Assembly (NCBI GenBank): GCA_002239025.1
Contig: MPNM01000006.1
Location: forward strand, 1 to 64,000
Length of the DNA stretch: 64,000 nucleotides
Source of the DNA: Chloroflexi bacterium bin125
Lineage (GTDB): Bacteria; Chloroflexota; Dehalococcoidia; Bin125
Reading direction: 5' to 3'
Part shown: piece after piece, positions 1 to 64,000 of the stretch
Layout: each line of letters opens with the position of its first letter
Position numbering within the stretch: the first letter of the stretch is position 1
The notes under the pieces: generated by a model
What the model saw: only the letters and a program-made list of their open reading frames with translations
Databases searched by the model: none
Told to the model about the DNA's origin: nothing
Made by a program: the position numbers and the translations under genes

Positions 1-1
1 G

Positions 2-175
2 ATTCGAGACCTGGCGCCGGACTATCCAGAGTTGGCAGAGCGACTCGTTAACGAAGGCAAGATCGGCCGAGGCATATCGCTAGCCATCAATGGAGACGTT
101 GTCTCGACGGGTCTGATCACAAGAGTCCCCGAAGGAGCCGAAATCGCAATCGTGCCGCAAATCAGCGGGGGTTAA
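2..175 (+). CDS. MoaD/ThiS-like ubiquitin-fold protein, C-terminal part
   Basis: Only the last 57 residues are present; the start lies before the window. The reading frame ends in a Gly-Gly just before TAA, preceded by an Ile-Asn-Gly-Asp segment and a 'VPEGAEIAIVPQISGG' tail. This is the signature of the small beta-grasp sulfur carriers MoaD and ThiS, whose C-terminal Gly-Gly is adenylated and thiocarboxylated for molybdopterin or thiamine synthesis. Which pathway it serves cannot be told without the N-terminus and upstream genes. Its stop overlaps the convergent toxin gene by 14 bases. Confidence 0.7.
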   Translation: MRDLAPDYPELAERLVNEGKIGRGISLAINGDVVSTGLITRVPEGAEIAIVPQISGG

Positions 176-503
176 CGTTTACGAGTCCGAGGAACAATCT
201 CAGCGACTGGTCCAATCGTTGTGCATCCCGAACGCCAAGACGTCCGACCTGAACGCGTAGCCGTTGACGCCTTACGGTTGGAATCTTGTCAACCATGATT
301 TCGGAGAGATTCTCTAAGCCGTTTTCGTCACTCGGCAAGACAAGCACGCGGGTGAATGTTGGAACATCAAACGCGGTAGTAAATCCGCAGATTGTCACAG
401 ACTCGCTCGTATCCGCAATGTCTCCTTGTACCACCACGGCAGGCCGAGGCTTACTCATGTAGTCGCCTCCACCAGCAACAATCCAGATCTCACCTCGCTT
501 CAT
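162..503 (-). CDS. MazF/PemK-family toxin (endoribonuclease), locus 1
   Basis: This 113-residue protein has the MazF/PemK layout: an N-terminal 'RGEIWIV' strand, a Gly-rich loop, the 'PRPAVVVQ' strand at residues 19-26 and a conserved 'ICGFTT' strand near residue 40. Family members are small SH3-like barrel ribonucleases that cut mRNA and are held inactive by a partner antitoxin. The C-terminus ('RLFLGL') matches the usual end, so it looks intact. The ATG overlaps the stop of the antitoxin gene by four bases, indicating translational coupling. Target sequence and whether the locus is active are unknown. Confidence 0.85.
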   Translation of the reverse strand: MKRGEIWIVAGGGDYMSKPRPAVVVQGDIADTSESVTICGFTTAFDVPTFTRVLVLPSDENGLENLSEIMVDKIPTVRRQRLRVQVGRLGVRDAQRLDQSLRLFLGLVNVNPR

Positions 504-724
504 TCAGTTTCGGGATCCTCAACCCAAATGGAAGCTGAGTCGACCCAATCCTGGTCTTCCGAAGCCGTGGGACGTTGCGCCAGCGCTTCGTACTGCTTGG
601 CCATCTCTTCGGAAAACTGAGATGACTCTGGATCCAATGTCCATATGGGCATCGAGTCCCATTCGTCCAACAGTTCCTGAGGTGTTCGTTCTATGCCTCG
701 TTCTGGACGCTTCGACATGACCAC
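500..724 (-). CDS. Antitoxin of MazF-type locus 1
   Basis: This acidic 74-residue protein is encoded directly before the MazF-like toxin and overlaps it by four bases, the normal antitoxin-toxin order. The GTG start is favoured because a GAGGAG Shine-Dalgarno sequence lies 8 bases upstream; an ATG two codons later is the alternative. A Trp-containing acidic tail probably wraps the toxin. Sequence similarity to named MazE families is weak by eye, so the call rests mainly on position, size and charge. Confidence 0.7.
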   Translation of the reverse strand: MVMSKRPERGIERTPQELLDEWDSMPIWTLDPESSQFSEEMAKQYEALAQRPTASEDQDWVDSASIWVEDPETE

Positions 725-748
725 ATCTTCAGCTCCTCATCGCCGATG

Positions 749-1999
749 CTAGCTGGAGGCTTGTTGCTCCGGATGACTTGCGGTCAGCACCGCAATCGAG
801 GCAGTGAAGCCGTGGAGGTAGTTTTCTCCTCCGACGGGGCCGATTTCTCCGTTGCAGAAGAACCCGGCGGTTGGCACGGGACCGAAGATTTCGTTGAGCG
901 CTCCTGCGTCGTGGTCCGGCTCTCCGAAGAGCCCACGGCCTCGCCCGTTGCATGAGCAGAGGAGTGCGCCCAGGACTTCCTCTTCGGGAGCCAGGGCGTC
1001 GCGCAGGTCCGAGAGTCTGGTTCGCAGGTCGTCGTCGGCTGCCTGGGCGTCGCGGAACTGGAACTGGAAGGTCTGGCCGACCCTGGGGATTGCATTGATC
1101 GCGACGGTGCCCTGTTCGCGGTCGGCGCCCATCACGTTGCGAATCAGGAAGTCGCCCCGTTCGTGCGACTCCTTGTATTCGTCCATGGCGAGGCCAACCA
1201 GCAGATTGCGCACGGCTCGCTCGCGAGTGGCATCGTCCAACTCTGAGAGCGTCTCTTGCAGGACCTCCAATGCTGGACGTGAACCCAATGACTTAACCGT
1301 ATTGGCCTCGCATTCAGTCACGATCCACGGCTGACCCAGCGGCTCTGCTCCCTGCGCAACAACGGGGCGCACCGATACTCCCTGGAGCCCCATCATCGCC
1401 GCGCCGCCCATCAACACGCGGTCGTCGATGAACACGGCGCAGCCTTGCTGTTGCCGATGAGATGAAGCCATGCCGCCGAGCAGTACGATCTCGGGACGCA
1501 ACTTCTGTAGGTGTGAGACGAGTTGGTCGGTCATGATCGTGAACGGATTGCTGAACAGCAGCCAGATGCTGGGTCCGTCCTCAATCGGTGAGAACAGATC
1601 GTCGGGCATGGACTGTGGATCGACAGCAATCGGTGTCAGCTCCGCACCGGGAAGGGACAATCCCAGGATGGCAATCGCCGATCCCTCTTCCGCCTCAAGT
1701 GAAGATCCGATTACGCTCTGACCCGATGCGCCAATCAGATGGCGAGCGCCTGTTTGCTCTTTGAGACGGGCGATAATCTCTGCATAGTTGCCTGTGTATC
1801 GAGAGTCGACGAACACGAGTAACAGGTCTGGTGTCGCCGTGAGATCCATGCCACGTAAGGCAGAGTCGCAGGCTGCTTCCCACTCTGCTTCAAAGGCGAC
1901 TGCAGCCGATGCTCCGGCAGTTGTCGTCTGTACTGTGGCCTGTCCCGGGCCACTCGAGCGACGGATCGTTTCGTCTGATGTTGACGGTTGGTTAGACAT
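749..1999 (-). CDS. FIST-domain sensory protein
   Basis: This 416-residue protein covers a FIST_N and FIST_C arrangement: an N-terminal segment with 'LLLVFVDSRYTG' and 'GARHLIGASGQSVIG', a central 'IVLLGGMASSH', and a C-terminal part with 'GALLCSCNGRGRGLFG' and 'GFFCNGEIGPVG'. FIST domains are predicted to bind small ligands such as amino acids, and often occur alone or fused to signalling modules. No signal peptide or membrane segment is visible, so it should be cytoplasmic. It is divergent from the inositol-phosphatase-like gene with a 56-base gap. Its ligand is unknown. Confidence 0.85.
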   Translation of the reverse strand: MSNQPSTSDETIRRSSGPGQATVQTTTAGASAAVAFEAEWEAACDSALRGMDLTATPDLLLVFVDSRYTGNYAEIIARLKEQTGARHLIGASGQSVIGSSLEAEEGSAIAILGLSLPGAELTPIAVDPQSMPDDLFSPIEDGPSIWLLFSNPFTIMTDQLVSHLQKLRPEIVLLGGMASSHRQQQGCAVFIDDRVLMGGAAMMGLQGVSVRPVVAQGAEPLGQPWIVTECEANTVKSLGSRPALEVLQETLSELDDATRERAVRNLLVGLAMDEYKESHERGDFLIRNVMGADREQGTVAINAIPRVGQTFQFQFRDAQAADDDLRTRLSDLRDALAPEEEVLGALLCSCNGRGRGLFGEPDHDAGALNEIFGPVPTAGFFCNGEIGPVGGENYLHGFTASIAVLTASHPEQQASS

Positions 2000-2055
2000 T
2001 TGAACGTTCCGTTCGCTGAGGGTGCGGCTAGCATTTCAAAGGGTAACCTGCAGGT

Positions 2056-3063
2056 ATGACTCACATTACTAGTACTTCCGAGCCATCCGACAAATCAGAT
2101 TTATCCGACTTGCCTCATATGATGTCGCTTTCCAGCGACGATCTCGATGAGATTGCTGAGGCCGCGAGAGCTCTGGCCCAACGTGGCGGCGACATCCTGA
2201 TGGATCGCTTCCACGCCACGATCGAGATCTCTTTCAAGGGACAGAACGCACACGATCCTGTGACCGAAGTCGATCATGCGATCGAGGACATGATTCGGGA
2301 TGAGGTACATCGGATATTCCCAACGCATGGAGTGCTTGGCGAAGAACGCGACAACGGCGGTCCGCTAGATGCCGACATTGTCTGGGTGATTGATCCGCTC
2401 GACGGCACTTCAAACTTCATTAATGGGATTGGCATGTTTGCCTGTTCGATTGGCATCCTTCACAGAGGAACGCCGATCGCGGGAGCGCTGTGGTTGCCAT
2501 CGAATCGATTCCTGGTTCCCGGCGTGTATCACTCGAAGGTCGGTGAGGGACTGATGTTCAATGGCGACGCCGTGGATTGCGGCGCGCCGGCGCTCCAGGC
2601 TGCGTCGCGTTTGAGTACTGTTCCCGCCGGAACTGGCGGAGTGACTGGTCCCGCCGGGCGACGGTTTGGCATCGCCCGCACATTCGGCAGCACGGCGACC
2701 GAACTGGCGCTGGCTGCTGAGGGATCGGTGCAGATGGCTCTATTCGATGGCTCTCGGATCTGGGATGTCGCCGGTGGCGTCTCCCTCTGCATCGCGGCAG
2801 GACGAGCCGTCTATACCAAGGGCAGGGGCAGCGAAGAGCGTTGGCGTCCGTTTACCAGGTTTGGTGACAAGATCGACGGCCCGGTCAATATGGAGCAGCT
2901 ACGTAAGTGGAGTGATCCGCTGGTCGCGGGCGACGCATCAGTGTTGCCGGCCTCGGCCGCTGCGCTGAAGAAAGAACAAAGCGTCGCGGCGACGGCGAAG
3001 CGCGCTGCCGTGAAGAGCGTCAAGCGAGCCTTCCCAAATCTGCCGTTGCCGTCGTATCCGTAA
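2056..3063 (+). CDS. Inositol monophosphatase-family phosphatase
   Basis: This protein has the metal-dependent phosphatase signature: 'GEERD' near residues 105-109, 'WVIDPLDGTSNF' with the metal-binding Asp residues at 113-118, and 'WDVAGG' at 236-241. These match the three metal-site motifs of inositol monophosphatase, histidinol phosphatase and CysQ. At 335 residues it exceeds the usual 260-280, because of a Ser/Asp-rich N-terminal 30 residues and a basic, Ala/Lys-rich tail after about residue 290. The substrate cannot be decided from sequence; no histidine or inositol gene is adjacent. Confidence 0.85.
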   Translation: MTHITSTSEPSDKSDLSDLPHMMSLSSDDLDEIAEAARALAQRGGDILMDRFHATIEISFKGQNAHDPVTEVDHAIEDMIRDEVHRIFPTHGVLGEERDNGGPLDADIVWVIDPLDGTSNFINGIGMFACSIGILHRGTPIAGALWLPSNRFLVPGVYHSKVGEGLMFNGDAVDCGAPALQAASRLSTVPAGTGGVTGPAGRRFGIARTFGSTATELALAAEGSVQMALFDGSRIWDVAGGVSLCIAAGRAVYTKGRGSEERWRPFTRFGDKIDGPVNMEQLRKWSDPLVAGDASVLPASAAALKKEQSVAATAKRAAVKSVKRAFPNLPLPSYP

Positions 3064-3091
3064 GGCACGCGTTTCAGCACTGCTCTAACAC

Positions 3092-3184
3092 CGTCATACC
3101 CGCGCTTGCCGCGGGTATCTCGTTGACGAGGGCGTGTGCTCTGAAAGCGGCGAGATTGCCGCAGCGGAGCGCGGCAATGACGGA
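3092..3184. repeat. Composite palindromic repeat, family C, copy 1
   Basis: Two small palindromes, GTCATACCCGCG...CGCGGGTAT and GATTGCCGC...GCGGCAATGAC, are joined by about 35 bases. An inverted counterpart of the whole composite lies near 47.4 kb, and single halves recur near 26.4 and 36.4 kb. It lies between convergent genes, where it could also act as a transcript-ending structure. Confidence 0.75.
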
Positions 3185-3195
3185 ACTCTGACTCG

Positions 3196-4119
3196 TCAGG
3201 CGTGGACGACTGGCAGAACCTCGTCGAAGAGGCGCTGTGACTGATACATGATGGCGTCGTCGCCGCGTGCCATTGGTCGCATGATGAATTTGCTGACGCC
3301 TGCAGCTCGGTACTCGTTGACTCGCTTGAGAATGTCCTCTTCGGTGCCGACAGCGAAGTAGGTGTCGGGATTGACCTCCGGCAGCCTGGCCTTGATGCCC
3401 TTGATGGTCATCTGCACGTCCGGGTCGTCCCACGAGCCGAAGTGGTAGCCGAATCCTGCGCCGAAGTGGTCGGGTTCGTAGTCGGTGCGTCCGGCCTCGG
3501 CAAGGGCGGCGCGGATCTGTTGAATGATTGGTCCGATCTCTGGCGCCGACTGGACCCCTGCGACCCAGCCTGTGCCAATCCTCGCCGTGCGGCGGATAGC
3601 GGCCTTGCTGTGCCCGCCGATCCAGAGCGGCAGTGGATTCTGTACCGGCCGCGGCGAGATGGTGGCGTTGTCGTAGGTGAAATGCTCGCCGTGATAGGTG
3701 AACGATTCCTCATTCCACAGCCCGTGGATGATGTCCAGCATCTCGTCGGCGATCGGTGCGCGCCCTCGTAGCTGACGGTGAGTGATGTTCCACTCGGGGG
3801 CAAAGGCGCCACCGACACCGAAGGCCGGCAACATGCGGCCGTTGGAAAGAAAGTCGATCGTCGCGCACTGCTTGGCTAGCACCAGCGGGTCGCGGAATCC
3901 AACTACGACCACATTCATGCCGAACTTGAGCTTCTCGGTGCGCGCGGCCAACGCCGCCATGAAGGTCATCGATTCCAGGATCGGCTCCCGCGAGATCAAG
4001 CGGTCGGTCTGCCAGATCGAATCGACGTTGTGCTCTTCACAGAGGTCGATCCAGCGCCACATGGTGTCAACGTCGGAGAAGGGGAAGTTGGCCAGTCCCA
4101 TTCCAATCCGGTCGCTCAT
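3196..4119 (-). CDS. LLM-class (luciferase-like, probably F420-dependent) oxidoreductase
   Basis: This 307-residue TIM-barrel protein has the luciferase-like monooxygenase layout: 'MGLANFPFSD' at the start, 'DSIWQTDRL', 'TEKLKFGMNVVVVGFRDP', 'LAKQCATIDFLSNGR' and 'GVGGAFAPEW', then a C-terminal 'PLPLWIGGHSKAAIRRTARIGTGW'. This subgroup usually uses reduced coenzyme F420 or FMN as hydride donor. The substrate is unknown. It stands alone on its strand between two unrelated genes, and expanded LLM families are typical of soil and marine organoheterotrophs. Confidence 0.87.
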   Translation of the reverse strand: MSDRIGMGLANFPFSDVDTMWRWIDLCEEHNVDSIWQTDRLISREPILESMTFMAALAARTEKLKFGMNVVVVGFRDPLVLAKQCATIDFLSNGRMLPAFGVGGAFAPEWNITHRQLRGRAPIADEMLDIIHGLWNEESFTYHGEHFTYDNATISPRPVQNPLPLWIGGHSKAAIRRTARIGTGWVAGVQSAPEIGPIIQQIRAALAEAGRTDYEPDHFGAGFGYHFGSWDDPDVQMTIKGIKARLPEVNPDTYFAVGTEEDILKRVNEYRAAGVSKFIMRPMARGDDAIMYQSQRLFDEVLPVVHA

Positions 4120-4209
4120 GGTCGGTTCCTCACAGACATGGAAAATGCAGTAATCACGTCAACCTGAGGCTATCAGGGTGCAGAAGTGTGAGGATGTCGA
4201 TTGTGTGAG

Positions 4210-4860
4210 CTATGGACCCAATCGGAAGGGCGGGTAGCGGTCGGTAATCAGCAGGAAGCCATATGCGCTGACTCGTAGGTACCACCGGTTCACGCCGACG
4301 ATGTAGTTGAACAGCCCCCGCGGATACCGCGACGTGAAGAGAATCGCGAACCAGGCAACGATCAGCACGAATACGGCGATGATGCCCAGCACGGCCAGGG
4401 CGATGCAGTGCGAGATTAACAGCAACCATTTGACGATTGGCAAGAACTGATTGAGTTCCTCGGCGTCCGGGTAGTCCAGTTCAAGGAGCACGGACTGCTC
4501 TTCATCCGTGGAGGGATATTGGTCAGTGAGCAGTTCGAAGTAGGCAGCGATTCGGAGCTGAAGACGCGTGAGCTCGAGGAGGAATTCAAACCACCAGCGC
4601 GGGTACTTGCGCCGGAAGAGCAGCATCAACACCAACGGGAGAAAAAACGCCGCGCCGAAGATGCCGGTGGCCGCGTCTCCGTCGATTGCGCCCTCGGCGA
4701 CAAGCGAGAGAAAGATCGCCGGCGCAACCGGCAACAAGCTGGCGAGGATCCAGATAGGAATGCTGAACGGGATCCGCAGCAGTGTGCTGAGCTGACCCAG
4801 GTGTTCGGGATAGTCAACCTGAAGTCGGGCTGGATACTGATTTGGTAGGTGTTCCGCCAC
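4210..4860 (-). CDS. DUF4389 membrane protein
   Basis: This 216-residue integral membrane protein carries two related halves. Each has hydrophobic segments followed by an Arg-Tyr-Pro-Arg loop ('RKYPRWWFEFLLELTRLQLR' and 'SRYPRGLFNYIVGVNRWYLR') and then 'TDQYPS' or 'TDRYPP'. These repeated motifs define DUF4389. Four transmembrane helices are likely. The function of the family is unknown. Confidence 0.85.
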   Translation of the reverse strand: MAEHLPNQYPARLQVDYPEHLGQLSTLLRIPFSIPIWILASLLPVAPAIFLSLVAEGAIDGDAATGIFGAAFFLPLVLMLLFRRKYPRWWFEFLLELTRLQLRIAAYFELLTDQYPSTDEEQSVLLELDYPDAEELNQFLPIVKWLLLISHCIALAVLGIIAVFVLIVAWFAILFTSRYPRGLFNYIVGVNRWYLRVSAYGFLLITDRYPPFRLGP

Positions 4861-4952
4861 GATCTCCTATCTGTCGGTCCCGCAGCAAGGTCGCCAACAT
4901 TGTGTGAGGCGGAACCAAATGTACATCAGCAGGGCGACATTTGGCACTGCGG

Positions 4953-5363
4953 CTAAGGAAATCCGCGGATGAATGACAGAATCCGTCGCCAACTCTGCCT
5001 TCGCGAATCGCCGCACCGTTGGAAAGTTGGAGTCCGGTCTAGCAACAATGACAGTTCGTCGTACTCCAAGCGCCCGACCTGCTTCTTCAGGCGACTGCGT
5101 CTGACAGTGATGATCTTGTCGATCATGAGCCAGCTCGGCCGGGCGAGGCCGTTCAGTTGAGTCGGCTGAACTTGCTGGCGAAAGATCGGAGCGTCCTGCG
5201 AGGATGGATTGCTCGTGAAGAGACAAACCGTCACAGAGTCAAGAGCCGAAAAGTGTTCGTGTTGCAGGACGACAGCCGGACGCCCCTTGGACGTATAGTC
5301 ACCGCCGCCCTCTACGAACCAGATCTGTCCACAGGTAGCGGAACTCTTAGTCGATTCGTTCAT
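4953..5363 (-). CDS. MazF/PemK-like toxin, locus 2, atypical C-terminus
   Basis: The first ~95 residues match the MazF/PemK pattern: 'GQIWFVEGGGDYTSKGRPAVVLQ' (given here as a pattern, residues 12-34), 'VTVCLFTSN' and 'IDKIITVRRSRLKKQVGRL'. It is clearly related to the toxin at locus 1. The last ~40 residues are Arg/Ser-rich and do not resemble the usual 'FLGL' ending, so the tail may be frameshifted or eroded. It overlaps the upstream antitoxin reading frame by 17 bases. Activity is uncertain. Confidence 0.7.
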   Translation of the reverse strand: MNESTKSSATCGQIWFVEGGGDYTSKGRPAVVLQHEHFSALDSVTVCLFTSNPSSQDAPIFRQQVQPTQLNGLARPSWLMIDKIITVRRSRLKKQVGRLEYDELSLLLDRTPTFQRCGDSRRQSWRRILSFIRGFP

Positions 5364-5568
5364 TGAGACTATCGACGAACGCCACGTCTTCAGCCTCCTG
5401 CGGGCTTTGGGCGATCAGCATCGATTGGCGACGGGCTTCTGCGGCGAACGAAGGGTGAGATGGGTTGCGAAGTACTGCACCGTTCGGGGTGGACCCGCGG
5501 CTGAACATTCGCGAAAACTGCTCGCGTCTGTGGCGCAGTGACAGTAGGGCATTCGAGTAGATGGCCAC
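5347..5568 (-). CDS. DUF3018/MazE-like antitoxin, locus 2, possibly doubly frameshifted
   Basis: The C-terminal half, 'FAAEARRQSMLIAQS' plus an acidic tail, matches DUF3018-type MazE antitoxins that pair with MazF. The GTG start is chosen because GAGGAG lies 6 bases upstream, it gives a normal 73-residue length, and longer versions would run into the GNAT gene. Between 'HRREQF' and 'SHPSF' the frame used does not look like the family, but the +1 frame reads 'SAAGPPRTVQYF', close to the usual 'RAAGLRPVQIW'. Two compensating frameshifts are therefore suspected. Confidence 0.6.
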   Translation of the reverse strand: MAIYSNALLSLRHRREQFSRMFSRGSTPNGAVLRNPSHPSFAAEARRQSMLIAQSPQEAEDVAFVDSLNERID

Positions 5569-5624
5569 AACGCGCTCCTCACCAAGCGATGTTTGTCGAA
5601 CGTACGCCCACCCAAATGTTGATG

Positions 5625-6176
5625 TCAAGGAGTCTCGGCGGAATCCAACCGCATCGGACGCTGCCAGAAGCCGACGTCCCAGTAGCGGTCGAACTTTCGG
5701 CCTGCTTCTCTCCATACGCCCGACAAGGTGTAGCCGCGACTCTCGGTCATGGCGATTGAAGCATCGTTGGGCAGTGTGATCAGGGCGAAGAGTTGGTGCA
5801 GCTCGTCCACCTTCAACAACTCGTCGTAGAGCGCGTTCCAGAGTCTGGTTCCCAGGCCACGGCCAACTTCACCCGGCAACAGGTAGACACTCGTCGCGAC
5901 GCTGCTGTTGTATGCGGCCTTGGGATAGAGCGGGCTGGAGTATGAATGGCCAACGATTTTGCCATCCGGTTCGACGGCCACCATCACGCGATACGGTCCA
6001 CTGTCGGAGTACTGCGAGAACCATTGTCGCTTGGTCTCGACCGTGTGCGGCTCCGTGTCGAAGGTTGCCGGAGTGGTGAGAATGTAATGGTTGTAGAGAT
6101 CGGCGAGTTGATCTACGTCGGCGTCAACGGCGGAGCGGATTGTGAGATCGTCGGTCATGGGAGCATCCATGTGCAT
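5625..6176 (-). CDS. GNAT N-acetyltransferase, phosphinothricin acetyltransferase-like
   Basis: This 183-residue GNAT-fold enzyme has 'AVDADVDQLADLYNHYI' at the N-terminus, the acetyl-CoA binding loop around 'LPGEVGRGLGTRLWNALYDE', and 'ITLPNDASIAMTESRGYTLSGVWREAGRKFDRYWDVGFWQR' as a patterned C-terminus (its motifs are the Asn-Asp-Ala-Ser turn and the Phe-Asp-Tyr-Trp ending). These match the PAT/BAR-like branch that acetylates phosphinothricin or amino-acid-like amines. An internal Met at residue 7 is an alternative start. The natural substrate is unknown. Confidence 0.85.
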   Translation of the reverse strand: MHMDAPMTDDLTIRSAVDADVDQLADLYNHYILTTPATFDTEPHTVETKRQWFSQYSDSGPYRVMVAVEPDGKIVGHSYSSPLYPKAAYNSSVATSVYLLPGEVGRGLGTRLWNALYDELLKVDELHQLFALITLPNDASIAMTESRGYTLSGVWREAGRKFDRYWDVGFWQRPMRLDSAETP

Positions 6177-6187
6177 CGAAACGCGAA

Positions 6188-6211
6188 ACGGCGGGCTGTG
6201 AGGCCCGCCGT
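6188..6211 (-). terminator. Hairpin downstream of SDR gene, weak terminator
   Basis: A perfect 9-bp stem (ACGGCGGGC paired with GCCCGCCGT) with a 6-base loop lies just after the SDR stop codon. On the minus strand it is followed by TTCGCGTTTCG, which is T-rich but not a clean T-run. Confidence 0.45.
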
Positions 6212-6242
6212 CAGCGTAAGTGACCTGTGTGTGGTCGACGAG

Positions 6243-7151
6243 CTAGCCGCCGATGACGTTGCCAGCTTCGATCGCGGGCCGGAAGACGCGTTCCATCTCC
6301 TCGGCGGCGCGTTCGACGGTCCACATCTCGGTGCCGCTCAGTTCGCGGATCAGCTTGTACTGGCTGTACAGGCCAATGTCGAAGCCCATCGCGCGGATGA
6401 CCTGGCCGTTCATCCAGTCCGAGTGCTCGGAAGCCATGTAGGCGATCGGCACGGCGACGTTCGCGGGCGAGCGGCGTGGGTCAACGATCGCCTCGGAGTC
6501 CTCGTCGAAGCCTCGGCTGCGGCGCTCCTGGGGCACGGTGTCGGTCATGCGCGTTGATGCGCCTGGGCCGATCGCGTTTGAGGTGACGCCGTAGCGTCCG
6601 AGCGCGTTGGCGCAGCTATAAGTGAAGCCGACGATGCCCAGCTTGGCAGCCGCATAGTTGGGCTGACCGGGCGCTCCGTGCAGGCCGGAACCGGACGTGA
6701 AGTTGATCAGGCGGTAGTGGCCCTCGCGTTGGGCGCGCCAGTAAATCGAGGCGTACTTCGTGGTGTTGAAGGTGCCCTTCATGTGTACGGCGACGACGGC
6801 GTCCCACTCAGCTTCGGTCATGTTGAAGACCATGCGGTCGCGCAGGTTGCCGGCGACGTTGACGAGGATGTCCAACCGACCGTATTCGTCCAGCGCCTGC
6901 TGGATGATGCCCTCTGCGGCGTCGTAGTCGGCGACCGAGCTGTAGTTGGCGACGGCGTCTCCACCGGCGTCGCGGATCGCAGCGACGGTTTCGTCGGACG
7001 GGCCGGCTTCGCCGCCTGTGCCGTCGACCGCACCGCCGAGGTCGTTGACCACGACCTTGGCGCCGTTGGCGGCGAACAGTTTGGCGACTTCCGAGCCGAT
7101 CCCGCGACCGGCGCCGGTCACGATTGCGACGCGATTGTCAAGCAATGCCAT
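6243..7151 (-). CDS. Short-chain dehydrogenase/reductase, copy 1 of a tandem pair
   Basis: This is a 302-residue Rossmann-fold dehydrogenase with 'VTGAGRGIGSEVAKLF' (nucleotide-binding TGxxxGxG near residues 12-20), 'LVNVAGNLRDRMVFNMTEAEWD' (an NxAG variant) and a catalytic Ser-Gly-Ser-Gly followed by 'YAAAK'. It has a C-terminal extension of about 50 residues beyond the classical 250, as in multifunctional beta-oxidation-type 3-hydroxyacyl-CoA dehydrogenases. It is a close paralog of the next gene upstream and almost certainly arose by tandem duplication. The substrate is unknown, but an acyl-CoA is plausible. Confidence 0.88.
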   Translation of the reverse strand: MALLDNRVAIVTGAGRGIGSEVAKLFAANGAKVVVNDLGGAVDGTGGEAGPSDETVAAIRDAGGDAVANYSSVADYDAAEGIIQQALDEYGRLDILVNVAGNLRDRMVFNMTEAEWDAVVAVHMKGTFNTTKYASIYWRAQREGHYRLINFTSGSGLHGAPGQPNYAAAKLGIVGFTYSCANALGRYGVTSNAIGPGASTRMTDTVPQERRSRGFDEDSEAIVDPRRSPANVAVPIAYMASEHSDWMNGQVIRAMGFDIGLYSQYKLIRELSGTEMWTVERAAEEMERVFRPAIEAGNVIGG

Positions 7152-7179
7152 GAGGTTGATTCCTTCCTGATTCCCAGAA

Positions 7180-7220
7180 CTCCCCCGTTGGGGGGAGGTG
7201 TCACGACGTGACGGAGGGGG
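7180..7220. repeat. Short palindromic repeat (family A variant) between SDR paralogs
   Basis: CTCCCCCGTTGGGGGGAG is followed by GTCACGACGTGAC and a G-run. The same modules in inverted order lie near 32.9 kb. It separates the two duplicated SDR genes. Confidence 0.65.
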
Positions 7221-8126
7221 TTAGCCGAAGAATCCGCCGCCGGTGACGGCGGGCTTGAACAGTTCTTCGATCTGCTCGGCGGCGCCTTCAGGGGTCCAGC
7301 GCTGGGTGCCTCGCACCTGGCGGATCACGGCGGGCTTGTTGAAGAGCTGCAGCTCGTAGCCGGATGCGCCGACGATTTGACCCGTAAGCCAGTCGGACTC
7401 CTCAGAGGCCATGTAGACCAGCGGCACGGCGACGTTGGCCGGCGAGCGCTGCGGGTCTTCCTCGGCCGAGTCGCCGACGTCACTGCCAGCGCGGCGCCGG
7501 TCCTCCGGCACGGTGTCTGTCATACGAGTCGAGGCGCCGGGCGAGATCGCGTTGGCGGTCGCGCCGTAGCGGCCGAGTGCGTTTGCGCAGCTATAGGTGA
7601 AACCGACAATGCCCATCTTGGCTGCCGCGTAGTTGGGCTGGCCGGGGGCGCCGAAGATGCCGGAGACCGAGGAGAAGTTGATCAGTCGGTAGTGGCCCTT
7701 GCGCTCGGAGCGCCAGTGGATCGAGGCGTACTTGGTCAAGTTGAAGTGACCCTTCATGTGTACGGCGACGACGGCGTCCCATTCCGCTTCGGTCATGTTG
7801 AAGACCATGCGGTCACGGAGGATCCCGGCGGTGTTGACGACGATGTCGAGGTCGCCGAAGTTGTCGAGGGCATCCTTGACGATGCCTTCGGCGGCGTTGT
7901 AGTCGGAGACCGAGGAGTAGTTGGCGACGGCTTCGCCACCAGCGTCGCGAATCGCTGCGACGACTTCGTCGGCGGGCGCAGCGGCTCCGCCGGAGCCGTC
8001 AACGGCGCCGCCGAGGTCGTTGACCACGACCTTCGCGCCTTGTGAAGCAAACAACTTGGCCGTTTCGGCCCCAATTCCGCGTCCTGCGCCGGTGACAATC
8101 GCCACTCGGCCGTCAAGCATCCCCAT
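7221..8126 (-). CDS. Short-chain dehydrogenase/reductase, copy 2 of a tandem pair
   Basis: This 301-residue SDR nearly parallels the downstream gene: 'VTGAGRGIGAETAKLF', 'VVNDLGGAVDGSGG', 'NTAGILRDRMVFNMTEAEWD', 'YASIHWRSERKGHYRLINFS' and 'PNYAAAKMGIVGFTYSCA' match it residue for residue over long stretches. The catalytic Ser and Tyr-x-x-x-Lys are present. Divergence is greatest in the last 50 residues, which probably shape substrate choice or oligomer contacts. The pair may form hetero-oligomers or act on different chain lengths; this is inference. Confidence 0.88.
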   Translation of the reverse strand: MGMLDGRVAIVTGAGRGIGAETAKLFASQGAKVVVNDLGGAVDGSGGAAAPADEVVAAIRDAGGEAVANYSSVSDYNAAEGIVKDALDNFGDLDIVVNTAGILRDRMVFNMTEAEWDAVVAVHMKGHFNLTKYASIHWRSERKGHYRLINFSSVSGIFGAPGQPNYAAAKMGIVGFTYSCANALGRYGATANAISPGASTRMTDTVPEDRRRAGSDVGDSAEEDPQRSPANVAVPLVYMASEESDWLTGQIVGASGYELQLFNKPAVIRQVRGTQRWTPEGAAEQIEELFKPAVTGGGFFG

Positions 8127-8287
8127 GTGGTGTTCCTCTCAGCCCGCGGCGCTGTTCAGTGAAGCTCGCGGGAAAATTTTCACAGGTGGGCTCAGGTTAC
8201 CATCGCGGATTGCTAGCTTCCGCCGTCAAAGCAGCCTCCACTTCGTTCCCTGCCATTGGAGACTCGCGCGGAAGCACCCTCCCCATC

Positions 8288-8470
8288 GCAGAGACTGATG
8301 CATATCCTCCGATTCCCCTCTCCCCCCCTTGCGGGGGGAGATGTCACAGAGTGACAGAGGGGGGGCTGGCGACGACCAGATAGGGCCAACAGGCAGGGAA
8401 CCCCCCTCTGCCTTCGGCATCTCCCCCGCAAGGGGGGAGAAGGGGGAGTTTTGCATCAGTATCTGCGAGG
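8288..8470. repeat. MITE-like composite palindromic element, family A, full copy 1
   Basis: This fills most of the 397-base gap between genes. Outer inverted ends read GCAGAGACTGATGCAT and, on the other side, TTGCATCAGTATCTGC. Inside them are inner inverted ends built from CTCCCCCC-TTGC-GGGGGGAG, then GTCACAGAGTGAC, and a core around 'GACGACCAGATAGGGCC'. The same core occurs inverted at 43.3-43.5 kb. No coding capacity is evident, so it resembles a non-autonomous mobile element. Confidence 0.8.
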
Positions 8471-8523
8471 GACAGGCGGGAGGATGGCGCACCACTCTCG
8501 CCTTGGGAGAGCGCCTGGGGCGT

Positions 8524-8883
8524 CTAGTGCCGGGGACCGCGCCGATTGGGATCGGGCGACGAATCGGACAGGATGCGGGCGCTGGGCGTCTCTTCGATTA
8601 CCGGCTCAAACAGTCCGAGTTGGGGCGGACCGGTCAGGACTCCGGCGAGGGTGCCCTGGGCGTGGCCCTTTCGGAACGCCTCCGACTGGGTCCAGGCGTG
8701 AAAGGCTGACGCGTCCTCCCAGGCTGAGTAGGAGATGTAGTCTCCGGGCTCCGCGCCGCGGAGCAGCATGAACTGCACGAATCCGGGGACTTCCTGGAGA
8801 TAGCTCTCGCGCTCTTTCCAGATCTGTTCCCACTCGGCTTCACGCTCGACATTGACACTGAAGCGGTTCATGGCCAGATACAT
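8524..8883 (-). CDS. Antibiotic biosynthesis monooxygenase (ABM)-domain protein
   Basis: This 119-residue protein begins 'MYLAMNRFSVNVEREAEWE' and continues with 'VPGFVQFMLLRG' and 'DYISYSAWEDASAFHAWTQSEAF', the dimeric ferredoxin-like ABM pattern shared by heme-degrading IsdG/HmoB-like proteins and small quinone monooxygenases. The start chosen keeps the family-typical residues before 'MNRF'; the internal Met at residue 5 is possible. It has no partner gene beside it on the strand. Heme handling would fit the neighbouring metal genes but is not shown. Confidence 0.8.
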   Translation of the reverse strand: MYLAMNRFSVNVEREAEWEQIWKERESYLQEVPGFVQFMLLRGAEPGDYISYSAWEDASAFHAWTQSEAFRKGHAQGTLAGVLTGPPQLGLFEPVIEETPSARILSDSSPDPNRRGPRH

Positions 8884-8960
8884 GGTTCGCTCGAATTCTG
8901 TGAGAGATGTACGGATGGGCGCCGCATCGGGGGGCCGATCGGCGCATAGACTGAGTCTAG

Positions 8961-9332
8961 ATGAAGCGCCAGATTGTCCTGTTCACATGTCTTACTGCTG
9001 CGGTTGCCGTTGCGGTTCTGTTGCGCACGGCCTCGCCGAACCTGGACGCCGCAGCGCAAGTTGCAGAAGGTACAGGCAACCAGGAGCAACTGTCCGTCAC
9101 GCAGATCGACGACTGCACCATCACTCCGGAACAAGCGCCACAACTGGCGTCATCGGACGCGGCGCAGCCTGTCCCGTTGGCGCCAGTTGGCATTGCCGAC
9201 GTTGCTGTATCGCGGATTGCCGATGCGCGCACGAACGCTGTTGCGCCGGCTCCCGATGCGACGGTTCCTCGACCTCAACACCAGTCATTCCGGATCACGA
9301 TTCGTCCGCCTCCCGCGTCCTCCGTTGGCTAG
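8961..9332 (+). CDS. Secreted or membrane-anchored small protein, unknown
   Basis: This 123-residue protein starts 'MKRQIVLFTCLTAAVAVAVLL', a clear signal or anchor segment, and continues as a low-complexity Ala/Pro/Thr-rich exported part with no recognised domain. It precedes the lipoprotein and copper genes on the same strand, separated by 51 bases from the next start, so it may be the first gene of that block. Confidence 0.55.
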   Translation: MKRQIVLFTCLTAAVAVAVLLRTASPNLDAAAQVAEGTGNQEQLSVTQIDDCTITPEQAPQLASSDAAQPVPLAPVGIADVAVSRIADARTNAVAPAPDATVPRPQHQSFRITIRPPPASSVG

Positions 9333-9383
9333 TCGCTTTCTCGGGCCGAGCACGCATTTGCCGTGCGATGAAAGTGTGACTCT

Positions 9384-9923
9384 GTGAAGATGCTGTTGGC
9401 AGTGATGAGCGTGTTGACGATGCTGGCGTTCGCGATTGGGCTCAGCGCCTGCACTGGAACTGATAGCGACGCCATCGACGACGTTCGCACTGATGCGGCG
9501 CTGGCCACCGAGGCTGGCCAGCGAGCGCTGGTGCTAGCTGCGTTGGAGCCGTTGAATCCATTGCGATACCACCACCTCGACCGGATCATCCGCGAGGAAC
9601 ACCAGATTCCGGCGAACGCCGTAATCTGGGCGACCAGGGCTCGAGAGGTGCTCGGCTGGGTCGATTGGCCACACGAACTCCACGGCCACGTCGAGCAATA
9701 CGCGGAATGGCTCGACTCCCTGCTGGCCGCATTCCGCGAGGACGATGCGATGGCGGCGTCGGAACCATCAAAGATTACGCACGCGCTCGCCCATACCTTC
9801 GAGTCGACGCTTGAAGCCTGGCTGAGCAACGAGTCTCTCCCCGATGTTCCGGCATTAGCTGGACTTGAGCCTCCGACGCATGGCGAGAACGGCAATGCTC
9901 AACACGACGCGAACAGCGAGTAA
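9384..9923 (+). CDS. Putative lipoprotein, His-rich, unknown
   Basis: The N-terminus 'MKMLLAVMSVLTMLAFAIGLSAC' (signal with lipobox L-S-A-C) marks a lipoprotein of 179 residues. The mature part is mostly helical and holds His residues in 'RYHHLDRI', 'EEHQI' and 'PHELHGHVEQY', which could bind a metal. That is suggestive beside copper genes but unproven. It overlaps the start of the CopC-like gene, indicating one operon. Confidence 0.65.
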   Translation: MKMLLAVMSVLTMLAFAIGLSACTGTDSDAIDDVRTDAALATEAGQRALVLAALEPLNPLRYHHLDRIIREEHQIPANAVIWATRAREVLGWVDWPHELHGHVEQYAEWLDSLLAAFREDDAMAASEPSKITHALAHTFESTLEAWLSNESLPDVPALAGLEPPTHGENGNAQHDANSE

Positions 9924-10578
9924 CGGGGGCTGGCGCCGTTTGTTGGCAGCGCTGGCGCTGGCCGTCGCAGCCTGCTGGCTGCAGGTCTCCGACGTCTCGG
10001 CGCATGCTGCGTATGAGTCATCGAGTCCGTCGTTTGGAGAAGTCCTCACGCAGTCTCCGTCTGAGATCAGTGTCCGCTTCACTCAAGAGCTGTTCCGTCG
10101 AGCCGGCGCCAACTCTCTGACACTGCAACAAGTTCGTGGAGATGTTGTCGACAAATGGGATCTTCCTGAGCCAGAGATCGTCAACGATGATCGTCACGTC
10201 ATGCGACTGATTGTTGATGTGGAACTGAGACCAGGCCGGTATCTGGTGTCATGGACAAACCTGTCGGCCGAGGACGGGGACTCGGATTCGGGGTCGTATC
10301 CGTTCTACGTATCGAGGCAACCGGAGGATGACGAGATCGAGCTGGACCGGCTGATCGCTGCTGAGCTACTGATCTCTTATCCAGGAGATGATGTCGAGCA
10401 AGCGGAACCTGAGGTTGCCAATCCGGCGGCTTCCCCGACAGTCGTGCGGACTCAGTCGTCGAACAATGTGAGTCTGGGTGTCGGACCTGTCATCTGGTTG
10501 ATTGTTGGACTTGTCGCAGCGCTCATGCTTGGAGCAACTCTCGTGCTTCGGCGGACCAGGCAGAGGCGAGCTGAATGA
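9880..10578 (+). CDS. CopC-like periplasmic protein with C-terminal membrane anchor
   Basis: After a signal peptide ending 'VSDVSA', the mature protein would start with His ('HAAYESSSPSFGE'), as in CopC, where the N-terminal His is a Cu(II) ligand. The CopC/YobA-like beta-sandwich follows to about residue 155 ('PGRYLVSWTNLSAEDGDSDSGSY'). The usual Asp-Gly-His ligand segment is replaced by 'EDGDSDSG', so the His is missing. A Gln/Asn/Pro-rich linker leads to a C-terminal helix ('PVIWLIVGLVAALMLGATL'). Possible starts are TTG 9865, ATG 9880 and ATG 9895. Its stop overlaps the next gene by four bases. Confidence 0.8.
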   Translation: MARTAMLNTTRTASNGGWRRLLAALALAVAACWLQVSDVSAHAAYESSSPSFGEVLTQSPSEISVRFTQELFRRAGANSLTLQQVRGDVVDKWDLPEPEIVNDDRHVMRLIVDVELRPGRYLVSWTNLSAEDGDSDSGSYPFYVSRQPEDDEIELDRLIAAELLISYPGDDVEQAEPEVANPAASPTVVRTQSSNNVSLGVGPVIWLIVGLVAALMLGATLVLRRTRQRRAE

Positions 10579-11585
10579 AACTGCGAATCGTCGTCTTGTC
10601 GTTGTTGTCATTTGCGACGTTGTTCGTTGCTTGTGGCGGCGGCAGCGAACGAGTCGTTGAACAACGAATTCCCGCGCCTGGGACGTTTGTCTATACGCAA
10701 GGCGTCGACCTGTGGATCCAGGACGAAGATGGACCTCGTTTGCTGATTGCAGCGGGCCAGGATCAGCAGCTGTTGCATCCTGCCATCTCACCCGACGGTG
10801 AGCGCGTGGCTTACGTCGTGTTCCAACTGACGCAAGCTGAGGGTTCGACGATTGGCACTGATCTGGCAATTGCCGATCTCAGCAATCCTGAACAACAGAT
10901 TGTGGTCGAACATACGAAACAGGCAGAGTTCATCTGGAGTCCGCGCTGGTCGTCCGACGGCGAATCGCTGATCTTTACTCACGAACCCGGCGAGCTGCTG
11001 ATTCGGATTGCTCGCCTTGATCTGCAACGCGGTGTGGTTGACATCCTGCGCGAGGATGCCCGCGACGCCGATGTCTCGGCGGATGGCTCTCGGATCGTGT
11101 TTGTCAGTGCGCCCTACAGCGGCGATCCTCATCTGGTCGTGCGCGACCTCGCGGATGGCTCGGAGTTGGTGCTCGATCCCCAGCGCGAATGGCAGCCTCG
11201 GCCGTATCGCATTCCTCGATTCGTGCCTGACGCTGACGCCGTGGTGTTCTCGGCCGGGCAGTTTCTGCCGCAGGTTTCGGTGAATGCACTCGGTCTGAAT
11301 GGGCCCGAAGACTTGTGGGTGGTCGATCTGGAGACTCGTGAGCTCCTGCAGATTGCGGCGATTGGCGAAGATCAACCTGACTTTGCGATGTCGGACGATG
11401 GACGTCATGTGCTCGTCATGGGAGCGTTCGGCATCTATCTCGTGACGACCGATGCGACCGATCCTCCGTATGCCATTGCGCCCGGGGAGTTTCATGGCGG
11501 CATCGACTGGGTCGGCGGCGTCGATAACGAGGAGTGGGCGGCGATTCGCGAGTCGGTGTTCCAGATTCAGGATTCCTCGCAATGA
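10575..11585 (+). CDS. TolB-like beta-propeller lipoprotein
   Basis: 'MKLRIVVLSLLSFATLFVAC' is a signal with a lipobox Cys at residue 20. The rest shows repeated blades of the WD40-like PD40/TolB type: 'HPAISPDGERVAYV', 'SPRWSSDGESLIFT', 'DADVSADGSRIVFV', 'DFAMSDDGRHVLVM'. Such propellers serve as extracytoplasmic binding scaffolds. It lies between the two CopC-domain genes with four-base overlaps on both sides, so it is translationally coupled to copper handling. The partner is unknown. Confidence 0.8.
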   Translation: MKLRIVVLSLLSFATLFVACGGGSERVVEQRIPAPGTFVYTQGVDLWIQDEDGPRLLIAAGQDQQLLHPAISPDGERVAYVVFQLTQAEGSTIGTDLAIADLSNPEQQIVVEHTKQAEFIWSPRWSSDGESLIFTHEPGELLIRIARLDLQRGVVDILREDARDADVSADGSRIVFVSAPYSGDPHLVVRDLADGSELVLDPQREWQPRPYRIPRFVPDADAVVFSAGQFLPQVSVNALGLNGPEDLWVVDLETRELLQIAAIGEDQPDFAMSDDGRHVLVMGAFGIYLVTTDATDPPYAIAPGEFHGGIDWVGGVDNEEWAAIRESVFQIQDSSQ

Positions 11586-13792
11586 GACGGCTCGGTCTGC
11601 TGGGTCTACTGGTCGCAGCGTCGATCGGCTTGGCGGTCGGGATCGTCAGTTCGGCTGGCACGGCCGATGCTCACGCCTTGCTTGCTCGCGCGGATCCGCC
11701 GATCAACGCCTCGCTGCGAGAGTCGCCGACGCGGATCACGCTGTTCATGACCGAGCAGCTGCAGCGCAGCCATAGCTCGGTCCAGATTCTCGATAGCGCA
11801 GGTCAACGTCGCGACATTGGCGAGACTGGTTTCTCTGACGCTGTGCCGACGCAGATGAGCGTAGGCGTGCTGCGTCTCGACCCTGGCGTCTACACGGTCG
11901 TCTGGGAGACCTTGTCCGAAGTTGACGGTCATACCTGGACCGGGTCGTATGTGTTCTCGGTGCTGAATCCGGATGGTTCGGCTCCGGCGGGCAGCGGTGT
12001 GGTCGTCGACCTCAATCGTCCCGGACCGCCGGTCGCAGCCGACGCTGTGGTCAAGGCGATCGGACTTGTGGCGCTGGTGTTGTTCGTGGGGGCGATGGTG
12101 ATGTCCTTTGTACTGAAACCGTCTCCGCTCTCGACCTTGTTGCCACTCATGGCGACGATGGTTTTGCTCGGTGTCGCGACAACCGGCTATGAAGCCATCG
12201 CCGGCGCGCTGCGTCTCAGTGAGATTGGCTTCCTGGGCGACGTCCTGTTTGATACTCGGAACGGGCTCTGGCTGCAGCAGCGCTGGTATGTGCTGATCGT
12301 TGCGGCTCTGGCGATCAGTGTGCGGTTCATTCGTCCGACGGCGCTCGGTGACAGTGGATTACGGGCATTGTTGTTTGTGCTGGCTGTCGCCTGGTTGGCC
12401 TCGACCTCGGCGATTTCTCACGGCGCGGCAGTCGGCTCAGGATGGATCTGGGGCACGCTGTTCGATGCGTTGCACCTGGCTGCTGCAGCGGTCTGGATTG
12501 GCAGTCTCGTCAGTCTGATCTTGACGCTGCGGTCCCGACCGGGCGAGCGCGTGGAGTTGGTCCGGCGATTCTCGATACTGGCCGTGTCGACCGTGCCCAT
12601 CCTCGCCGCCGCCGGTCTGATTTCGGCGCTCATCCAGATTCCTCAAGTCAGCGGTCTGTTTGAGACCGATTGGGGACTGGCGTTCCTGATCAAGATCGTT
12701 GTCTTACTTGCGCTGTTCGCTGCCGCAGGCGCAAATGCGTTCCTCTTGAGGCCTCGCGACGCTGCAGAGGCGGGAGGTGATTCCGGCCTTGCCAGGCGGT
12801 TCTCGATGCTGATGCGGGTCGAGGCCGTGTTGGGTCTCGCTGTGATCGCGGCTTCTGCTGCGTTGACTCAGCTTCCTTCGCCCGCCAGCGCTCAGCCGGA
12901 GATTGAACAGAAGGACAACACGATTATCGAGACGGTCGCTCGGGGCGACATTGTCGCCTCGCTTGAGGTCTCGCCAAATCTGGTCGGATTCAACACCTGG
13001 ACGGCGACGATCGAAGATCCTGCGGACAATCCGGTAGAGGATCTACTGCTCCGCTTCCGCTACGAGGATTCGAGCGTAGGCCCAGTGACGGTTAGGACTG
13101 AGCCTCTTGGCGATGGCCGATTCCGGCTCGAAGGCGCCTACTTTGGCCTGCCCGGAGAGTGGACGATCGAGATGGAATTGCGTCGCGCGTCGGGGGATGA
13201 CCTCGTTGTCGCCGTGTTGAGCGATGTGGAGTCCGGGTTCCAGGCGTCGCCGTTTGCCGCCGACCGAGGCGGCGCGCTGGCCTTGCCACTGGCACAGATG
13301 GACTGGAACGGTGTGGGCGCGCTGTGGGCATTCGTGATTGGCGGACTGGCCTGGATCAATCGGCCTCGCCTGCGAGCCGCGTTCGGTCCGAGAGCGGCCG
13401 ACGGCGCATTTGTCTCGGGACTTCTGGGATTGATTGTCGCCGTGGTGCTGCTGACCGGCTTGCACGTCGAGCCGGGACGCACGCTGGCCAATCCGGTCGA
13501 GCGGACGGCTGAGTCGGTTGAACGTGGGGCCGGCCTGTTTGCCGCCAACTGCGTATCCTGCCACGGGGATACCGGAGCTGGCGATGGTCCGTTGGCGGAC
13601 TCGTTGCCTGCGCCGCCGGCCAACTTCACAGTGCATGTGCCATTCCATCCCGACGGCGTGCTGTTCGCCTGGATCACGGACGGGATTCGAGGTACCGGGA
13701 TGCCGGCCTGGTCGCCGCAGTTGTCCGACCAGGAGCGCTGGGATTTGGTCAACTTCTTGCGGGCCAGTTTTGATGTTCCGGGCGCCCAATGA
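11582..13792 (+). CDS. CopC-CopD-cytochrome c fusion, copper/redox membrane protein
   Basis: This 736-residue fusion starts with a signal ending 'GTADA' and mature His31, then a CopC domain with Asp115 and His117 in 'EVDGHTWTG', completing the Cu(II) site. Next are about eight transmembrane segments of the CopD/PCuAC-region type, with 'SAISHGAAVGSGWIWG' and 'DALHLAAAAVWIGSLVSL'. An extracytoplasmic beta-rich region follows, then two more membrane helices, and last a class I cytochrome c domain with CVSCH at 657-661 and axial Met near 707 ('GTGMPAW'). The start is fixed by a four-base overlap with the previous gene. It may link copper import to electron transfer. Confidence 0.9.
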   Translation: MRRLGLLGLLVAASIGLAVGIVSSAGTADAHALLARADPPINASLRESPTRITLFMTEQLQRSHSSVQILDSAGQRRDIGETGFSDAVPTQMSVGVLRLDPGVYTVVWETLSEVDGHTWTGSYVFSVLNPDGSAPAGSGVVVDLNRPGPPVAADAVVKAIGLVALVLFVGAMVMSFVLKPSPLSTLLPLMATMVLLGVATTGYEAIAGALRLSEIGFLGDVLFDTRNGLWLQQRWYVLIVAALAISVRFIRPTALGDSGLRALLFVLAVAWLASTSAISHGAAVGSGWIWGTLFDALHLAAAAVWIGSLVSLILTLRSRPGERVELVRRFSILAVSTVPILAAAGLISALIQIPQVSGLFETDWGLAFLIKIVVLLALFAAAGANAFLLRPRDAAEAGGDSGLARRFSMLMRVEAVLGLAVIAASAALTQLPSPASAQPEIEQKDNTIIETVARGDIVASLEVSPNLVGFNTWTATIEDPADNPVEDLLLRFRYEDSSVGPVTVRTEPLGDGRFRLEGAYFGLPGEWTIEMELRRASGDDLVVAVLSDVESGFQASPFAADRGGALALPLAQMDWNGVGALWAFVIGGLAWINRPRLRAAFGPRAADGAFVSGLLGLIVAVVLLTGLHVEPGRTLANPVERTAESVERGAGLFAANCVSCHGDTGAGDGPLADSLPAPPANFTVHVPFHPDGVLFAWITDGIRGTGMPAWSPQLSDQERWDLVNFLRASFDVPGAQ

Positions 13793-13880
13793 ACTCTGGT
13801 CAACTGGTACGCTGGAGCCAACCGACTGAGAAGGACGCTGCTCGCTCTCGTAGTGTCGCCTCCCCTGACAGGAACAGATC

Positions 13881-14915
13881 ATGGTCACCGCGATAGAAAA
13901 CCCGGGACTCAACCTTGACTGGCTGAACCTGGAAACCGACGACGAGTTCGACATCCAGACGGGGCGCAAGGGCGTCACGCTGCAGTCAATCAACCAGCGC
14001 ATGGCCGGCGCCGATGGCGTTGACCAGGCCGATTGGCGTTCGTTCGCACCGCGCGGCATCGAGGCCGACCCGCGATCCAACGCGCACGCTCGCCAGTACC
14101 GCGACAAGGGCGATGTCTGGTCCGAGTCGGCGATGCTGCTCTACGAAGAGGCGCTACAGCGCCAGTGGTCTTCGGCCCGTGACATTCCCTGGGATACGAT
14201 CGGCGATCAGCCGGACGACATCGAAAAGGCGATGTGCACGCTGTGTACGTTCCTCACCCAGGTCGAGTTTATCGCCGGTGACGTTCCGGGCCGCTTCCTT
14301 GAGTCGGTCCACCCCGACTTCTTTGAGTCGCAGCTTTTCCTCGGTACGCAGCTCATGGACGAAGCGCGTCACCTTGACGTGTTCCGCAAGCGCGTATTGG
14401 TCAACGGCGGCGGGATGTCGCCGGCCGGCCTTGGCGCGGTGGGCCTGCTCGCGATTGATGACTTCACCGAGATGACCGCGATCCTGCACCTCTTCGCCGA
14501 GGGCCTGGTCCAGTCGCTCTTCCGCATGGGCGAGCTGATTGGCCAGAATGAAGCCGAGAAGCGTATGTTCCGCCTGTCGGCGCAGGACGAGTCGCGTCAC
14601 CTGGCCTTCGGTGTCACGCACACCAAGTACACCGTCGAGACGCAGCCCTGGCGCAAGGAAGAACTGCACCACTACCTCGACATCAACGAGACCGTGCAGA
14701 ACACGCAGGCCGGCCTGACGACGAACCCGATCACCGGTGAGGCACTGGCCGTGCTCGCCGGCGGCGGCATCGAGTACCTCGACGAGGGCTACAACCTGGT
14801 CATGCTGATGCGCAAGAAGCAGATCAACGAGTACTACCACCGTCTGCAGGTGGTCGGACTCGGCGACCGGCTCGACCGGATGGCGCCAGACCTGCGCGAG
14901 TTGATCACTGTCTAG
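13881..14915 (+). CDS. R2-like ferritin-fold diiron protein (probable oxidase/oxygenase), complete metal site
   Basis: This 344-residue protein has six candidate metal ligands of the R2/ferritin-like carboxylate-bridged fold: Glu129 ('FLTQVEF'), Glu161 and His164 ('MDEARH'), Glu207 ('HLFAEGLV'), and Glu237 and His240 ('QDESRH'). Annotation pipelines may label such proteins ribonucleotide reductase beta, but no R1 gene or R2 C-terminal tail is present, so an R2-like ligand-binding oxidase or N-oxygenase is more likely. It is followed 63 bases later by a degenerate paralog. Substrate unknown. Confidence 0.8.
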   Translation: MVTAIENPGLNLDWLNLETDDEFDIQTGRKGVTLQSINQRMAGADGVDQADWRSFAPRGIEADPRSNAHARQYRDKGDVWSESAMLLYEEALQRQWSSARDIPWDTIGDQPDDIEKAMCTLCTFLTQVEFIAGDVPGRFLESVHPDFFESQLFLGTQLMDEARHLDVFRKRVLVNGGGMSPAGLGAVGLLAIDDFTEMTAILHLFAEGLVQSLFRMGELIGQNEAEKRMFRLSAQDESRHLAFGVTHTKYTVETQPWRKEELHHYLDINETVQNTQAGLTTNPITGEALAVLAGGGIEYLDEGYNLVMLMRKKQINEYYHRLQVVGLGDRLDRMAPDLRELITV

Positions 14916-14978
14916 CAGTCGCAGCCGACCGGCAGCAAGTATCACGACCACCAGACCCCGGAACGGACGGGAACCATC

Positions 14979-16253
14979 ATGCCGCCTCTCTCACCAGCGC
15001 AGAAGATGCGCGCTCAAGTCCGTGGCTGGCCGGCCGATTTGATCGAGCGGGTTGAGAACTCAAACACTTCGGGCCGCCAGATCGACAACATCCTGAACAT
15101 CTCGATCGAGCCCGACCGAGTCAGCAAGTGGCTCGAGTTCGTTGACGACAATCCGGAGCACCCGTTCGCGGGGGCTCAGCTGATCATGTTCGAGGATGGT
15201 GGCGAGACGGGACTCAAGCCGACCGCGTCCGAAGACGGGATGCGCTTGAGCGATGTCGACATTGGCTCATACGGTCACGTGCCTGATGTCTGGGGTTACC
15301 GCAACGATCTTCCACGGGGGACCAAGCCGGTTCCTGGCATGTACATGCCCGCCGGCTACGCGATTTACGACCGTACAGAAATCTGGGCGGATGGCGTCGC
15401 CGACCTCTACGAAGACGCGATTCGCGACCGCTGGATTCCGGCCACCGATCTCGATTGGGAGAATCGCGAAGAGCTGGCTCCCGAGGTCGAGCGCGCGACT
15501 GGACAGATCTGCGCGGTCTACTCGACCTACGGCATCGCCGAGCAAAAGGTGATCTCGAAGTGGCTGGAGGAGATTTCCTACGGTTTCCACGAGGTCAAGT
15601 TGTTCCTTGCGACGCAGGTCTATGACGCCGGCCGCAAGGTTGAGGCGTTGCGCAAGCGCGCGCTGCATGGCTCGGGGATTATCGGCAAGGCGCCGCTCTC
15701 GGATGTTTCCGAGTCCTGGTACAACGCGCTGACGTTCACCGACATGATCATCGCGTTGGACGTGGTCTACAAGTCCTACGAGTTGACCGCGTTCGAGTGC
15801 GCGACCGACTGGGCGCGCTCCGACTTCGACCGGGACCTCTTCGCCCGTCTGGCGGAAGACAGCAAGCGACACCTTGAGTACGGTCTCAAGCACCTCGAGT
15901 GGTACAACCGCTATGCCGAACGCGCCGAGATGGAGTTGCCAATCTTCTTCATCAAGGCTGAAGGTGGTCTCGCCTCTGAGATGGCGCAGTCGCCGATCGA
16001 GCGCGAAGCGCTGGCGGTGCTCTATGCCGATGGCGTCGAACGTCTCGATGCCGGAGTCGAAGAGCTGCGAAAACTGCGCGAGAAGCAGTACCACGATTAT
16101 CTGCATCGCCTGCACGATCACGGTTTCAACCGGATTGGCGAGGCCGCGGGCATTCTTGGTCTGGCTACGCAGGACCCGTTGCTCAAGGCACTCACTCCCG
16201 AGGCACTGACCGAGGGAGCCACAGCAGGCACCACGGCCACGGACCGCGACTAG
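14979..16253 (+). CDS. Degenerate paralog of the R2-like diiron protein, metal ligands lost
   Basis: This 424-residue protein aligns without gaps to the preceding diiron protein over both ligand regions. At the six ligand positions it has Gly185, Ala217, Lys220, Lys265, Ser295 and His298, so five of six are lost ('YDAGRK' for 'MDEARH', 'EDSKRH' for 'QDESRH'). Helix framework residues remain, including 'LRKRAL' and the C-terminal 'EALAVL.DG'. It has about 55 extra N-terminal residues. It is most simply a non-catalytic partner in a heteromer, like Rnr4 with Rnr2 in yeast ribonucleotide reductase; this is inference. Confidence 0.8.
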   Translation: MPPLSPAQKMRAQVRGWPADLIERVENSNTSGRQIDNILNISIEPDRVSKWLEFVDDNPEHPFAGAQLIMFEDGGETGLKPTASEDGMRLSDVDIGSYGHVPDVWGYRNDLPRGTKPVPGMYMPAGYAIYDRTEIWADGVADLYEDAIRDRWIPATDLDWENREELAPEVERATGQICAVYSTYGIAEQKVISKWLEEISYGFHEVKLFLATQVYDAGRKVEALRKRALHGSGIIGKAPLSDVSESWYNALTFTDMIIALDVVYKSYELTAFECATDWARSDFDRDLFARLAEDSKRHLEYGLKHLEWYNRYAERAEMELPIFFIKAEGGLASEMAQSPIEREALAVLYADGVERLDAGVEELRKLREKQYHDYLHRLHDHGFNRIGEAAGILGLATQDPLLKALTPEALTEGATAGTTATDRD

Positions 16254-16300
16254 CTGAGTCCGGCCGTCGCAGTCGCCGGCTTCTCGCGTATCATTGCGCC

Positions 16301-17095
16301 GTGAGTCCCGCACACATTGATCTGAACTACGAGATCGCTGGCCCGTCGGACGGGATGCCGGTGCTGTTCGTGCACGGCATCCTGACCTGTCGCGCGCACT
16401 GGCTGCTCAACCTTCCCGCCTTTCACGAGGCAGGATTTCGCAGTGTCACCGTCGACCTGTTTGGGCACGGATCCTCGCCTGCGCCCGAGGACGAGGACGC
16501 GTACCACCCAGACCGCTACGTCGACCGTTTCAGTGCGTTGCGGGAGCTCGTCGACGCGGACCGTTGGTTCGTCGTTGGTCAGTCCCTGGGCGCTGCCTTG
16601 ACGCTGAACTACGCGATGTCGCGGCCCGATGAGGTCATCGCTCACGTGGTCACGAACTCGCACTCCGCCTTCGGTGAGCCAAACCGAATTGGCAATCCCG
16701 AGGCGGCGCGAGAGCGAGCTCAAACGATGATCGACGGCGGAATCGACGCGATCATGAGACACCCGCTGAATCCGCGGCGAGCCAGAGCATTTGATGCCGA
16801 ACGTCGATTGCAGTTCGACGATGCGATGTTGCTCAGCACACCGGCCGGTATTGCTCGAACCATGCTGCACACATCGCCATACACCCCGCTGCGCCATCGG
16901 CTCCCATCGAATCCGGTGCAGACTCTGCTGGTCGCCGGCGATCGAGAAGAGGCGTTCACGCCTGCGCGCGAGTGGGTCGAGGCCAATGCTGCGAACTTTC
17001 GTGTTGAGCGAGTATCAGCGACCCACGCCGTCAACATCAGCGCCGCCGACGACTTCAATCGGATATCCATAGATTTCCTTGGTGAGTACATGTAA
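16301..17095 (+). CDS. Alpha/beta hydrolase
   Basis: This 264-residue alpha/beta hydrolase fold protein has 'VLFVHGILTCRAHW' (oxyanion His-Gly), 'VDLFGHGSSPAP', the nucleophile elbow 'VVGQSLGAALTLNYA' with the Ser near residue 91, 'LLVAGDREEAFTP' and a terminal His in 'SATHAVNIS'. The GTG start is the first in frame after an upstream gap of 47 bases. It runs with the diiron genes and may process their substrate or product, which is not known. Confidence 0.85.
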   Translation: MSPAHIDLNYEIAGPSDGMPVLFVHGILTCRAHWLLNLPAFHEAGFRSVTVDLFGHGSSPAPEDEDAYHPDRYVDRFSALRELVDADRWFVVGQSLGAALTLNYAMSRPDEVIAHVVTNSHSAFGEPNRIGNPEAARERAQTMIDGGIDAIMRHPLNPRRARAFDAERRLQFDDAMLLSTPAGIARTMLHTSPYTPLRHRLPSNPVQTLLVAGDREEAFTPAREWVEANAANFRVERVSATHAVNISAADDFNRISIDFLGEYM

Positions 17096-17122
17096 ATTAC
17101 CGATAGTTCGGGAGGCTGATGC

Positions 17123-19057
17123 GTGGAGGAAGCGGTTGATTTCACCCCTCTTCTGCTGGTGAGTGTTCTAGCAGTTGCGGTACCTTTCGTTGCTTGGCGG
17201 TTGACCGGTGGATTGGTACCGGCCGTTGTCGGCGAAGTGCTGGTCGGCATCATCTTTGGCGAGCCGCTGCTGGGCATCATCACTCGAGATAACGAGTGGC
17301 TCACATTCCTCGGCTTGTTTGGCTTCGCCTATCTCATGTTCTTGTCGGGACTTGAGATCAACCTCAGTCTGCTTGGTCAATCTCCGGGTCGTCGTTGGTA
17401 CGTGCCAGGAATCGCGCTGCGACATCCGTTGATATCGGGCACGGTGCTACTCGGTCTGGTCGTGGCGTTCACGTTCCTGGGACTGTACCTAATGAGTGTC
17501 GTTAACTTGATCAACGGCGACCAGATTCCGATGTTGTTGTTCATTCTGATCGCCACTGCGGTCGGCGTCATTGTGCCGGTGCTCAAGGATCGTCCTGACC
17601 TGGGCCGCATGGGGCAGTCGCTACTGGTCGGTGGTTTCCTGCTCGAGTTTGTAGCGATTGTCGGCGTCGGCGTGGTCGCGGCGCTGGAACGCGAGGGCAT
17701 TAGCTGGAAGATCTTCCTGATTCTCGCGGTACCCGCGGCTCTAATCGCGATGATCTGGCTCTCGCGATACGGGAGCGGCCGATTCCCGATCATTCCGCGG
17801 ACGATGCACGAGCTTGCTCAGACTTCGGCCCAGTTGAAGATTCGCGCGTCGCTAGCGCTGTTGGTAATCTTCGTCGCTCTGTCGCAGGTTGCAGGCACAG
17901 AAATGGTGCTCGGAGCCTTTGTCGCCGGACTGGCGGTGACGGTGGTGTCGCCGCGACATGGCTCTTCGTTGCGAGGCAAGCTTGAAGCGTTGGGCTATGG
18001 CTTCTTTGTGCCCATCTTCTTCATCCACGCGGGTGCGACTCTCGACCTCGCGGCGGTGTTCGATTCTGCGGATTCGTTGATCCTGGTTCCGGCGCTGCTG
18101 CTCGTCGCATTCGGAGCCAAGCTGGTTCCTTCACTCATGGGATTGGTTCCGGCATGGGGCTTGCGTCCAGGACTGGCAGGTGGATCGCTGCTGAGCGCGA
18201 ACCTGTCGCTTGTCCTGGCGGCGGGCGCTATCGCTGCTGATCTCGGAGTGATCGGCGAAGGTCTACATGGCGCGTTGTTGCTGATGGCATTGCTTACCAC
18301 CGTGTTGGCGCCGTTGATGTTCTCGACAATCGCCGGTCGAGCGCCGCCCCAAGACGACGGACACACCCTCATCGTCGGTGGCGGCGAGCTGGCCAAGACT
18401 CTGGCCGAACGTCTGATGGCGGCAGGACGGCGCGTGATCGTCTTGGATCGCGATCCAAACGCGGCGGCACGCTGGGGACCGCTCGGCGTTGAGAGTGTGG
18501 TCGGCGATCCGTCAGATGCGTTGACATTGATCAGCGTGCGCCTGTTGCAGACGGACGTAGCCGTGATCGTGGACTTTGACCATTCCGGACAGGTTGCCGA
18601 CTACACCAAGTCGATGCGGCGCATTCATCCCACACTTCGCGTCGTGACCTGGGTCTCGGAGCCCGACGATCAGTTTGAACACCTCGATGTCGAGGCCTAT
18701 CTGTTGTCCGATGTGACGGCGCTGGCGCTCGAGGAAGCCGTGCTGCGGCCGGCGCTCCATGCGGCGCGCAGCGATCCCGATTCGGGACTGGTCGAGGTCT
18801 CAATGCTGAATGTGGACCTGAATGGGCGGACCCTGAGCGAGATTGATTTCGAGGGTGACGTACGCGTGTTAGTGGTCATGCGAGAGGGCGAACCGACCGT
18901 CGCGGCGGGTGATACGACGCTCTTCCTGCACGATCGGATCACCCTTGCGGGCGACCCGTCGGCGGTCGCCCTGATGAGCAGCCGATTACAGCAGCGAGGC
19001 AGGCACCGCTGGTTGATCGATGTGCGCACGAGTCGCCGGTTTGACCGGGAGATCTAG
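17123..19057 (+). CDS. CPA2-type cation/proton antiporter with TrkA-N and TrkA-C domains (Kef-like)
   Basis: The first ~400 residues are a 12-helix Na+/H+ exchanger-type membrane domain ('VGEVLVGIIFGEPLLG', 'SLALLVIFVALSQVAGTEMVLGAFVAGLAV'). A RCK/TrkA-N Rossmann domain follows from about 415 ('HTLIVGGGELAKTLAERLM', then 'VIVLDRDPNAAARWG'), and a TrkA-C domain from about 560 ('VEVSMLNVDLNGRTLSEIDF'). This 644-residue layout is that of glutathione- or nucleotide-gated K+/H+ antiporters. The start is GTG. The gating ligand is unknown. Confidence 0.9.
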   Translation: MEEAVDFTPLLLVSVLAVAVPFVAWRLTGGLVPAVVGEVLVGIIFGEPLLGIITRDNEWLTFLGLFGFAYLMFLSGLEINLSLLGQSPGRRWYVPGIALRHPLISGTVLLGLVVAFTFLGLYLMSVVNLINGDQIPMLLFILIATAVGVIVPVLKDRPDLGRMGQSLLVGGFLLEFVAIVGVGVVAALEREGISWKIFLILAVPAALIAMIWLSRYGSGRFPIIPRTMHELAQTSAQLKIRASLALLVIFVALSQVAGTEMVLGAFVAGLAVTVVSPRHGSSLRGKLEALGYGFFVPIFFIHAGATLDLAAVFDSADSLILVPALLLVAFGAKLVPSLMGLVPAWGLRPGLAGGSLLSANLSLVLAAGAIAADLGVIGEGLHGALLLMALLTTVLAPLMFSTIAGRAPPQDDGHTLIVGGGELAKTLAERLMAAGRRVIVLDRDPNAAARWGPLGVESVVGDPSDALTLISVRLLQTDVAVIVDFDHSGQVADYTKSMRRIHPTLRVVTWVSEPDDQFEHLDVEAYLLSDVTALALEEAVLRPALHAARSDPDSGLVEVSMLNVDLNGRTLSEIDFEGDVRVLVVMREGEPTVAAGDTTLFLHDRITLAGDPSAVALMSSRLQQRGRHRWLIDVRTSRRFDREI

Positions 19058-19059
19058 GC

Positions 19060-19090
19060 AGGGTGATTGCAAGGTGATTGCGGGGTGATG
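19060..19090. repeat. Short direct repeat, GGTGATT units
   Basis: Three imperfect 11-base units, each carrying GGTGATT or GGTGATG, follow the antiporter stop codon in the 57-base gap before the convergent CcdA gene. No hairpin or T-run is seen. Confidence 0.4.
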
Positions 19091-19114
19091 AGTCGGAGCG
19101 GCTAGCCAGGGGGA

Positions 19115-19957
19115 CTAGGCGGAACGGATGGTGTGCTCGGAGCCGATCCCGGCGAGATGACCGAGATAGATCGGGACGAGCGGCAAGACACATGGGCTAA
19201 TGAAGCTGACGAATCCACCCGCGAATGCGATCGCAGCTGAGCCAGCGTTGAGGTCGAGCATCTCCGTTGATGAGCCGTCAGAACCGGCCAGTACATCAAC
19301 ACCGAAGCTGCCCAACGCTTCATTGAGCACCACGACGCGGTCAAGGGCGATCAGCATCCCGACAAAGACCAGTAGCACACCGGAGACGACGCCGATTAGC
19401 GGCATCCAGCGATTCAGCTTACGCAGGAACTGGGTCGACGCGCCAAAGGTCGCGCCCACAATCAGGAAGGGGATGCCGAGTCCGGCGGCGTAACAGATCA
19501 GCAGGATGATCGCCTGGAAGAGTGAGGCGGAATCGAGCGCCAGGACGAGGATGCCAGCCAGAATCGGCCCGACGCACGGTGTCCAACCGACCGAGAATGC
19601 CACACCGACGACGACTGATCGTCCGTAGTCTGCAGCGGCACGGGTGCGGGACACTTCGCCCTCAGGCGCAGCGGTTGATGGTCCGCCAGATCCGCCAGGT
19701 CCGCCGACCTGGAAACTGCGGTACAGCAGCGGGATCGTGATCACCTCTGCGAGGTGCAGCCCGAGAATCACCAGCAGAACGCCAGCGACACGCTGGAACC
19801 AGATCAGTTCGTCCTGGAAGGCGGAGCCGAGTGCTCCCAGCAACGCCCCGAGCGCGACAAAAACGACGCTGAATCCGAGCACAAATGACGCGGCGTGCAG
19901 AAACACGACTCGTCGTGCAGTGGTCTGTCCGCCAACGGCCCCAGTTGCGATCGCCAT
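19115..19957 (-). CDS. ccdA: CcdA-family thiol-electron transporter, circularly permuted
   Basis: CcdA carries electrons across the membrane through two Cys residues to support cytochrome c maturation. Normal CcdA starts with the 'SPCVLPLVP' helix and has the 'GWTPCVGP' helix in its second half. Here the 280-residue protein begins with what is usually the second helix ('FLHAASFVLGFSVVFVALG'), has GWTPC near residue 121, and ends with 'FAGGFVSFISPCVLPLVPIY' as the sixth helix. An in-frame TAG lies four codons before the ATG, so no N-terminal helix is missed. Both Cys are kept. It converges on the antiporter near the cytochrome-c fusion gene. Confidence 0.85.
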   Translation of the reverse strand: MAIATGAVGGQTTARRVVFLHAASFVLGFSVVFVALGALLGALGSAFQDELIWFQRVAGVLLVILGLHLAEVITIPLLYRSFQVGGPGGSGGPSTAAPEGEVSRTRAAADYGRSVVVGVAFSVGWTPCVGPILAGILVLALDSASLFQAIILLICYAAGLGIPFLIVGATFGASTQFLRKLNRWMPLIGVVSGVLLVFVGMLIALDRVVVLNEALGSFGVDVLAGSDGSSTEMLDLNAGSAAIAFAGGFVSFISPCVLPLVPIYLGHLAGIGSEHTIRSA

Positions 19958-20002
19958 ACGGTCAGTCTACGCCAAACATGGGATGACTGAGCATTTCGGG
20001 GA

Positions 20003-20881
20003 CTAGTGTGAAACTCCCGCGTCCTCTTCTGCGGATAGCAGTGTCGCCATCACGGACTTCATGCCGTGGCCACGGTTCTTGGCCCGATTCAACGTGTCAC
20101 TGGAAGCCGAGGCAATGGGCGAAGGAATGCCGGATTCGCGAGCGACCTGGACTGCCAGGGAGACATCCTTGGCCGCCCATTTGAGGAAGAATGATGCGTC
20201 GTCGAAGTTGCGCTCCAGCAGAGTCGGCACGTTGTGGACGTAGTGCTGTGCCGAGGCGACGCTCATGACCTCGTAGGCTCGTTCGGCTTCGAGTCCGGCA
20301 GCCTCAGCGATAACCAGCGCTTCGATCACCACTTGGATCGAAGAGATGCTGACCATGTTGTTGACAATCTTGGTCAGCGCGCCCATGCCCGAGTCGCCCA
20401 TATGAAACACATTGTTGCCGATGCACTCGAGCACAGGCTTGTACTTCTCAAAGGCGGCCTTGTCTCCACCGACCATGACCGCGAGCGTCGCGTCGATTGC
20501 GCCCTGGACGCCGTTTGAAACTGGTGAGTCGAGGAACGTGACGCCTTGCTCGGCGGCTCGCTCGGCGAGCAGTTTGACGGTCGAGGGCAGATTGGTGGAG
20601 AGGTCGAAGCAGACCATTCCCGGTTCTGCGCCCTCCAACAAGCCGTCGACACCGCGCAAGACGCTCGAGACCTCTGGCGGACCCGGCAGCGATAGCAGCG
20701 TGACTTCGGTCTGTGCGGCGACTTCGGCGGGAGAATCTGCCCAGGTCGCACCGAGTTCGATCAGGTTGGCCGCCTGTTCCTCGACCAGGTCATTGACCAC
20801 GACCCGGTGTCCACCCTTGATCACGTTCGCGCACATGGGGTTGCCGATATTGCCTACGCCGATGAAGCCAACGTCCGACAT
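20003..20881 (-). CDS. 3-hydroxyisobutyrate dehydrogenase-family NAD(P)-dependent oxidoreductase
   Basis: This 292-residue protein has the beta-hydroxyacid dehydrogenase signature: N-terminal 'GFIGVGNIGNPMCANVIKGG', 'LLSLPGPPEVSSVL', the substrate-binding 'FLDSPVSNGVQGAIDATLAVMVGG' and the catalytic Lys in 'MGALTKIVNNMVS'. These enzymes oxidise short beta-hydroxyacids such as 3-hydroxyisobutyrate, or reduce semialdehydes. The exact substrate is undecided. Confidence 0.9.
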   Translation of the reverse strand: MSDVGFIGVGNIGNPMCANVIKGGHRVVVNDLVEEQAANLIELGATWADSPAEVAAQTEVTLLSLPGPPEVSSVLRGVDGLLEGAEPGMVCFDLSTNLPSTVKLLAERAAEQGVTFLDSPVSNGVQGAIDATLAVMVGGDKAAFEKYKPVLECIGNNVFHMGDSGMGALTKIVNNMVSISSIQVVIEALVIAEAAGLEAERAYEVMSVASAQHYVHNVPTLLERNFDDASFFLKWAAKDVSLAVQVARESGIPSPIASASSDTLNRAKNRGHGMKSVMATLLSAEEDAGVSH

Positions 20882-20937
20882 AGAGTGTTCCTCTCAGATA
20901 GTCGCGGTTGGGTTGGAGTTGCAGGGTAAACGCCGTG

Positions 20938-21360
20938 TCAGGCGTGGCGGTTGCGGTAATGGCGGTCGTCGGGCATGGGCAAGTCGGACGGCAGTGTCCG
21001 ATGGGCATCGTCGAGGAGGGCAAGGAGCTCACGAGTTCCTTCGAGTTTGTCGGTCAGTCCATCAAGCAACATACGATCTTCATAGAAATTCTGGTGCGCG
21101 TCATTGGCCGATCCGAAGAGATCCACAATGCGCCGATTGCCGGTCTGCCTTCGCAGATACTGGATGATTGACCATCCGTCTGTGTGGCTCGTGTTGGGCC
21201 AGTTGCGCTCAGCGGCGATTTGCTTGACTCGATGCGCGGCAGCTCCCCAGATCTTTTCCGAGGCTTGCAGCCGGTCGCCCTGCTCGATCATCTCGGCCGC
21301 ATGGTCCAGCATGCGCTGGCTGTGGACCGCGTGACTTTCGATCGGCTCCGTCGTGGTCAT
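20938..21360 (-). CDS. PaREP1-like helical protein
   Basis: This 140-residue helical protein contains 'AAEMIEQGDRLQASEKIWGAAAH' (a patterned stretch; the key block is Q-A-S-E-K-x-W-G-A), typical of the PaREP1 family and the broader HEPN-like helical fold. The ATG at 21360 is used because a longer frame would overlap the divergent CaiB gene. Function is unknown. It follows no clear toxin partner. Confidence 0.65.
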   Translation of the reverse strand: MTTTEPIESHAVHSQRMLDHAAEMIEQGDRLQASEKIWGAAAHRVKQIAAERNWPNTSHTDGWSIIQYLRRQTGNRRIVDLFGSANDAHQNFYEDRMLLDGLTDKLEGTRELLALLDDAHRTLPSDLPMPDDRHYRNRHA

Positions 21361-21437
21361 GCTGTTGCTCCAGCTCTCAGTAGCCACCACAATACGAGAT
21401 TTCCGGCTCTGGAGGATGTCGGGGGTATCCTGCCTCG

Positions 21438-22646
21438 GTGAGCGAGCGAGTTCCTGAAGCAGCAACAGCGGCACGGACCCTGGACGGCGTCCGCGTGCTG
21501 GAGTTGTCGGAAACAGCGGCAGGAGCATATTGCGGACGATTACTAGCCGGACTCGGCGCTCAAGTCACGATGATCGAGCCACCTGGAGGGTCGCCGCTCC
21601 GACGTCGAGGGCCGTTTCGAGACGATATGCCCGACATGGAGGGCGGAGCGACACACCTGCACTTGAATCGGCGGAAGGGTTCATTGCGAATCGACCTGCG
21701 CACGTCGGCTGGTCGTCGTCTGCTTGATGCGAGTTTGGGTGAGGTTGATGTGGTTGTTGTCGAGGTGGATCGACGGCGGTGGGATGACTTCGGAATCAAT
21801 CCGGACGCGCTCCGCGCCCAGCAGCCCGACCTGCTTGTCTGCTCGATTACTCCGTACGGGATTGGCGGACCCAAGGCGGAATGGCTCGGTTCGGAGCTGA
21901 CGCTCTACGCCTCGGGGGGATACCTGCGGATTGGCGGCGAGCCCGATCGTGAGCCGGTGAAGGCGTGGGGCGAGCAGGGTCATCGGCAAGCCGGACTGCA
22001 CACGGCACTGGGCATCGTCTCGGCCCTGTATGCCGATTCCGGCGGACAACAGATAGACACAGCAATCTATGAGGCGCTCGCGTTTCTGCTCGGCGGCGGC
22101 TATCAACACGCCTGGTTTTCCGATTCCGAACCGAAGCGGAATGGCGCTCGCCTGGTGGGATTTGGTCCTGGACACCTGTATCCATCGACCATCCGGCCCT
22201 GCGCCGACGGCTGGGTCCACGCGCATTGCAACAATCGCTATCCCGAAGCCATGGCGGTGTTGTTTGATGAGCCCCGTCTGGCCGCTCCGGACCTGCTGGC
22301 CGAGCTGATGGGCAGAGCAGACGAAGTAGACGAACTGATGGCCCCAGTGCTCATGCGGACTCCACGCCGCGAGGTCGTGAAGCGCGCGCAGGAATTGCGG
22401 ATTCCCTTCACAGAAGTGCTGGCCCCGTCGGAGGTGATGGCCGACGCCGATGGCCATCATGCCTCACGAGACTTCTGGCAGGCGACTGGGCATCCTCGAG
22501 GCGGCGAGTACCAGGCATCGGGTCCGGCGGTACGGTTTGGCAAGACGAAGTGGGTTGATGGCACAGCGCCGCTGCTGGGTCAGGACAACGACCGGCTTGG
22601 GTCACCCGAGGATCGGGTTCGATGGAGGCGCGCTGGTGTTGCCTGA
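21438..22646 (+). CDS. CaiB/BaiF class III CoA-transferase paralog, catalytic Asp replaced by His
   Basis: This 402-residue protein has the family fold ('LDGVRVLELSETAAGAYCGRLLAGLGAQV', 'NRRKGSLRIDLRTSAGRRLL', 'SITPYGIGGP'; key elements are the N-terminal Gly-Val-Arg-Val strand and the Arg-Lys-Gly-Ser loop). Family members form a glutamyl/aspartyl-CoA thioester on a conserved Asp in 'D..AGL'; the matching segment here is 'GHRQAGLHTALG', with His182 at the Asp position. The GTG start is at 21438. It overlaps the next CaiB gene by 11 bases, so the two probably form a heteromer in which this subunit is non-catalytic. Confidence 0.85.
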   Translation: MSERVPEAATAARTLDGVRVLELSETAAGAYCGRLLAGLGAQVTMIEPPGGSPLRRRGPFRDDMPDMEGGATHLHLNRRKGSLRIDLRTSAGRRLLDASLGEVDVVVVEVDRRRWDDFGINPDALRAQQPDLLVCSITPYGIGGPKAEWLGSELTLYASGGYLRIGGEPDREPVKAWGEQGHRQAGLHTALGIVSALYADSGGQQIDTAIYEALAFLLGGGYQHAWFSDSEPKRNGARLVGFGPGHLYPSTIRPCADGWVHAHCNNRYPEAMAVLFDEPRLAAPDLLAELMGRADEVDELMAPVLMRTPRREVVKRAQELRIPFTEVLAPSEVMADADGHHASRDFWQATGHPRGGEYQASGPAVRFGKTKWVDGTAPLLGQDNDRLGSPEDRVRWRRAGVA

Positions 22647-23922
22647 GCCTCGGTTGGCGCCGTATCCGGACTCACCCTGCCGTCCACTCAGCGGGATTCG
22701 CGTTCTTGACCTGACGACCGCTGTCGCTGGTCCGGTTGCGGCGATCTTGCTGGGAGCGTTGGGTGCTGAAGTGCTCCGAATCGAGACCCCCTGGGCTCGA
22801 CCGCGAACGCCTGCCACTTCGCAGCCCTATCGCGGTCATGGACCTGACGAACCGTGGAACCGCGACGCCCGTGCGAACGAACTGGCGATCAACAAGCGCT
22901 CGGTCGCATTGAACCTGACGACTACGGCGGGGCGAGAGACATTCCTCGATCTGGTCGAGTGCTCGGACGTTGTGCTGGAGAACTACTCGCCGCGGGTCAT
23001 GGGCAACTTCGGCCTTGAATGGGAAGCTCTGAGCCAGCGGAATCCGAACATCATCTATGTGGCGATGCCGGCGTTCGGGAAGTCGGGTCCCTGGCGCGAT
23101 CGCATTTCCTATGGGCCCGGTATTGACGCGATGAGTGGGATGTCCTGGCTGACCGGCTATGCCGATGGCTCGCCTCTCAAGCCGGGCAACTTCTACTGCG
23201 ACCAGAACGCCGGCCTGCACGCGGCGCTGTCGACCGTGGCTGCGATCATGGCGCGCTGTCGAGTAGGTGGACAGACGGTCGAGTTGGCGATGTTGGAAGG
23301 CGAGTTGCAACTCATTGGCGAGGCAATGGTCGGTCAGCAGCTTTCCGGCCGAGAGCCCACGCGGATTGGCAACGAACATACGTCAGCCGCTCCGCATGGT
23401 GTATATCCTGCGCAGCCGGTTCTGGGCGATTCCGACTCGTGGATCGCCATTGCTTGTCGTGACGATTCCGAGTGGGAGGCGCTGCTCAGCATCTGGAAAA
23501 ACGAAGCTGTGTCGTGCGATCGCCGGTTCGCAACAGGTCTGCGCCGCTGGCGACACCGATATGAGTTGGATGTTTTGCTTCGGGCCTGGACAACGAAATG
23601 GAATCCGGTTGAACTGTCCGAGTGTCTTCAGCAAGCAGGAGTGCCAGCTTCACCGGTGATGGGAGCGCGAACGCTGCTGCGCGACGAGCAGGTGCAATCA
23701 CGGCACTCAGTTGGCGGGCTTGAACATCCGCAGGTCGGACTATCTCCGGCGCCCCAGGCTGCGTTTCGATTGTCAGAGACTCCGACGCCGCCCAAGAACG
23801 CTGCGCCGTTGTTTGCGGCCGATACGGTTCCCGTGTTGCGGGAGATCTTGGGATACTCCGAAGAGCGGATCGCTGAACTGATCACATCAGGAGCGGCCAG
23901 TGATCGATTGCGTCCGCGCTAG
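22636..23922 (+). CDS. CaiB/BaiF class III CoA-transferase, catalytic Asp present
   Basis: This 428-residue CoA-transferase has 'LSGIRVLDLTTAVAGPVAA', 'NKRSVALNLTT', 'VVLENYSPRVMGNFGL' and 'FYCDQNAGLHAALS' with Asp189 at the position of the catalytic aspartate. The GTG at 22636 is the likely start, giving an 11-base overlap with the upstream paralog; a TTG follows immediately. Such enzymes move CoA between carboxylic acids before beta-oxidation-like steps. Chloroflexus succinyl-CoA:malate CoA-transferase is also built from two related subunits, but the substrate here is unknown. Confidence 0.88.
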   Translation: MLPEPRLAPYPDSPCRPLSGIRVLDLTTAVAGPVAAILLGALGAEVLRIETPWARPRTPATSQPYRGHGPDEPWNRDARANELAINKRSVALNLTTTAGRETFLDLVECSDVVLENYSPRVMGNFGLEWEALSQRNPNIIYVAMPAFGKSGPWRDRISYGPGIDAMSGMSWLTGYADGSPLKPGNFYCDQNAGLHAALSTVAAIMARCRVGGQTVELAMLEGELQLIGEAMVGQQLSGREPTRIGNEHTSAAPHGVYPAQPVLGDSDSWIAIACRDDSEWEALLSIWKNEAVSCDRRFATGLRRWRHRYELDVLLRAWTTKWNPVELSECLQQAGVPASPVMGARTLLRDEQVQSRHSVGGLEHPQVGLSPAPQAAFRLSETPTPPKNAAPLFAADTVPVLREILGYSEERIAELITSGAASDRLRPR

Positions 23923-23943
23923 CGGACTTGAGAGGAAGGGTTG

Positions 23944-24318
23944 ATGCCGATTCGAAAGCCCTGGATTCAGCCAAGCGAAGAGTCGATTCGCGCGATTCCC
24001 GCCGTCGTCGGCGTCTATGAAATCGCGGATGCCGAGGGCAACTTGCTCTACATCGGACAGGCTGGTGGTCGCGAGCCGTTCGGCCTGCGCACGAGGATGG
24101 CGTTGCATTTCGGCGGTGATGATCCTAATCCCGTGCTCCGAGCACGAGCTTCGCAGTTTCGCTGGGAGGCGAATCAGCAATACACGACGAAGCGACTCGA
24201 GATGTTAATGCAGTTCCAGCGCGACGAAGGCGCTGAATGGCCGCCTGCCCATCCGGCGGGAGACTGGCGAGACACGCCGGAACTTGGTCGGCTACGCCGA
24301 TCGCAACAGATCGGTTGA
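23944..24318 (+). CDS. Stand-alone GIY-YIG-like domain protein
   Basis: This 124-residue protein has 'VVGVYEIADAEGNLLYIGQA' at residues 21-40, a GIY-YIG signature (GVYEI and LYIGQ), followed by an Arg-containing helix ('LRTRMALHFGG'). GIY-YIG domains are nucleases in UvrC, Slx1 and homing endonucleases. Here it stands alone within an acyl-CoA gene row, 12 bases before the acyl-CoA dehydrogenase start. The Glu expected late in the domain is not obvious. Its role is unknown. Confidence 0.65.
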   Translation: MPIRKPWIQPSEESIRAIPAVVGVYEIADAEGNLLYIGQAGGREPFGLRTRMALHFGGDDPNPVLRARASQFRWEANQQYTTKRLEMLMQFQRDEGAEWPPAHPAGDWRDTPELGRLRRSQQIG

Positions 24319-24330
24319 GGGAGGAATCCG

Positions 24331-25500
24331 ATGGAAGTGTTGATGTCGGAAGAACAGCGGATGATCACCGGCGCAGTGCGCCGATTCGTGCGCGAAGAGG
24401 TGCAACCGCTGGAGCGCGATCTGGATCCCGACGCGGTCGAGTTGCCGCCAGGTGAACTGGACCGGCTCAAGGGCATCGTCCAGCAGATGGGGCTCTATCA
24501 CATCGACGTGCCCGAGGACTACGGCGGCCCCGGCCTGGAGCTGACCACACGCGGTCTGGTGGCCGAAGAAATGTCGCAGCATCGCGCCGGTCTGTACTTG
24601 CCCTGTTACGGGGCGTTCGGATCGGCCGGATTGGCTCAACTGTATGCCGCGTCGGACGATCAACAGGACCGCTATCTGTATCCGATGCTGAACGGTGAGA
24701 AGCGAGCCTTCTTCGGCTTGACCGAGCCCTCGGGAGGATCAGACCCGGCGCGCGCCATTCAGACCAAGGCCGTCAAAGACGGTGACGACTGGATCCTCAA
24801 CGGATCAAAACTGTTCAGCTCGGGTGCCGACCGTGCCGATTTTGGTCTGGTCTTCGCGCGTACCGATCCAGCCAAGGGCCGACGAGGCATCTCCGCGTTC
24901 CTTGTCGACACCGACTCACCCGGCTTCGAGGTCCGCCGCGTCGTGCATACGCTGCGCTCTGCGAACTATGGGACCGAGTTGTCATTCGATGATGTCCGAG
25001 TGCCGGCCGCGAATCTCGTGGGCGAGGAGGGCGGCGGGTTCTCGCTTGCTAACGCCAACTTGACGCGTCAACGGATTCCTTATTCGGCGACCTGCATCGG
25101 CATCGCCGTCGCCGCACAGGAGATGGCGATTTCGTACTCGCAGCAGCGTGAGACCTTCGGCGCGGCGCTCGCATCTCGACAGGCGATCCAGTGGATGATC
25201 GTCGACAATGAGATTGACATCCGCACGGGCAGGATGATGTACCTCGCCGCCGCTGAGAAGGCCGAGCAGGACGAGCCATTCCGCTTCGAGGCGGCGATGG
25301 CCAAGTTGACATCGACCGAGGGCGCGAGCCGTGTCGTCGACCGTGCAATCCAGATTCACGGCGGTATCGGCGTGACCAAGGACCTGCCGCTCGAGCGTTG
25401 GTATCGCGAAATGCGCATCCGTCGAATCGGCGAAGGTCCATCCGAAGTGCAACGAATCATCATGGCGCGCGACCTGCTGGGTCGCGGCAGCAGCGGGTAG
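24331..25500 (+). CDS. Acyl-CoA dehydrogenase
   Basis: This 389-residue flavoprotein has all acyl-CoA dehydrogenase blocks: 'YHIDVPEDYGGPGL', 'FFGLTEPSGGSDPA' (FAD/substrate loop), 'WILNGSKLFSSGADRADF', 'TRQRIPYSATCIGIA', 'RQAIQWMIVDNEIDI' and the C-terminal 'AIQIHGGIGVTKDLPLERWY'. It inserts the alpha-beta double bond into an acyl-CoA using FAD, passing electrons to ETF. It is co-directional with CaiB and crotonase genes, giving a CoA-activation, dehydrogenation, hydration sequence. Chain specificity is unknown. Confidence 0.92.
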   Translation: MEVLMSEEQRMITGAVRRFVREEVQPLERDLDPDAVELPPGELDRLKGIVQQMGLYHIDVPEDYGGPGLELTTRGLVAEEMSQHRAGLYLPCYGAFGSAGLAQLYAASDDQQDRYLYPMLNGEKRAFFGLTEPSGGSDPARAIQTKAVKDGDDWILNGSKLFSSGADRADFGLVFARTDPAKGRRGISAFLVDTDSPGFEVRRVVHTLRSANYGTELSFDDVRVPAANLVGEEGGGFSLANANLTRQRIPYSATCIGIAVAAQEMAISYSQQRETFGAALASRQAIQWMIVDNEIDIRTGRMMYLAAAEKAEQDEPFRFEAAMAKLTSTEGASRVVDRAIQIHGGIGVTKDLPLERWYREMRIRRIGEGPSEVQRIIMARDLLGRGSSG

Positions 25501-25509
25501 CCAAGTGTT

Positions 25510-25541
25510 CCCTCTCCCCCAGGAGGGCTAGGGTGAGGGTG
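25510..25541. repeat. Short palindromic repeat, family B
   Basis: CCCTCTCCCCCAGGAGGG followed by TAGGGTGAGGGTG. Related modules occur near 57.4, 57.5 and 62.9 kb. It sits in the short gap between the acyl-CoA dehydrogenase and crotonase genes. Confidence 0.6.
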
Positions 25542-25585
25542 CTCTGCGTCCCCACCGACTGAGTGAAATGAAGAGGAGCCGGAGT

Positions 25586-26347
25586 GTGAGCGAAATCATC
25601 GAAGTCGCCGTCGAGGGCGCAGTGCGGACGGTCACACTGAACCGTCCAGAAAAGCGAAATGCGCTCAACAGCGAGATGCTCGTTGAACTGCATGCCGCAT
25701 TCTCTGGCGTGCCCTCGCCTGAGGAGCGGGTCGCCGTGATCCGTGCCAACGGACCCGTGTTTTGCGCTGGTCTCGATTTGCGCGAGCGCGAGGAAGGATT
25801 GCCCGGCGGCGACGTGTCAATCGAGCAAATGCTGGATGCGATTCAGCATTGGCCATTGCCCGTCGTTGCGGTAGTTCAGGGAGACGCCATCGCCGGCGGC
25901 AATGAGCTTGCGCTGCACTGTGACTTTGTCGTCGCTGACATTCAGGCGAAGTTCGGAATGTCGCTGGCGCAGATTGGCCTGGCGCCGTCGTGGTTCCTGG
26001 CCAAGAAGCTGCTCGAGGTCGCTGGTCCGGTGGCGACGCGAGAAATCCTGCTGCTTGGTGATCGCATCCCGGCATGGCGGATGCACGAGTGGGGCGCAAT
26101 TGCGAGAGTTGCACCGGAGGGTGAGTTGGAAGAGTTTGCCGACGCACTGATCGATCGCCTGAGCAAGAACGCGCCGCTCAGCCTGATAGCGATGAAGGCG
26201 CTGATCGTGCGAGAGATGGATTTCCGCGATCACATTCCGCATGAAGATGTCGACGAGCTCGTGCAGGCCACTCGCGCGTCGTCGGATGCGAAGGAAGGCA
26301 TCAGGGCGCTATTCGAGCGTCGACCGCCGGCGTTTGTCGGGGAGTGA
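25586..26347 (+). CDS. Enoyl-CoA hydratase/isomerase (crotonase) family protein
   Basis: This crotonase-fold protein of 253 residues has 'LNRPEKRNALNSEML', the oxyanion loop 'NGPVFCAGLDLRE' and 'DAIAGGNELALHCDFVVAD'. The first catalytic Glu is kept in 'GGNELAL', but the second, normally in 'FGxPE', is replaced by Leu ('FGMSLAQIGLAPS'), so it may be an isomerase or hydrolase rather than a hydratase. The GTG start has AGAGGAG about 9 bases upstream; an ATG six codons earlier is the alternative. It follows the acyl-CoA dehydrogenase. Confidence 0.88.
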   Translation: MSEIIEVAVEGAVRTVTLNRPEKRNALNSEMLVELHAAFSGVPSPEERVAVIRANGPVFCAGLDLREREEGLPGGDVSIEQMLDAIQHWPLPVVAVVQGDAIAGGNELALHCDFVVADIQAKFGMSLAQIGLAPSWFLAKKLLEVAGPVATREILLLGDRIPAWRMHEWGAIARVAPEGELEEFADALIDRLSKNAPLSLIAMKALIVREMDFRDHIPHEDVDELVQATRASSDAKEGIRALFERRPPAFVGE

Positions 26348-26377
26348 TTGAGTCGGCTGTTGCGCACGCGATGGTCT

Positions 26378-26411
26378 CGTCATACCCGCGCTCTGACGCG
26401 GGTATCTCGTA
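26378..26411. repeat. Palindromic repeat, family C, single half
   Basis: GTCATACCCGCG...CGCGGGTATCTCG, matching the left half of the composite near 3.1 kb. It lies between convergent genes. Confidence 0.65.
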
Positions 26412-26530
26412 GCGGTCAGCACGACCCTGAGGAGGCGGCTGAGCGGCTAAAGACAGTACGGTTGCTGAGGTTCTTCAGTCGGTGCAGTACTCATCGAGAT
26501 TTCCGCGTAAAGCGGGGACTGTGAGGGTTA

Positions 26531-28423
26531 CTACCCTGACACCACCGGATCCCCTGGACGGCGGAAGGCGAAGCCTCCGGAGCCTCCGTTGAATGCTCCT
26601 TCGACGACTGAGGTGGTTGGTTTGACTGCTTGGTTGACCACTGGCAGCAGGAGACGCGCGGCTCTCTCTCCTCCGAGCAGGATGGAGAGCGTGGCCTCAT
26701 CTCCCTGCGTGGGAACGACGAGGTTCTCGGCGTCGGCCCCGCTGATGGTGAGTCTCAGACGATCTCCGGCTCGGACTGTTGCGGAGACCGGGTAGAGCTC
26801 GAGGCTGAGGCGCATCGGGTCGCCGGGAATGACTGGGCTGAGGTCCGCCTTGCTCCAGCTATGCCAGTACGGGCCTTCGTGCCCTCCTGGGTCATCACCG
26901 AGACGGCGATAGGCGAAGTTGAGGAAACCTTCCGAGAGGTAAGCCGCTCCGCCATCCGCGGAGATCTGTTCCAGCGTGACTACGATCGCGCCTCGGTCGG
27001 AATCCGTTGAGAGTTCCAGCTCCAACGCCGGCCAGCCGGTGACCTCGACGTCTTCGGACAGCGGCTCAGTCGTGAAGGCGAGACACTGCTTGGCCCGGGC
27101 GTTGAGGTCGGTGGTGTTGATGAACATGTCATCGACGTAGTAGCTGTGTCGAGTCATCGGTCCGAGGCTGACATCGTGGTTGACCTCATACTCCAGGACT
27201 TCGGATTCGACAGGGAATGCTTCAGAGAGTTTCCCGTCAGGGGTCAGCCAGTGGCTGCGATATCGGGCTTCGGGCAGCGGCAGTCGCGGGGCCGACTTCC
27301 AGGTCGTGGCGCCCGATGGCTCGGTCGCCGCGTAGTGGACTGGCGACTCGTCCATGATCCCGTTGTCGATGCCTTTGAGCCAATAGTCGAACCAGCGACG
27401 CAGTTCCGGGTCTCCGCCCTGCCCGTGATTCCAGGGTCCAACGATCAGCTTCTTGGGCACGTCGAGGCGGTTGAATGCGTCGATCAGGTAGCCGGGGAAG
27501 GTGAGGTCCCACCAACCGGTGACGATGTAGGTCGGCACGCCGCTCTCGTTGATCAGGTCGCAGGAGTCGAACCAGCCGCTGGCCACTTCGCCCAGACCGA
27601 GATCAGGACGAGGACGTCGGCGATTCAGTCCGTCGAAGGACGACATCCGCGTGACATCGCGGGGGTCCATCTCCGAGAAGGTTTCGACCCAGCGGTAGCG
27701 ATCCGGTGATCGTTCAGATTCGGCCTCGGCCTGTAGCTGCTCACCGTCCGAGCCATCGACCGGCGCGGCCGGTTCGTTCTCGGAGATGCCCTTGTGCAGG
27801 CGCTCCCAGACCCGGGCGAAGCTGCTAATCGCCAGGCCGCCGTCGACATAACAATGCGGCAAGCCCGGGTATTGCGGTGCGATGCAGGTCAGTCCATTGG
27901 GCCTATGGGCGGCAGTGAAGAACTGCATCATCCCCTCATAGGAGATGCCGACCATCCCGACGCGTCCGGATGACCACGGCTGTTCACAGATCCAATCGAT
28001 GACCGCCGCCATGTCCTGGCCCGCCAGCCATGAATCTCCATATTCCGCGCCGAATGACGCTCCGGTGCCGCGAATGTCGACTGAGACGAAGCGATAACCG
28101 TGGTGGACCAGATCGCGCGCGATTGGCCGCTCTTCGTATTGCGTCACCAGTTCGCCCGGCTCGATTGCGCTGAGCTCATCGGCATAGCGAGCCACGGCAT
28201 CGCCGTGCGCCGACTTTTCGAACGCACGCCGATACGGAGTCGAATGCAGGACCGCCGGTGTCTGCCCGTCCAGCACCTGTCCGTTCATCGTCGGATGCAA
28301 GACGTCAATGGCGATGCGGCAGCCGTCCTTCATCGTCAGGTAGCGGGATTCTCTTGCGTAGCCATCGGCGACTTGCTCTGTAAACCCGTCATAGACGCCT
28401 AGCATGGAACGTTTCGTAGTCAT
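26531..28423 (-). CDS. CocE/NonD-family hydrolase (X-Pro dipeptidyl-peptidase S15-like)
   Basis: This 630-residue enzyme opens with 'YLTMKDGCRIAIDVLHP', then 'VSVDIRGTGASFGAEY' and the nucleophile elbow 'VGMVGISYEGMMQFFTA' (G-x-S-Y-x-G), a helical cap, 'KLIVGPWNHGQGG' (catalytic His) and a C-terminal jelly-roll domain from about residue 400 ('PVSATVRAGDRLRLTISGAD'). This matches cocaine esterase CocE and related acylhydrolases. No signal peptide is seen. The natural ester or amide substrate is unknown. It is divergent from the P450 genes. Confidence 0.9.
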   Translation of the reverse strand: MTTKRSMLGVYDGFTEQVADGYARESRYLTMKDGCRIAIDVLHPTMNGQVLDGQTPAVLHSTPYRRAFEKSAHGDAVARYADELSAIEPGELVTQYEERPIARDLVHHGYRFVSVDIRGTGASFGAEYGDSWLAGQDMAAVIDWICEQPWSSGRVGMVGISYEGMMQFFTAAHRPNGLTCIAPQYPGLPHCYVDGGLAISSFARVWERLHKGISENEPAAPVDGSDGEQLQAEAESERSPDRYRWVETFSEMDPRDVTRMSSFDGLNRRRPRPDLGLGEVASGWFDSCDLINESGVPTYIVTGWWDLTFPGYLIDAFNRLDVPKKLIVGPWNHGQGGDPELRRWFDYWLKGIDNGIMDESPVHYAATEPSGATTWKSAPRLPLPEARYRSHWLTPDGKLSEAFPVESEVLEYEVNHDVSLGPMTRHSYYVDDMFINTTDLNARAKQCLAFTTEPLSEDVEVTGWPALELELSTDSDRGAIVVTLEQISADGGAAYLSEGFLNFAYRRLGDDPGGHEGPYWHSWSKADLSPVIPGDPMRLSLELYPVSATVRAGDRLRLTISGADAENLVVPTQGDEATLSILLGGERAARLLLPVVNQAVKPTTSVVEGAFNGGSGGFAFRRPGDPVVSG

Positions 28424-28519
28424 CTGTGGTCTCCCAATGATCGCTGTCGAGCACTGCGCGGATTGATAATCTCAAGTTGCAAGGTACTCCTGCGTCCCGT
28501 CTGTATCGGGAGAGTCGCC

Positions 28520-29797
28520 ATGACTAGCTCACTACCGAAATGCCCGCAGTCGCTCGATGAAGTTGACATCACGTCGCCCGATGCCTTTGTGCAGCATGGA
28601 TATCCCTATCCGCATTGGGCATTCTTGCGAGAACACGCTCCCGTCTACTGGTACGAGAGACCGGGAATCGAGCCGTTCTGGGCGATCACAAAGTACGACG
28701 ACATCCAACGCATCTCCCGAGACCCGAAGACGTTCTCGAACAAGACGGACATCGCAATTCGCGCTGACCCTGGAGAGATCAACCAGACAAGCTCGACGCA
28801 GACCAATCACTTGCTGCAGATGGATCCGCCAGAGCATGCCGAGTACCGATCGTTGGTCAATCGGCGCTTCACACCTCGTGGACTGAGCATCCTTGAAGAC
28901 CGGATCGACGAGATCTCGGCGGACATCGTTGACCGAGTGGCGGCAGAACTGGTCAACGACATCTCGCGCCGAGGACAAGCGGAGTTCGTGTCCGACGTAT
29001 CGGCTCGAATGCCACTGACGGCCATTTGCGAGCTGCTTGGTGTTCCTCGCGATCGCTGGGAGGACATTCACGTCTGGACCAACGAAACGATCGGCGCCTC
29101 AGACCCCGAGTTCCAGAAGGGTCGCACGCGACGAGAGACAGCGCGCGCCGGCGCGCAGGCGCTGTTTGTCTACTTCATGCAACTTGCAGAGCAGAAGCGT
29201 AGACAGCCTGCCGACGACCTGATGACCACGCTCGTGCAGGCCGAACTGCATGGCGAGCCGCTTAACGCTATTGACCTGCTCTCCTACGCCTTCATCCTGA
29301 TTCTCGGCGGCAACGAGACGACGCGAAACGCCACCAGCGGCGGTTTGCTTGCTCTGATTGAGAATCCAGACCAGATGCAGCTATTGCGCTCGGATCGATC
29401 GCTGATCGATAGCGCCGTTGAAGAGATCTTGCGTTGGACCTCGCCGATCATCCACTTTGGACGCCTGGTCACCGAAGATGTCGAGATTGCCGAACAGTCC
29501 ATTGCTGCCGGTGAGAAGGTTGTGATGTGGTACCCGTCAGGGAATCGGGACGAGGACATCTTCGACGAACCGGACCAGTTCCTGGTTGGTCGCGATCCAA
29601 ATGAGCACATCGCATTTGGCGGGTTCGGCGAGCACTTCTGCCTGGGCGCCAACCTGGCCAGGCTCGAGTTGCGCTCGATCTTCAACCACGTGCTTGACCG
29701 GCTCGACGACATCCAACTCGACGGTGACGTGGAACGGCTGCGGTCAGGATTTGTGGGTGGAATCAAACACTTGCCAATCAGTTTCTCTGCCGTCTGA
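28520..29797 (+). CDS. Cytochrome P450, copy 1
   Basis: This 425-residue soluble P450 has the I-helix 'LGGNETTRNATSGG', the ExxR motif in 'EEILRW', and the heme loop 'FGGFGEHFCLGANLAR' with its Cys thiolate. The Gly-Asn-Glu-Thr-Thr-Arg-Asn helix is the type seen in the CYP124/125/142 group, which oxidises methyl-branched lipids and sterols. The ATG is preferred over an upstream one because a GGGAG sits at normal spacing and it fits family length. A ferredoxin partner is not next to it. Confidence 0.93.
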   Translation: MTSSLPKCPQSLDEVDITSPDAFVQHGYPYPHWAFLREHAPVYWYERPGIEPFWAITKYDDIQRISRDPKTFSNKTDIAIRADPGEINQTSSTQTNHLLQMDPPEHAEYRSLVNRRFTPRGLSILEDRIDEISADIVDRVAAELVNDISRRGQAEFVSDVSARMPLTAICELLGVPRDRWEDIHVWTNETIGASDPEFQKGRTRRETARAGAQALFVYFMQLAEQKRRQPADDLMTTLVQAELHGEPLNAIDLLSYAFILILGGNETTRNATSGGLLALIENPDQMQLLRSDRSLIDSAVEEILRWTSPIIHFGRLVTEDVEIAEQSIAAGEKVVMWYPSGNRDEDIFDEPDQFLVGRDPNEHIAFGGFGEHFCLGANLARLELRSIFNHVLDRLDDIQLDGDVERLRSGFVGGIKHLPISFSAV

Positions 29798-29878
29798 GCC
29801 GTTTTGATCTAGTGAGGCTCATTGATTTCGATACTCTGAACCGAGACCGGCCAGAGTTTCCGATGAGCGGAGCGTGCC

Positions 29879-31150
29879 ATGACATCGATGACGATGACGC
29901 TAGATCAGATTGACCTGGTCACTCCCGAGCTCTACGGCTCGCGCGGCTATCCCTGGGAAGAGTGGGCGATTCAGCGCCGCGAAGCGCCGATTTACCTGTA
30001 CGACCGGCCGGGCGTGACACCGTTCTGGTCGATCACCAAGTACGACGACATCCAGCACATCTCGCGTGACCCCGAGACCTTCATCAGCAGCAAGCGGCTG
30101 GTCATTCGTTCCGCAGGATCGGGTGACGGCGGCGCCAGCGATCCGTCGCTGACAGTGCCCAATCTGATCAATATGGACCCGCCCGAGCACGGTAAGTACC
30201 GAAACACGACCAGTCGGCGATTCTCGCCGCGAGGAATGCGATTGCTGGAAGATCGGATCGACGAAATCGCCGAAGAAGTGGTTGACGAGGCAGCGGCGCA
30301 TCTAGTCGATCAACTGACCGATCGACGCTCAGGCGATTTCGTGCGCGATGTCGCGGCCAAGATGCCGATGGCGGCGATCTGTGAGTTGCTCGCGGTCGAG
30401 CGGGACTCGTGGGAAGACATCTTCCGCTACACGAACGAGTTCCTGGGATCCGAAGACCCGGAGTATCAGCAAGGCCGGACGCGTCGTGAGACCTGGCAGG
30501 CGGGGATGCGCGGCTTGCAGATGTTTTTCACCGAGCACATCGCTCGCAAGCGCCGTGAGCCGGATGACAGCGTGATGACCACGCTGGTGCAGGCCGAGAT
30601 CGATGGCGAGCCGATGCCGGATCACGAGATTCTCTCCTACGCCGTGCTGCTTATTCTGGCCGGCAACGAGACGACGCGGAATGCCACTTCTGGTGGATTG
30701 CAGGCGTTAATCGAGCATCCAGAGCAGTACGACCGACTTCGTGCTCAGCCAGAGTTGTTGGACAGCGCCGTCGAGGAAATGCTGCGCTGGACATCGCCGG
30801 TCGTGCACTTCGCCCGGACTGTGACAAAAGACACCGAGGTCGGAGGCGTGCCAATGAAGGCCGGCGAAACGCTGGCGATGTGGTACCCCTCCGCCAACCG
30901 CGACGAGGACCATTTCGTCAACCCCGACGTCTTCGACATCGGCAGGTCACCGAATGAACACCTGGCGTTCGGAGGCTTCGGCGAGCACTTCTGTCTCGGA
31001 GCCAACCTGGCCCGCCTGGAGATGCGCTCAGTCTTCCGGCACGTGATCGGCAAGTTGGACAACTTCGCACTCGATGGTGAGGTCGAGCGGTTGTCGTCTG
31101 GGCTGATCGGCGGGATCAAGCGCCTGCCGATCACATACACGGCGAGATAG
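29879..31150 (+). CDS. Cytochrome P450, copy 2
   Basis: This 423-residue P450 parallels the preceding one throughout ('ITKYDDIQHISRDPETF', 'NMDPPEHGKYRNTTSRRFSPR', 'LAGNETTRNATSGGLQALIE', 'FGGFGEHFCLGANLAR'). ExxR ('EEMLRW') and the heme Cys are intact. It is 81 bases downstream and likely co-transcribed. The pair is an apparent tandem duplication whose N-terminal thirds have diverged, so substrate range probably differs. Confidence 0.93.
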   Translation: MTSMTMTLDQIDLVTPELYGSRGYPWEEWAIQRREAPIYLYDRPGVTPFWSITKYDDIQHISRDPETFISSKRLVIRSAGSGDGGASDPSLTVPNLINMDPPEHGKYRNTTSRRFSPRGMRLLEDRIDEIAEEVVDEAAAHLVDQLTDRRSGDFVRDVAAKMPMAAICELLAVERDSWEDIFRYTNEFLGSEDPEYQQGRTRRETWQAGMRGLQMFFTEHIARKRREPDDSVMTTLVQAEIDGEPMPDHEILSYAVLLILAGNETTRNATSGGLQALIEHPEQYDRLRAQPELLDSAVEEMLRWTSPVVHFARTVTKDTEVGGVPMKAGETLAMWYPSANRDEDHFVNPDVFDIGRSPNEHLAFGGFGEHFCLGANLARLEMRSVFRHVIGKLDNFALDGEVERLSSGLIGGIKRLPITYTAR

Positions 31151-31218
31151 CATATTTGTCGCCAATCCGATTGGTAAGAGATGCGAGGTTTTCTTCGGAG
31201 CACAGCTGCTGTTTCCTT

Positions 31219-31247
31219 TTGACAACCTGAGAGTCCACTCATACGAT
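31219..31247 (+). promoter_or_regulatory. Sigma-70-type promoter for the NYN gene
   Basis: A perfect TTGACA -35 box, 17 bases, and a TACGAT -10 box (4 of 6). It predicts a leader of roughly 110 bases before the NYN start codon. Confidence 0.65.
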
Positions 31248-31305
31248 TGTGGCGCGCGCTGCGGGTGCGGCAGTCGTTACTGTCGTCAGCCCGTGCAATT
31301 GACTA

Positions 31306-31340
31306 CCCCGTCATCCGGCTTAGCGCACCGGAGGACGGGG
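31306..31340 (+). promoter_or_regulatory. Strong leader hairpin upstream of the NYN gene
   Basis: CCCCGTC pairs with GACGGGG and TCCGG with CCGGA, separated by one A-G mismatch, with a 9-base loop. The stem ends 22 bases before the start codon. No T-run follows, so it is not a simple terminator. Confidence 0.6.
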
Positions 31341-31343
31341 ATT

Positions 31344-31358
31344 TCCTCTGTCTGAGGA
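31344..31358 (+). promoter_or_regulatory. Small hairpin masking the NYN-gene ribosome binding site
   Basis: TCCTC, a 5-base loop, then GAGGA. The 3' arm is the likely Shine-Dalgarno sequence, 4 bases before ATG, so translation could be gated. Confidence 0.5.
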
Positions 31359-31362
31359 TTTC

Positions 31363-31965
31363 ATGGCTGGGCGTGTGTCGCTGTTCATCGACCTTCAGAA
31401 CTTCTATCACGGTGCTCGCAGGGCGTTCCACAGGAGGGGTGGTCCGGGTTCCCTGGGACAGATATCTCCATGGAAGCTGGGCGAGTTGCTGTGCGCCAAA
31501 CCAGTGCAAGATTCGAACTCACAGGAGCGGGAGCTGATGGAGGTGCGTGTCTACCGCGGTATGCCGCGTCTCGGGTCTCCTGGTTACGACGCGGTCCAAC
31601 GGCAACATGCTCACTGGGCGAATAACGGAGTGACCGTGATCACTCGACCGCTTCGCCGCAGGAACGATTCGTGGGTCGAAAAGGGCATTGACGTTGAACT
31701 CGCGCTAGACGTTGTTCTTGGCGGGGTCGAAGGACGCTTTGATGTTGGAATCATCTGTTCGGCAGATACGGACATGCTTCCTGCCATAGAGAAGATTCAG
31801 CGCCGAACTCACCAGATTTCCGCGACAGTTGAAGCTGCCAACTGGTGGAGTCCGCCGGAAGTCGACTATCAGCTAGGCAGTGAACCAGGGATTTGGACGC
31901 ACCGACTTGACTCGTACGACTACCGACGTGTGCGCGATCCTCGCAACTACACCCGCCGTCGGTAG
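31363..31965 (+). CDS. NYN-domain (PIN-like) putative ribonuclease
   Basis: This 200-residue protein has the NYN layout: 'VSLFIDLQNFYHG' with the first acidic residue, 'EKGIDVELALDVVLG' and 'VGIICSADTDMLPAIEKIQ' with the Ser-Ala-Asp-Thr-Asp acidic motif. NYN proteins are Mg-dependent PIN-fold nucleases acting on RNA. A strong promoter and two leader hairpins lie upstream, suggesting regulation of its own mRNA. It is monocistronic; the next gene is convergent. Confidence 0.85.
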   Translation: MAGRVSLFIDLQNFYHGARRAFHRRGGPGSLGQISPWKLGELLCAKPVQDSNSQERELMEVRVYRGMPRLGSPGYDAVQRQHAHWANNGVTVITRPLRRRNDSWVEKGIDVELALDVVLGGVEGRFDVGIICSADTDMLPAIEKIQRRTHQISATVEAANWWSPPEVDYQLGSEPGIWTHRLDSYDYRRVRDPRNYTRRR

Positions 31966-32036
31966 CGGCGAGAGGCACCTATCTGTACCAGGGACGAAGG
32001 AAGGCTCCCGCGCGAGCGTGAGAACTGGGAAGAGTC

Positions 32037-32798
32037 CTACAGCGTTGCGCCGCCGTCGACGGTGATGGTTTGACCGGTGACGAAGACGTTTCTCTCGATC
32101 AGCGCGACGATGGCGTCGGCGCAGGTCTCGGGTGTTGCGACTCCACGCAAGGGCGCGGTCTCTCCCAGGCGCTTGCGGCCGGCCTCGTAGGTGTCCTCGC
32201 CCAGCCCGCCTCGGAGCCAGCGACCCTCGATGAAGCCGGGGGCGATCGTGTTGATCCGGATTTCCGGACCGAGGACTCGGGCCAGCGACTTTGTAATCAC
32301 GTTGACGCCGGCCTTGCTTGCCGCGTAGGGAATGCTGGAGCCTCCGCCACCGGCGCCTGCGACGCTGCTGACGTTGACGATCGCTCCCTCGCCAGAAGCT
32401 CGCATATGAGGCGTTGCGGCTCGGGCGCAATTGAAGACGCCTCGCAGATTTGCGCCGATGATGTCGTCCCAGACTTCGTCGGTGACCGCCTCGAGGTCGT
32501 CGTGGGCGATGAAGTGGGTCATTCCGGCGTTGTTGACCAGGATTTCCAGGTGACCGAATTCGTCGACGGCGGATTGGATCAACCGGCGGCAGTCGGCGTC
32601 GGAGCGGGTGTCGGCTTGCACGGCGATGGCTGCGCCACCGGCTGCCTGGATCTCGTCAACGACTCGTTGTCCCGACTCGGCGCCTCGAAAGTAGTTCACG
32701 ACGACTGAGGCGCCAAGCGAGGCGAGCAGCTTTGCCGTCGCTTCTCCGACGCCTGATGATGAGCCGGTGACGACTGCGACTTTACCGTTGATGTCCAT
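32037..32798 (-). CDS. Short-chain dehydrogenase/reductase (3-oxoacyl-reductase-like)
   Basis: This 253-residue classical SDR has 'VAVVTGSSSGVGEATAKLL', 'LVNNAGMTHFIAHD', a catalytic Ser in 'NVSSVAGAGGGG', 'IPYAASKAGVNVITKSL' and 'NTIAPGFIEGRW'. The ATG at 32798 is chosen because it directly precedes the Rossmann strand; upstream sequence is repeat-rich. It is distinct from the tandem pair at 6-8 kb. A ketone/alcohol substrate in acyl or terpenoid catabolism is plausible. Confidence 0.9.
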   Translation of the reverse strand: MDINGKVAVVTGSSSGVGEATAKLLASLGASVVVNYFRGAESGQRVVDEIQAAGGAAIAVQADTRSDADCRRLIQSAVDEFGHLEILVNNAGMTHFIAHDDLEAVTDEVWDDIIGANLRGVFNCARAATPHMRASGEGAIVNVSSVAGAGGGGSSIPYAASKAGVNVITKSLARVLGPEIRINTIAPGFIEGRWLRGGLGEDTYEAGRKRLGETAPLRGVATPETCADAIVALIERNVFVTGQTITVDGGATL

Positions 32799-32824
32799 GG
32801 TGCTCCTCTTCTCGCTTACGTGAC

Positions 32825-32850
32825 GAGACCGCCCCGATTGGAGCGGTCTC
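32825..32850. repeat. Perfect inverted repeat between SDR and amidohydrolase genes
   Basis: GAGACCGC, 10 bases, GCGGTCTC. It may form a hairpin in the transcript after the amidohydrolase gene. No T-run follows on the minus strand. Confidence 0.45.
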
Positions 32851-32864
32851 TTGTGATTCGCGTG

Positions 32865-32917
32865 ACCCCCTCCGTCGCCTTGCGACACCTCCCCCTTTGC
32901 AGGGGGAGGAAAGGGGA
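32865..32917. repeat. Palindromic repeat, family A variant
   Basis: ACCCCCTCCGTCGCCTTGCG, then CACCTCCCCC and AGGGGGAGG; inverted counterpart of the repeat near 7.2 kb. Confidence 0.6.
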
Positions 32918-32926
32918 AACCGAGCG

Positions 32927-34126
32927 TTAGCCCCCGCCGCCGGCTGCTGCGGCTGCGGCGAGGCCTTCGGGCATGACCTCGGGGATGTCGATGTTGTAGA
33001 GCTTGGCCGAGTTCTCCCAGAGAATCTTGCGGCGCACTTCTTCGCTCTGACCCTCGAGGCCGTCCTCGATTGTCTCCTGCACATTGCCGTAGAGGCAGGT
33101 CGGATGCGGGAAGTCGGTCTCGAAGAGGATGTTGTCTTCGCCGATGTCCTCGATCAGTTTGCGCGGTGCGATCTTCTCGAACCAGTAGCAGGCGTAGACC
33201 TGCCGGCGGAAGTAGTCCGACGGCATCATCTCGAACTCGGGTCGGGCCTTGCGAATGTCGGCGGCGAGGAAGTGGTAGTCGCAGCTCTCGAGGCAGAACG
33301 GTACCCAGCCGATGCCGGATTCGACCGAGATGAACTTCAGCTCGGGGAATCGCGGCAGGACACCGGAGAGCAACAGGTCAGTCATCTGCAGGCCGTTGGC
33401 CATGAAGAGGACGGTCGAGGTGCGCGCGTAGGTGACTTCCGGACCGTCAACCGCGAGTCGCTCCGGGGTGAAACCATCGGTGAAGTCGCCGGAGCCGATG
33501 TGGAAGGAAATCGGCAGGCCGGTGTCGGTGGCGACGTTCCAGAGGGGATCCCAGTGGTGGTCGCCGAGGAACGGCTGACCGTGCGACTGTGGGTCGCCGG
33601 TGAACAGGATCCCCCGCATGCCCTTCTGAGCGACGCGCTCAATTTCCTTGATCGACTCGTCGATGTCCCAGAAGGGAATCGAGGCGTTGGCGACGAAGCG
33701 TTCGGGCGCGACGGAGATCCAGTCAATCTGGAAGTCGTTCCAGGCGCGGACGCATTCGAGCATGAGCTCAGGGTCCTTGAGCGAGAGGAACCGCTGCGAG
33801 GCAAAGCCGGCAACGTTCGGATAGAGCACCTGCGCGTAGACGCCGGTCTCATCCATCAGCTTGAGTCGCTCGTGGACATCAAACGAGGCAGGGTGGGCTT
33901 CTTCGTAGGTCGGAGGCGAACTGGGGAACTTGCCCTTCCAACCGGCAAAGACGCCGGAGGGCGCGGCCGCCACTTTCTCGTCACCAACGAACCAGGAGTT
34001 GATTCCCTTGTCGTCCTGCTTGACGTGCAACACCATGTCGCCCCACTTGGAGGAGACGCGAGAGGTCCAGAGGTCGGCAGGTTCGGTGATATGGGTGTCG
34101 GCGTCGATAAATGTCTGGAACGCCAT
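32927..34126 (-). CDS. Amidohydrolase (ACMSD-like metal-dependent TIM barrel)
   Basis: This 399-residue protein begins 'FIDADTHITEPADLW', the D-x-D-x-H metal-binding strand of the amidohydrolase_2 family, followed by 'VLYPNVAGFASQRFLSLKDPE', 'LPISFHIGSGDFTDG' and 'NILFETDFPHPTCLYGNV' with the catalytic Asp. Relatives include aminocarboxymuconate semialdehyde decarboxylase and gamma-resorcylate decarboxylase, so decarboxylation or hydrolysis of a ring-derived acid is likely. It ends in an Ala/Gly-rich tail. Confidence 0.9.
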   Translation of the reverse strand: MAFQTFIDADTHITEPADLWTSRVSSKWGDMVLHVKQDDKGINSWFVGDEKVAAAPSGVFAGWKGKFPSSPPTYEEAHPASFDVHERLKLMDETGVYAQVLYPNVAGFASQRFLSLKDPELMLECVRAWNDFQIDWISVAPERFVANASIPFWDIDESIKEIERVAQKGMRGILFTGDPQSHGQPFLGDHHWDPLWNVATDTGLPISFHIGSGDFTDGFTPERLAVDGPEVTYARTSTVLFMANGLQMTDLLLSGVLPRFPELKFISVESGIGWVPFCLESCDYHFLAADIRKARPEFEMMPSDYFRRQVYACYWFEKIAPRKLIEDIGEDNILFETDFPHPTCLYGNVQETIEDGLEGQSEEVRRKILWENSAKLYNIDIPEVMPEGLAAAAAAGGGG

Positions 34127-34227
34127 GCGAACTCCTTCAGATCAGGTCACGGATGCAGATTGTGAACATTGTAACGGGGGAAACACTGCCACGTCCGCAC
34201 GACTGGCGTGGTCTGTACCGCCGACGA

Positions 34228-34494
34228 TTACGAATCGCGGCTATCGAGAACCTGATCGAGTTTGGCGTCGATGCTGTCAGTTCTGGCCAAGATGGCGGCG
34301 AGTGCAACTTCCACCCGATCCAATCGGCTGAGGCCGTCATCGAGTGCGGCTTCCACGCGATCCAATCGGCTGAGGCCGTCATCGCCGTGACCAAGCTCTT
34401 CAAGAAGCCACTTCAAGTCGCCGCGCACTTCGTGCAACGTTTGCTCGATCAGTTCGTGCTGGCGTTCATGTGGAATCTGCCTGGCAGTCGTCAT
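34228..34494 (-). CDS. Small coiled-coil protein with internal 14-residue repeat
   Basis: This 88-residue protein is acidic and Leu-heptad-like. It carries two consecutive copies of a 14-residue unit containing 'GLSRLDRVE', followed by 'ALAAILARTDSIDAKLDQVL'. A coiled coil is likely. No homologous family is recognised. It is probably real because the repeat keeps the reading frame and coiled-coil phase. Confidence 0.5.
   Translation of the reverse strand: MTTARQIPHERQHELIEQTLHEVRGDLKWLLEELGHGDDGLSRLDRVEAALDDGLSRLDRVEVALAAILARTDSIDAKLDQVLDSRDS
34302..34385. repeat. Tandem 42-bp duplication inside the small coiled-coil gene
   Basis: Two adjacent 42-base units with few mismatches (shared core ATCCAATCGGCTGAGG), equal to 14 codons, so the frame is kept. 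Confidence 0.75.
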
Positions 34495-34572
34495 TCAGAC
34501 TCTCCGAAAGCGTCGCGCTGGCCCGTTGTCCAGGCTCTGTGGAATGGGAGTGTATCGAGGATTGTACAGGTC

Positions 34573-34591
34573 TACCTCAGCCTCTGAGGTA
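34573..34591. terminator. Hairpin downstream of rseP
   Basis: TACCTCAG, 3 bases, CTGAGGTA: a perfect 8-bp stem a few bases after the rseP stop. It lacks a T-run on the minus strand, so terminator function is tentative. Confidence 0.4.
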
Positions 34592-34598
34592 CTTCTTC

Positions 34599-36308
34599 CT
34601 AAGGAATCACCGGTTCGCCTGAGACGGCCTTGATGATGTCGAAGTAGCTGATCACGACGATGAACACCAACAAGGCCGCGAAGCCCGCCATGTGGACCAG
34701 GCCCTCGCGCTCGGGACTGATTTTCTTGCCGCGACGCGCGATTTCTATGAGGACGAACATGATCCGGCCGCCGTCGAGCATTGGCAGCGGAAGGATGTTG
34801 ATGATGGCCAGGTTGAGCGATATCAGCGCGGCCAGCTCGATCAACCGTGACCAGCCGGCCCGATCGACGACTTCGCCGGTGACTCGCGCAATGCCCACTG
34901 GTCCCGACAGTTCGATCGGCTCGCCGCCGGCAATCCACGAGCGGATGCGGTTGCGGACGAGGACGAAGGTATCGCGGGTCTGAGTCCATCCGGCAGCGAT
35001 CGACTCGCCGACCGACGGGCTCTCGCGGGCGACGACGAATGAGGCATTGGCGATGCTGATGCCTGTCGCTCCTTGCGGGACCTCGATCACAATGCCGGGC
35101 GGAGGATGGAGAGGGTCAATCTCGAGGGCGCGGTAGACCGCAGCCATTCGCACAGCCTCTTCGATCGCGATGCTGAGCATCGTGTCGCCCTCTTTGGTGA
35201 CGTAAGTGAAGCCACCGGGCAGGTCCAGCTCCAGGCCCTCGTTGAGTTCTTCTGTCTCGATCCCCCAACCCGCAATCACGGAGGAAGGTGTGACACCCAA
35301 CTCGTCTGCGATGTCGATCACTGAATCACCAGGTTGGACGATGTGCACCAGCGGCTCTGGTGCGAGCCTGGCATGCACGTTGACTTCGAAGCGCTCCGGC
35401 TCCTGTGATGCGCGGCTGGAGGTGATCGATCCCGCGACAGGCCGCTCGATTCCAACGACAAGCGTCTCGCCGAGGTTGAGCTGGATCGCGCGCGCGAGTT
35501 CCTGCGCATTGCGAATGGGTTCACCATCGATCGCGACGATACGGTCGCCGGCGCGAATACCCGCCTGATGCGCCGGCGCATGTTCGATCGTGCTGGTGAC
35601 CACGGCCGGTCCGGCAGAGACGTTGTCGGGGATCAATGCGCCCACGGCGAACAGAATCAGCGGCAAGACGGCGTTGACTCCAGCTCCTGCGGCGAGGATT
35701 CCGATTCGAGTGAGGCGTGACTTGGCCCCGAGCGATCGTGGGTCGATGCCGACGGTCAGGCCAAGAATCGACGCTTCGCCGTTGTCGTCGAGCAGCGACT
35801 TGCGTTGTTCTTCGGTTGTCTTGTAGTTGTCGCGCGGCGGCGCATCGATGTCGTCGTCGCGCGGTGTGAGGCTGAAATTCCAGGAGGTCTTGCGTCCGTC
35901 GTCCTCGGTGTGGTCGTAAGCGATTTCCAGTTTGGGCTCGCCGAAGTTGCGCAGCACCTGGTCGAGGAATTGGTCGGGACTGACCACGCGCTTGCCATTG
36001 ACCTTGAGGATGCGGTCGCCGGCGACGAAGTGCTCAGAGAATCGGCTTTTCGGATCGACCCTGGTGATCAGGAGGCCTGAGGCTTCCTCACCCGTGAGCC
36101 GGACAAATCCGCCGATCGGCAGCCAGTTGAACGAGTACAAGGTCTCGCCAAACTGCCATCCTTTGCCTATTCGCGGAGGCAACCCAACGCCGAACTCCTC
36201 GACCCGAACTCCGGCCAGTTTGGCAGCGACAAAGTGTCCCAACTCATGCAGAACCACGAGCCCCAGCAGGACGCCAATGAAGGGAAGAACCGTATCGATC
36301 AGGACCAT
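34599..36308 (-). CDS. rseP: RseP-type site-2 protease with extra PDZ and tandem LysM domains
   Basis: The zinc site 'HELGH' is at residues 21-25 in the first helix and 'MLDGGR' at 510-515 in the last part, the two catalytic motifs of intramembrane site-2 proteases that cut anti-sigma factors. The length is 569 residues, against about 350-450 normally. A PDZ-like domain (about 76-150) lies before the second helix ('ILAAGAGVNAVLPLILF'), a second PDZ at about 232-315, and two LysM-like repeats at about 321-364 ('IVQPGDSVIDIADELGV') and 367-411 ('VTKEGDTMLSIA'). It is the last gene of the rpsB-to-dxr block. Confidence 0.9.
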   Translation of the reverse strand: MVLIDTVLPFIGVLLGLVVLHELGHFVAAKLAGVRVEEFGVGLPPRIGKGWQFGETLYSFNWLPIGGFVRLTGEEASGLLITRVDPKSRFSEHFVAGDRILKVNGKRVVSPDQFLDQVLRNFGEPKLEIAYDHTEDDGRKTSWNFSLTPRDDDIDAPPRDNYKTTEEQRKSLLDDNGEASILGLTVGIDPRSLGAKSRLTRIGILAAGAGVNAVLPLILFAVGALIPDNVSAGPAVVTSTIEHAPAHQAGIRAGDRIVAIDGEPIRNAQELARAIQLNLGETLVVGIERPVAGSITSSRASQEPERFEVNVHARLAPEPLVHIVQPGDSVIDIADELGVTPSSVIAGWGIETEELNEGLELDLPGGFTYVTKEGDTMLSIAIEEAVRMAAVYRALEIDPLHPPPGIVIEVPQGATGISIANASFVVARESPSVGESIAAGWTQTRDTFVLVRNRIRSWIAGGEPIELSGPVGIARVTGEVVDRAGWSRLIELAALISLNLAIINILPLPMLDGGRIMFVLIEIARRGKKISPEREGLVHMAGFAALLVFIVVISYFDIIKAVSGEPVIP

Positions 36309-36433
36309 GCGCTCAGCGTACTAGTGGATCGAGGATGTCGATTGGTTGTGGGAATGATGGTTGTTCTGCAGTGAGAACGGAAATGACAGGCGGCTTGATC
36401 TCTGTCTTGGGTAACAAGCTGCTTCTCTCACCT

Positions 36434-36467
36434 CCGTCATTCCCGCGACGGAGTGCGGGTATGACGA
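36434..36467. repeat. Palindromic repeat, family C, single half
   Basis: CGTCATTCCCGCG...TGCGGGTATGACG between rseP and dxr, in the 200-base gap that otherwise shows no gene. Confidence 0.65.
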
Positions 36468-36509
36468 ATCCAATGGAGTGACGTCTGGAGCGAGCAACAG
36501 CCAAGAGCA

Positions 36510-37673
36510 TCACACCGCCGCGGCGATTCTCCCGGTGGTGAATCCACGAGCCCACGAGTCGGCGGCGTCGATGGCTTCGATGTCGGGATTCATTGTGCTT
36601 CGATGGGCGTCCATAGTCTGGTTGACGTAGTCGGCGATTTCGGTGAAGGCGATTCTTCGCTCCAGGAATGCCTCGACGGCGATCTCGTCCGCGGCTGCCA
36701 TTGCAGCGGGATAGGTTCCGCCCGCTCGACCGGCCTGTTGGGCGAGCTTCAGGCAGGGATAGCGATCGAGGTCTGGGCGCGAGAAACTGAGCGTGCCGAC
36801 TGAGGCGAGGTCAAGCGGCTCGACAGTCGGTTCCAGCCGTTGCGGATAGGAAAGCGCCAGTTGGATGGGGAGTTTCATGTCGGGATAGCCGAGCTGCGCC
36901 TTGACTGATCCGTCTCCGAATTCGACGAGCGAATGCACGATGGACTCTGCGTGTTGGACGATTTCGACACGCTCGTAGGGCACATCGAATAGCCATTTGG
37001 CCTCGATCGTTTCCATGCCTTTGTTCATCAGCGTGGCGCTGTCAATGGTGATCTTGTCGCCCATATTCCAGGTTGGATGATTGAGCGCCTGCTCGGGCGT
37101 GACATCGGCGAGCTCGTCGGCGGGCAGATGACGCAGCGCTCCGCCCGACGCGGTCAACAGGATGCGGCGGATTTCGTGGCCCTCCTCGCCCCACAAACAC
37201 TGCCAGATGGCTGAGTGCTCGGAGTCGACTGGTCGTAGCTGCCCACCGCCACGATCGACGGCGTCGCGGACGAGCTGTCCGGCCATCACGACGACTTCCT
37301 TGTTGGCCAGGGCGACTGCGCCGCCGCGTTCCAGCGATGTCAGAGTCGGCTCCAGTCCGGCGCGACCGGCCGTGCCAACGACGAGGACGTCCCCATCTGG
37401 ATCTGCAGCCATGTTGTCCATTGGCGTGACGGTCGCGCCGCTATCGGACGCGATCCGGGTCAGACGTTCATTGTCTTCGGTGGCAGCCCAGACATACGCA
37501 GGGTGAAACTCGTGAGCCTGCGCCTCAAGCGCATCGAGATTGCGGCCGGCGGCGAGTCCCAGGACATTGAACCGTCCGGGCATGGCACGGACGACATCCA
37601 GCGTCTGCCGGCCGATGCTGCCGGTCGAGCCCAGCAGGACAAGATTGATCGGTTGCTCGTTAGTGCCGTTCAT
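36510..37673 (-). CDS. dxr: 1-deoxy-D-xylulose 5-phosphate reductoisomerase
   Basis: This enzyme converts DXP to methylerythritol 4-phosphate with NADPH in the non-mevalonate isoprenoid pathway. It shows 'LVLLGSTGSIGRQTLDVVR' (NADPH binding), 'ALANKEVVVMAGQLV', 'PVDSEHSAIWQCL', 'LTASGGALRHLP' and 'WNMGDKITIDSATLMNKG', all diagnostic. The start at 37673 gives a four-base ATGA overlap with cdsA; an ATG three codons earlier is possible. Adjacent uppS and cdsA use isoprenoid and lipid precursors, a common gene order. Confidence 0.96.
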   Translation of the reverse strand: MNGTNEQPINLVLLGSTGSIGRQTLDVVRAMPGRFNVLGLAAGRNLDALEAQAHEFHPAYVWAATEDNERLTRIASDSGATVTPMDNMAADPDGDVLVVGTAGRAGLEPTLTSLERGGAVALANKEVVVMAGQLVRDAVDRGGGQLRPVDSEHSAIWQCLWGEEGHEIRRILLTASGGALRHLPADELADVTPEQALNHPTWNMGDKITIDSATLMNKGMETIEAKWLFDVPYERVEIVQHAESIVHSLVEFGDGSVKAQLGYPDMKLPIQLALSYPQRLEPTVEPLDLASVGTLSFSRPDLDRYPCLKLAQQAGRAGGTYPAAMAAADEIAVEAFLERRIAFTEIADYVNQTMDAHRSTMNPDIEAIDAADSWARGFTTGRIAAAV

Positions 37674-38668
37674 GTTGTCCATTGCAAGAAGAAGAATACG
37701 ACGGGCAATCCGAAGAGGAGCGAATCGAGTCGGTCGAGCACGCCACCGTGTCCGGGAATGAGGTTGGAGGAGTCCTTGACATCCATCGCTCGCTTGAACA
37801 GGGACTCTGCCAGGTCGCCGATCTGACTGGCAACTGGCAAGATGACGGCGAGTATCACAAGCGGCCAGATCTCGGCGTCGAGATTAAGGATCTGGTCGAG
37901 CGCAATCGTTGCACCGAATCCGCCAAGCCAACCGAAGATTGCGCCTTCGAGGGTTTTGTTGGGCGAGACCGAGGGAGCGAGTTGGCGCCGACCAAGGAGG
38001 CGACCGCCGGCGTAGGCAGCGGCGTCGGTTGACATGATTGCGAGCACCGCCAGGAGCATCCAGTCGGTTCCCTGCTCGGAACCGCGAACTGCAATGAACG
38101 TCGCGCCGGGAATGGCGAGATAGGCGGTCGCCGCGAGCATCGCCAGTCCTCGGTTGAGGATTGGTTGCAGTTGTTCGGCGCGTGGTTGTTCGACAGTACG
38201 GACGGCGACGATGGTCGTCACTGAGGCAATGCCAAGCACTATTGCCAGGATGGGCCAATACAGCGGTATGTCGGCGTCCGCTGCGACCACGCCGATGATG
38301 GCACCGGTTGCAGCGACAGCGACAAGGAACAGCGCGCTGCGAATCTCGAGCTTGACGATGACCGCAATCTCGCCGAGCGCAATGACCAGACTGAGCGCCA
38401 TCAATGCGGCAAACAGGGGTCCGCCGATCAAGATGGCCGCAATGATGATGGGCATCCCGATGGCAGCGCTGATAAGCCTTGCCACAAGGCCTGACGACCT
38501 CCGGGCCAGCAGTCTGGTCGATGTCATTATTCCGATCAACGCCGTGAGAGGAATGAGCAATACCGAGAGCGGCAGCATAACTAAGTCGGTGGCGAAGTCC
38601 CCGAGCAGGCGCCGACCAGGGCCCATCGACCATATTGTTTGACGCGAACGGGACGACTTACTCGGCAT
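37670..38668 (-). CDS. cdsA: Phosphatidate cytidylyltransferase
   Basis: CdsA makes CDP-diacylglycerol from phosphatidate and CTP at the membrane. The 332-residue protein has about eight helices and the C-terminal signature 'KRAMDVKDSSNLIPGHGGVLDRLDSLLF', recognisable by Lys-Asp-x6-Pro-Gly-His-Gly-Gly-x-Leu-Asp-Arg. The N-terminus overlaps uppS by 11 bases and the stop overlaps dxr by four, so it is translationally coupled on both sides. An internal Met at residue 15 is an alternative start. Confidence 0.94.
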   Translation of the reverse strand: MPSKSSRSRQTIWSMGPGRRLLGDFATDLVMLPLSVLLIPLTALIGIMTSTRLLARRSSGLVARLISAAIGMPIIIAAILIGGPLFAALMALSLVIALGEIAVIVKLEIRSALFLVAVAATGAIIGVVAADADIPLYWPILAIVLGIASVTTIVAVRTVEQPRAEQLQPILNRGLAMLAATAYLAIPGATFIAVRGSEQGTDWMLLAVLAIMSTDAAAYAGGRLLGRRQLAPSVSPNKTLEGAIFGWLGGFGATIALDQILNLDAEIWPLVILAVILPVASQIGDLAESLFKRAMDVKDSSNLIPGHGGVLDRLDSLLFGLPVVFFFLQWTT

Positions 38669-39458
38669 GGGCGGGGCGTCCGCCGAAGTTTCTGGTTCGA
38701 TTCGCGTACTCGGCCAGGGCCTGATCGACGTCTCGCTCGCCGAAGTCCGGCCAGTAGGTGTCGGAGAAGACGTACTCCGCGTAGGCGGCTTGCCAGAGCA
38801 GGAAGTTGGAGATGCGCTGATCTCCGCCGGTGCGAATGATCAAGTCTGGATCGGGCAGCTCGCAGGTATAGAGGTAATCAGAGATCGTTCGCTCTGTGAT
38901 GTCGTCGCTGGGCACGCCGTCTGCGACCATGCGGCGGACTGCATCCACGAGCTCCGCGCGTGCACCGTAGTTGAACGCCACGCAGACGGTCATCCGGTTG
39001 TTGTGCTGCGTCAGCTCGATTGCAGCGTCGATCTTGCGCCGCAACGAGGCGTTGAGCGCGTCGATCTGTCCGATGTACCGCAGCTTGACTCCCGCCTCAT
39101 GCAGCGGCTTGACCTCGCGGTCGATAGTCGAAGAAAGGATACGCATCAGTCCGCGCACTTCCGGTCGCGGGCGTTTCCAGTTCTCTGTAGAGAATGCGAA
39201 CAGCGTCAGACAGCGGACGCCGCGCTCGGCGAAGGATTCAATTGCGGCGCGAATGTTCTCGGTGCCCGCGCGATGACCATCAGTCGGGCGCAACCCACGT
39301 TGGGCCGCCCAGCGTCCATTGCCATCCATGATCACCGCGACGTGCTCGGGGATTTGAGCCTCGGTCAGGCTCTCGGCGACATGGACGCCATTTATGGCAG
39401 GTGCGATGACGGCGTGGCTGGCTGGCAGAGTGATGGTGGAACCGGATCGGTTTGACAC
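38658..39458 (-). CDS. uppS: Isoprenyl transferase (undecaprenyl diphosphate synthase family)
   Basis: This cis-prenyltransferase extends FPP to the lipid carrier for cell-wall synthesis. It has 'HVAVIMDGNGRWAAQRGL' with the catalytic Asp, 'GHRAGTENIRAAIESFAERG', 'LTLFAFSTENWKRP', 'NYGARAELVDAVR' and 'DLIIRTGGDQRISNFLLWQ'. The 266-residue protein has about 40 extra N-terminal residues before the core. It lies 3 bases after frr, in a tight operon. Confidence 0.95.
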   Translation of the reverse strand: MSNRSGSTITLPASHAVIAPAINGVHVAESLTEAQIPEHVAVIMDGNGRWAAQRGLRPTDGHRAGTENIRAAIESFAERGVRCLTLFAFSTENWKRPRPEVRGLMRILSSTIDREVKPLHEAGVKLRYIGQIDALNASLRRKIDAAIELTQHNNRMTVCVAFNYGARAELVDAVRRMVADGVPSDDITERTISDYLYTCELPDPDLIIRTGGDQRISNFLLWQAAYAEYVFSDTYWPDFGERDVDQALAEYANRTRNFGGRPAHAE

Positions 39459-39461
39459 GTA

Positions 39462-40034
39462 CTAGACCTCGAGGAGCTCTTGCTCCTTCTGACTGCCCGC
39501 AGCATCAACTTTAGCGATGAACTGGCTGGTCAGAGTGTCGAGTTGAGTTTCTGCTCGGCGTTCCTCATCTTGCGACAGATCGCCGTCCCGTTGCATATGG
39601 CGCAGGTCGTCGTGAATATGCCGTCGCACGTTGCGGATCGCGACGCGCGCTGTCTCGGACTTCTGGTGTACGACCTTGACCAGGTCGCGGCGGCGCTCCT
39701 CCGTCAGCTCAGGCAACGCGAGCCGGATCAGGATGCCGTCGGACTGCGGATTGATGCCGATATCGGATGTTTGGATGGCCTTCGTAATCGGGTCGAAGGC
39801 GTTCTTGTCCCATGGCTGAATCGCGATCAGGCGGGCCTCCGGCGTAGAGATCGTGGCGAGCTGGTTCAGCGCCATCGTCGTGCCGTAGTAGTCGATTCGC
39901 ATCTGGTCGACCAGCGACGTATGTGCACGGCCGGTGCGCACGGCCATCAGGTCGCGCTCCAGCGCGCTGAGCGCGCCGGTCATACGGGAGTTTGCGTCGT
40001 CGAATGCCAGGTCGAGGAGCTCGTTGTCGGACAT
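39462..40034 (-). CDS. frr: Ribosome recycling factor
   Basis: The 190-residue protein has 'LERDLMAVRTGRAHTSLVDQ', 'YYGTTMALNQLATISTPEAR', 'IQPWDKNAFDPITKAIQTS' (patterned), 'LPELTEERRRDLVKVVHQ' and the C-terminal long helix, as in all RRFs, which split the 70S ribosome with EF-G after termination. The ATG at 40034 is selected because AGGAG precedes it by 7 bases; a longer frame adds 12 atypical residues. Confidence 0.96.
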   Translation of the reverse strand: MSDNELLDLAFDDANSRMTGALSALERDLMAVRTGRAHTSLVDQMRIDYYGTTMALNQLATISTPEARLIAIQPWDKNAFDPITKAIQTSDIGINPQSDGILIRLALPELTEERRRDLVKVVHQKSETARVAIRNVRRHIHDDLRHMQRDGDLSQDEERRAETQLDTLTSQFIAKVDAAGSQKEQELLEV

Positions 40035-40066
40035 GTCGCGCTCCTGTGGAAACTTCGGCGCTGTGA

Positions 40067-40825
40067 TCAATCAGCCAGGACGGTGATTCCATGATCGACG
40101 CGCGTGCCGGCCAGATCAAGGTCAGGGCCGTCGATCACAGTGCTCACGATAGCGTTAGCCGCCTCGATGTTGAACACCACGATCGGCAGCGAATGCTCTT
40201 CGCAAAGCGCGAGCGCCGAGGCGTCCATCAAGACCCCAAGATTTTGCTGCAGCGCCTCGCGATAGTTGAGTCGGGCGTAGCGCTTGGCGTCGGAATGCAG
40301 GGCCGGATCGGCGGTGTAAACGCCGTCGGTGCCGTGCTTGCCCATCAGAAGTTCGTCGGCGTCGAGTTCAATCCCCCGAAGCGCGGCTGCAGTGTCGGTG
40401 GTGACATACGGATTGCCGGTTCCGCCGACGCAAAGCACGATGCGCCCTTTCTCCAGGTGACGAAGCGCTCGGCGGCGGATGAAGATTTCCGCAACCTGCC
40501 GAACCTGGAGCGCCGACATCGTGCGTACTTCTGCGCCGGCCGATTCGATCGCATCTTGTAAGGCGAGCCCGTTGATCACGGTTGCAAGCATCCCGGCGTA
40601 GTGAGCCGTCGCCTCGGCCATACCTAACTGGCTGGCGAGCCTGCCACGAAACAAGTTGCCGCCGCCGACCACGACGCCGATCTCGACGCCGCGATTGCGG
40701 CATTCGACGATCTGCCGGGCGATCTCGTTGAGGGCGGCAGAGTCGATTCCGGACTCGCGCTGCCCTTGCAGCGATTCACCAGAGACCTTGAGAACGACTC
40801 GACGCTTGGCGGGCTGGTCGCTCAC
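40067..40825 (-). CDS. pyrH: UMP kinase
   Basis: This 252-residue amino-acid-kinase-fold enzyme phosphorylates UMP to UDP. Signatures are 'RVVLKVSGESLQGQRESGID', 'IGVVVGGGNLFRG', 'GMLATVINGLALQDAIE', 'GTGNPYVTTDTAAALRG' and 'KHGTDGVYTADP'. Its place between tsf and frr is the standard bacterial arrangement. Confidence 0.96.
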   Translation of the reverse strand: MSDQPAKRRVVLKVSGESLQGQRESGIDSAALNEIARQIVECRNRGVEIGVVVGGGNLFRGRLASQLGMAEATAHYAGMLATVINGLALQDAIESAGAEVRTMSALQVRQVAEIFIRRRALRHLEKGRIVLCVGGTGNPYVTTDTAAALRGIELDADELLMGKHGTDGVYTADPALHSDAKRYARLNYREALQQNLGVLMDASALALCEEHSLPIVVFNIEAANAIVSTVIDGPDLDLAGTRVDHGITVLAD

Positions 40826-40897
40826 TAGTCGCCCTTCTTCATCTCACTTGGCGTGCTGTGGCGCCGCCATTTGTGACCGAATGGTGTGGGACAGGAT

Positions 40898-40940
40898 CCC
40901 CCTCTGCCTTCGGCATCTCCCCCGCAAGGGGGGAGAAGGG
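40898..40940. repeat. Palindromic repeat, family A, right half only
   Basis: CCCCCTCTGCCTTCGGCATC then CTCCCCCGCAAGGGGGGAG, matching the right end of the full element at 8.3-8.5 kb. It is embedded in the tsf-pyrH gap of the operon. Confidence 0.7.
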
Positions 40941-40956
40941 CAATCGCGGAGCCTGC

Positions 40957-41451
40957 TTACTCCCCCATCTCGTAGCGGGTGAAGCGGGCCACTTCGATTT
41001 TCTCGCCGATGGAGGCGATCACGTCGTTGATGCGGTCGGCGATGGTCTGCGAGCCGTCTTTGATGAACTCCTGGTCGAGCAGCGCTACGGCCCCTTCGTC
41101 GGCATCGTCGGGCATGTTGTCGGCGCTGACTGAGGCCGGGTTCATCGAGGCCACCTGCATCGCGATGTCGTGCGCCAGCTCCTCGAACTGTGGAGTCTTG
41201 GCGACGAAGTCAGTCTCGCAGCGCAGGTCAACGAGCACACCAATCCGACCGCCGTGGATGTAGCTGTGGATCAGACCCTGACCAGCAGTTCGGTCGGCAC
41301 GCTTGTTGGCGGTAGCGATGCCTTTCTCACGCAGGAGCAGGCGTGCGCGTTCGATGTCGCCATCGGACTCGGTCAGGGCCTGGCGACAGTCCATGACGCC
41401 GGCGCCGGTCTCGGCGCGAAGCTCCTTGATTTGATCAATCGTTACGGGCAC
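40957..41451 (-). CDS. tsf: Elongation factor Ts, short form
   Basis: EF-Ts recycles EF-Tu by GDP exchange. 'IKELRAETGAGVMDCRQALTESDGD' (TGAGxMDC pattern), 'LREKGIATANKRADRTAGQG', 'LVDLRCETDFVAKTPQFEEL' and 'IAMQVASMNP' identify it. It has 164 residues and lacks the long second half of the E. coli protein; such short forms occur in Chloroflexota, cyanobacteria and Thermus. The gap before pyrH contains a repeat element. Confidence 0.95.
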   Translation of the reverse strand: MPVTIDQIKELRAETGAGVMDCRQALTESDGDIERARLLLREKGIATANKRADRTAGQGLIHSYIHGGRIGVLVDLRCETDFVAKTPQFEELAHDIAMQVASMNPASVSADNMPDDADEGAVALLDQEFIKDGSQTIADRINDVIASIGEKIEVARFTRYEMGE

Positions 41452-41534
41452 GTTGGTGGCTCCTCTGGTCGTTGGTTGGGCTTAATCTTGGACAGCCACT
41501 GAGTATGCAAGTGGCGTGATGTGTGTCTTGCGAC

Positions 41535-42290
41535 TCAGTTCGCGGCGACAGGCTCCGCGGAGGTCATCTCGTCGTAGGCTTCTTCGCTCTCGACCGCGTT
41601 CTGCATCATCATCCCGCCCGACTGTGCTGCGTCGGCGATTTGTGCCGTGAGCAGCCGAACGGCGCGGATCGCGTCGTCATTCGACGGGATCGGGTAGTCG
41701 ATCTGGTTAGGGTCCGAGTTGGTGTCGCAGACAGCGATGATCGGGATGTTTAGCCGCTGCGCCTCGGCGATTGCGATGTGCTCGCGCGGCACGTCGACGA
41801 CGAACAAGGCCCCGGGCAGCGAGGTCATGTCGCGCAGACCGCGCAGGTAGCGATGCAGCCGCGTCAGTTTGTCCCGCAGCTTCAGCGCTTCCTTCTTGGG
41901 CAGGAGGTCGAGCTGACCGGCTTCTTCGCGCCGCTCAAGCTCGATCATGTAGTCAACGCGCTTGCGGATTGTCTGGAAGTTAGTCAGCGTGCCGCCAAGC
42001 CAGCGAGTCACGACGTAGGGCATGTTGGCGCGATCGGCTTCGTTGCGAATCACGTCCTGGGCTTGCCGCTTGGTTCCGACGAACAGGATCTGCTGACCCG
42101 AGCCGGACAATTCCTGTGCGAACTCGGTGGCGTCCTGCAGCCGGGTGACGGTCTGGGCGAGGTCGAGGATGTGTACGCCGTTGCGTGCGCCATAGATGTA
42201 CGGCGCCATTTTTGGATTCCAGCGTCCCGTCTGGTGACCGAAGTGCACTCCGGCTTCCAGGAGGTCGCGCATTGAGATCGATGTCGTCAT
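41535..42290 (-). CDS. rpsB: 30S ribosomal protein S2
   Basis: 'MRDLLEAGVHFGHQTGRWNP', 'IYGARNGVHILDLAQT', 'VTRWLGGTLTNFQTIRKRV' and 'PGALFVVDVPREHIAIAEA' identify uS2. The ATG at 42290 is favoured because it gives the family-typical short N-terminus. The tail after 'ADAAQSGG' is acidic and variable, as usual. It leads the rpsB-tsf-pyrH-frr-uppS-cdsA-dxr-rseP series. Confidence 0.96.
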   Translation of the reverse strand: MTTSISMRDLLEAGVHFGHQTGRWNPKMAPYIYGARNGVHILDLAQTVTRLQDATEFAQELSGSGQQILFVGTKRQAQDVIRNEADRANMPYVVTRWLGGTLTNFQTIRKRVDYMIELERREEAGQLDLLPKKEALKLRDKLTRLHRYLRGLRDMTSLPGALFVVDVPREHIAIAEAQRLNIPIIAVCDTNSDPNQIDYPIPSNDDAIRAVRLLTAQIADAAQSGGMMMQNAVESEEAYDEMTSAEPVAAN

Positions 42291-42447
42291 CCGGCTCCTC
42301 AGAAGGTTGGCTCGTGAAGTCACGTCGAACCCGCCCCGCAGGCGGGCATATGGATCGAGTATAGGGGTGTGGTCGGCGTACGCGCACTGAGTCGGACTAC
42401 GTGATAACTTACTTGGTGTTGTCTGATGATCTGCGCGGAGGAAGTAC

Positions 42448-42753
42448 GTGCCCCGCTACGTTTACGAGTGTTTTGAGTGCGGCCACACGGTGGAAAAGCT
42501 GGAGGGTTGGAGCGCACCCGCGCAGCAACCCTGCACGGAGTGTGAGCACACGCTCCAGCGAATTCCCAGTGCGCCCGCGATCGTCTTCAAGGGTTCAGGT
42601 TGGTACTCGACCGATAGCAAGAAGAGCAACTGGAAGTCCCGCCGCGATGAAGACCGTCCCGAGGGCGGCGACTCCGAGTCCGACGGCGAATCCTCCAGCG
42701 AGTCAGAGTCCGACTCCGGCGAGCGCGAAGCTTCGGCCGCTGCGGCGGACTAA
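42448..42753 (+). CDS. FmdB-type zinc-ribbon protein
   Basis: This 101-residue protein has a GTG start and 'YVYECFECGHTVEKL...PCTECEHTLQRI' spacing: two Cys-x2-Cys pairs forming the FmdB zinc ribbon at the N-terminus, then 'GSGWYSTDSKK', also family-typical. The tail after residue 65 is Ser/Glu/Asp-rich and disordered. FmdB-like proteins are putative regulators of unknown target. It is divergent from rpsB. Confidence 0.88.
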   Translation: MPRYVYECFECGHTVEKLEGWSAPAQQPCTECEHTLQRIPSAPAIVFKGSGWYSTDSKKSNWKSRRDEDRPEGGDSESDGESSSESESDSGEREASAAAAD

Positions 42754-42790
42754 CGCTTCGACCCGTTCCTAGCATCTCAAGGCTTCTGCA

Positions 42791-43255
42791 ATGAGGATCG
42801 TGCTGCAACGCGTGACGCAGGCGTCGGTGTCTGTCGACGGCAACGTGGCTGGCGCCATCAAGCACGGTCTGTTGATCCTTGTCGGCGTCGCGGATGGCGA
42901 TGAGCAAGCACAGGCCGAAGCCCTGGCGCGCAAGGTGGCGAGTTTGAGGATCTTTGCCGACTCCGAGGGCCGCTTCAACGAGAGTCTGTTGGACATCAGC
43001 GGATCTGCACTAGTTGTCAGCCAGTTCACATTGCATGCCGACGTGCGCAAAGGCCGTCGTCCCAGCTTCACAGGAGCGGCACGGCCCGAGGTCGCAGAGC
43101 CGCTCATTGATCACTTTGCCGAAACGCTCCGGGCACAGGGAGTACCGGTCGAGACCGGGGTCTTCGGCGCAATGATGTTGGTGGAGTTGACCAATGACGG
43201 CCCGTTCACCATCGTGATCGATTCAGCCGACCTTGAGCGACCTCGTAGGGGCTAG
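42791..43255 (+). CDS. dtd: D-aminoacyl-tRNA deacylase
   Basis: DTD removes D-amino acids mis-attached to tRNA. The 154-residue protein has '[17 protein letters not shown]', '[10 protein letters not shown]', the '[18 protein letters not shown]' motif with the Ser-Gln-Phe-Thr active-site block, and the cross-subunit Gly-cisPro motif in '[12 protein letters not shown]'. Full length. It follows the FmdB-like gene by 37 bases. Confidence 0.95.
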
Positions 43256-43300
43256 TGCAACTCACTAGTTCCCACATAAAGGAGACCTTTGAAACAACTG

Positions 43301-43466
43301 CCCTTCTCCCCCCTTGCGGGGGAGATGCCGAAAGCCTGCCCCGGGCTTGACCCGGGGGCAGAGGGGGGGTTCCCTGCCTGTTGGCCCTATCTGGTCGTCG
43401 CCAGCCGACCCCCCCCTCTGTCACTCTGTGACATCTCCCCCCGCAAGGGGGGGAGAGGGGATTCGG
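43301..43466. repeat. MITE-like composite element, family A, full copy 2 (inverted, with nested module)
   Basis: The reverse complement repeats the 8.3-8.5 kb element, including the same core (GACGACCAGATAGGGCC) and GTCACAGAGTGAC. One addition, about 43332-43358, is a palindromic GCCTGCCCCGGG...CCCGGGGGC module absent from copy 1 but similar to one near 47.4 kb. It fills the gap between convergent dtd and nadC. Confidence 0.85.
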
Positions 43467-43532
43467 GAGTTTCCAAAGGACTCCGTAAAGCAGGGACGGG
43501 AGACTGTGCTCCCGGAGCCTCGCGAGCGCGCC

Positions 43533-44408
43533 CTAGTCCGGCGCGAGTTCGAGGGCGATATCTAATGCGATGTCGAGTGACGGGGCGGAGTGGGTCAACG
43601 CTCCGAGGGAGATGTAGTCAACGCCGGCTCGAGCGATGTCGGCAATCTGCTCGATCGTGATGCCGCCGCTAGCCTCAGTCTTGGCGTTGTAGACGCGGGC
43701 GACTTCGACCGCAGGTGGCAAATCGTCGATCGCGAAGTTGTCCAGCAAGAGCGCGGTGGCCCCGGCATCCAGCGCTTCCCGCGCTTCGTCGAGATTGGTG
43801 ACTTCGACCTCAACGCCGGTGGCTGGACCGACATTGGCAATCGCCGCTGAGACAGCATCGGCCAGAGTACCGCCCGCCTGTCGCACGGCGGCGATGTGGT
43901 TGTCCTTGATCAGGATGCCGGACGCGAGCGAGTCCCGGTGGTTGAGGCCGCCGCCGCAGCGAACGGCGTAGCGCTCGGCAGGACGCAGACCTGGCGTCGT
44001 TTTGCGAGTGTCGAGAATCTTGGTCCGGGTCCCCGCCGCAGCTACCGCCTGCGCGGTCAGTGTTGCCGTCCCACTCAGTCGCTGCAGCCAGTTGAGCGCG
44101 GTGCGTTCGGCTCTGAGCAGTGGATCGAGTTGCCCGCCGACGACCGCAATCTGCTGACCGGCCGAGACTCGGTCACCGTCGCTGACTTCGGGCAGGAAGC
44201 GGACATCGGGATCCAGCGCGGCAAAGGCCGCCAGCGCGAAATCGAGTCCGCAGACCACACCATCGGCGCGAGCCGTCAGGTGGGCGTTGCCCTGGCGCCA
44301 ATCGATCCACTTGCTCAGCGAGCTGGTCGTGACGTCGAGATCAGCACGGTCTTCGGCGAGTGTCGCGTCGACGAGGCGTTGGACGATGGCAAGATCGAGA
44401 GCGGTCAT
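43533..44408 (-). CDS. nadC: Nicotinate-nucleotide pyrophosphorylase (carboxylating)
   Basis: NadC joins quinolinate with PRPP to give nicotinate mononucleotide. The 291-residue protein shows 'ERTALNWLQRLSGTATLT', 'ILDTRKTTPGLRPAERYAVR' (patterned PRPP/quinolinate site), 'GGLNHRDSLASGILIKDNHI', 'VEVEVTNLDEAREALDAG' and 'ASGGITIEQI'. Its start overlaps nadB by four bases, making it the last gene of the nadA-nadB-nadC operon. Confidence 0.95.
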   Translation of the reverse strand: MTALDLAIVQRLVDATLAEDRADLDVTTSSLSKWIDWRQGNAHLTARADGVVCGLDFALAAFAALDPDVRFLPEVSDGDRVSAGQQIAVVGGQLDPLLRAERTALNWLQRLSGTATLTAQAVAAAGTRTKILDTRKTTPGLRPAERYAVRCGGGLNHRDSLASGILIKDNHIAAVRQAGGTLADAVSAAIANVGPATGVEVEVTNLDEAREALDAGATALLLDNFAIDDLPPAVEVARVYNAKTEASGGITIEQIADIARAGVDYISLGALTHSAPSLDIALDIALELAPD

Positions 44409-45901
44409 TCGCGTGCCAACTGCCAGTAGCTATGACGTTGCCATGTCTCGTTGGTGAGTGGATGTTCGAGTCGCAAGTGTGCGCCTCGTGTTTCTGTTCG
44501 CTGGAGTGCGGCCTCGGCGATCAAACGAGCAGTGAGCGTGGCCAGCGGGAGTGACGGGTCAGCCGACGCATCATCCGATTCTGACCACTCTTCAAAGCGG
44601 TCAACCGCAGTTTGCAGACGGTCGGCCGTACGGGTGATGCCGACAAAGTCGTTCATCGTCGAGCGCAACACATCCCAAGAAGGCGCAGCACTCTCCCGAT
44701 GCCAGTGGGTCGCTTGAACATCGACACATGGAACAACCGCTGACTCGACGTTGCGACGAATCGCCTCGACGGCGCGTGTGGAGAACACCGCGGCTTCCAG
44801 AAGCGAATTTGACGCGACGCGGTTCGCACCGTGCGCCCCGGTCGAGGCGGACTCGCCGGCGGCAAACAGTCCCTGCACCGTGGTTCGGCCGTCAATGTCG
44901 GTGTAGACGCCGCCCATGTGATAGTGCGCGGCCGGCGCGACGGGAATTGGGCCTGCTGTGAGGTCGTGTCCGCGTTCCAGAGCACCTCGATAGACGCCGG
45001 GGAAACGATGCCGCAAGTAGTCAGGATCGCGATGCGAGATATCGAGCATGACATGGTTCGCGCCGGTTCGCCGCATCGCTTCCGTGATCGCTTGCGCGAC
45101 CACCGATCGCGGTGCCAGCTCAGCATCGGGATGGACGCGTGGCATGAAGCGATCACCGGCCGAATCCAACAGCACCGCGCCGTCTCCGCGCAGAGCTTCG
45201 GAAATCAGAAACGCGCTGCCATCGCTGACTAGCGCGGTTGGATGGAACTGCACGAACTCAAGATCGCGGACCAGCGCTCCGGCCCGAAACGCCAGCGCGA
45301 CACCATCGCCAGTGGCGTTGGCTGGATTCGTCGTCGTGCGATAGAGCGCGCCTGCCCCGCCGGTCGCCAGGATGACGGCGTCTGCGAGGAACGTTTCTCG
45401 ATCGTCAGTGGTCGCACCGATACAACGACCTGCCTCGATCGCGAGATCGGTCACGGCGACATCGGTGCGGACATCGACGTTCGCTTCGGACAGGCGTCTC
45501 GAAAGCGCTGACTGAATGTGCAACCCAGTCTGGTCGCCGCCGGCGTGCAGGACACGCGGCGTCGAATGTGCTCCTTCATTCGCGAGCGCCAACTGGCCGT
45601 CCGGATCGCGATCAAACTCGACACCCAGGTTGAGCAATCGCTGGATGGCGGCAGCTCCGTCGGCGGTCAGCGTCTCGACGGCGATCGGATCGCAGAGTCC
45701 CGCGCCGGCGCGAATCGTGTCGGCGGCGTGAATGGCGGGATCGTCGAGCGCGGTGACGGCGGCGGCGATTCCGCCCTGGGCCCGCTGCGTATTGGTCTCT
45801 TCCAGTGCCGACTTGCTCAGCAGCTTGACATCGGCGAATTCCGACGCCAACAGCGCGGCATTGATGCCGGCCAGCCCACTGCCGATGATCAGGATTCGCA
45901 T
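44405..45901 (-). CDS. nadB: L-aspartate oxidase
   Basis: NadB oxidises L-aspartate to iminoaspartate with FAD. The 498-residue protein starts 'MRILIIGSGLAGINAALLA' (FAD Rossmann motif), and has 'NTQRAQGGIAAAV', 'DAVILATGGAGALYRTTTNP', 'FVQFHPTALVSDG', 'HYHMGGVYTDIDGRT' and 'GLFAAGESASTGAHGANRVA', all family blocks, then a C-terminal helical domain. The ATG next to the Rossmann strand is chosen, leaving 8 bases to nadA. Confidence 0.95.
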   Translation of the reverse strand: MRILIIGSGLAGINAALLASEFADVKLLSKSALEETNTQRAQGGIAAAVTALDDPAIHAADTIRAGAGLCDPIAVETLTADGAAAIQRLLNLGVEFDRDPDGQLALANEGAHSTPRVLHAGGDQTGLHIQSALSRRLSEANVDVRTDVAVTDLAIEAGRCIGATTDDRETFLADAVILATGGAGALYRTTTNPANATGDGVALAFRAGALVRDLEFVQFHPTALVSDGSAFLISEALRGDGAVLLDSAGDRFMPRVHPDAELAPRSVVAQAITEAMRRTGANHVMLDISHRDPDYLRHRFPGVYRGALERGHDLTAGPIPVAPAAHYHMGGVYTDIDGRTTVQGLFAAGESASTGAHGANRVASNSLLEAAVFSTRAVEAIRRNVESAVVPCVDVQATHWHRESAAPSWDVLRSTMNDFVGITRTADRLQTAVDRFEEWSESDDASADPSLPLATLTARLIAEAALQRTETRGAHLRLEHPLTNETWQRHSYWQLARE

Positions 45902-45909
45902 CGTCGGAG

Positions 45910-47127
45910 CTAAGTGATGGCCAGCATGCGGTCGAGCGCGACGCGAGCCCACTTGCGAGTCTCATCGTCTACGGTGATCGGATTGACCACCCGGCCTTCG
46001 ACCAGCGACTCCGTCACCCAGGCGAGATAGGCCGGGTGGATCCGGTACATCGTCGCGCAGGGGCAGATGACCGGGTCCAGGCAGAACGCGGTCTTGCCCT
46101 CGTGTGCGACCTCTTCGTTGAGTCGGTGGACCAGGTTGATTTCGGTGCCCACGGCGTATACGCCAGGCGGGCCGTTGCGGACGTAGTTGATGATGAATTC
46201 GGTGGAGCCGTCGGCATCGGCAGCGGCGACGACCGGTTCGGTGCACTCGGGGTGTACCACGACCCGGACTCCAGGGTGCTCCTGCCGCGCTCGCTCGATC
46301 TGGTCGACGCGGAATCGGATGTGCACCGAGCAGTGACCTTGCCAGAGCAGGATCTTGTTATCAGTGATTCGCTGCTCGGTCAGACCACCGAGGGCTTTGC
46401 GCGGACTCCAGACGGCGGTCTGCGTTCGTGGGTCGATGCCCAGCCGCTTGCCTGTGTTACGTCCCAGGTGCTGGTCGGGGAAGAACAGCACCTTGTCGCC
46501 CTGCTCGAAGGCCCATTCAAGCACGGCAGTCGCGTTGGACGAGGTGCAGACCGCGCCGCCGTTCTTGCCGACGAAGGCCTTTAGCGATGCGGCGGAGTTC
46601 ATGTAAGTGATCGGGATGACCCTGTCGGTGTCGACGACTTCGCCCAGGTCGTCCCAGGCGTCGTAGACATCCTCGGGCTGAGCCATGTCGGCCATCGAGC
46701 AACCGGCAGCGAGATTCGGCAGAATCACCGACTGCTCGGGGGTCGTCAGGATGTCGGCGCTCTCGGCCATGAAGTGGACGCCGCAGAAGACGATGTAGTC
46801 GGCTTCGGAGTTGTCAGCCGCCTGCTGTGCCAGCTTGAAGGAGTCGCCGCGAAAGTCGGCAAACTCAATGATGTCGTCGCGCTGATAGTGGTGACCCAGA
46901 ATCACAAGTCGGTCGCCGAGTTCAGCGCGTGCGGCTCGGATGCGCTCTCGCAGCTCGTCCCCCGACAGCTTCAGATAATGCTGTGGAATCTCCGGCTGCC
47001 AGTCGGGCAGATGCGGTTCGGCGGCGAGCGGGATCGTGGCGATGTCTGTTTCGCAGGCTTCGTCGGGCAAGTTCGGCGGGAGAATCTCCGGGACGAAGTT
47101 GGTCTCGACGACGGTGGCTTCAGTCAT
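45910..47127 (-). CDS. nadA: Quinolinate synthase A
   Basis: NadA condenses iminoaspartate with DHAP to quinolinate using a [4Fe-4S] cluster. Three expected Cys ligands appear in 'IVFCGVHFMAESADIL', 'VVVHPECTEPVVAAAD' and 'LDPVICPCATMYRIHP'. At 405 residues it is longer than the ~300-residue minimal form, with an N-terminal extension of about 50. First gene of the nad operon; a 19-base palindrome lies 24 bases upstream of the start. Confidence 0.95.
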   Translation of the reverse strand: MTEATVVETNFVPEILPPNLPDEACETDIATIPLAAEPHLPDWQPEIPQHYLKLSGDELRERIRAARAELGDRLVILGHHYQRDDIIEFADFRGDSFKLAQQAADNSEADYIVFCGVHFMAESADILTTPEQSVILPNLAAGCSMADMAQPEDVYDAWDDLGEVVDTDRVIPITYMNSAASLKAFVGKNGGAVCTSSNATAVLEWAFEQGDKVLFFPDQHLGRNTGKRLGIDPRTQTAVWSPRKALGGLTEQRITDNKILLWQGHCSVHIRFRVDQIERARQEHPGVRVVVHPECTEPVVAAADADGSTEFIINYVRNGPPGVYAVGTEINLVHRLNEEVAHEGKTAFCLDPVICPCATMYRIHPAYLAWVTESLVEGRVVNPITVDDETRKWARVALDRMLAIT

Positions 47128-47150
47128 GGCTGGCTCTCAGACCGGTTACT

Positions 47151-47169
47151 TAGTGTCAGACTGACACTA
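47151..47169 (-). promoter_or_regulatory. Probable NrtR operator upstream of nadA
   Basis: TAGTGTCAGACTGACACTA is a perfect 9-1-9 palindrome directly before nadA. The NrtR-like gene is the next gene upstream on the same strand, so it is the natural regulator. Binding is inferred. Confidence 0.7.
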
Positions 47170-47360
47170 TCAATAGCAAACAGTGTTGCAAACCAGAGTG
47201 TTGGTTGTCAAGAGGTGGTTAAACGAATCGTGGATCAATCTGGTCTCGACATAAAGTCTTGCGAACCGGGTCTTGTTCATATCAATGACCTGAACGATAG
47301 CTAGGCACGTCCCTTTTCCGAGATCACTCTCGCAGAGATCGATGCAGAACTCCTCAGATC

Positions 47361-47481
47361 CGTCATTGCCGCGCTCCGTCGCGGCAATCTCGCTGTGTCA
47401 CCACCGACGTCTGTGCCCGGTTCAGCGAGATACCCCCGTTCGAGCCGGGGGCAGGCTCCGCGGCAAGCGCGGGTATGACGA
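47361..47481. repeat. Composite palindromic repeat, family C, copy 2 (inverted)
   Basis: GTCATTGCCGCG and CGCGGCAATCTCG at one side, and AGCGAGATACCCC...GCGGGTATGACG at the other: the inverted counterpart of the 3.1 kb composite. A GAGCCGGGGGCAGGCT module is nested inside. It occupies much of the 382-base gap between nadA and nrtR; the rest holds the operator and no gene. Confidence 0.75.
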
Positions 47482-47509
47482 ACCGAGGGAAACGACAGAA
47501 TTGGCACGT

Positions 47510-48184
47510 TCAAGAACGGCTGGCGAACTGGTAGAGACGCGCCGGACGGTGCCGACCCTCGGTGCGCATCTCGGACGTGGCGCTGATGAAGTCGGTTGCG
47601 AGCAGGCGCCGTCGGAAGTTTCGCTTGTCCAGCGGCCGGCCGAGGATGGCTTCGTAGACCTCTTGTAACTCGCGCATTGTGAATTGAGCGGGAAGCAACG
47701 AGTATGCGGCGTCGGTGTATTGCAACTTGTTGATCAGCCGCGTCCGGGCGACATTGAGCACTTCTTCATTGTCGAATGCGAGCGGCGGAACATCGTCGAG
47801 ATTCCACCAGGCCGGACGCCAGGCGGTGCGCTGGGCTAGCCGTACCCGCGATGGGTCGACCAACGCGAACCAGGCCACGCCGACACTGCCGTCCTCGGAT
47901 GCGGGATCGAGATCGCCGAAGGTGTAGAGCTGCTCAAGGAACAGATCGGTGACGCCTGTCTCCTCTGCCAGCTTGCGCACCGCTGCCTGTTCGAGCGATT
48001 CACCGTGCTGCAGCGCGCCTCCGGGAATCGCCCACTGGCCTTCCTCGGGCGGAGCTGAGCGCTCGATCAACAGGACCTGCAATGCGCCGTCGACCACTGT
48101 AAAGATCACGACCAGGACGGCGACGGCAGGCCGTCGCGCCTCGGTGGACAATCTGTTGGTTGTGCTCGTGGTTTCGGTGGTCAT
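47510..48184 (-). CDS. nrtR: NrtR-type Nudix-related regulator of NAD synthesis
   Basis: This 224-residue protein has an N-terminal Nudix domain (residues ~18-150) and a C-terminal winged helix ('FTMRELQEVYEAILGRPLDKR' pattern, then 'RRLLATDFI'). The Nudix box runs Gly56-x5-Glu62-x7-Arg70-Lys71-x2-Glu74-Glu75; Lys71 replaces the canonical Glu, which would impair hydrolysis, as in regulatory NrtR proteins that only bind ADP-ribose-type ligands. Its place next to nadABC supports the call. It starts 4 bases after miaB. Confidence 0.88.
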   Translation of the reverse strand: MTTETTSTTNRLSTEARRPAVAVLVVIFTVVDGALQVLLIERSAPPEEGQWAIPGGALQHGESLEQAAVRKLAEETGVTDLFLEQLYTFGDLDPASEDGSVGVAWFALVDPSRVRLAQRTAWRPAWWNLDDVPPLAFDNEEVLNVARTRLINKLQYTDAAYSLLPAQFTMRELQEVYEAILGRPLDKRNFRRRLLATDFISATSEMRTEGRHRPARLYQFASRS

Positions 48185-48188
48185 CTGG

Positions 48189-49544
48189 CTACGTCTGGGC
48201 CGGCTGGCCCTGCAAGCTCCAAGCGCCGACGCGAGTGACCGAGACGGTCAACATGTCGCCCGCTTGATATGCGCCAATCGGGGCGTCGAAGTGGACCAGC
48301 TTCATCGTCCGGGTGCGGCCGGTGTGCCGCTCCACACCCTCGGTCTCGGAGGGTTTGGTTGATTCCAGCAGGACTTCCACATCGGTGAGCAGGTAGCGAT
48401 TGTTGATCTGGAACGAAACCTCGCGCTGAAGCTCTTCAATCCGATGGAACCGCTCCATCTTGACTTCGTGGGGCACATCGTCTGGCTGGTTCTTCTGCGC
48501 GAATGTGCCGGTGCGCGGGCTGTACGCGGCGACATGCACTTTGTCGAAGCGCAGCTCTTCCAGCAGGTCATATGTGTCCTGAAAATCGGACTCCGACTCT
48601 CCCGGGAAGCCCACGATTACGTCTGTGGAGATACTCACATCCGGCCAGAGCGAGCGGACCTTGTCCACGCGGTTGCGGAACTGCGCCACGCTGTAGCCGC
48701 GCCGCATGTTGGTCAGGACATCGTCCGATCCGGCCTGGACCGGCAGCGAGAACGCTTCGCAAACCTTCGGCAGTTCGGCCATGCCCTCGAGGATGCGGTC
48801 GGTCATGTCGGGCGGATAGCTGGTCAATTGGCGAATGCGTCGGAGATTGGGCAGGTCGTGGATCGCACGCATCAGGTCCGACAGGTCGGCGTGCTCGGTG
48901 TTGATGTCAACTGGAGGCTGGTCCTTGCCGTAGGCTTCAACGGTTTGTCCCAGCAACGTGACTTCACGGACGCCACGCTGAGTGTGCGCTTCGATTTCTC
49001 GGGCGATCTCATCGATCGGCCGGGATCGTTCGCGTCCGCGCCTGAGGGGGACAATGCAGTATGTGCAGAACTTGTCGCAGCCCTCAATCACCGGCACATA
49101 CGCGGTGGGCTGCGATTCAACCGGGAAGATCTCTGGCCAAAACTCGCCACCATCGTCTTCGGGCTCGGGAATGCCGGGCAGTCCCGGCAGATCGAGCAGA
49201 TTGACAACCTGATCGAATCGTTGCGGTTGCGCCCAGGTGTCGACAAAGGAAAAGCGCTTCGTGATCGGATCGTCGCCGCGGGCGGTGTGCGGTCCGACCA
49301 TGCAACCCATAACGGCAATGCGCAGATTGGGATTGGCGCGCTTGAGATGCTTGAGCGAGCCCAGCTTGGCCTGCGCCTTGTCTTCGGCATGCTGCCGTAC
49401 TGCGCAGGTGTTGAGCACGATCAGATCGGCGTCGCGCGGTTGATCGGTCTGGTCCATGCCCAGGCGTCGCAGGCCGGCGGCCAGCTTGGCCGAGTCGGCC
49501 GTGTTGACCTGGCAACCGACGGTCCAGATGTGGTACTGAGGCAT
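48189..49544 (-). CDS. miaB: tRNA-2-methylthio-N6-dimethylallyladenosine synthase
   Basis: MiaB adds a methylthio group to i6A37 in tRNAs using two [4Fe-4S] clusters. The 451-residue protein has the N-terminal cluster Cys residues in 'GCQVN', 'LNTCAVR' and 'VMGCMVGP', the radical-SAM motif C-x3-C-x2-C in 'EGCDKFCTYCIVPLRRGRER', and a C-terminal TRAM domain (about residues 375-445). The Asn-Thr-Ala-Asp-Ser start region is typical. It is followed closely by nrtR. Confidence 0.95.
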   Translation of the reverse strand: MPQYHIWTVGCQVNTADSAKLAAGLRRLGMDQTDQPRDADLIVLNTCAVRQHAEDKAQAKLGSLKHLKRANPNLRIAVMGCMVGPHTARGDDPITKRFSFVDTWAQPQRFDQVVNLLDLPGLPGIPEPEDDGGEFWPEIFPVESQPTAYVPVIEGCDKFCTYCIVPLRRGRERSRPIDEIAREIEAHTQRGVREVTLLGQTVEAYGKDQPPVDINTEHADLSDLMRAIHDLPNLRRIRQLTSYPPDMTDRILEGMAELPKVCEAFSLPVQAGSDDVLTNMRRGYSVAQFRNRVDKVRSLWPDVSISTDVIVGFPGESESDFQDTYDLLEELRFDKVHVAAYSPRTGTFAQKNQPDDVPHEVKMERFHRIEELQREVSFQINNRYLLTDVEVLLESTKPSETEGVERHTGRTRTMKLVHFDAPIGAYQAGDMLTVSVTRVGAWSLQGQPAQT

Positions 49545-49585
49545 GATTTCTCGGTGCGATTCTGTGAAGCGGAGTGGCGTGACGC

Positions 49586-49675
49586 TGGCGGAGGGTGAGG
49601 GATTCGAACCCTCGACGGAGTCTCCCCCGAACCCGCTTAGCAGGCGGGCGCACTAGGCCACTATGCGAACCCTCC
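49586..49675 (-). tRNA. tRNA-Ser (GCT anticodon)
   Basis: A 90-base cloverleaf with acceptor GGAGGGT/ACCCTCC, anticodon loop CTGCTAA (GCT, 49639-49641), a long variable arm (class II), T-arm GGTTCGAATCC, discriminator G and an encoded CCA. Confidence 0.95.
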
Positions 49676-49755
49676 ACGTACGAGATTAGCAGCGCGAGCG
49701 CCATATGCTGCGCTGAGTACTGCATATTGGACGGTGCACGATTGGCGGTCTGGCG

Positions 49756-50727
49756 ATGCGGGAACGACTCAGCAAGCTGCTTCCGGGTCGGCCGGTTTCG
49801 ATCGGAATTCCCGACCAGGAGCAGTTGCAGGTCCTGATGTCGAATCACTGGATGCCGATAATCGGCGCGTTGCTCGCCATCGTGGTCGCGCTGGCCGTCG
49901 CAGTCCCATTGGCACTTGGCACGAAGAGCGACGAGAACGATCCATTCGTCCTGAAGGCCGAGGATGGTGCAAGATTCGTGGCTGAGGTCAACGGATCGGG
50001 CGACGACTGGGTGTTGCTCGGTCACATGTACCGGACCAAGAACACCAACCCGACCAACCGGCGGATCTGGGACAAGTTCGCCGAGCGCCTGGTCGAGGAG
50101 GGCTACCGAGTGCTGCGTTGGGACTTCCGCTGCCACGGCGCAACACCGTGCGCCTATAGCAAGCGCCAGATCGAGGATGTGCCTGACATCTACATGGAAT
50201 GGGATGCGGCGATCGATTACGCGATCGAGGAAGGGGCCGAACAGATATTTGGCATCGGCGTCAGCATGGGCGGCACGAGCCTGATGCAGGTGGCGGCATA
50301 CCGGACAGAGTTCACCGCTGTTAGCGCGATTTCGAGCCCCAACATCTTCCCCAACAAGGCACCCAAGGACTCAGACCGAGCCAGCGAGGATGGCTTCGAC
50401 AAGCTCGATGGACTCGCCAATGTGGCCGACATCCAGGTGCCCAAGTTGTACATGGTCGGCGCTCGCAACCAATGCTCATACTGGCAGTCAAATCGCTACT
50501 TCAAGCGCGCCGGCGAGCCTGTGAGGCTGGTGATCTTCGAGACTGACTTGCACGGCACGGAAATCCTCGACGACGAAGAGATCGGTCCCGATGCCGTGCA
50601 GGAGGTCGTGGACTTCCTCGCTGATCCAGATGGAATCATCGGCAAGGAAACGCGAAACGAAGCCCCAGACGCCGATCCCGACCTCGAATGTTGGCCGCCT
50701 GAGGATGACGAGGACGAAGACGGCTGA
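49756..50727 (+). CDS. Membrane-anchored alpha/beta hydrolase
   Basis: This 323-residue protein has one N-terminal transmembrane helix ('WMPIIGALLAIVVALAVAVP', residues ~33-52) and an extracytoplasmic serine-hydrolase domain: 'LLGHMYRTKNTNPTNRR', 'VLRWDFRCHGATPC', the nucleophile elbow 'GIGVSMGGTSLMQVAAY' and a terminal 'FETDLHGTEILDDE' His. The domain resembles serine aminopeptidase S33/acyl-hydrolase types. The very acidic C-terminus may be disordered. Substrate unknown. Confidence 0.82.
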   Translation: MRERLSKLLPGRPVSIGIPDQEQLQVLMSNHWMPIIGALLAIVVALAVAVPLALGTKSDENDPFVLKAEDGARFVAEVNGSGDDWVLLGHMYRTKNTNPTNRRIWDKFAERLVEEGYRVLRWDFRCHGATPCAYSKRQIEDVPDIYMEWDAAIDYAIEEGAEQIFGIGVSMGGTSLMQVAAYRTEFTAVSAISSPNIFPNKAPKDSDRASEDGFDKLDGLANVADIQVPKLYMVGARNQCSYWQSNRYFKRAGEPVRLVIFETDLHGTEILDDEEIGPDAVQEVVDFLADPDGIIGKETRNEAPDADPDLECWPPEDDEDEDG

Positions 50728-50770
50728 CGCGATATCCTGAGTGCATTCGGAACGGACGAGGGAGTCTCAA

Positions 50771-51226
50771 GTGACGACCGAACCCCGACAACTCGCGGCA
50801 GACTGCCGAGTGGCGCTTGAGGCGGCTCAAACTCGCGAAGAGATCGTCGCCGTCGTATGCCAGTTGGGCCTCGATCAGATTGCAGCGCGAATCAACTTCT
50901 TGATCGATCTCCCTTTGGAAGAAGCTGATGAGGCGACGATGGACATTGAGTCGCTTCGCTCGGCGATCAAGTTCTTGTTGTGTGACCCGGGCATGCCCCA
51001 TCCTGGGATCGGGGTTGGTCCGGATGGAAACGTTGGATTTGACTGGTGCTTGCAGCCAACTGGACTTATCGCACTCTCCTTCCAGTCCACTGATTTGGTC
51101 AACTACGCCGCTATCGTTCCGGCAAGGGCTGACCAGGAAGACCACCACCGCTTCAGTGGAAGCGCAGGTATCGAGGACACGTTCGAAAGGATCGCTCCTG
51201 TTCTGTCGCAGGCAGTCGTGGGGTGA
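50771..51226 (+). CDS. Unknown protein, first of a coupled pair
   Basis: This 151-residue acidic protein has no recognised domain. The GTG at 50771 is chosen because AGGGAG lies about 7 bases upstream; an earlier GTG adds ten residues. A Gly-Ile-Gly-Val-Gly-Pro segment ('PHPGIGVGPDGNVGFDW') is followed by a Trp, which may form a core strand. It overlaps the next gene by four bases (GTGA). Confidence 0.6.
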   Translation: MTTEPRQLAADCRVALEAAQTREEIVAVVCQLGLDQIAARINFLIDLPLEEADEATMDIESLRSAIKFLLCDPGMPHPGIGVGPDGNVGFDWCLQPTGLIALSFQSTDLVNYAAIVPARADQEDHHRFSGSAGIEDTFERIAPVLSQAVVG

Positions 51227-51648
51227 CTGGTGATCCGCTTCCCGATGAAGATCACGTGAGCAGGTATTGTCGGCCAAGCGTGGTTGAGGACGGACGGGTG
51301 AAGCCGGACGCCTTCCGTTTGCGACCAGGTGAGGACCATCTTTCGCTTCATTGGTTAGAGTTTTTCGCCGCTACCGCGCAGGCAGACGCAGTGGCTCAGG
51401 TGCGTGAGAGCATGACGGAGTCAGGATTTGCACTGCGCCAAAACGGGCGCTTCGCAGTGCTACGAGTGGGTGAAGCCAAAGCCGTCGCCAAGAACATGCT
51501 TGGTTTGGACCTGAGATTCGAGCACATGCCGCTCGACAATGATCCGGCTCACTCCGGTATGTTTTTGTCGCAGGTCAAGGAACTAGCTATTGCCACCGAG
51601 CTTGCATTTCTTGTCACCAACGACAACACTTACCCGGCAATCGGCTAG
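51223..51648 (+). CDS. Unknown protein, second of a coupled pair
   Basis: This 141-residue protein opens 'DEDHVSRYCRPSVVEDGRVK', then 'FRLRPGEDHLSLHWLEFF', a distinctive His/Cys/Trp-containing start with no family name known to me. The C-terminal 'LAFLVTNDNTYPAIG' is hydrophobic. Start GTG overlaps the upstream stop by four bases, so both proteins are likely made together and may form a complex. Confidence 0.6.
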   Translation: MTGDPLPDEDHVSRYCRPSVVEDGRVKPDAFRLRPGEDHLSLHWLEFFAATAQADAVAQVRESMTESGFALRQNGRFAVLRVGEAKAVAKNMLGLDLRFEHMPLDNDPAHSGMFLSQVKELAIATELAFLVTNDNTYPAIG

Positions 51649-51680
51649 CCGTTCCAAAGGAGCGAACTGGGTTCTCTCGC

Positions 51681-51896
51681 TCAGGACTTGGCGCGTCGTT
51701 TGAGCAGCCGCTGCGTGATTGGTACCAGCACGAGCACTGCGACCGCGCCGACGATGATCCCGACGACGACATCCACGACCACGCTCAAGATCACCATCAG
51801 CAATATGCCCAACAGCGGGGCGAGGAATCCAGCCAGAGTCGCGATTTGACCCTGCTGTTTCGGACTGAGAGGCGGGTCGAGCGGGTCGTCGCTCAT
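51681..51896 (-). CDS. Small membrane protein, unknown
   Basis: This 71-residue protein has a Pro-rich start and two helices in '[20 protein letters not shown]' and '[16 protein letters not shown]', ending in a positive 'RLLKRRAKS' tail. It lies 9 bases after sucD on the same strand and may be co-transcribed. No family is recognised. Confidence 0.5.
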
Positions 51897-51905
51897 CGAG
51901 CTTAC

Positions 51906-52826
51906 CTACTCTGCCGCGCCCGGCGATTGGTATTTGCCAGCCTCTTCGAGGACACGGCGCATCGTCGAGCCGATCTCTGCCGGGCTGCGTGAGATCACCG
52001 CACCGGCCGCTTCGAGGGCAGCCAACTTGGCCTCGGCTGTGCCTGCTTCACCCTCGATAATCGCGCCGGCGTGTCCCATGCGCCGTCCTGGAGGCGCCGT
52101 CGCCCCGGCGATGAAGGCGACGACCGGCTTGGTCATGCTGCGCTTGATGTAGGCGGCGGCTGCCTGTTCGGCCAGTCCACCGATTTCGCCAATCAGGACG
52201 ACGGCATCGGTGTCGGGGTCGTTCTGGAAGCGGCGCAGAATGGCCTGCTGTTGCTCGCCAATGATCGGGTCGCCGCCGACGCCGACGCAGGTCGATTGGC
52301 CGATGCCTGCCCGGGTCAACTGGTCGACCGCTTCGTAGACCAGCGTTCCGGAGCGTGAGACCACGCCAACGTTGCCGGCCATGAAGACATCCGGCGGGTG
52401 GATCCCGACGCGGCAATTCGAAGCCGGCTGGATGATCCCCGGGCAGTTGGGCCCGATCAGCTTGCTCTTGGAGTCGGCCAGTGCAGTGCGCACGCGAATC
52501 ATGTCGTGGACCGGCACGCCTTCGGTAATACAGACGATCAACGGCACCTCGGCGGCGATGTTCTCGAGGATCGCGTCGGCGGCGCCGGGCGCGGGCACGT
52601 AGATGATTGAGCAGTTGGCCTGTGTCTTTTCGACTGCCTCGGTGACCGTCGCGTAGACCGGGAACGTGTGATTGCCGTAGGCAAAGGTCTCGCCGCCGCG
52701 GAAGCCTGGGTGGACGCCCGCGACCACCTTGGTGCCGTAGTCGAGCGAGCGCCGGATCTGGTTCTGACCCTCGTTGCCCAGGCCCTGGATCAGCAGTCGA
52801 GTGCGATTGTTGAGAAGAATGCTCAT
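51906..52826 (-). CDS. sucD: Succinate-CoA ligase, ADP/GDP-forming, alpha subunit
   Basis: The alpha subunit binds CoA and carries the phosphorylated His. The 306-residue protein has '[20 protein letters not shown]', '[20 protein letters not shown]', '[19 protein letters not shown]', 'GVGGDPIIG' and '[19 protein letters not shown]' with the catalytic His. The ATG at 52826 is chosen over a 55-residue Arg/Gln-rich extension. It follows sucC by 58 bases. Confidence 0.93.
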
Positions 52827-52884
52827 GCGCCGGTTCCTCGTTCGGGAGTGTTCGGTCTGGCTCGGATTTGTTCGATGCTGTTGG

Positions 52885-54174
52885 CTAGTTGGTCGCGCGT
52901 GTTCGGCGTTTTCCCGACTTGGCCGCTTCGACTGCCAGTTCTGCGGCGTCGCCGAGTTCGTCTGCCGTCTGAATGTCGATGCCAGAGTCATGCAGTACGC
53001 GACGACCCTCCTCGACGTTCGATCCGTTCAACCGGACCACCAGCGGTTGCTTGATGTTGAGTTCTTTGACTGCATCAACGACGCCCTCGGCGACAATGTC
53101 GACGCGCGCCAGCCCGCCAAAGATGTTGATGAAAATTGTCTTCACATCAGGATCGTTGACGATGATCCGCAGCGCCTCAATCACGCGGTCCTTGCGGTTG
53201 ACGGTGCCGATGTCGAGGAAGTTGGCCGGCTCACCGCCGTGCAGCATCAGGGTGTCCATCGTGGCCATGGCCAGTCCGGCGCCGTTGACGACGCAGCCGA
53301 TGTTGCCGTCGAGTTTGATGTACGAACCAATGTTGGCCTCTTCAGCCTCGATCTCAGTCGCATTCTCCTGTGAGCGGTCGCGCCACTCTTCGTAGCCGCC
53401 GTGTCGGAACGATGCGTTGTCGTCGAGCCCGACCTTGCCGTCGATGGCGACGACCGTGCCTTCGGTCGTGAGTACAAACGGGTTGACCTCGACCAGCGAG
53501 GCGTCCATCTCAGAGAAGACTCGGTAGAGATTGGCGAACATGTCGCCGGCAGGCCGGATCGCCGATGAGGGCAAACCCAACTGGCTGGCAAGCGAACGTC
53601 CCCGGAATGCGGGAAAGCCCTCGACCGGATCGACAGGCACTCGCAGCACGGCTCGCGGATTGGTCTTGTTGACCTCTTCAATCGACTGACCGCCCTCGGC
53701 CGAGGCGACGATCAGCGGCTGTCCGTTGGCTCCGTCAACCTGGATTGAGAAGTAGTACTCCTTGGCGATCGAAGTCTGCTGCTCGATCAGTGCCGCCGAG
53801 ATTGGCGCACCGTCGGGACCTGTCTGGATACTGACCAGACGGCTGTCGGTGTCCATCATCGGACGGAACTCTTTGAGCGCTTCTTCGACGCCGCTGGCCA
53901 GCCGGACGCCGCCACGGCGACGACCGGAGATCTGGCCTTCGCTGCGCTCCGGTTCGCGGGTCAGGTCGTTGTACATGCGGCTGGCGCGGTCTCGCTTGAC
54001 GACGCGCCCCTTGCCGCGCCCACCGGCATGGACCTGCGCTTTGATCACCACATCGGGACCGTGTTCCTGCACCAGCGCCCGAGCTTCACGCTCGGTGGTA
54101 GCCGCGCCGCCGCCGGGGACGGGGACGCCGTGCGCCTTGAACAGTTGCTTCGCCTGATACTCGTGGATGTTCAT
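52885..54174 (-). CDS. sucC: Succinate-CoA ligase beta subunit with an in-frame insertion
   Basis: The beta subunit of the TCA-cycle enzyme binds ATP/ADP and succinate. '[19 protein letters not shown]', '[14 protein letters not shown]', '[20 protein letters not shown]', '[12 protein letters not shown]'-like '[16 protein letters not shown]' and '[10 protein letters not shown]' identify it. Length is 429, about 35 more than typical, because residues ~56-87 are inserted in the glycine-rich ATP-grasp loop (normally GGRGKxGGV). The insert contains '[15 protein letters not shown]' and is encoded by a palindrome. The reading frame is otherwise intact. Confidence 0.92.
53914..54009. repeat. Palindromic repeat inserted in sucC
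   Basis: This 96-base stretch codes for the extra residues in SucC. It holds an imperfect hairpin of GATCTGGCC against GGTCAGGTC around a CTTCGCTGCGCTCC core. Its length is a multiple of three, so the frame survives. Confidence 0.65.
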
Positions 54175-54263
54175 TGTCGCCAGCCAGATGTGCGCAGTCG
54201 GGAGGAATTATCAGTACCGTCGATACCGAACATAGCCGCGCATTGGTACTTGGGCAATTGCGT

Positions 54264-55901
54264 ATGACACTCAGCCGCCGAGACTTCATCCGCCGCTCTG
54301 GAATGGCGGGTGGCGGTGCGCTCGCCCTGGCGCTCATCGGCTGCGGCGAGGATGACAGTCGCCAACCAGCGCCGAGCCAAGATGCGGCAGCAGAGGTAAG
54401 TCAACAAGTACAGCCAGCAGTTGAAGAGCAGCAAGTCCAGGGGCAACCTCAATCACAGGCTCAGCCACAACCAGAGCCTCAAATCCAGCAGACCGCTGCC
54501 GACCCGGTTGAGCAGCAATCTGAACAAACCACGTCGCCGCCGGCTCCGCCGTCCCAACCACAGCAGGCTCAGCAGAGCCGGACTGCGCAGCAACAGGCGC
54601 AGGACCAACCACAGGCCGCCCAGCCCGAGCCGCCAGCCGAGCGTCGGGTGCTGGTTCCGGACGTCGTCGCAGTGGGGTCTGAACTCGAAGATCCTGACTT
54701 CGCTCCGGTCGATGGCGCTCGCGCGGATTTCGGCGAGATCGAGGGGGCCGGCTATCGGATCGAGCTACCGGAGCAGTGGAACGGCGAACTGGTCCTCTGG
54801 GCGCACGGATTTCGCGGGCTCAACGACGACGGCACCGGCTTCAGTCGACGCCTGACATTCGACGAGATACCAGCACGCGACGTGATCATCGGGCAGGGAT
54901 ACGGCTGGGCAACATCGACCTATCGAGTCAATGGCTACGTACCCGGAGTCGGCGTCGACGACCTGCTTCGCGTCAAAGACCGCGTGGCCGAGGTCGCCCG
55001 TCCGTCTCGACGGACCTACATCGCCGGCGGATCAATGGGCGGCGCAACTGCACAGCTCATGGCGCAGGAGTTTCCTGAGGAAGTCACCGCTGCCCTGGCG
55101 CTCTGTCCCGCGATGGGCAACGTCTGGGTGGTCGACTACACGGTCGCCTGGCACGCTCTGGCCCACTGGCTGATCGGCGAGGTACCCGATCAGATGGACC
55201 CCGCCGGAATGATTGCCTGGGCTCGGGCATTGGGAGAAGCCGACGAGCATGGGTTGCGGTTGACGCCAACGGGCGAGCAGTTTGCCGCCTTGATCAAGGA
55301 CTTCACCGGCGGCGATCGTTGGGGCTTCCACGAGGGCTTGCGACAGCAGTGGAACATCGCTTTTGGTCTGGGCGTGACCTTCTGGCCAAGCATCGCTGTT
55401 AGTGATGCCTTGTCCAGCGGCTCGGTCGTCTCGGTTTCGGACGATCTGCCGCCGGCCGATACCAGGGAGCACATCTACAGGGCCGATCCTGCCGCCGGCA
55501 TCGACTTGCAGCGCCTCAATGAAGAGGTGATCCGCGTCACTTCCGATCCTGACCGGCGTCACGACCCAGGAGTCGGTATTCCCACCGGAAATCTCCAGGT
55601 CCCGATGCTCGCAATGAAGACCACCGGCGACCTGTTTACGCCGATTCATCTCGATCGCGACTACCAACGCATGTTGCAGGAATCAGGCTGGAATCAGAAC
55701 CTGGTCATCCAGACCGTGCGTCGAGCCGGCCACTGCACTTTCTCCGAGCGCGAAGCCCTGGCTGCGTTCACCAGGATTATCACCTGGCTCTCACTGGGCT
55801 TCACACCGGCCGGCGATGATTTGCAAGGAGACCTGTCGATGATCGGAACGAAGTTCACCGACCCATTCGACGAGGATGACCCGCTGCGGCCGCAGGCTTG
55901 A
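54264..55901 (+). CDS. Tat-exported lipoprotein with alpha/beta hydrolase domain
   Basis: The ATG at 54264 gives 'MTLSRRDFIRRSGMAGGGAL' with a twin-Arg motif and a lipobox in 'LALIGCG' (Cys at about residue 27). Residues ~33-125 are a Gln/Pro/Ala-rich low-complexity linker. The catalytic domain starts near 150: 'LVLWAHGFRGLND', 'YIAGGSMGGATAQLMAQEF' with the nucleophile Ser, and late 'RAGHCTFSEREALAAF' with the His. It looks like a secreted prolyl-oligopeptidase/tannase-like esterase of 545 residues. Its start was chosen over earlier frames lacking a signal. Confidence 0.85.
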   Translation: MTLSRRDFIRRSGMAGGGALALALIGCGEDDSRQPAPSQDAAAEVSQQVQPAVEEQQVQGQPQSQAQPQPEPQIQQTAADPVEQQSEQTTSPPAPPSQPQQAQQSRTAQQQAQDQPQAAQPEPPAERRVLVPDVVAVGSELEDPDFAPVDGARADFGEIEGAGYRIELPEQWNGELVLWAHGFRGLNDDGTGFSRRLTFDEIPARDVIIGQGYGWATSTYRVNGYVPGVGVDDLLRVKDRVAEVARPSRRTYIAGGSMGGATAQLMAQEFPEEVTAALALCPAMGNVWVVDYTVAWHALAHWLIGEVPDQMDPAGMIAWARALGEADEHGLRLTPTGEQFAALIKDFTGGDRWGFHEGLRQQWNIAFGLGVTFWPSIAVSDALSSGSVVSVSDDLPPADTREHIYRADPAAGIDLQRLNEEVIRVTSDPDRRHDPGVGIPTGNLQVPMLAMKTTGDLFTPIHLDRDYQRMLQESGWNQNLVIQTVRRAGHCTFSEREALAAFTRIITWLSLGFTPAGDDLQGDLSMIGTKFTDPFDEDDPLRPQA

Positions 55902-55956
55902 CAGGCAACACAGACGAGGGTTCAACGCAGTGCCAAACGCAGGCGCATTCTCTTTG

Positions 55957-56053
55957 CTCCCCCTTGCAGAGAGTGATGCATAACTCCCCTTCTCCCCCCG
56001 CAAGGGGGGGAGAGGGGAATCGGAGGATATGCATCAATCTCTGCAAGGGGGAG
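55957..56053. repeat. Palindromic element, family A, internally deleted copy
   Basis: Perfect 16-base inverted ends CTCCCCCTTGCAGAGA and TCTCTGCAAGGGGGAG, with inner TGATGCAT/ATGCATCA and a CTCCCC...GGGGAG stem. The core found in the 8.3 and 43.3 kb copies is missing. Confidence 0.75.
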
Positions 56054-56090
56054 GGTGGGAAGCAGGGAGCGGGCTCGCTCGACAAAGTGG

Positions 56091-57326
56091 CTACCGAGCC
56101 CGTGCAAACCCGGCCGGAATCATCCCGATCACCAGGCCTGACACTCGGCGATCATCGCTTTCTCGCATCCGGCCAACGATCTGGCGCAGCACTGTTCCCA
56201 GCAGGGTCTGGTTGAAGAGCCAGTCGTTGAGGTCGGCGTCGGTGGGATAGCTGGCGCCTGGCTGCGCGGTTGCCGCTTCGTGGTAGAACGCTCGCAGATC
56301 GTCGGAGGCGAACTTCAGCCGCAGCGGCATCGGGTGCTTCCAGTCGATCTCACCGTCCGACGGCTCCGTGCCGGTGGCGAAGTCGGCCAGCAACCTGGCC
56401 AGCCCTTCGATCTGTTCGACCGTAGCGCCGCTGATGCCAATGGTGGTTCGTCCACGGCGCTTGACCTGCTCCGCATGCCACGGAGCGAGCTGTCGAATCT
56501 CTTCGACGAGCTGGTCTCGCAGCGCTTCCGACTCATTGGCAGGCTCAGGCGGAGCCAAGGCAACAGCGCAGGCCCAGGGATCGTCGTCTGAGGTCGGAGC
56601 ATCGTGCGGGTAGTCGGCGATGGTCGGCTCGGTCGCTGTCTCCAACAAATCGAGGGCGGACTTGAGCACATCGCGCTGGAAGTCGGGTTGGTCGGGCGAG
56701 CCGAGCGGTCGACCCAGCGGGAACGGTACCCACAGGGAGCGAGGCGGCTTCATCCCTTCTGGATGCGCCCGAATCAGCGAGACGCCGGTCGTGGCGACGC
56801 GGCCTTCGCTGCCGCGTTCGATGTAATGGCTGAGCGCACACACGGAGCGCGTGCAAAACGGTCAAACAGGCGTGAGGAATGCAGCCGTGACGCCATCTTC
56901 GGCGAGCAGACGGCCAATCTCTTCGCCGGTCTTCTCCAGTCGGGTCGGCTCGGGTTGGGCGCCCATGAAGGAGTAGTGATATCGGCTGATGCCGCCAATC
57001 ACACCCTGCTCGGCCAGCTCGCGCAGCCGCTCGAGCGGGAAGACGGTGTTGATGTCCTGTTGGAACCCGGAGCGGTCGAAGTTGACCGACATGTGCGACA
57101 TGCGCAAGTCGTCGAAGTCGATGTCGCCAGGGATCAGGCGGTACTCGACCGAGCCAGGATTGAACGTGCGGTCGTCGTGCGCGTGCAGACCGGCGGTCGT
57201 GACGATCGCGACAGTCGATTCAGCCAATGGCTTGGGAGTAATCCACGGCTGAGGCTCAATCTCCGGCAGCGGCAGACTGAGCAGATTCTTGGCCATGTCG
57301 GGATGCATGTCTTCGGTTCGGACCAT
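56091..57326 (-). CDS. GrdB-like selenoprotein (glycine/sarcosine/betaine reductase selenoprotein B family), Sec at an in-frame TGA
   Basis: Two adjacent open frames are in the same phase, split only by TGA at 56862-56864. Read as one protein of 411 residues, with Sec155, the joint is 'FLTPV-U-PFCTR', matching the U-x-x-C-T-R active site of GrdB-type proteins. Before it are 'ESTVAIVTTAGLHAHDDRTF' and 'DLRMSHMSVNFDRSGFQQDI' (GrdB-like), after it 'PPRSLWVPFPLGRPLGSPDQ' and a C-terminal helical part. Clostridial relatives reduce glycine, sarcosine or betaine; this aerobic branch has no known role. ATG 57326 has GGAG upstream. Sec genes are not in the window. Confidence 0.8.
56835..56855 (-). promoter_or_regulatory. 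Candidate bacterial SECIS hairpin after the Sec codon
   Basis: Starting 7 bases after TGA, GCACGC can pair with GUGUGC around a G-first 7-base loop in the mRNA. Spacing to the loop is about 13 bases, slightly shorter than usual for bacterial SECIS, so this is tentative. Confidence 0.35.
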
Positions 57327-57420
57327 GATGAGGCTCCAGTGAATGGACGAGTGACCAACTCTGACCATATCGGATGGCACGCTTCCGAAGCGCGCAAATG
57401 CATGACCCACATCGCTCCGG

Positions 57421-57541
57421 TCCCCTCTCCCTGCGGGAGAGGGTTAGGGTGAGGGCCCCGGTATAGTCCGTTGAATCGCGCCTGCATGCGAAGAGAACCA
57501 GGGAGCCCTCACCCCAGCCCTCTCCCAGAGGGAGAGGGGGT
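57421..57541. repeat. Inverted pair of family B repeats
   Basis: CCCCTCTCCCTGCGGGAGAG-type and CCTCTCCCAGAGGGAGAGG-type units, the first followed by TTAGGGTGAGGG and the second preceded by CCTCACCCCAG, flank a 45-base spacer. They occupy the 297-base gap between the selenoprotein gene and the next plus-strand gene. Confidence 0.7.
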
Positions 57542-57623
57542 TACTCGTTGCTCCAGCGCACTGAGGGATACTACGCAAGTCGCTGGTAGTCTGAGATCAC
57601 TCAACAAGTTCAGGAGTGGGGCG

Positions 57624-57965
57624 ATGCCCGAAGACAGCATTGAAATAAGCGTGCGCATGGCCGATCGCGGAGAGGTCGGCTATCGGATGGTGTCGGCGTC
57701 AATCAGCAGCCGCGAGGGTTCACTCGCCGGTGCACCAGTGGCATTCACAATCGAAGACGGCCCCGGCACGCTGGCCTCGGCAGGCGGCCGCGAGCGGACC
57801 GTCGACTCGGACGAGTGGGGCATTGCCGAGGTCAACTGGTACCCCGATCAGCACGCTCGCACCTCGCCCGAGGCTGAGATCGTTCAGACGGTCACGATCA
57901 AGGCGGTCTGCGAGGCCGCTGCCGAAGTCTCGCTCAACGTCGCCTCGCCACTCTGGAAGCACTAG
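57624..57965 (+). CDS. Ig-like beta-sandwich protein, unknown
   Basis: This 113-residue protein has AGGAG before an ATG. The pattern 'GAPVAFTIEDGPGTLASAGG' then 'DSDEWGIAEVNWYPD' and a strand-rich end resembles a bacterial Ig-like (Big_1) domain, but no signal peptide is present and no adhesin is adjacent, so its location is unclear. Confidence 0.6.
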   Translation: MPEDSIEISVRMADRGEVGYRMVSASISSREGSLAGAPVAFTIEDGPGTLASAGGRERTVDSDEWGIAEVNWYPDQHARTSPEAEIVQTVTIKAVCEAAAEVSLNVASPLWKH

Positions 57966-58012
57966 GCGCACGGACAACACGAACTTCGACAGCGTCTTCT
58001 ACCGTTGATCGC

Positions 58013-58774
58013 GTGATGCAACGCGAGCCCCAACGTCCCGAACCGGAACTGCCGGCCTGGATGGACAAGATCCCCCAGGCCGACCCGGTCGTGCTGCTCG
58101 GCATCGCACCGACCATCCTCTATATCCTGGTTGACCGGCTGATCGACACACGTCCGGCGATCGCGGTCTGCGTGATCTCCGCGATCGCCGTCTTCTTCTA
58201 CCAGCGACGCAAGCTGCCTCGCACCAGCGTCGTCTTCCTGCTCGGTGTGCTCGGCGCGATCCTGATGATCATCACCGGCGTGCTGGGACTGATCAATGAC
58301 AGCGACAAGACGTTTTGGACATTTGATCCAATCGAGGACTTCATCGTCGGCGGGATCTTCCTGGTCAGCGTGCTGGTCGGTCGTCCGATCGTGAGCTCAG
58401 TCGTTCGGGAGTTGTTCCCCAGCCTGCGCGAGCGTGTGCCCGCGCGTCACAGTGTCTGGACCCTGATCACGCTGGTCTGGGGTGTCAAGATCGTGGCCAC
58501 AGGCTTCTTCCGGCTCTGGTTTCTCGACGTGTTGGAGGGCGGTCTTGATGTCTGGATCCTGGGCACCTGGGACGTATCAGACTGGGCCTGGCTGCGCACC
58601 GTCACCGGCGGCGGCGTAAACATCGTGCTGTTCCTCTGGACGATCCAGCGACTCAAAGTGGCGGGAGATCGTTTGACGCTCGAGGCCGCTCGCGCGGAGC
58701 ACTCCCAGCTCGACGCGACCGATTCAGGCGACGCCGGCGAAGTGGTCGCGGATTCCGAGGTCACCGAACGCTGA
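58013..58774 (+). CDS. VC0807/DUF3159-like membrane protein
   Basis: This 253-residue protein has about six helices, including 'DPVVLLGIAPTILYILVDRL', 'PAIAVCVISAIAVFFYQRR', 'VVFLLGVLGAILMIITGVLG' and 'LITLVWGVKIVATGFFRLWF'. The layout, with a 'YQRR' turn and short polar loops, fits the VC0807/DUF3159 family of unknown function. Start GTG at 58013 or ATG three bases later. Its last 51 bases overlap the convergent Ldh gene. Confidence 0.7.
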   Translation: MMQREPQRPEPELPAWMDKIPQADPVVLLGIAPTILYILVDRLIDTRPAIAVCVISAIAVFFYQRRKLPRTSVVFLLGVLGAILMIITGVLGLINDSDKTFWTFDPIEDFIVGGIFLVSVLVGRPIVSSVVRELFPSLRERVPARHSVWTLITLVWGVKIVATGFFRLWFLDVLEGGLDVWILGTWDVSDWAWLRTVTGGGVNIVLFLWTIQRLKVAGDRLTLEAARAEHSQLDATDSGDAGEVVADSEVTER

Positions 58775-59809
58775 GCGGAACCACTCGATTACCTCGGGGT
58801 GATAAGGAATACCGCGCTCGGAACGATCAATCTCCTGCTCGTGCTCCTCGAAGCCAGCGTAGATCACGCGTTCCTCGCCCGGCGCCGTCGGCGTTTCCCG
58901 TAGCGATTTCAGATACTGGTCCATATTCGCCTTGAACTCGTCAACGTCGGTGAACGCTGAGATGTTGAAGACAGTGAAGTGGTGACCGACGCCATTGAAG
59001 CGATGCAACGCCGATCCGGCACCGGCCATGATCCCGCTGAGGATGTCAATCGACATCGCCAGCGAGTAGCCCTTGTGCGAACCAATCTCGCGCGTACCGC
59101 CCAACGGCAGCATCAGGAACTCATCAGGCGTCGGCCCCGACTCCATCATCGGCGTGCCGTCGGCCGTCGCGACCCAACCGGGCAGCAGGTCCTCGCCCAG
59201 TCGCTGCGCGAGCCGGACCTTGTTGCCCGCCACCGACGACATCGAGGCGTCGAAAATGAATGGCGGCTCCTCGTTAGTCGGTGCGGCGATGCTGAGCGGG
59301 TTGAGTCCAACCATCGCCTGCGCGCCATGCGTCGGGGCGACGAGCAGCCCGCCGACCGTCATCGAGAGCCCGATCATGTCGTGTTCGAGCGCCATCTGCG
59401 CGTGATAAGCGGCAGCGCCGAAGTGTCGGCCGTTGTTGCAGACGACCGTGGCGACACCACAGTTGCGCGCCTTCTCAATCGCCAGTTCCATCGCCTGCGG
59501 TCCCACCGTGAGACCCAGACCGCGGTCGCAGTCGATCGTCGCCGCAGCCGGTGCGTCGCGCTCCAATGTCCAGTTCGGCGTCGGATTGATGTCGCCTGAG
59601 TTCACGCCGGCCACATAGGCGCGCAGCATGTTGGAGACGCCGTGCGAGTCGATCCCGCGCAGGTCGGCGTAGAGCAACGTGTCGGTGCTGCGTGCTGCGT
59701 CGTCCTCGGGCATGCCCAGTTTGAGGAAGATCTCGTGCACGGCGCCGCGCATCACGTCGCCGGGGATGCGGACGGCAATCTCTTCAGGGACGGCAAACTG
59801 CTTCAGCAT
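58724..59809 (-). CDS. Ldh/YbiC-family malate/lactate-type dehydrogenase
   Basis: This 361-residue protein belongs to the NAD(P)-dependent malate/L-lactate/ureidoglycolate dehydrogenase family: 'TLLYADLRGIDSHGVSNMLR' with the catalytic His, 'GLTVGPQAMELAIEKA', 'NGRHFGAAAYHAQMAL', 'VGLNPLSIAAPTNEEPPFIFD' pattern and 'GSHKGYSLAMSIDILSGIM'. The substrate, a 2-hydroxy or 2-oxo acid, is not defined. It converges on the membrane gene with a 51-base overlap. Confidence 0.92.
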   Translation of the reverse strand: MLKQFAVPEEIAVRIPGDVMRGAVHEIFLKLGMPEDDAARSTDTLLYADLRGIDSHGVSNMLRAYVAGVNSGDINPTPNWTLERDAPAAATIDCDRGLGLTVGPQAMELAIEKARNCGVATVVCNNGRHFGAAAYHAQMALEHDMIGLSMTVGGLLVAPTHGAQAMVGLNPLSIAAPTNEEPPFIFDASMSSVAGNKVRLAQRLGEDLLPGWVATADGTPMMESGPTPDEFLMLPLGGTREIGSHKGYSLAMSIDILSGIMAGAGSALHRFNGVGHHFTVFNISAFTDVDEFKANMDQYLKSLRETPTAPGEERVIYAGFEEHEQEIDRSERGIPYHPEVIEWFRSAFGDLGIRDHFAGVA

Positions 59810-60059
59810 GAGGCGCTCCAGGACTGCTTCCCGCAGGTCGAGAGGGTCCGCTGCGGGTCGGATCTGATGATTTGTCGTGCAGGGTACCGCCAGTCTGATT
59901 CGTGCTTGTCAGGCCGTATGTAGCAACCTTGCGGTTTATCGTGCGTTGACAATCCGGACACGCCACAGCGCATCGTTCTGCATAACGTCGGCAATGGAGA
60001 CAACGGATGGGCGGCACAAGGCAGCCCGCCGCACTCCAGGCAGTTCAGTGGAGACAGCA

Positions 60060-60317
60060 GTGACAAACGCGATGCCCGAATCGAGCCCGTACGCGCGGAT
60101 TCAGCCGCAGCTCAACGAGACGTACATGCGCGAAATCGCCCGGCGCCGATGGATCAGCCAGCAGGAGCAGGCCCGCAAGCAGGCCCGCCGCCAGCAGCTG
60201 GGTAGGGTCACCGACCGAGTCACCCAGATTCGCCGTCTGCGACCAGGCCGAGCCGTAGCCAACTCGCTCTCGCCGGTCTACAGCATGTTCAACGACTCCA
60301 TCTTCCGAGACCGCTAA
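60060..60317 (+). CDS. Small basic protein, unknown
   Basis: This 85-residue protein is rich in Arg and Gln ('EIARRRWISQQEQARKQARRQQ'-type helix, seen as an Arg/Gln cluster at ~25-48) and ends 'MFNDSIFRDR'. GTG with GGAGA upstream is used; an ATG four codons later is possible. The high basic content suggests nucleic-acid or membrane contact. A strong terminator follows 26 bases after its stop, supporting a real transcript. The 250 bases upstream show no gene. Confidence 0.55.
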   Translation: MTNAMPESSPYARIQPQLNETYMREIARRRWISQQEQARKQARRQQLGRVTDRVTQIRRLRPGRAVANSLSPVYSMFNDSIFRDR

Positions 60318-60343
60318 CCCAGACCAAGAACCAGGAGCCAACC

Positions 60344-60373
60344 AAAGGGGCGACCGTATAGGTCGCCCCTTTT
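60344..60373 (+). terminator. Rho-independent terminator
   Basis: AAAGGGGCGACC, loop GTATA, GGTCGCCCCTTT then TT: a perfect 12-bp stem with a short T-run. Placed between the small basic gene and the convergent lipoprotein gene, it can act in both directions. Confidence 0.85.
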
Positions 60374-60397
60374 TCACGCCCGCAACCGCAGCCTCAA

Positions 60398-62533
60398 CTA
60401 CTCGGGACAGGCGAATATCCCGTCCAAATCTTGGCCACCAACTGCGAACAGCTTGCCATTAGGCGACCAACCCGCCCGGTATCGCAGTTCGCCGGAAAGA
60501 ACCGAGTCTCCGCAAGTACTCGCGACGTTCAGCGTGCCCGTGAGACTACCAGTGCGATCAACCGTCAGAAGACTGAAGATCCGTGGCGCTTCGATAGCGA
60601 GACCGTCACCACGTACGAATGGCCCAAACAAGATGTGATAGGCGGTCCCGCTTGGATTCCACCCTTGAGCGACCTGCAAATCGCGGTAGAGCGCTGCTCC
60701 GCCCAGGTCCAACACTGTGCCAGCGCTGGTGGTTGCGTCGACCAGCAGCACGGAGCGAGCAACCGAGCCACTGATGATCACTGCGGCCACTTCATCTTCA
60801 TGCCAACTCGGAAGCAGATTGAAGTGTCGAAATTCTCCCAGAGTCTCGAGGACGCCCCACAGGCGGGCCTGTGGAGAACCGTTTGCGCCAAGCTGAACCG
60901 GATCGAGCTCATGCCGGCCGGCGTCATAAATCCAGACATTCGCAGCCACCAGATCGACCACCAGCGCATATCGATCGTTAGGTGACCAGCCGAGCAACAG
61001 CTCGTCGCTCAGTGCATCGCCGCCCGTGGTGGATCGGACCAGATCGGAGTCGTGATCTCTCTCCCGCCACCAGGGGTACTCGTCGACTCCAAGAAACTCG
61101 CCGCCCAAGGAAAACACAAGAGTGCCCCACTCTTCTTCCACGTTGTCCTCTACGCAGCCACCATCCGCAGCAATCGTATTGTCGGCGCGAATCCGCCAGG
61201 AATAGTTGAACCCGCCCGGGCTACTCGGAAAGCCCACCGAAGTCTGACAATCGCGGTCTCCAAACACAAGGGATCCGGTCTCGTCGAACAGCACGAGCTG
61301 CCCATCTACGTGCACAACCAAGGAAGTCGCCGGAGCCTCCTGACCATCCCATACATTGGCATAGAAACTGACCGCCTTGCCGTTGGGAGCCCAGTCCAGA
61401 AAGAGCAAGCCATTACCTGGTCGTGTAGGTTCCAGCTTGAGGCCACGACGGCTAAGCAGCGCAAGCGCCGAAATCCGGGCTGATCCGTCGAGTGGCAGAA
61501 TGATCGCGTACGGTTCATAGTCGCATTGCACTGCCGGACGATCACATAGGCGATCAATCGCCAGGTATCGACCATCCGGCGATAAGCGTGCAAACCCAGG
61601 CGGACGTTCAACAAACTCCAACTCATCCGTTTCCGGACGCCACTGCCAGATATGCGTGTCGTTATGGGCCAGCAACCAACCCCACGGCAACCACATCCAC
61701 TCATTCGCCTTCGGCAGAATCTTCCCTTGCCCGACGCGGAAATCGTCGGCGGGGAAGACCACCGTTTCCTCCCCAATCAGGATCGGGAGGTCCTCCAACG
61801 TGACATCATCGGCGAGCAAGGTCACGTCCCCGATCGGCGCGCTGATGAGCATCGGCGATGCCTCCACATTCTCCAGCAGCCGGACTTCGGCCCCATCAGC
61901 CGATTGGCCCATCACCCCGTACTTCGCGCCCCGCCACTCGGCGAACAGCGGAGGCGCCGATTGCTCCTGCACCTGTTCTGCCTCGACCTCCCCAAGATCC
62001 AGCATCGTCGTCCGCACCCAGCCCACTCGCTCTGCACCATGCCTGACCCGGTACCAACCGCCTGCCTGCTGCAGCGCCGTCACCGACACTCCCGACTCCA
62101 GCCGATCAATCACCCCCCAGGCCAACCCCGGCCGCACTCGCACATCGGCATCTTCAACAACCACGCCCGGCACTTCGGTCAAATCTCGTGGCGGCGCCGA
62201 GGGTTCCGGTTCTTCTGCCTCAACCTCTTCTGCCTCCACCGCTGCATCGTTCGATTTCTGCTCAGATACTGGCGCAGACTCCGCTTCCACCGAGACTTCT
62301 GCACGTTCATCCTGAGCCGCCGGAGCCGTTCGTGAGTCCAGCGAGCCGCCCGAGACCTCACTCGCCGCAGATGCCTGCTGGGATGATTGCTCCTGGGCCT
62401 CCCGCCGTACTGATGGCTCCGACGCTTGCTGTGATTTCGTAGCTCGCTCGGACACCGAAGCTGGCTCGTCGCCGGCGCACGCGGACACGACAATCGCAAC
62501 CACAAATAAAAGGCAATAACGGAGGACTCGCAT
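60398..62533 (-). CDS. Lipoprotein with SH3b domain and beta-propeller-like region
   Basis: 'MRVLRYCLLFVVAIVVSAC' is a lipoprotein signal (Cys19). A Glu/Ala/Gln/Ser-rich linker covers about residues 20-115. An SH3b domain spans ~125-190 ('DADVRVRPGLAWGVIDRLES', 'GGWYRVRHGAERVGWV'). From about 280 there are TolB-like strands ('ARLSPDGRYLAID', 'LGWSPNDRYALVVD', 'AGWSPNGKLFAVGG'). SH3b domains bind cell-wall or peptide ligands. Length 711. The extracellular role is unknown. It relates in style to the propeller lipoprotein at 10.6 kb. Confidence 0.8.
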   Translation of the reverse strand: MRVLRYCLLFVVAIVVSACAGDEPASVSERATKSQQASEPSVRREAQEQSSQQASAASEVSGGSLDSRTAPAAQDERAEVSVEAESAPVSEQKSNDAAVEAEEVEAEEPEPSAPPRDLTEVPGVVVEDADVRVRPGLAWGVIDRLESGVSVTALQQAGGWYRVRHGAERVGWVRTTMLDLGEVEAEQVQEQSAPPLFAEWRGAKYGVMGQSADGAEVRLLENVEASPMLISAPIGDVTLLADDVTLEDLPILIGEETVVFPADDFRVGQGKILPKANEWMWLPWGWLLAHNDTHIWQWRPETDELEFVERPPGFARLSPDGRYLAIDRLCDRPAVQCDYEPYAIILPLDGSARISALALLSRRGLKLEPTRPGNGLLFLDWAPNGKAVSFYANVWDGQEAPATSLVVHVDGQLVLFDETGSLVFGDRDCQTSVGFPSSPGGFNYSWRIRADNTIAADGGCVEDNVEEEWGTLVFSLGGEFLGVDEYPWWRERDHDSDLVRSTTGGDALSDELLLGWSPNDRYALVVDLVAANVWIYDAGRHELDPVQLGANGSPQARLWGVLETLGEFRHFNLLPSWHEDEVAAVIISGSVARSVLLVDATTSAGTVLDLGGAALYRDLQVAQGWNPSGTAYHILFGPFVRGDGLAIEAPRIFSLLTVDRTGSLTGTLNVASTCGDSVLSGELRYRAGWSPNGKLFAVGGQDLDGIFACPE

Positions 62534-62628
62534 ACAGCTAGAAACGTACCGCGCCCCTCCAAATGTTCCCGATCCCGCAAACTCGCTAAGATAAGAACAT
62601 ACGTACCGAAACCTAGAGAGGACACCCC

Positions 62629-62961
62629 GTGCCCAACCCCATCCACCTCCGCGCTAGGATCGACCGCCTCTGGCGACGCTCCGCCGACCACAACCCCGGC
62701 TACATTCGAGTCAAGGCCCTCAACGCCATCGTCCGCGAGCTCTTCGCCCCCAACCCGCGAGCCCGACTCAACCACCGGCTCTACCTCGCCACAGACCCCT
62801 TCGACGTCGCCCGCCACAAGCTCCGCGAACTCTACGACTCCGGCGCCCCCGTCCCCGAAATCTCCTTCTGCCCCCCTCTCCCTCTGGGAGAGGGCTGGGG
62901 TGAGGGTCTCTCGGCCCTCCAGGAAGAAGAATCGCTCGAAGAGGACGACGACCCCTGGTAA
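62629..62961 (+). CDS. Small basic protein with repeat-encoded tail
   Basis: This 110-residue protein starts at GTG with AGAGAGGA upstream. Residues 1-72 are Arg-rich and compact ('RARIDRLWRRSADHNPGYIR', 'ARHKLRELYDSG'). Residues ~82-94 ('PPLPLGEGWGEGL') are encoded by a family B repeat also found in intergenic DNA, followed by an acidic end. The domain is unrecognised. Confidence 0.6.
   Translation: MPNPIHLRARIDRLWRRSADHNPGYIRVKALNAIVRELFAPNPRARLNHRLYLATDPFDVARHKLRELYDSGAPVPEISFCPPLPLGEGWGEGLSALQEEESLEEDDDPW
62872..62912. repeat. Family B repeat within a coding sequence
   Basis: CCCCTCTCCCTCTGGGAGAG then GGCTGGGGTGAGGG, the module seen near 57.5 kb, read in frame as Pro-Leu-Pro-Leu-Gly-Glu-Gly-Trp-Gly-Glu-Gly. 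Confidence 0.75.
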
Positions 62962-63214
62962 TCGCCCCAATCGTCTCTTTTTTCGCCTCGTTTTTTTTCT
63001 CCCGGGAGTCCAACCAACCCTCAGCCCCGCCGTGCCCGCCGCCGTCCCCAGTCCCCGCTTCACCCTAGGACCCGCTCCATCCCCCCAGTCCCCCAGCCGC
63101 CGCCAAGGTCGCTGGTACACTGCGGGCTGCGTGAATCGAATCACGTTGTCACACCATGTTCGTGCAGCTAGTTGCTGCGCGGCCCATACAAGCGATTGTT
63201 GAGAGGGGAGCGCG

Positions 63215-63637
63215 GTGGCTGAGTACACCAAGCCCATTCCGAGTCCCGACCCGGTCTCACAGCCCTTCTGGGACGGGGCCAAAGAGGGGAAGCTGATGCT
63301 CCCCCGTTGTTCCGACTGCAACCGAGTCCACTGGTACCCACGGGTGATCTGCCCGTTCTGCCACTCGATGAACATCGAGTGGGTTGAGGCGACCGGCAAG
63401 GGCACCATCCACACCTTCGCCGTCCAGCACAACAAGGGCCTCGTGGCGCGCGGCTGGGGCGACGAAGTCCCCTACGTCAGCGCATACATCGACCTCGCCG
63501 AGGGCGACCGGATGTTGACCGTGCTCAAGGGCGTCGACCCCAATGACCCCGAGTCGATCGAAATCGGCGGCGCCGTGCAGATCGAGTTCGAGGAAGCCTC
63601 CGAAGACGTCCACATCCCCTTCTGGCGGCCTGTCTAA
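63215..63637 (+). CDS. Zn-ribbon/OB-fold (DUF35) acyl-CoA partner protein
   Basis: This 140-residue DUF35 protein has a Cys-x2-Cys...Cys-x2-Cys ribbon in 'MLPRCSDCNRVHWYPRVICPFC' (patterned; residues ~29-50), then an OB fold ('GKGTIHTFAV', 'VPYVSAYIDLAEGDRMLTVL'). DUF35 proteins bind CoA tails and accompany SCP2-like thiolases, e.g. ChsH2 with Ltp2 in sterol side-chain degradation. GTG start. It lies 33 bases before the thiolase gene. Confidence 0.92.
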   Translation: MAEYTKPIPSPDPVSQPFWDGAKEGKLMLPRCSDCNRVHWYPRVICPFCHSMNIEWVEATGKGTIHTFAVQHNKGLVARGWGDEVPYVSAYIDLAEGDRMLTVLKGVDPNDPESIEIGGAVQIEFEEASEDVHIPFWRPV

Positions 63638-63670
63638 GCGCCGACGAGCTACAAAACACAGGAGATTCAC

Positions 63671-64000
63671 ATGCCTGGTGAAGCATCAAAGGCCGCCGCG
63701 ATCGTCGGCGCCGCCGAAGCCAACGACATCGGCTACCCGCAAACGCCGAAGTCGTCGCTCACCCTTCACATTGAAGCGATCAAGAACGTGACCGATATGA
63801 CGGGGATTCCGATCTCCGCCATCGACGGCATCTTCTCGGCCGGTTGGTCGCCGCAAGTCGCCGAGTATCTCGGCCTGCACCCCAAGTACATCGACACCAC
63901 AGCCGTCGGCGGCTGCTCATTCGAAATGCACGTCCACCACGCCCTGGCCGCGATTCACGCCGGCGTGATCGATGTCGCGCTGGTTACGCATGGCGAGATG
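63671..64000 (+). CDS. Thiolase-family (SCP2-like) protein, N-terminal part
   Basis: The first 110 residues are present and run off the window. 'AAIVGAAEANDIGYPQTP', 'IPISAIDGIFSAG' and 'VGGCSFEMHVHHALAAIHAG' with the nucleophile Cys in Gly-Gly-Cys-Ser mark the thiolase N-terminal half. The adjacent DUF35 gene implies the non-decarboxylating SCP2-type that works on acyl-CoA in degradative pathways. Confidence 0.9.
   Translation, partial: MPGEASKAAAIVGAAEANDIGYPQTPKSSLTLHIEAIKNVTDMTGIPISAIDGIFSAGWSPQVAEYLGLHPKYIDTTAVGGCSFEMHVHHALAAIHAGVIDVALVTHGEM

Follow-up and report, generated by a model that had tools for sequence, protein, structure and literature searches.

An R2-like protein and its metal-free paralog, followed in several families by an SCP2-fold protein, suggest a heteromeric oxygenase in uncultured Chloroflexota

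The window analysed here, a stretch of 64,000 nt from contig MPNM01000006.1 of Chloroflexi bacterium bin125, contains two adjacent genes for R2-like proteins, designated alpha and beta, of which alpha has a complete set of R2-type metal ligands and beta has lost nearly all of them. The locus raises the question of whether the two products form one enzyme with a single metal-binding half, and whether such an enzyme belongs with the copper/cytochrome gene beside it or with any known diiron system. The features concerned are as follows.

11534-13792, + strand: CopC-CopD-cytochrome c fusion (identified by Pfam), 88 nt upstream of alpha; judged not to be part of the system
13881-14915, + strand: alpha, putative R2-like metal-binding subunit, 344 aa, with E129, E161, H164, E207, E237 and H240
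14916-14978, + strand: alpha-beta spacer, 63 nt from the alpha stop codon (TAG) to the beta start, with both genes in one frame
14979-16253, + strand: beta, metal-free paralog of alpha, 424 aa, with G, A, K, K, S and H at the ligand sites
16301-17095, + strand: alpha/beta-hydrolase that follows beta only at window-type loci; probably not part of the system

Alpha and beta showed 27% identity over 279 columns in BLASTP (E 2e-31). The initial annotation had read alpha as carrying all six R2-type ligands and its paralog as having lost five of the six, and both readings were borne out by the BLASTP alignment and by an alignment of 78 sequences, in each of which E129/E161/H164/E207/E237/H240 of alpha face G/A/K/K/S/H of beta. 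Neither protein of the window generated a hit in Pfam at E 0.1, beta had no match in NCBIfam, and a profile search of PDB sequences with beta returned zero matches. PADLOC gave no match, and a plasmid search gave a single weak match, in Xenorhabdus (E 5e-5). The N-terminus of beta is a helical extension of about 100 aa, which looks like helical repeats in the window (14979-15280) and in relatives; the SinI anti-repressor model matched 4 of 20 betas (best E 7e-7), and a lone alpha at locus L090 apparently has a similar N-terminal extension.

The genome that contains the window carries three pairs, on contig C19 (the window), on C11 (36125 with 37555) and on C16 (20441 with 21676). A scan of named genomes, which detects close relatives only, found 37 loci, whose titles all name Chloroflexi, Chloroflexota or Dehalococcoidia. 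Profile searches detected alpha or a relative in 22 of 400 Chloroflexota genomes, in 115 of 393 Dehalococcoidia genomes and, in a second class, that of genome G145, in 3 of 29 genomes, one of which has a distant solo alpha only. Co-occurrence of the two genes, a check proposed with the initial annotation, was seen at several scales. In the first set of relatives together with the genome of the window, beta was the next gene downstream on the same strand for 38 of 39 alphas, with spacers of 37-199 nt across the 38 loci, and the 39th alpha stops 97 nt short of a contig end. Across wider families, counted in 60 regions picked around Dehalococcoidia alpha matches, beta lay within 2.6 kb downstream for 35 of 61 alphas and did not for the other 26. 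When 32 genomes were searched with both profiles, alpha or a relative was detected in 29, and beta, called wherever its profile scored above that of alpha, in 27 of those 29 (in one of them as a fragment); the two alpha genomes lacking beta were G421, whose alpha is roughly 1 kb away from the end of a contig, and G403, which has a distant solo alpha. Three genomes that have gamma, the third gene described below, and lack alpha also lack beta. Alphas exceed betas in some genomes, as in G503 (four alphas versus two betas). Two long open frames, of 823 aa in G516 and 1020 aa in G459, were considered as natural alpha-beta fusions and rejected, because these long frames overlap and alpha and beta are encoded in different frames.

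The ligand pattern was consistent within each class. All 39 alphas of the first relatives, aligned in the 78-sequence set with its many near-relatives, carried EEHEEH, and the 38 scorable betas (the 39th is a fragment) carried GAKKSH in 35 cases and GVKKSH, GAKKAH and GGLDIH in one each. A wider set of 195 sequences was compiled without rows of fewer than 200 aligned residues and without six very distant frames, and class was assigned by the higher-scoring profile, so that the alpha class takes in distant solo relatives. In this set, the six-ligand R2-type site (EEHEEH) was complete in 118/118 alphas and in 0/77 betas. The betas kept one of the six ligands in 52 sequences, two in 16 and none in 9; the E207 and E237 positions were kept in 0/77, and 58/77 had Lys or Arg at at least one of the six ligand positions. 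The scaffold was retained, as the initial annotation had claimed, since the Asp and Arg of the second ExxH, W96 and W104 were each present in 77/77 betas.

Median dN/dS for alpha and beta was 0.041 and 0.078 in the window type (15 loci), 0.055 and 0.111 in the C11 type, and 0.088 and 0.234 in a third group of six loci, values to be taken with caution at a median dS of 0.5-0.9. Beta was not regarded as a decaying gene because of its median of 0.078 in the window type, and these estimates indicate that it is under purifying selection. The reading of beta as a pseudogene was rejected on the dN/dS values, with the same caution on dS. The sole broken beta seen, at L040 (1066-1710 and beyond), is split into several frames, through either sequencing error or decay.

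The initial annotation had placed the pair in a copper/cytochrome setting. A pair that belonged to such a locus might, for example, serve copper handling or act as an electron-supplied oxidase. The CopC-CopD-cytochrome gene does lie close upstream on the same strand, and neighbour clustering found it upstream of 12 of the 13 window-type loci examined, but it was not found beside the C11-type and C16-type pairs of the same genome or beside the pairs of other families in the loci read. Because its conservation is confined to window-type pairs, the fusion was regarded as a neighbour; the copper setting was not borne out, and we consider it highly improbable that the pair belongs to a copper/cytochrome locus. 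No reductase or ferredoxin was evident in a Pfam scan of eight neighbours in the window. Upstream of CopC, a 179-aa ORF (9384-9923) with no Pfam match is conserved in 8 clustered window-type loci.

Since alpha and beta share a frame, reading through the alpha stop into beta gives a linked chain of 790 residues, which was modelled in one AlphaFold2 run with 28 rows. The artificially linked chain reached a pLDDT of 84.3 and a pTM of 0.88, a pTM that would presumably be difficult to attain without a confident placement of the halves relative to each other. The top fold matches of the model were 6d9f, R2lox and the soluble methane monooxygenase (sMMO) hydroxylase. The beta half aligned with R2lox 6qrz (Z 17.4, rmsd 2.6, 230 residues), with MMOH alpha 1mhy_D (Z 17.3, rmsd 4.3, 303 residues) and with phenol hydroxylase chain 2inp_D (Z 17.0, rmsd 2.9, 242 residues). 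Evolutionary distances of alpha and beta were correlated among 48 thinned adjacent pairs (r 0.90, a value reached in 0 of 2000 permutations), a correlation that includes shared species history. From the pTM of the linked chain and this correlation, an alpha-beta heteromer is considered likely. R2-like relatives are usually homodimers, and alpha could instead be an ordinary homodimeric R2lox/VlmB-like oxidase that shares an operon or pathway, and no complex, with beta as a separate homodimer, for example a ligand-binding one. The 26 alphas not adjacent to a beta and the excess of alpha copies in genomes such as G503 are consistent with two such homodimers, but the predicted linked chain and the correlated distances argue against them, as does the presence of beta in 27 of the 29 alpha genomes searched, also where the genes are unlinked; we regard separate homodimers as unlikely. 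The heteromer is thus preferred. The initial annotation had proposed a heteromeric R2-like oxidase or oxygenase with a metal-free partner and a structure prediction as a check on its interface; the co-occurrence and the linked-chain prediction support that proposal.

A phylogeny of 84 rows set most betas, in a clade of 46 rows (support 100/100), opposite the principal alpha clade of 27 rows (support 100/97), and the betas of L102 and L192 were placed inside another alpha group. Forcing all betas into a single clade cost 31.6 log units (AU p 0.011), and two origins of the metal-free partner are therefore probable, subject to the usual reservation concerning long branches. Contig C12 of the genome of the window also encodes a far more remote R2-like protein (L047:2882-3709, 275 aa), which has EEHEEH, lacks a partner and shows weak matches to R2lox and AcsF cyclase.

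Neighbour clustering revealed a third gene, gamma, of about 145 aa, which follows beta in several families. In the loci read, beta and gamma occurred together at 28 loci in 29 pairs, always as beta then gamma on one strand; the order was alpha-beta-gamma at 18 loci, beta-gamma at eight, alpha-alpha-beta-gamma at one and alpha-beta-gamma-alpha-beta-gamma at one, and one further locus had alpha and gamma alone. No gamma was found beside window-type pairs in the loci read. The gamma of the same genome is on another contig (G000:C23:42402-42824), outside the window, and for this reason it was missed in the initial annotation. Among the 393 Dehalococcoidia genomes, with the alpha and gamma searches taken as the same draw because their handles agree, 109 contained alpha and gamma, six alpha only, three gamma only and 275 neither (Fisher p 2e-85, phi 0.94, a statistic that ignores shared ancestry). 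In the second class, gamma was found in 2 of 29 genomes, the same two that carry alpha and beta, and the genome with the third alpha, the distant solo, had no gamma. The gamma model (pLDDT 93.9) matched SCP2 protein 2cx7 in Foldseek (E 3.7e-6) and 2cx7_B with VIA (Z 14.1, rmsd 2.2, 122 residues). Sequence-level hints were below threshold, with Pfam PF02036 reached by 2 of 18 members (best E 0.14) and a further SCP2 hint at E 0.39. The predicted structure indicates that gamma has the SCP2 (sterol-carrier) fold.

Two other kinds of gene were seen near these loci. A zinc-ribbon protein lies between beta and gamma in the second-class genomes (L096:4360-4662 and L097:6062-6364; PF09723 E 2e-10 in L096). 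Related genes that look thiolase-like by eye lie near alpha-beta(-gamma) in three families (L102:9201-10418, L097:7641 and L091:2953) and possibly point to lipid catabolism.

The closest solved relative of alpha by profile was a VlmB homolog, 6d9f, whose entry title names aldehyde deformylating oxidase activity; a profile of 18 alphas matched the VlmB homologs 6d9f/8wvr at E 1.5e-7, and 6d9f was also ranked first by Foldseek at about 18% identity. The azoxy synthase VlmB is presented in the available portion of PMC11705231 as an oxygenase acting on aliphatic N-N compounds and is termed heme-like diiron-dependent; that portion mentions neither a metal-free paralog nor an SCP2 partner, both of which accompany alpha here. 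R2lox has the fold and the six-ligand pattern in common with alpha, and a metal-free partner is present only on the side of alpha. All 18 profile alphas matched the R2lox model NF006200 at E 1e-3 or better, but alpha scored 31.5 bits against a curated cut-off of 194, and the genome of the window had 0 matches above that cut-off. The Tyr of the R2lox Tyr-Val ether cross-link, which we take to sit five residues before the fourth ligand, was found in 0/118 alphas. On the score and the missing Tyr, alpha was rejected as an R2lox.

Ferritin-like enzymes that pair an active half with a metal-free one have precedents. In bacterial multicomponent monooxygenase (BMM) hydroxylases such as sMMO and phenol hydroxylase, the active alpha has a metal-free homologue, beta, together with a small third subunit, and in the Rnr2/Rnr4 pair of ribonucleotide reductase (RNR) one partner lacks ligands. 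At the site of the RNR radical Tyr, presumably four residues after the first His ligand, Phe was found in 118/118 alphas, and alpha was ruled out as a Tyr-radical RNR subunit on this assumed position. Phe at this site also occurs in class Ic R2. A small-subunit pair of the RNR kind would share the fold, would account for the weak PF00268 matches of 5 of 18 alphas (best E 3.4e-4) and would have a precedent in the R2-type Rnr2-Rnr4 heterodimer of yeast, as described in the part of PMC4245953 available. We nevertheless hold such a pair to be most unlikely, given not only the Phe, with its class Ic counterpart, but also the several paralogous pairs per genome, the absence of an R1-like gene among the eight neighbours scanned and the co-occurrence of an SCP2-fold protein. 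Alpha-beta thus differs from Rnr2-Rnr4 in being bacterial, multi-copy, without the radical Tyr and with an SCP2-fold companion.

A divergent BMM, with hydroxylase alpha and metal-free beta here and the reductase and coupling protein undetected elsewhere, would follow the same logic, as a homologous metal-free beta does stand beside alpha and the beta half aligns with 1mhy_D and 2inp_D. However, PF02332 was matched neither by alpha or beta of the window at E 0.1 nor, at 0.01, by any protein in a sample of 18 alphas and 20 betas; by profile, alpha is nearest to VlmB/R2lox, and the third component is predicted to have an SCP2 fold. There is very little chance, in our estimation, that the set is a divergent BMM. 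No BMM reductase or coupling protein was found by Pfam among the eight neighbour proteins scanned. The set lacks the defining BMM, R2lox and Tyr-radical RNR features that were tested, and BMM hydroxylases and yeast Rnr2/Rnr4 offer parallels from outside its family.

For the third component, the nearest analogies come from ubiquinone biosynthesis. According to the accessible parts of the respective papers, COQ9 stabilises the diiron hydroxylase COQ7 (PMC9563070) and is an isoprenoid-lipid-binding protein (PMC10385794), and UbiJ, an SCP2 protein, has been proposed to retain lipid intermediates within the Ubi metabolon (PMC9499169). These systems are without a metal-free paralog and belong to a different enzyme branch. 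By analogy with the SCP2 domain of UbiJ and with COQ9 aiding COQ7, gamma is likely to be the carrier of a hydrophobic substrate.

Taken together, we think it reasonably probable that alpha, beta and gamma make up a three-part R2/VlmB-like oxygenase, for which we infer the complex, the O2 chemistry and the substrate. This would be a heteromeric oxygenase of the R2lox/VlmB branch of the ferritin-like superfamily, in which alpha would carry the dinuclear metal site and activate O2. Beta, an ancient duplicate that has lost the metal site, would replace one half of the R2-type dimer and serve as a scaffold, allosteric or docking subunit, and gamma would bind a hydrophobic, lipid-like substrate (a lipid, polycyclic or long-chain compound) and present it to alpha. 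Several catalytic alphas might use one platform, which would fit the alphas outnumbering betas in G503. More tentatively, and with rather less confidence, the set might represent a new Chloroflexota class of lipid oxygenases with swappable alphas on a platform of metal-free beta and SCP2 carrier, in which the metal-free partner was invented at least twice.

The initial annotation had stated that no system of such composition was described. No description of the alpha-beta pair or the alpha-beta-gamma trio was found in searches of open-licence PMC papers; the BMM and Rnr2/Rnr4 precedents for the principle had been overlooked. The words diiron, ferritin and ribonucleotide are absent from the main text of three Chloroflexota genome papers (PMC6946804, PMC6306507 and PMC10444878). 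The enzyme set is apparently undescribed and carried by many uncultured Chloroflexota.

The combination of alpha, a metal-free look-alike and a protein with a lipid-carrier fold suggests a multi-part enzyme that oxidises greasy molecules. As a test case, the set bears on why metal-free halves have been gained again and again by diiron-type enzymes, apparently twice here, and on the proposed delivery of substrate to an R2-like enzyme by an SCP2-fold protein. The SAR202 clade, to which some Dehalococcoidia belong, is thought to oxidise recalcitrant organic matter, with the focus on flavin enzymes in the available portions of PMC6946804 and PMC6306507. An oxygenase that is multi-copy and occurs in 115 of the 393 Dehalococcoidia genomes would add a new candidate enzyme for the oxidation of such matter.

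Follow-up and report, generated by a model that had tools for sequence, protein, structure and literature searches.

Results

An in-frame TGA divides one conserved reading frame

The window, i.e., the whole 64,000-nucleotide stretch that we analysed, derives from a sponge-type marine Chloroflexota bacterium and carries on its minus strand a frame that starts at ATG 57326, reaches a TGA at codon 155 (56864-56862) and closes with TAG 56093-56091. Translated with the TGA as selenocysteine (Sec, U), this frame yields a protein of 411 aa with one TGA-encoded residue (U155) and the junction FLTPV-U-PFCTR. We assign the following features to the locus:

56091..57326, minus strand: whole selenoprotein gene (PrdB-type UxxC domain plus C-terminal helical domain); 411 codons and TAG, in a single frame that relatives keep over its full length
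56862..56864, minus strand: predicted Sec155 codon, an in-frame TGA in the motif U-P-F-C-T-R; every homologous copy (86/86) and each of the five paralogs has TGA
56622..57326, minus strand: N-terminal PrdB-type catalytic domain, about residues 1-235; TIGR04483 match, alpha/beta fold in the model
56094..56609, minus strand: C-terminal helical domain, residues 240-411, which falls in no recognised family
56834..56850, minus strand: candidate bacterial SECIS, a stem-loop over bases +14 to +30 (U of UGA = 0), with covariation in the family

A sequence-only reading of this DNA had described two in-phase frames split by the TGA alone, FLTPV-(TGA)-PFCTR, with neither a frameshift nor an extra stop. 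This description held: on the minus strand between 57326 and 56091 we found no stop besides TGA155 and no frameshift. As the window is GC-rich and holds many spurious ORFs of more than 100 aa that overlap real genes, an open frame alone is not evidence, and conservation was used as the test. The joined protein aligned end to end across the TGA with 14 orthologs from the same genus (84-91% identity), and likewise with all 86 homologous copies from named MAGs. Codon use scored both halves, before and after the TGA, as coding and, judging by the aligned sequences, purifying selection acts on both (dN/dS of ~0.04-0.14 upstream of the TGA and 0.05-0.12 downstream).

The TGA is very likely decoded as selenocysteine

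The source genome (3.68 Mb in 66 contigs, 96.7% complete) was searched for the selenocysteine machinery, the absence of which would have spoken against a selenoprotein. All four genes were present, namely selA (516 bits), selB (328 bits), selD (351 bits) and selC (66 bits), the last called by ARAGORN as a tRNA-SeC with anticodon TCA. The selD gene is itself likely to encode a selenoprotein, as its match to the selD model contains one in-frame TGA (L016, C5:154737-155678).

At the Sec column, 86 of 86 copies carried TGA, with no TAA, TAG or sense codon among them; these copies represent 80 loci in named MAGs of Chloroflexota, Acidimicrobiia, Alphaproteobacteria, Desulfobacterota and others. The base following the TGA was C in every copy (86/86), and P156 and C158, directly after the TGA, were invariant across 50 diverse rows, meaning that the residues just past the TGA are under selection as protein. 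Within the source genome there are five PF07355 genes, each with a TGA at this same site, and a TGA-bearing ortholog was found in each of the 14 other genomes searched within the genus. Two of the PrdB-like selenoprotein paralogs lie in tandem, ~150 bases apart (C51:393026-394258 and 394406-395638; L002, L005), and such tandem pairs recur in sister species.

Whether homologs carry U or C at position 155 was likewise checked. While the long forms have TGA throughout, the 13 stop-free short Chloroflexota homologs that we fetched all have Cys at the Sec column (13/13), in motifs of the LTAGCPLCHR type; Cys at exactly this position in sister proteins is what is expected of a catalytic Sec/Cys site. 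Across 301 Chloroflexota genomes, counted by hand, selB was detected in 62 of the 65 with a TGA form, versus 181 of the 236 without one (Fisher p 3e-4). The three TGA-form genomes in which selB was not detected are possibly incomplete MAGs.

Downstream of the TGA, a putative stem pairs bases +14..+19 with +25..+30 (six pairs), and its partners covary. Over 73 distinct homologous sequences, pairing was kept at 92.5%, versus 81.6 +/- 0.8% in codon shuffles, and all six pairs were present in 51 of the 73 sequences, whereas 2000 shuffles gave 21.5 such sequences on average and never more than 29; in these shuffles synonymous codons were exchanged among sequences sharing the same residue, and given the kinship among the sequences the figures are not strict probabilities. 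Of all column pairs, +18/+26 had the highest mutual information, and stem partners slid by 1-4 bases as a control paired less. In the window's own copy, five of the six pairs are kept, with one mismatch, and the most stable local fold uses another register. The alignments thus support a SECIS stem for the family as a whole, with the copy in the window appearing less clear-cut.

The gene therefore displays what marks a bacterial selenoprotein gene: a conserved TGA at a redox site with Cys homologs, the complete selA/B/C/D set and a family-wide bSECIS stem. From these comparisons UGA155 is very likely read as selenocysteine, as the sequence-only reading had proposed.

The N-terminal domain is PrdB-like and is joined to a helical domain

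The protein had initially been described as GrdB-like, an assignment that the profile searches did not uphold. The best family match was TIGR04483 (PrdB; E 2.6e-32, 112.1 bits, below its cut-off of 300), which aligned residues 23-232 with profile positions 14-222 of 238. It ranked ahead of TIGR01917 (GrdB; E 9e-13, 47.9 bits, below the cut-off of 602) and of Pfam GRDB PF07355 (E 2e-10, 40.9 bits, above the cut-off of 22), and TIGR01918 reached 55.8 bits, below its cut-off of 65.45. The ~235 N-terminal residues ranked PrdB first, followed by GrdF, TIGR01918, GrdH and GrdB, all of them below cut-off. The protein is not GrdB; it resembles PrdB and has, in addition, an unusual helical domain at its C-terminus.

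Both known relatives differ from it in architecture. With PrdB it shares ~210 aligned residues that include the UxxC site, and a Sec encoded by TGA, yet PrdB spans 238 profile positions as opposed to 411 residues and a helical domain here, and no PrdA proprotein was found in the genome. With GrdB/GrdF/GrdH (PF07355, TIGR01918) it shares the Sec-bearing C-terminal half of GrdB, whereas the N-terminal half of GrdB is missing, and the motif is UPFCTR rather than the UGTGTR of Chloroflexota GrdB.

The last ~170 residues are helical, contain conserved E276, D343, W369 and T374, and had no Pfam match. A full-length structure model (mean pLDDT 88.7, pTM 0.87) showed an alpha/beta fold in the N-terminal domain, and the C-terminal domain modelled alone reached a pLDDT of 87.9. 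Sequence search returned no convincing PDB chain, and Foldseek against the PDB (E<=0.001) returned no match for the whole model or for the C-terminal domain; a Foldseek comparison with viral proteins likewise gave none. The best VIA-align 2 matches were too weak to use: the model paired with Rossmann-type binding proteins (Z 7.9, rmsd 3.0, 130 aligned) and the helical domain with FadR-type TetR regulators (Z 5.0, rmsd 4.4, 104 aligned).

Long forms make up a Sec-only clade, and no reductase partner was found

The sequence-only reading had seen no GrdA or PrdA partner, an observation that we extended to the whole assembly and to GrdE-type proteins. GrdA (PF04723) and PrdA (TIGR04480) had no match in the assembly, and the control genomes were likewise silent for both profiles. 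The GrdE/PrdA family (PF09338) also had no match in this 96.7% complete assembly or in the control genomes; here the search nevertheless had a working positive control, as it detected PF09338 in 7 of 301 Chloroflexota genomes, six of them with a GRDB-type hit on the same contig, which makes its absence from the source genome meaningful. The absence of GrdA is less secure.

A member of the family was found in 80 of the 301 Chloroflexota genomes. Every long-form hit that spanned the C-terminal domain contained one TGA, and the short, PrdB-sized forms contained either a TGA or no stop. In a tree of the UxxC domain, built without authentic clostridial PrdB, the long forms constituted a single Sec-only clade (100/99). 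The short forms, whether with Sec or with Cys, fell outside this clade, and Chloroflexota GrdB had a long branch of its own (100/100).

Several further observations were made on these relatives. In the PrdB-sized sister clade (L138-L150, L153), a single site is occupied by either Sec or Cys, LTAG(U/C)PLCHR; one bacterial family has both a Sec and a Cys member side by side, and most Cys-only genomes retain selB. The Chloroflexota GrdB proteins encoded beside GrdE-type genes carry the motif UGTGTR, without a Cys three residues past the Sec (L156/L157; G037 C11, G054 C38). One MAG record that has a family member is titled Klebsiella pneumoniae (L135), a species label that looks wrong; it has neighbour families in common with a record titled a deltaproteobacterium (L131).

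The window has an oxidative gene set, and the neighbourhood offers no pointer to the substrate

The gene set of the window includes P450s and a luciferase-like monooxygenase, consistent with the aerobic surroundings noted in the sequence-only reading. Two of the P450 genes (PF00067) are in tandem, at 28520-29794 and 29888-31147. Within the genus, sucC/sucD and a hydrolase gene lie beside the selenoprotein gene; the succinyl-CoA-ligase-type sucC/sucD pair (51909-54174) is kept nearby throughout. As the hydrolase lies between sucC/sucD and the selenoprotein gene and runs in the opposite direction, there is no operon. Over the neighbourhoods of the 80 loci, no neighbour was conserved across clades, and thus none pointed to a substrate; SDR, enoyl-CoA hydratase, amidohydrolase and CoA-transferase-like genes recurred within clades only.

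Discussion

GrdB/PrdB chemistry is understood as anaerobic and multi-protein. The part of the sequence-only reading that tied the family to anaerobic metabolism did not stand, as the family is not known solely from such metabolism (PMC1088965, PMC2398784). In the excerpts of two marine surveys, PrdB-type proteins were the third most abundant selenoprotein family of ocean surface water in 2005, with 42 sequences (PMC1088965), and the 2008 GOS set held 235 Sec and 110 Cys forms of pfam07355 with UxxC (PMC2398784); a 2016 survey found Sec use about equally common in aerobes and anaerobes (PMC5029168). Given these reports from oxic seawater, finding a PrdB-like selenoprotein in aerobic surroundings is not surprising. 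According to their descriptions, the Sargasso Sea and GOS proteins share with ours the Pfam family, the UxxC motif, the kind of habitat and a common Sec form; they are listed as proline reductase, and may well include the long form. The excerpts mention neither the long architecture nor the Sec-only clade, and they are silent on the five paralogs and on missing partners. Thus, the kind of protein is already known from marine metagenomes, and its long, partner-free form is what may be new.

The biochemical precedent comes from two systems. In glycine reductase, the Sec of protein B is considered to attack a carbon of the substrate that a carbonyl group has activated by forming a Schiff base, and attack by GrdB-type Sec has been proposed for C-N and even for C-F bonds (PMC10838667). 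The FarB/FarE fluoroacetate system of Synergistota has the same kind of protein, with a carbon-heteroatom bond as the proposed target of a GrdB-type Sec; unlike our locus, for which no such partner was found, this anaerobic system retains a GrdE-like partner, albeit one without the pyruvoyl group (PMC10838667).

As no partner was found, the simplest reading is a self-contained enzyme acting on a substrate that needs no Schiff base. We accordingly favour, as the probable though by no means certain reading, a single selenoenzyme of the PrdB/GrdB UxxC superfamily that acts without partners and uses Sec as the nucleophile on a small substrate. In this scheme, Sec insertion and the substrate are inferred, and so are the nucleophilic mechanism and the recycling route. 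SelB and tRNA-Sec would decode UGA155, aided by the stem-loop just downstream, and the resulting protein would function alone, i.e., without GrdA-, PrdA- or GrdE-type partners. The helical C-terminal domain and the alpha/beta domain would hold a small electrophilic substrate between them for attack by the Sec155 selenolate, and a C-N, C-S or C-halogen bond would be cleaved, or the substrate otherwise reduced. Cys158 could then resolve the adduct on selenium, with thioredoxin or cellular thiols perhaps restoring the Se/S pair.

A rather unlikely but serious alternative is a Sec-dependent redox role, either as a thiol-disulfide oxidoreductase or in peroxide detoxification, in which UxxC cycles between selenenylsulfide and selenol and protects the aerobic cell, with no carbon-heteroatom cleavage. 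UxxC is a classic redox motif, the bacterium has an oxidative gene set, thiol-dependent redox proteins dominate marine selenoproteomes in the excerpted survey (PMC1088965), and the marks left in the sequence by a plain thiol-disulfide or peroxidase-like role would be identical. Nevertheless, the predicted alpha/beta fold does not look thioredoxin-like, its Rossmann-type matches being just weak ones (best Z 7.9), the sequence relatives are substrate-reducing enzymes, and the large conserved helical domain suggests a specific substrate.

That the gene encodes a true D-proline reductase PrdB, or a subunit B of glycine, betaine or sarcosine reductase with its partners elsewhere in the genome, is improbable and already largely refuted: the PrdB profile does span residues 23-232 at 2.6e-32, but the score falls under the PrdB cut-off (112 versus 300 bits) and under every GrdB cut-off, PF04723, TIGR04480 and PF09338 are unmatched in the source genome (96.7% complete) whereas relatives do yield PF09338 matches, the protein bears an extra C-terminal domain, and Chloroflexota GrdB sits on its own long branch (100/100). 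Least probable by far is that the TGA is a real stop, leaving two proteins or a degraded or mis-sequenced pseudogene: a candidate GTG start does lie 7 codons past the TGA (GTG 56843), but TGA and no other codon in 86 of 86 copies from many assemblies rules out a pseudogene or sequencing error, a split gene restarting at that GTG is ruled out by the conserved frame and by invariant P156/C158 between the TGA and the GTG, and selection on both sides and the full Sec machinery argue likewise against a stop.

Returning to the self-contained selenoenzyme, a broader proposal, which we put forward tentatively, is that of a Sec-only, partner-free family, mostly in oxic marine and sponge bacteria, that joins PrdB-type Sec chemistry to a helical substrate domain and cleaves a carbon-heteroatom bond of an environmental metabolite under air. 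Standard annotation truncates the gene at the TGA or calls it proline reductase, and so masks its function; the gene set here is a clear target for expression. If the proposal is true, a very abundant marine selenoprotein family would have a simpler, single-protein mechanism, strictly Sec across Chloroflexota, Acidimicrobiia and Proteobacteria, and carbon-heteroatom cleavage, hitherto associated with anaerobic reductases of several subunits, would take place under air.
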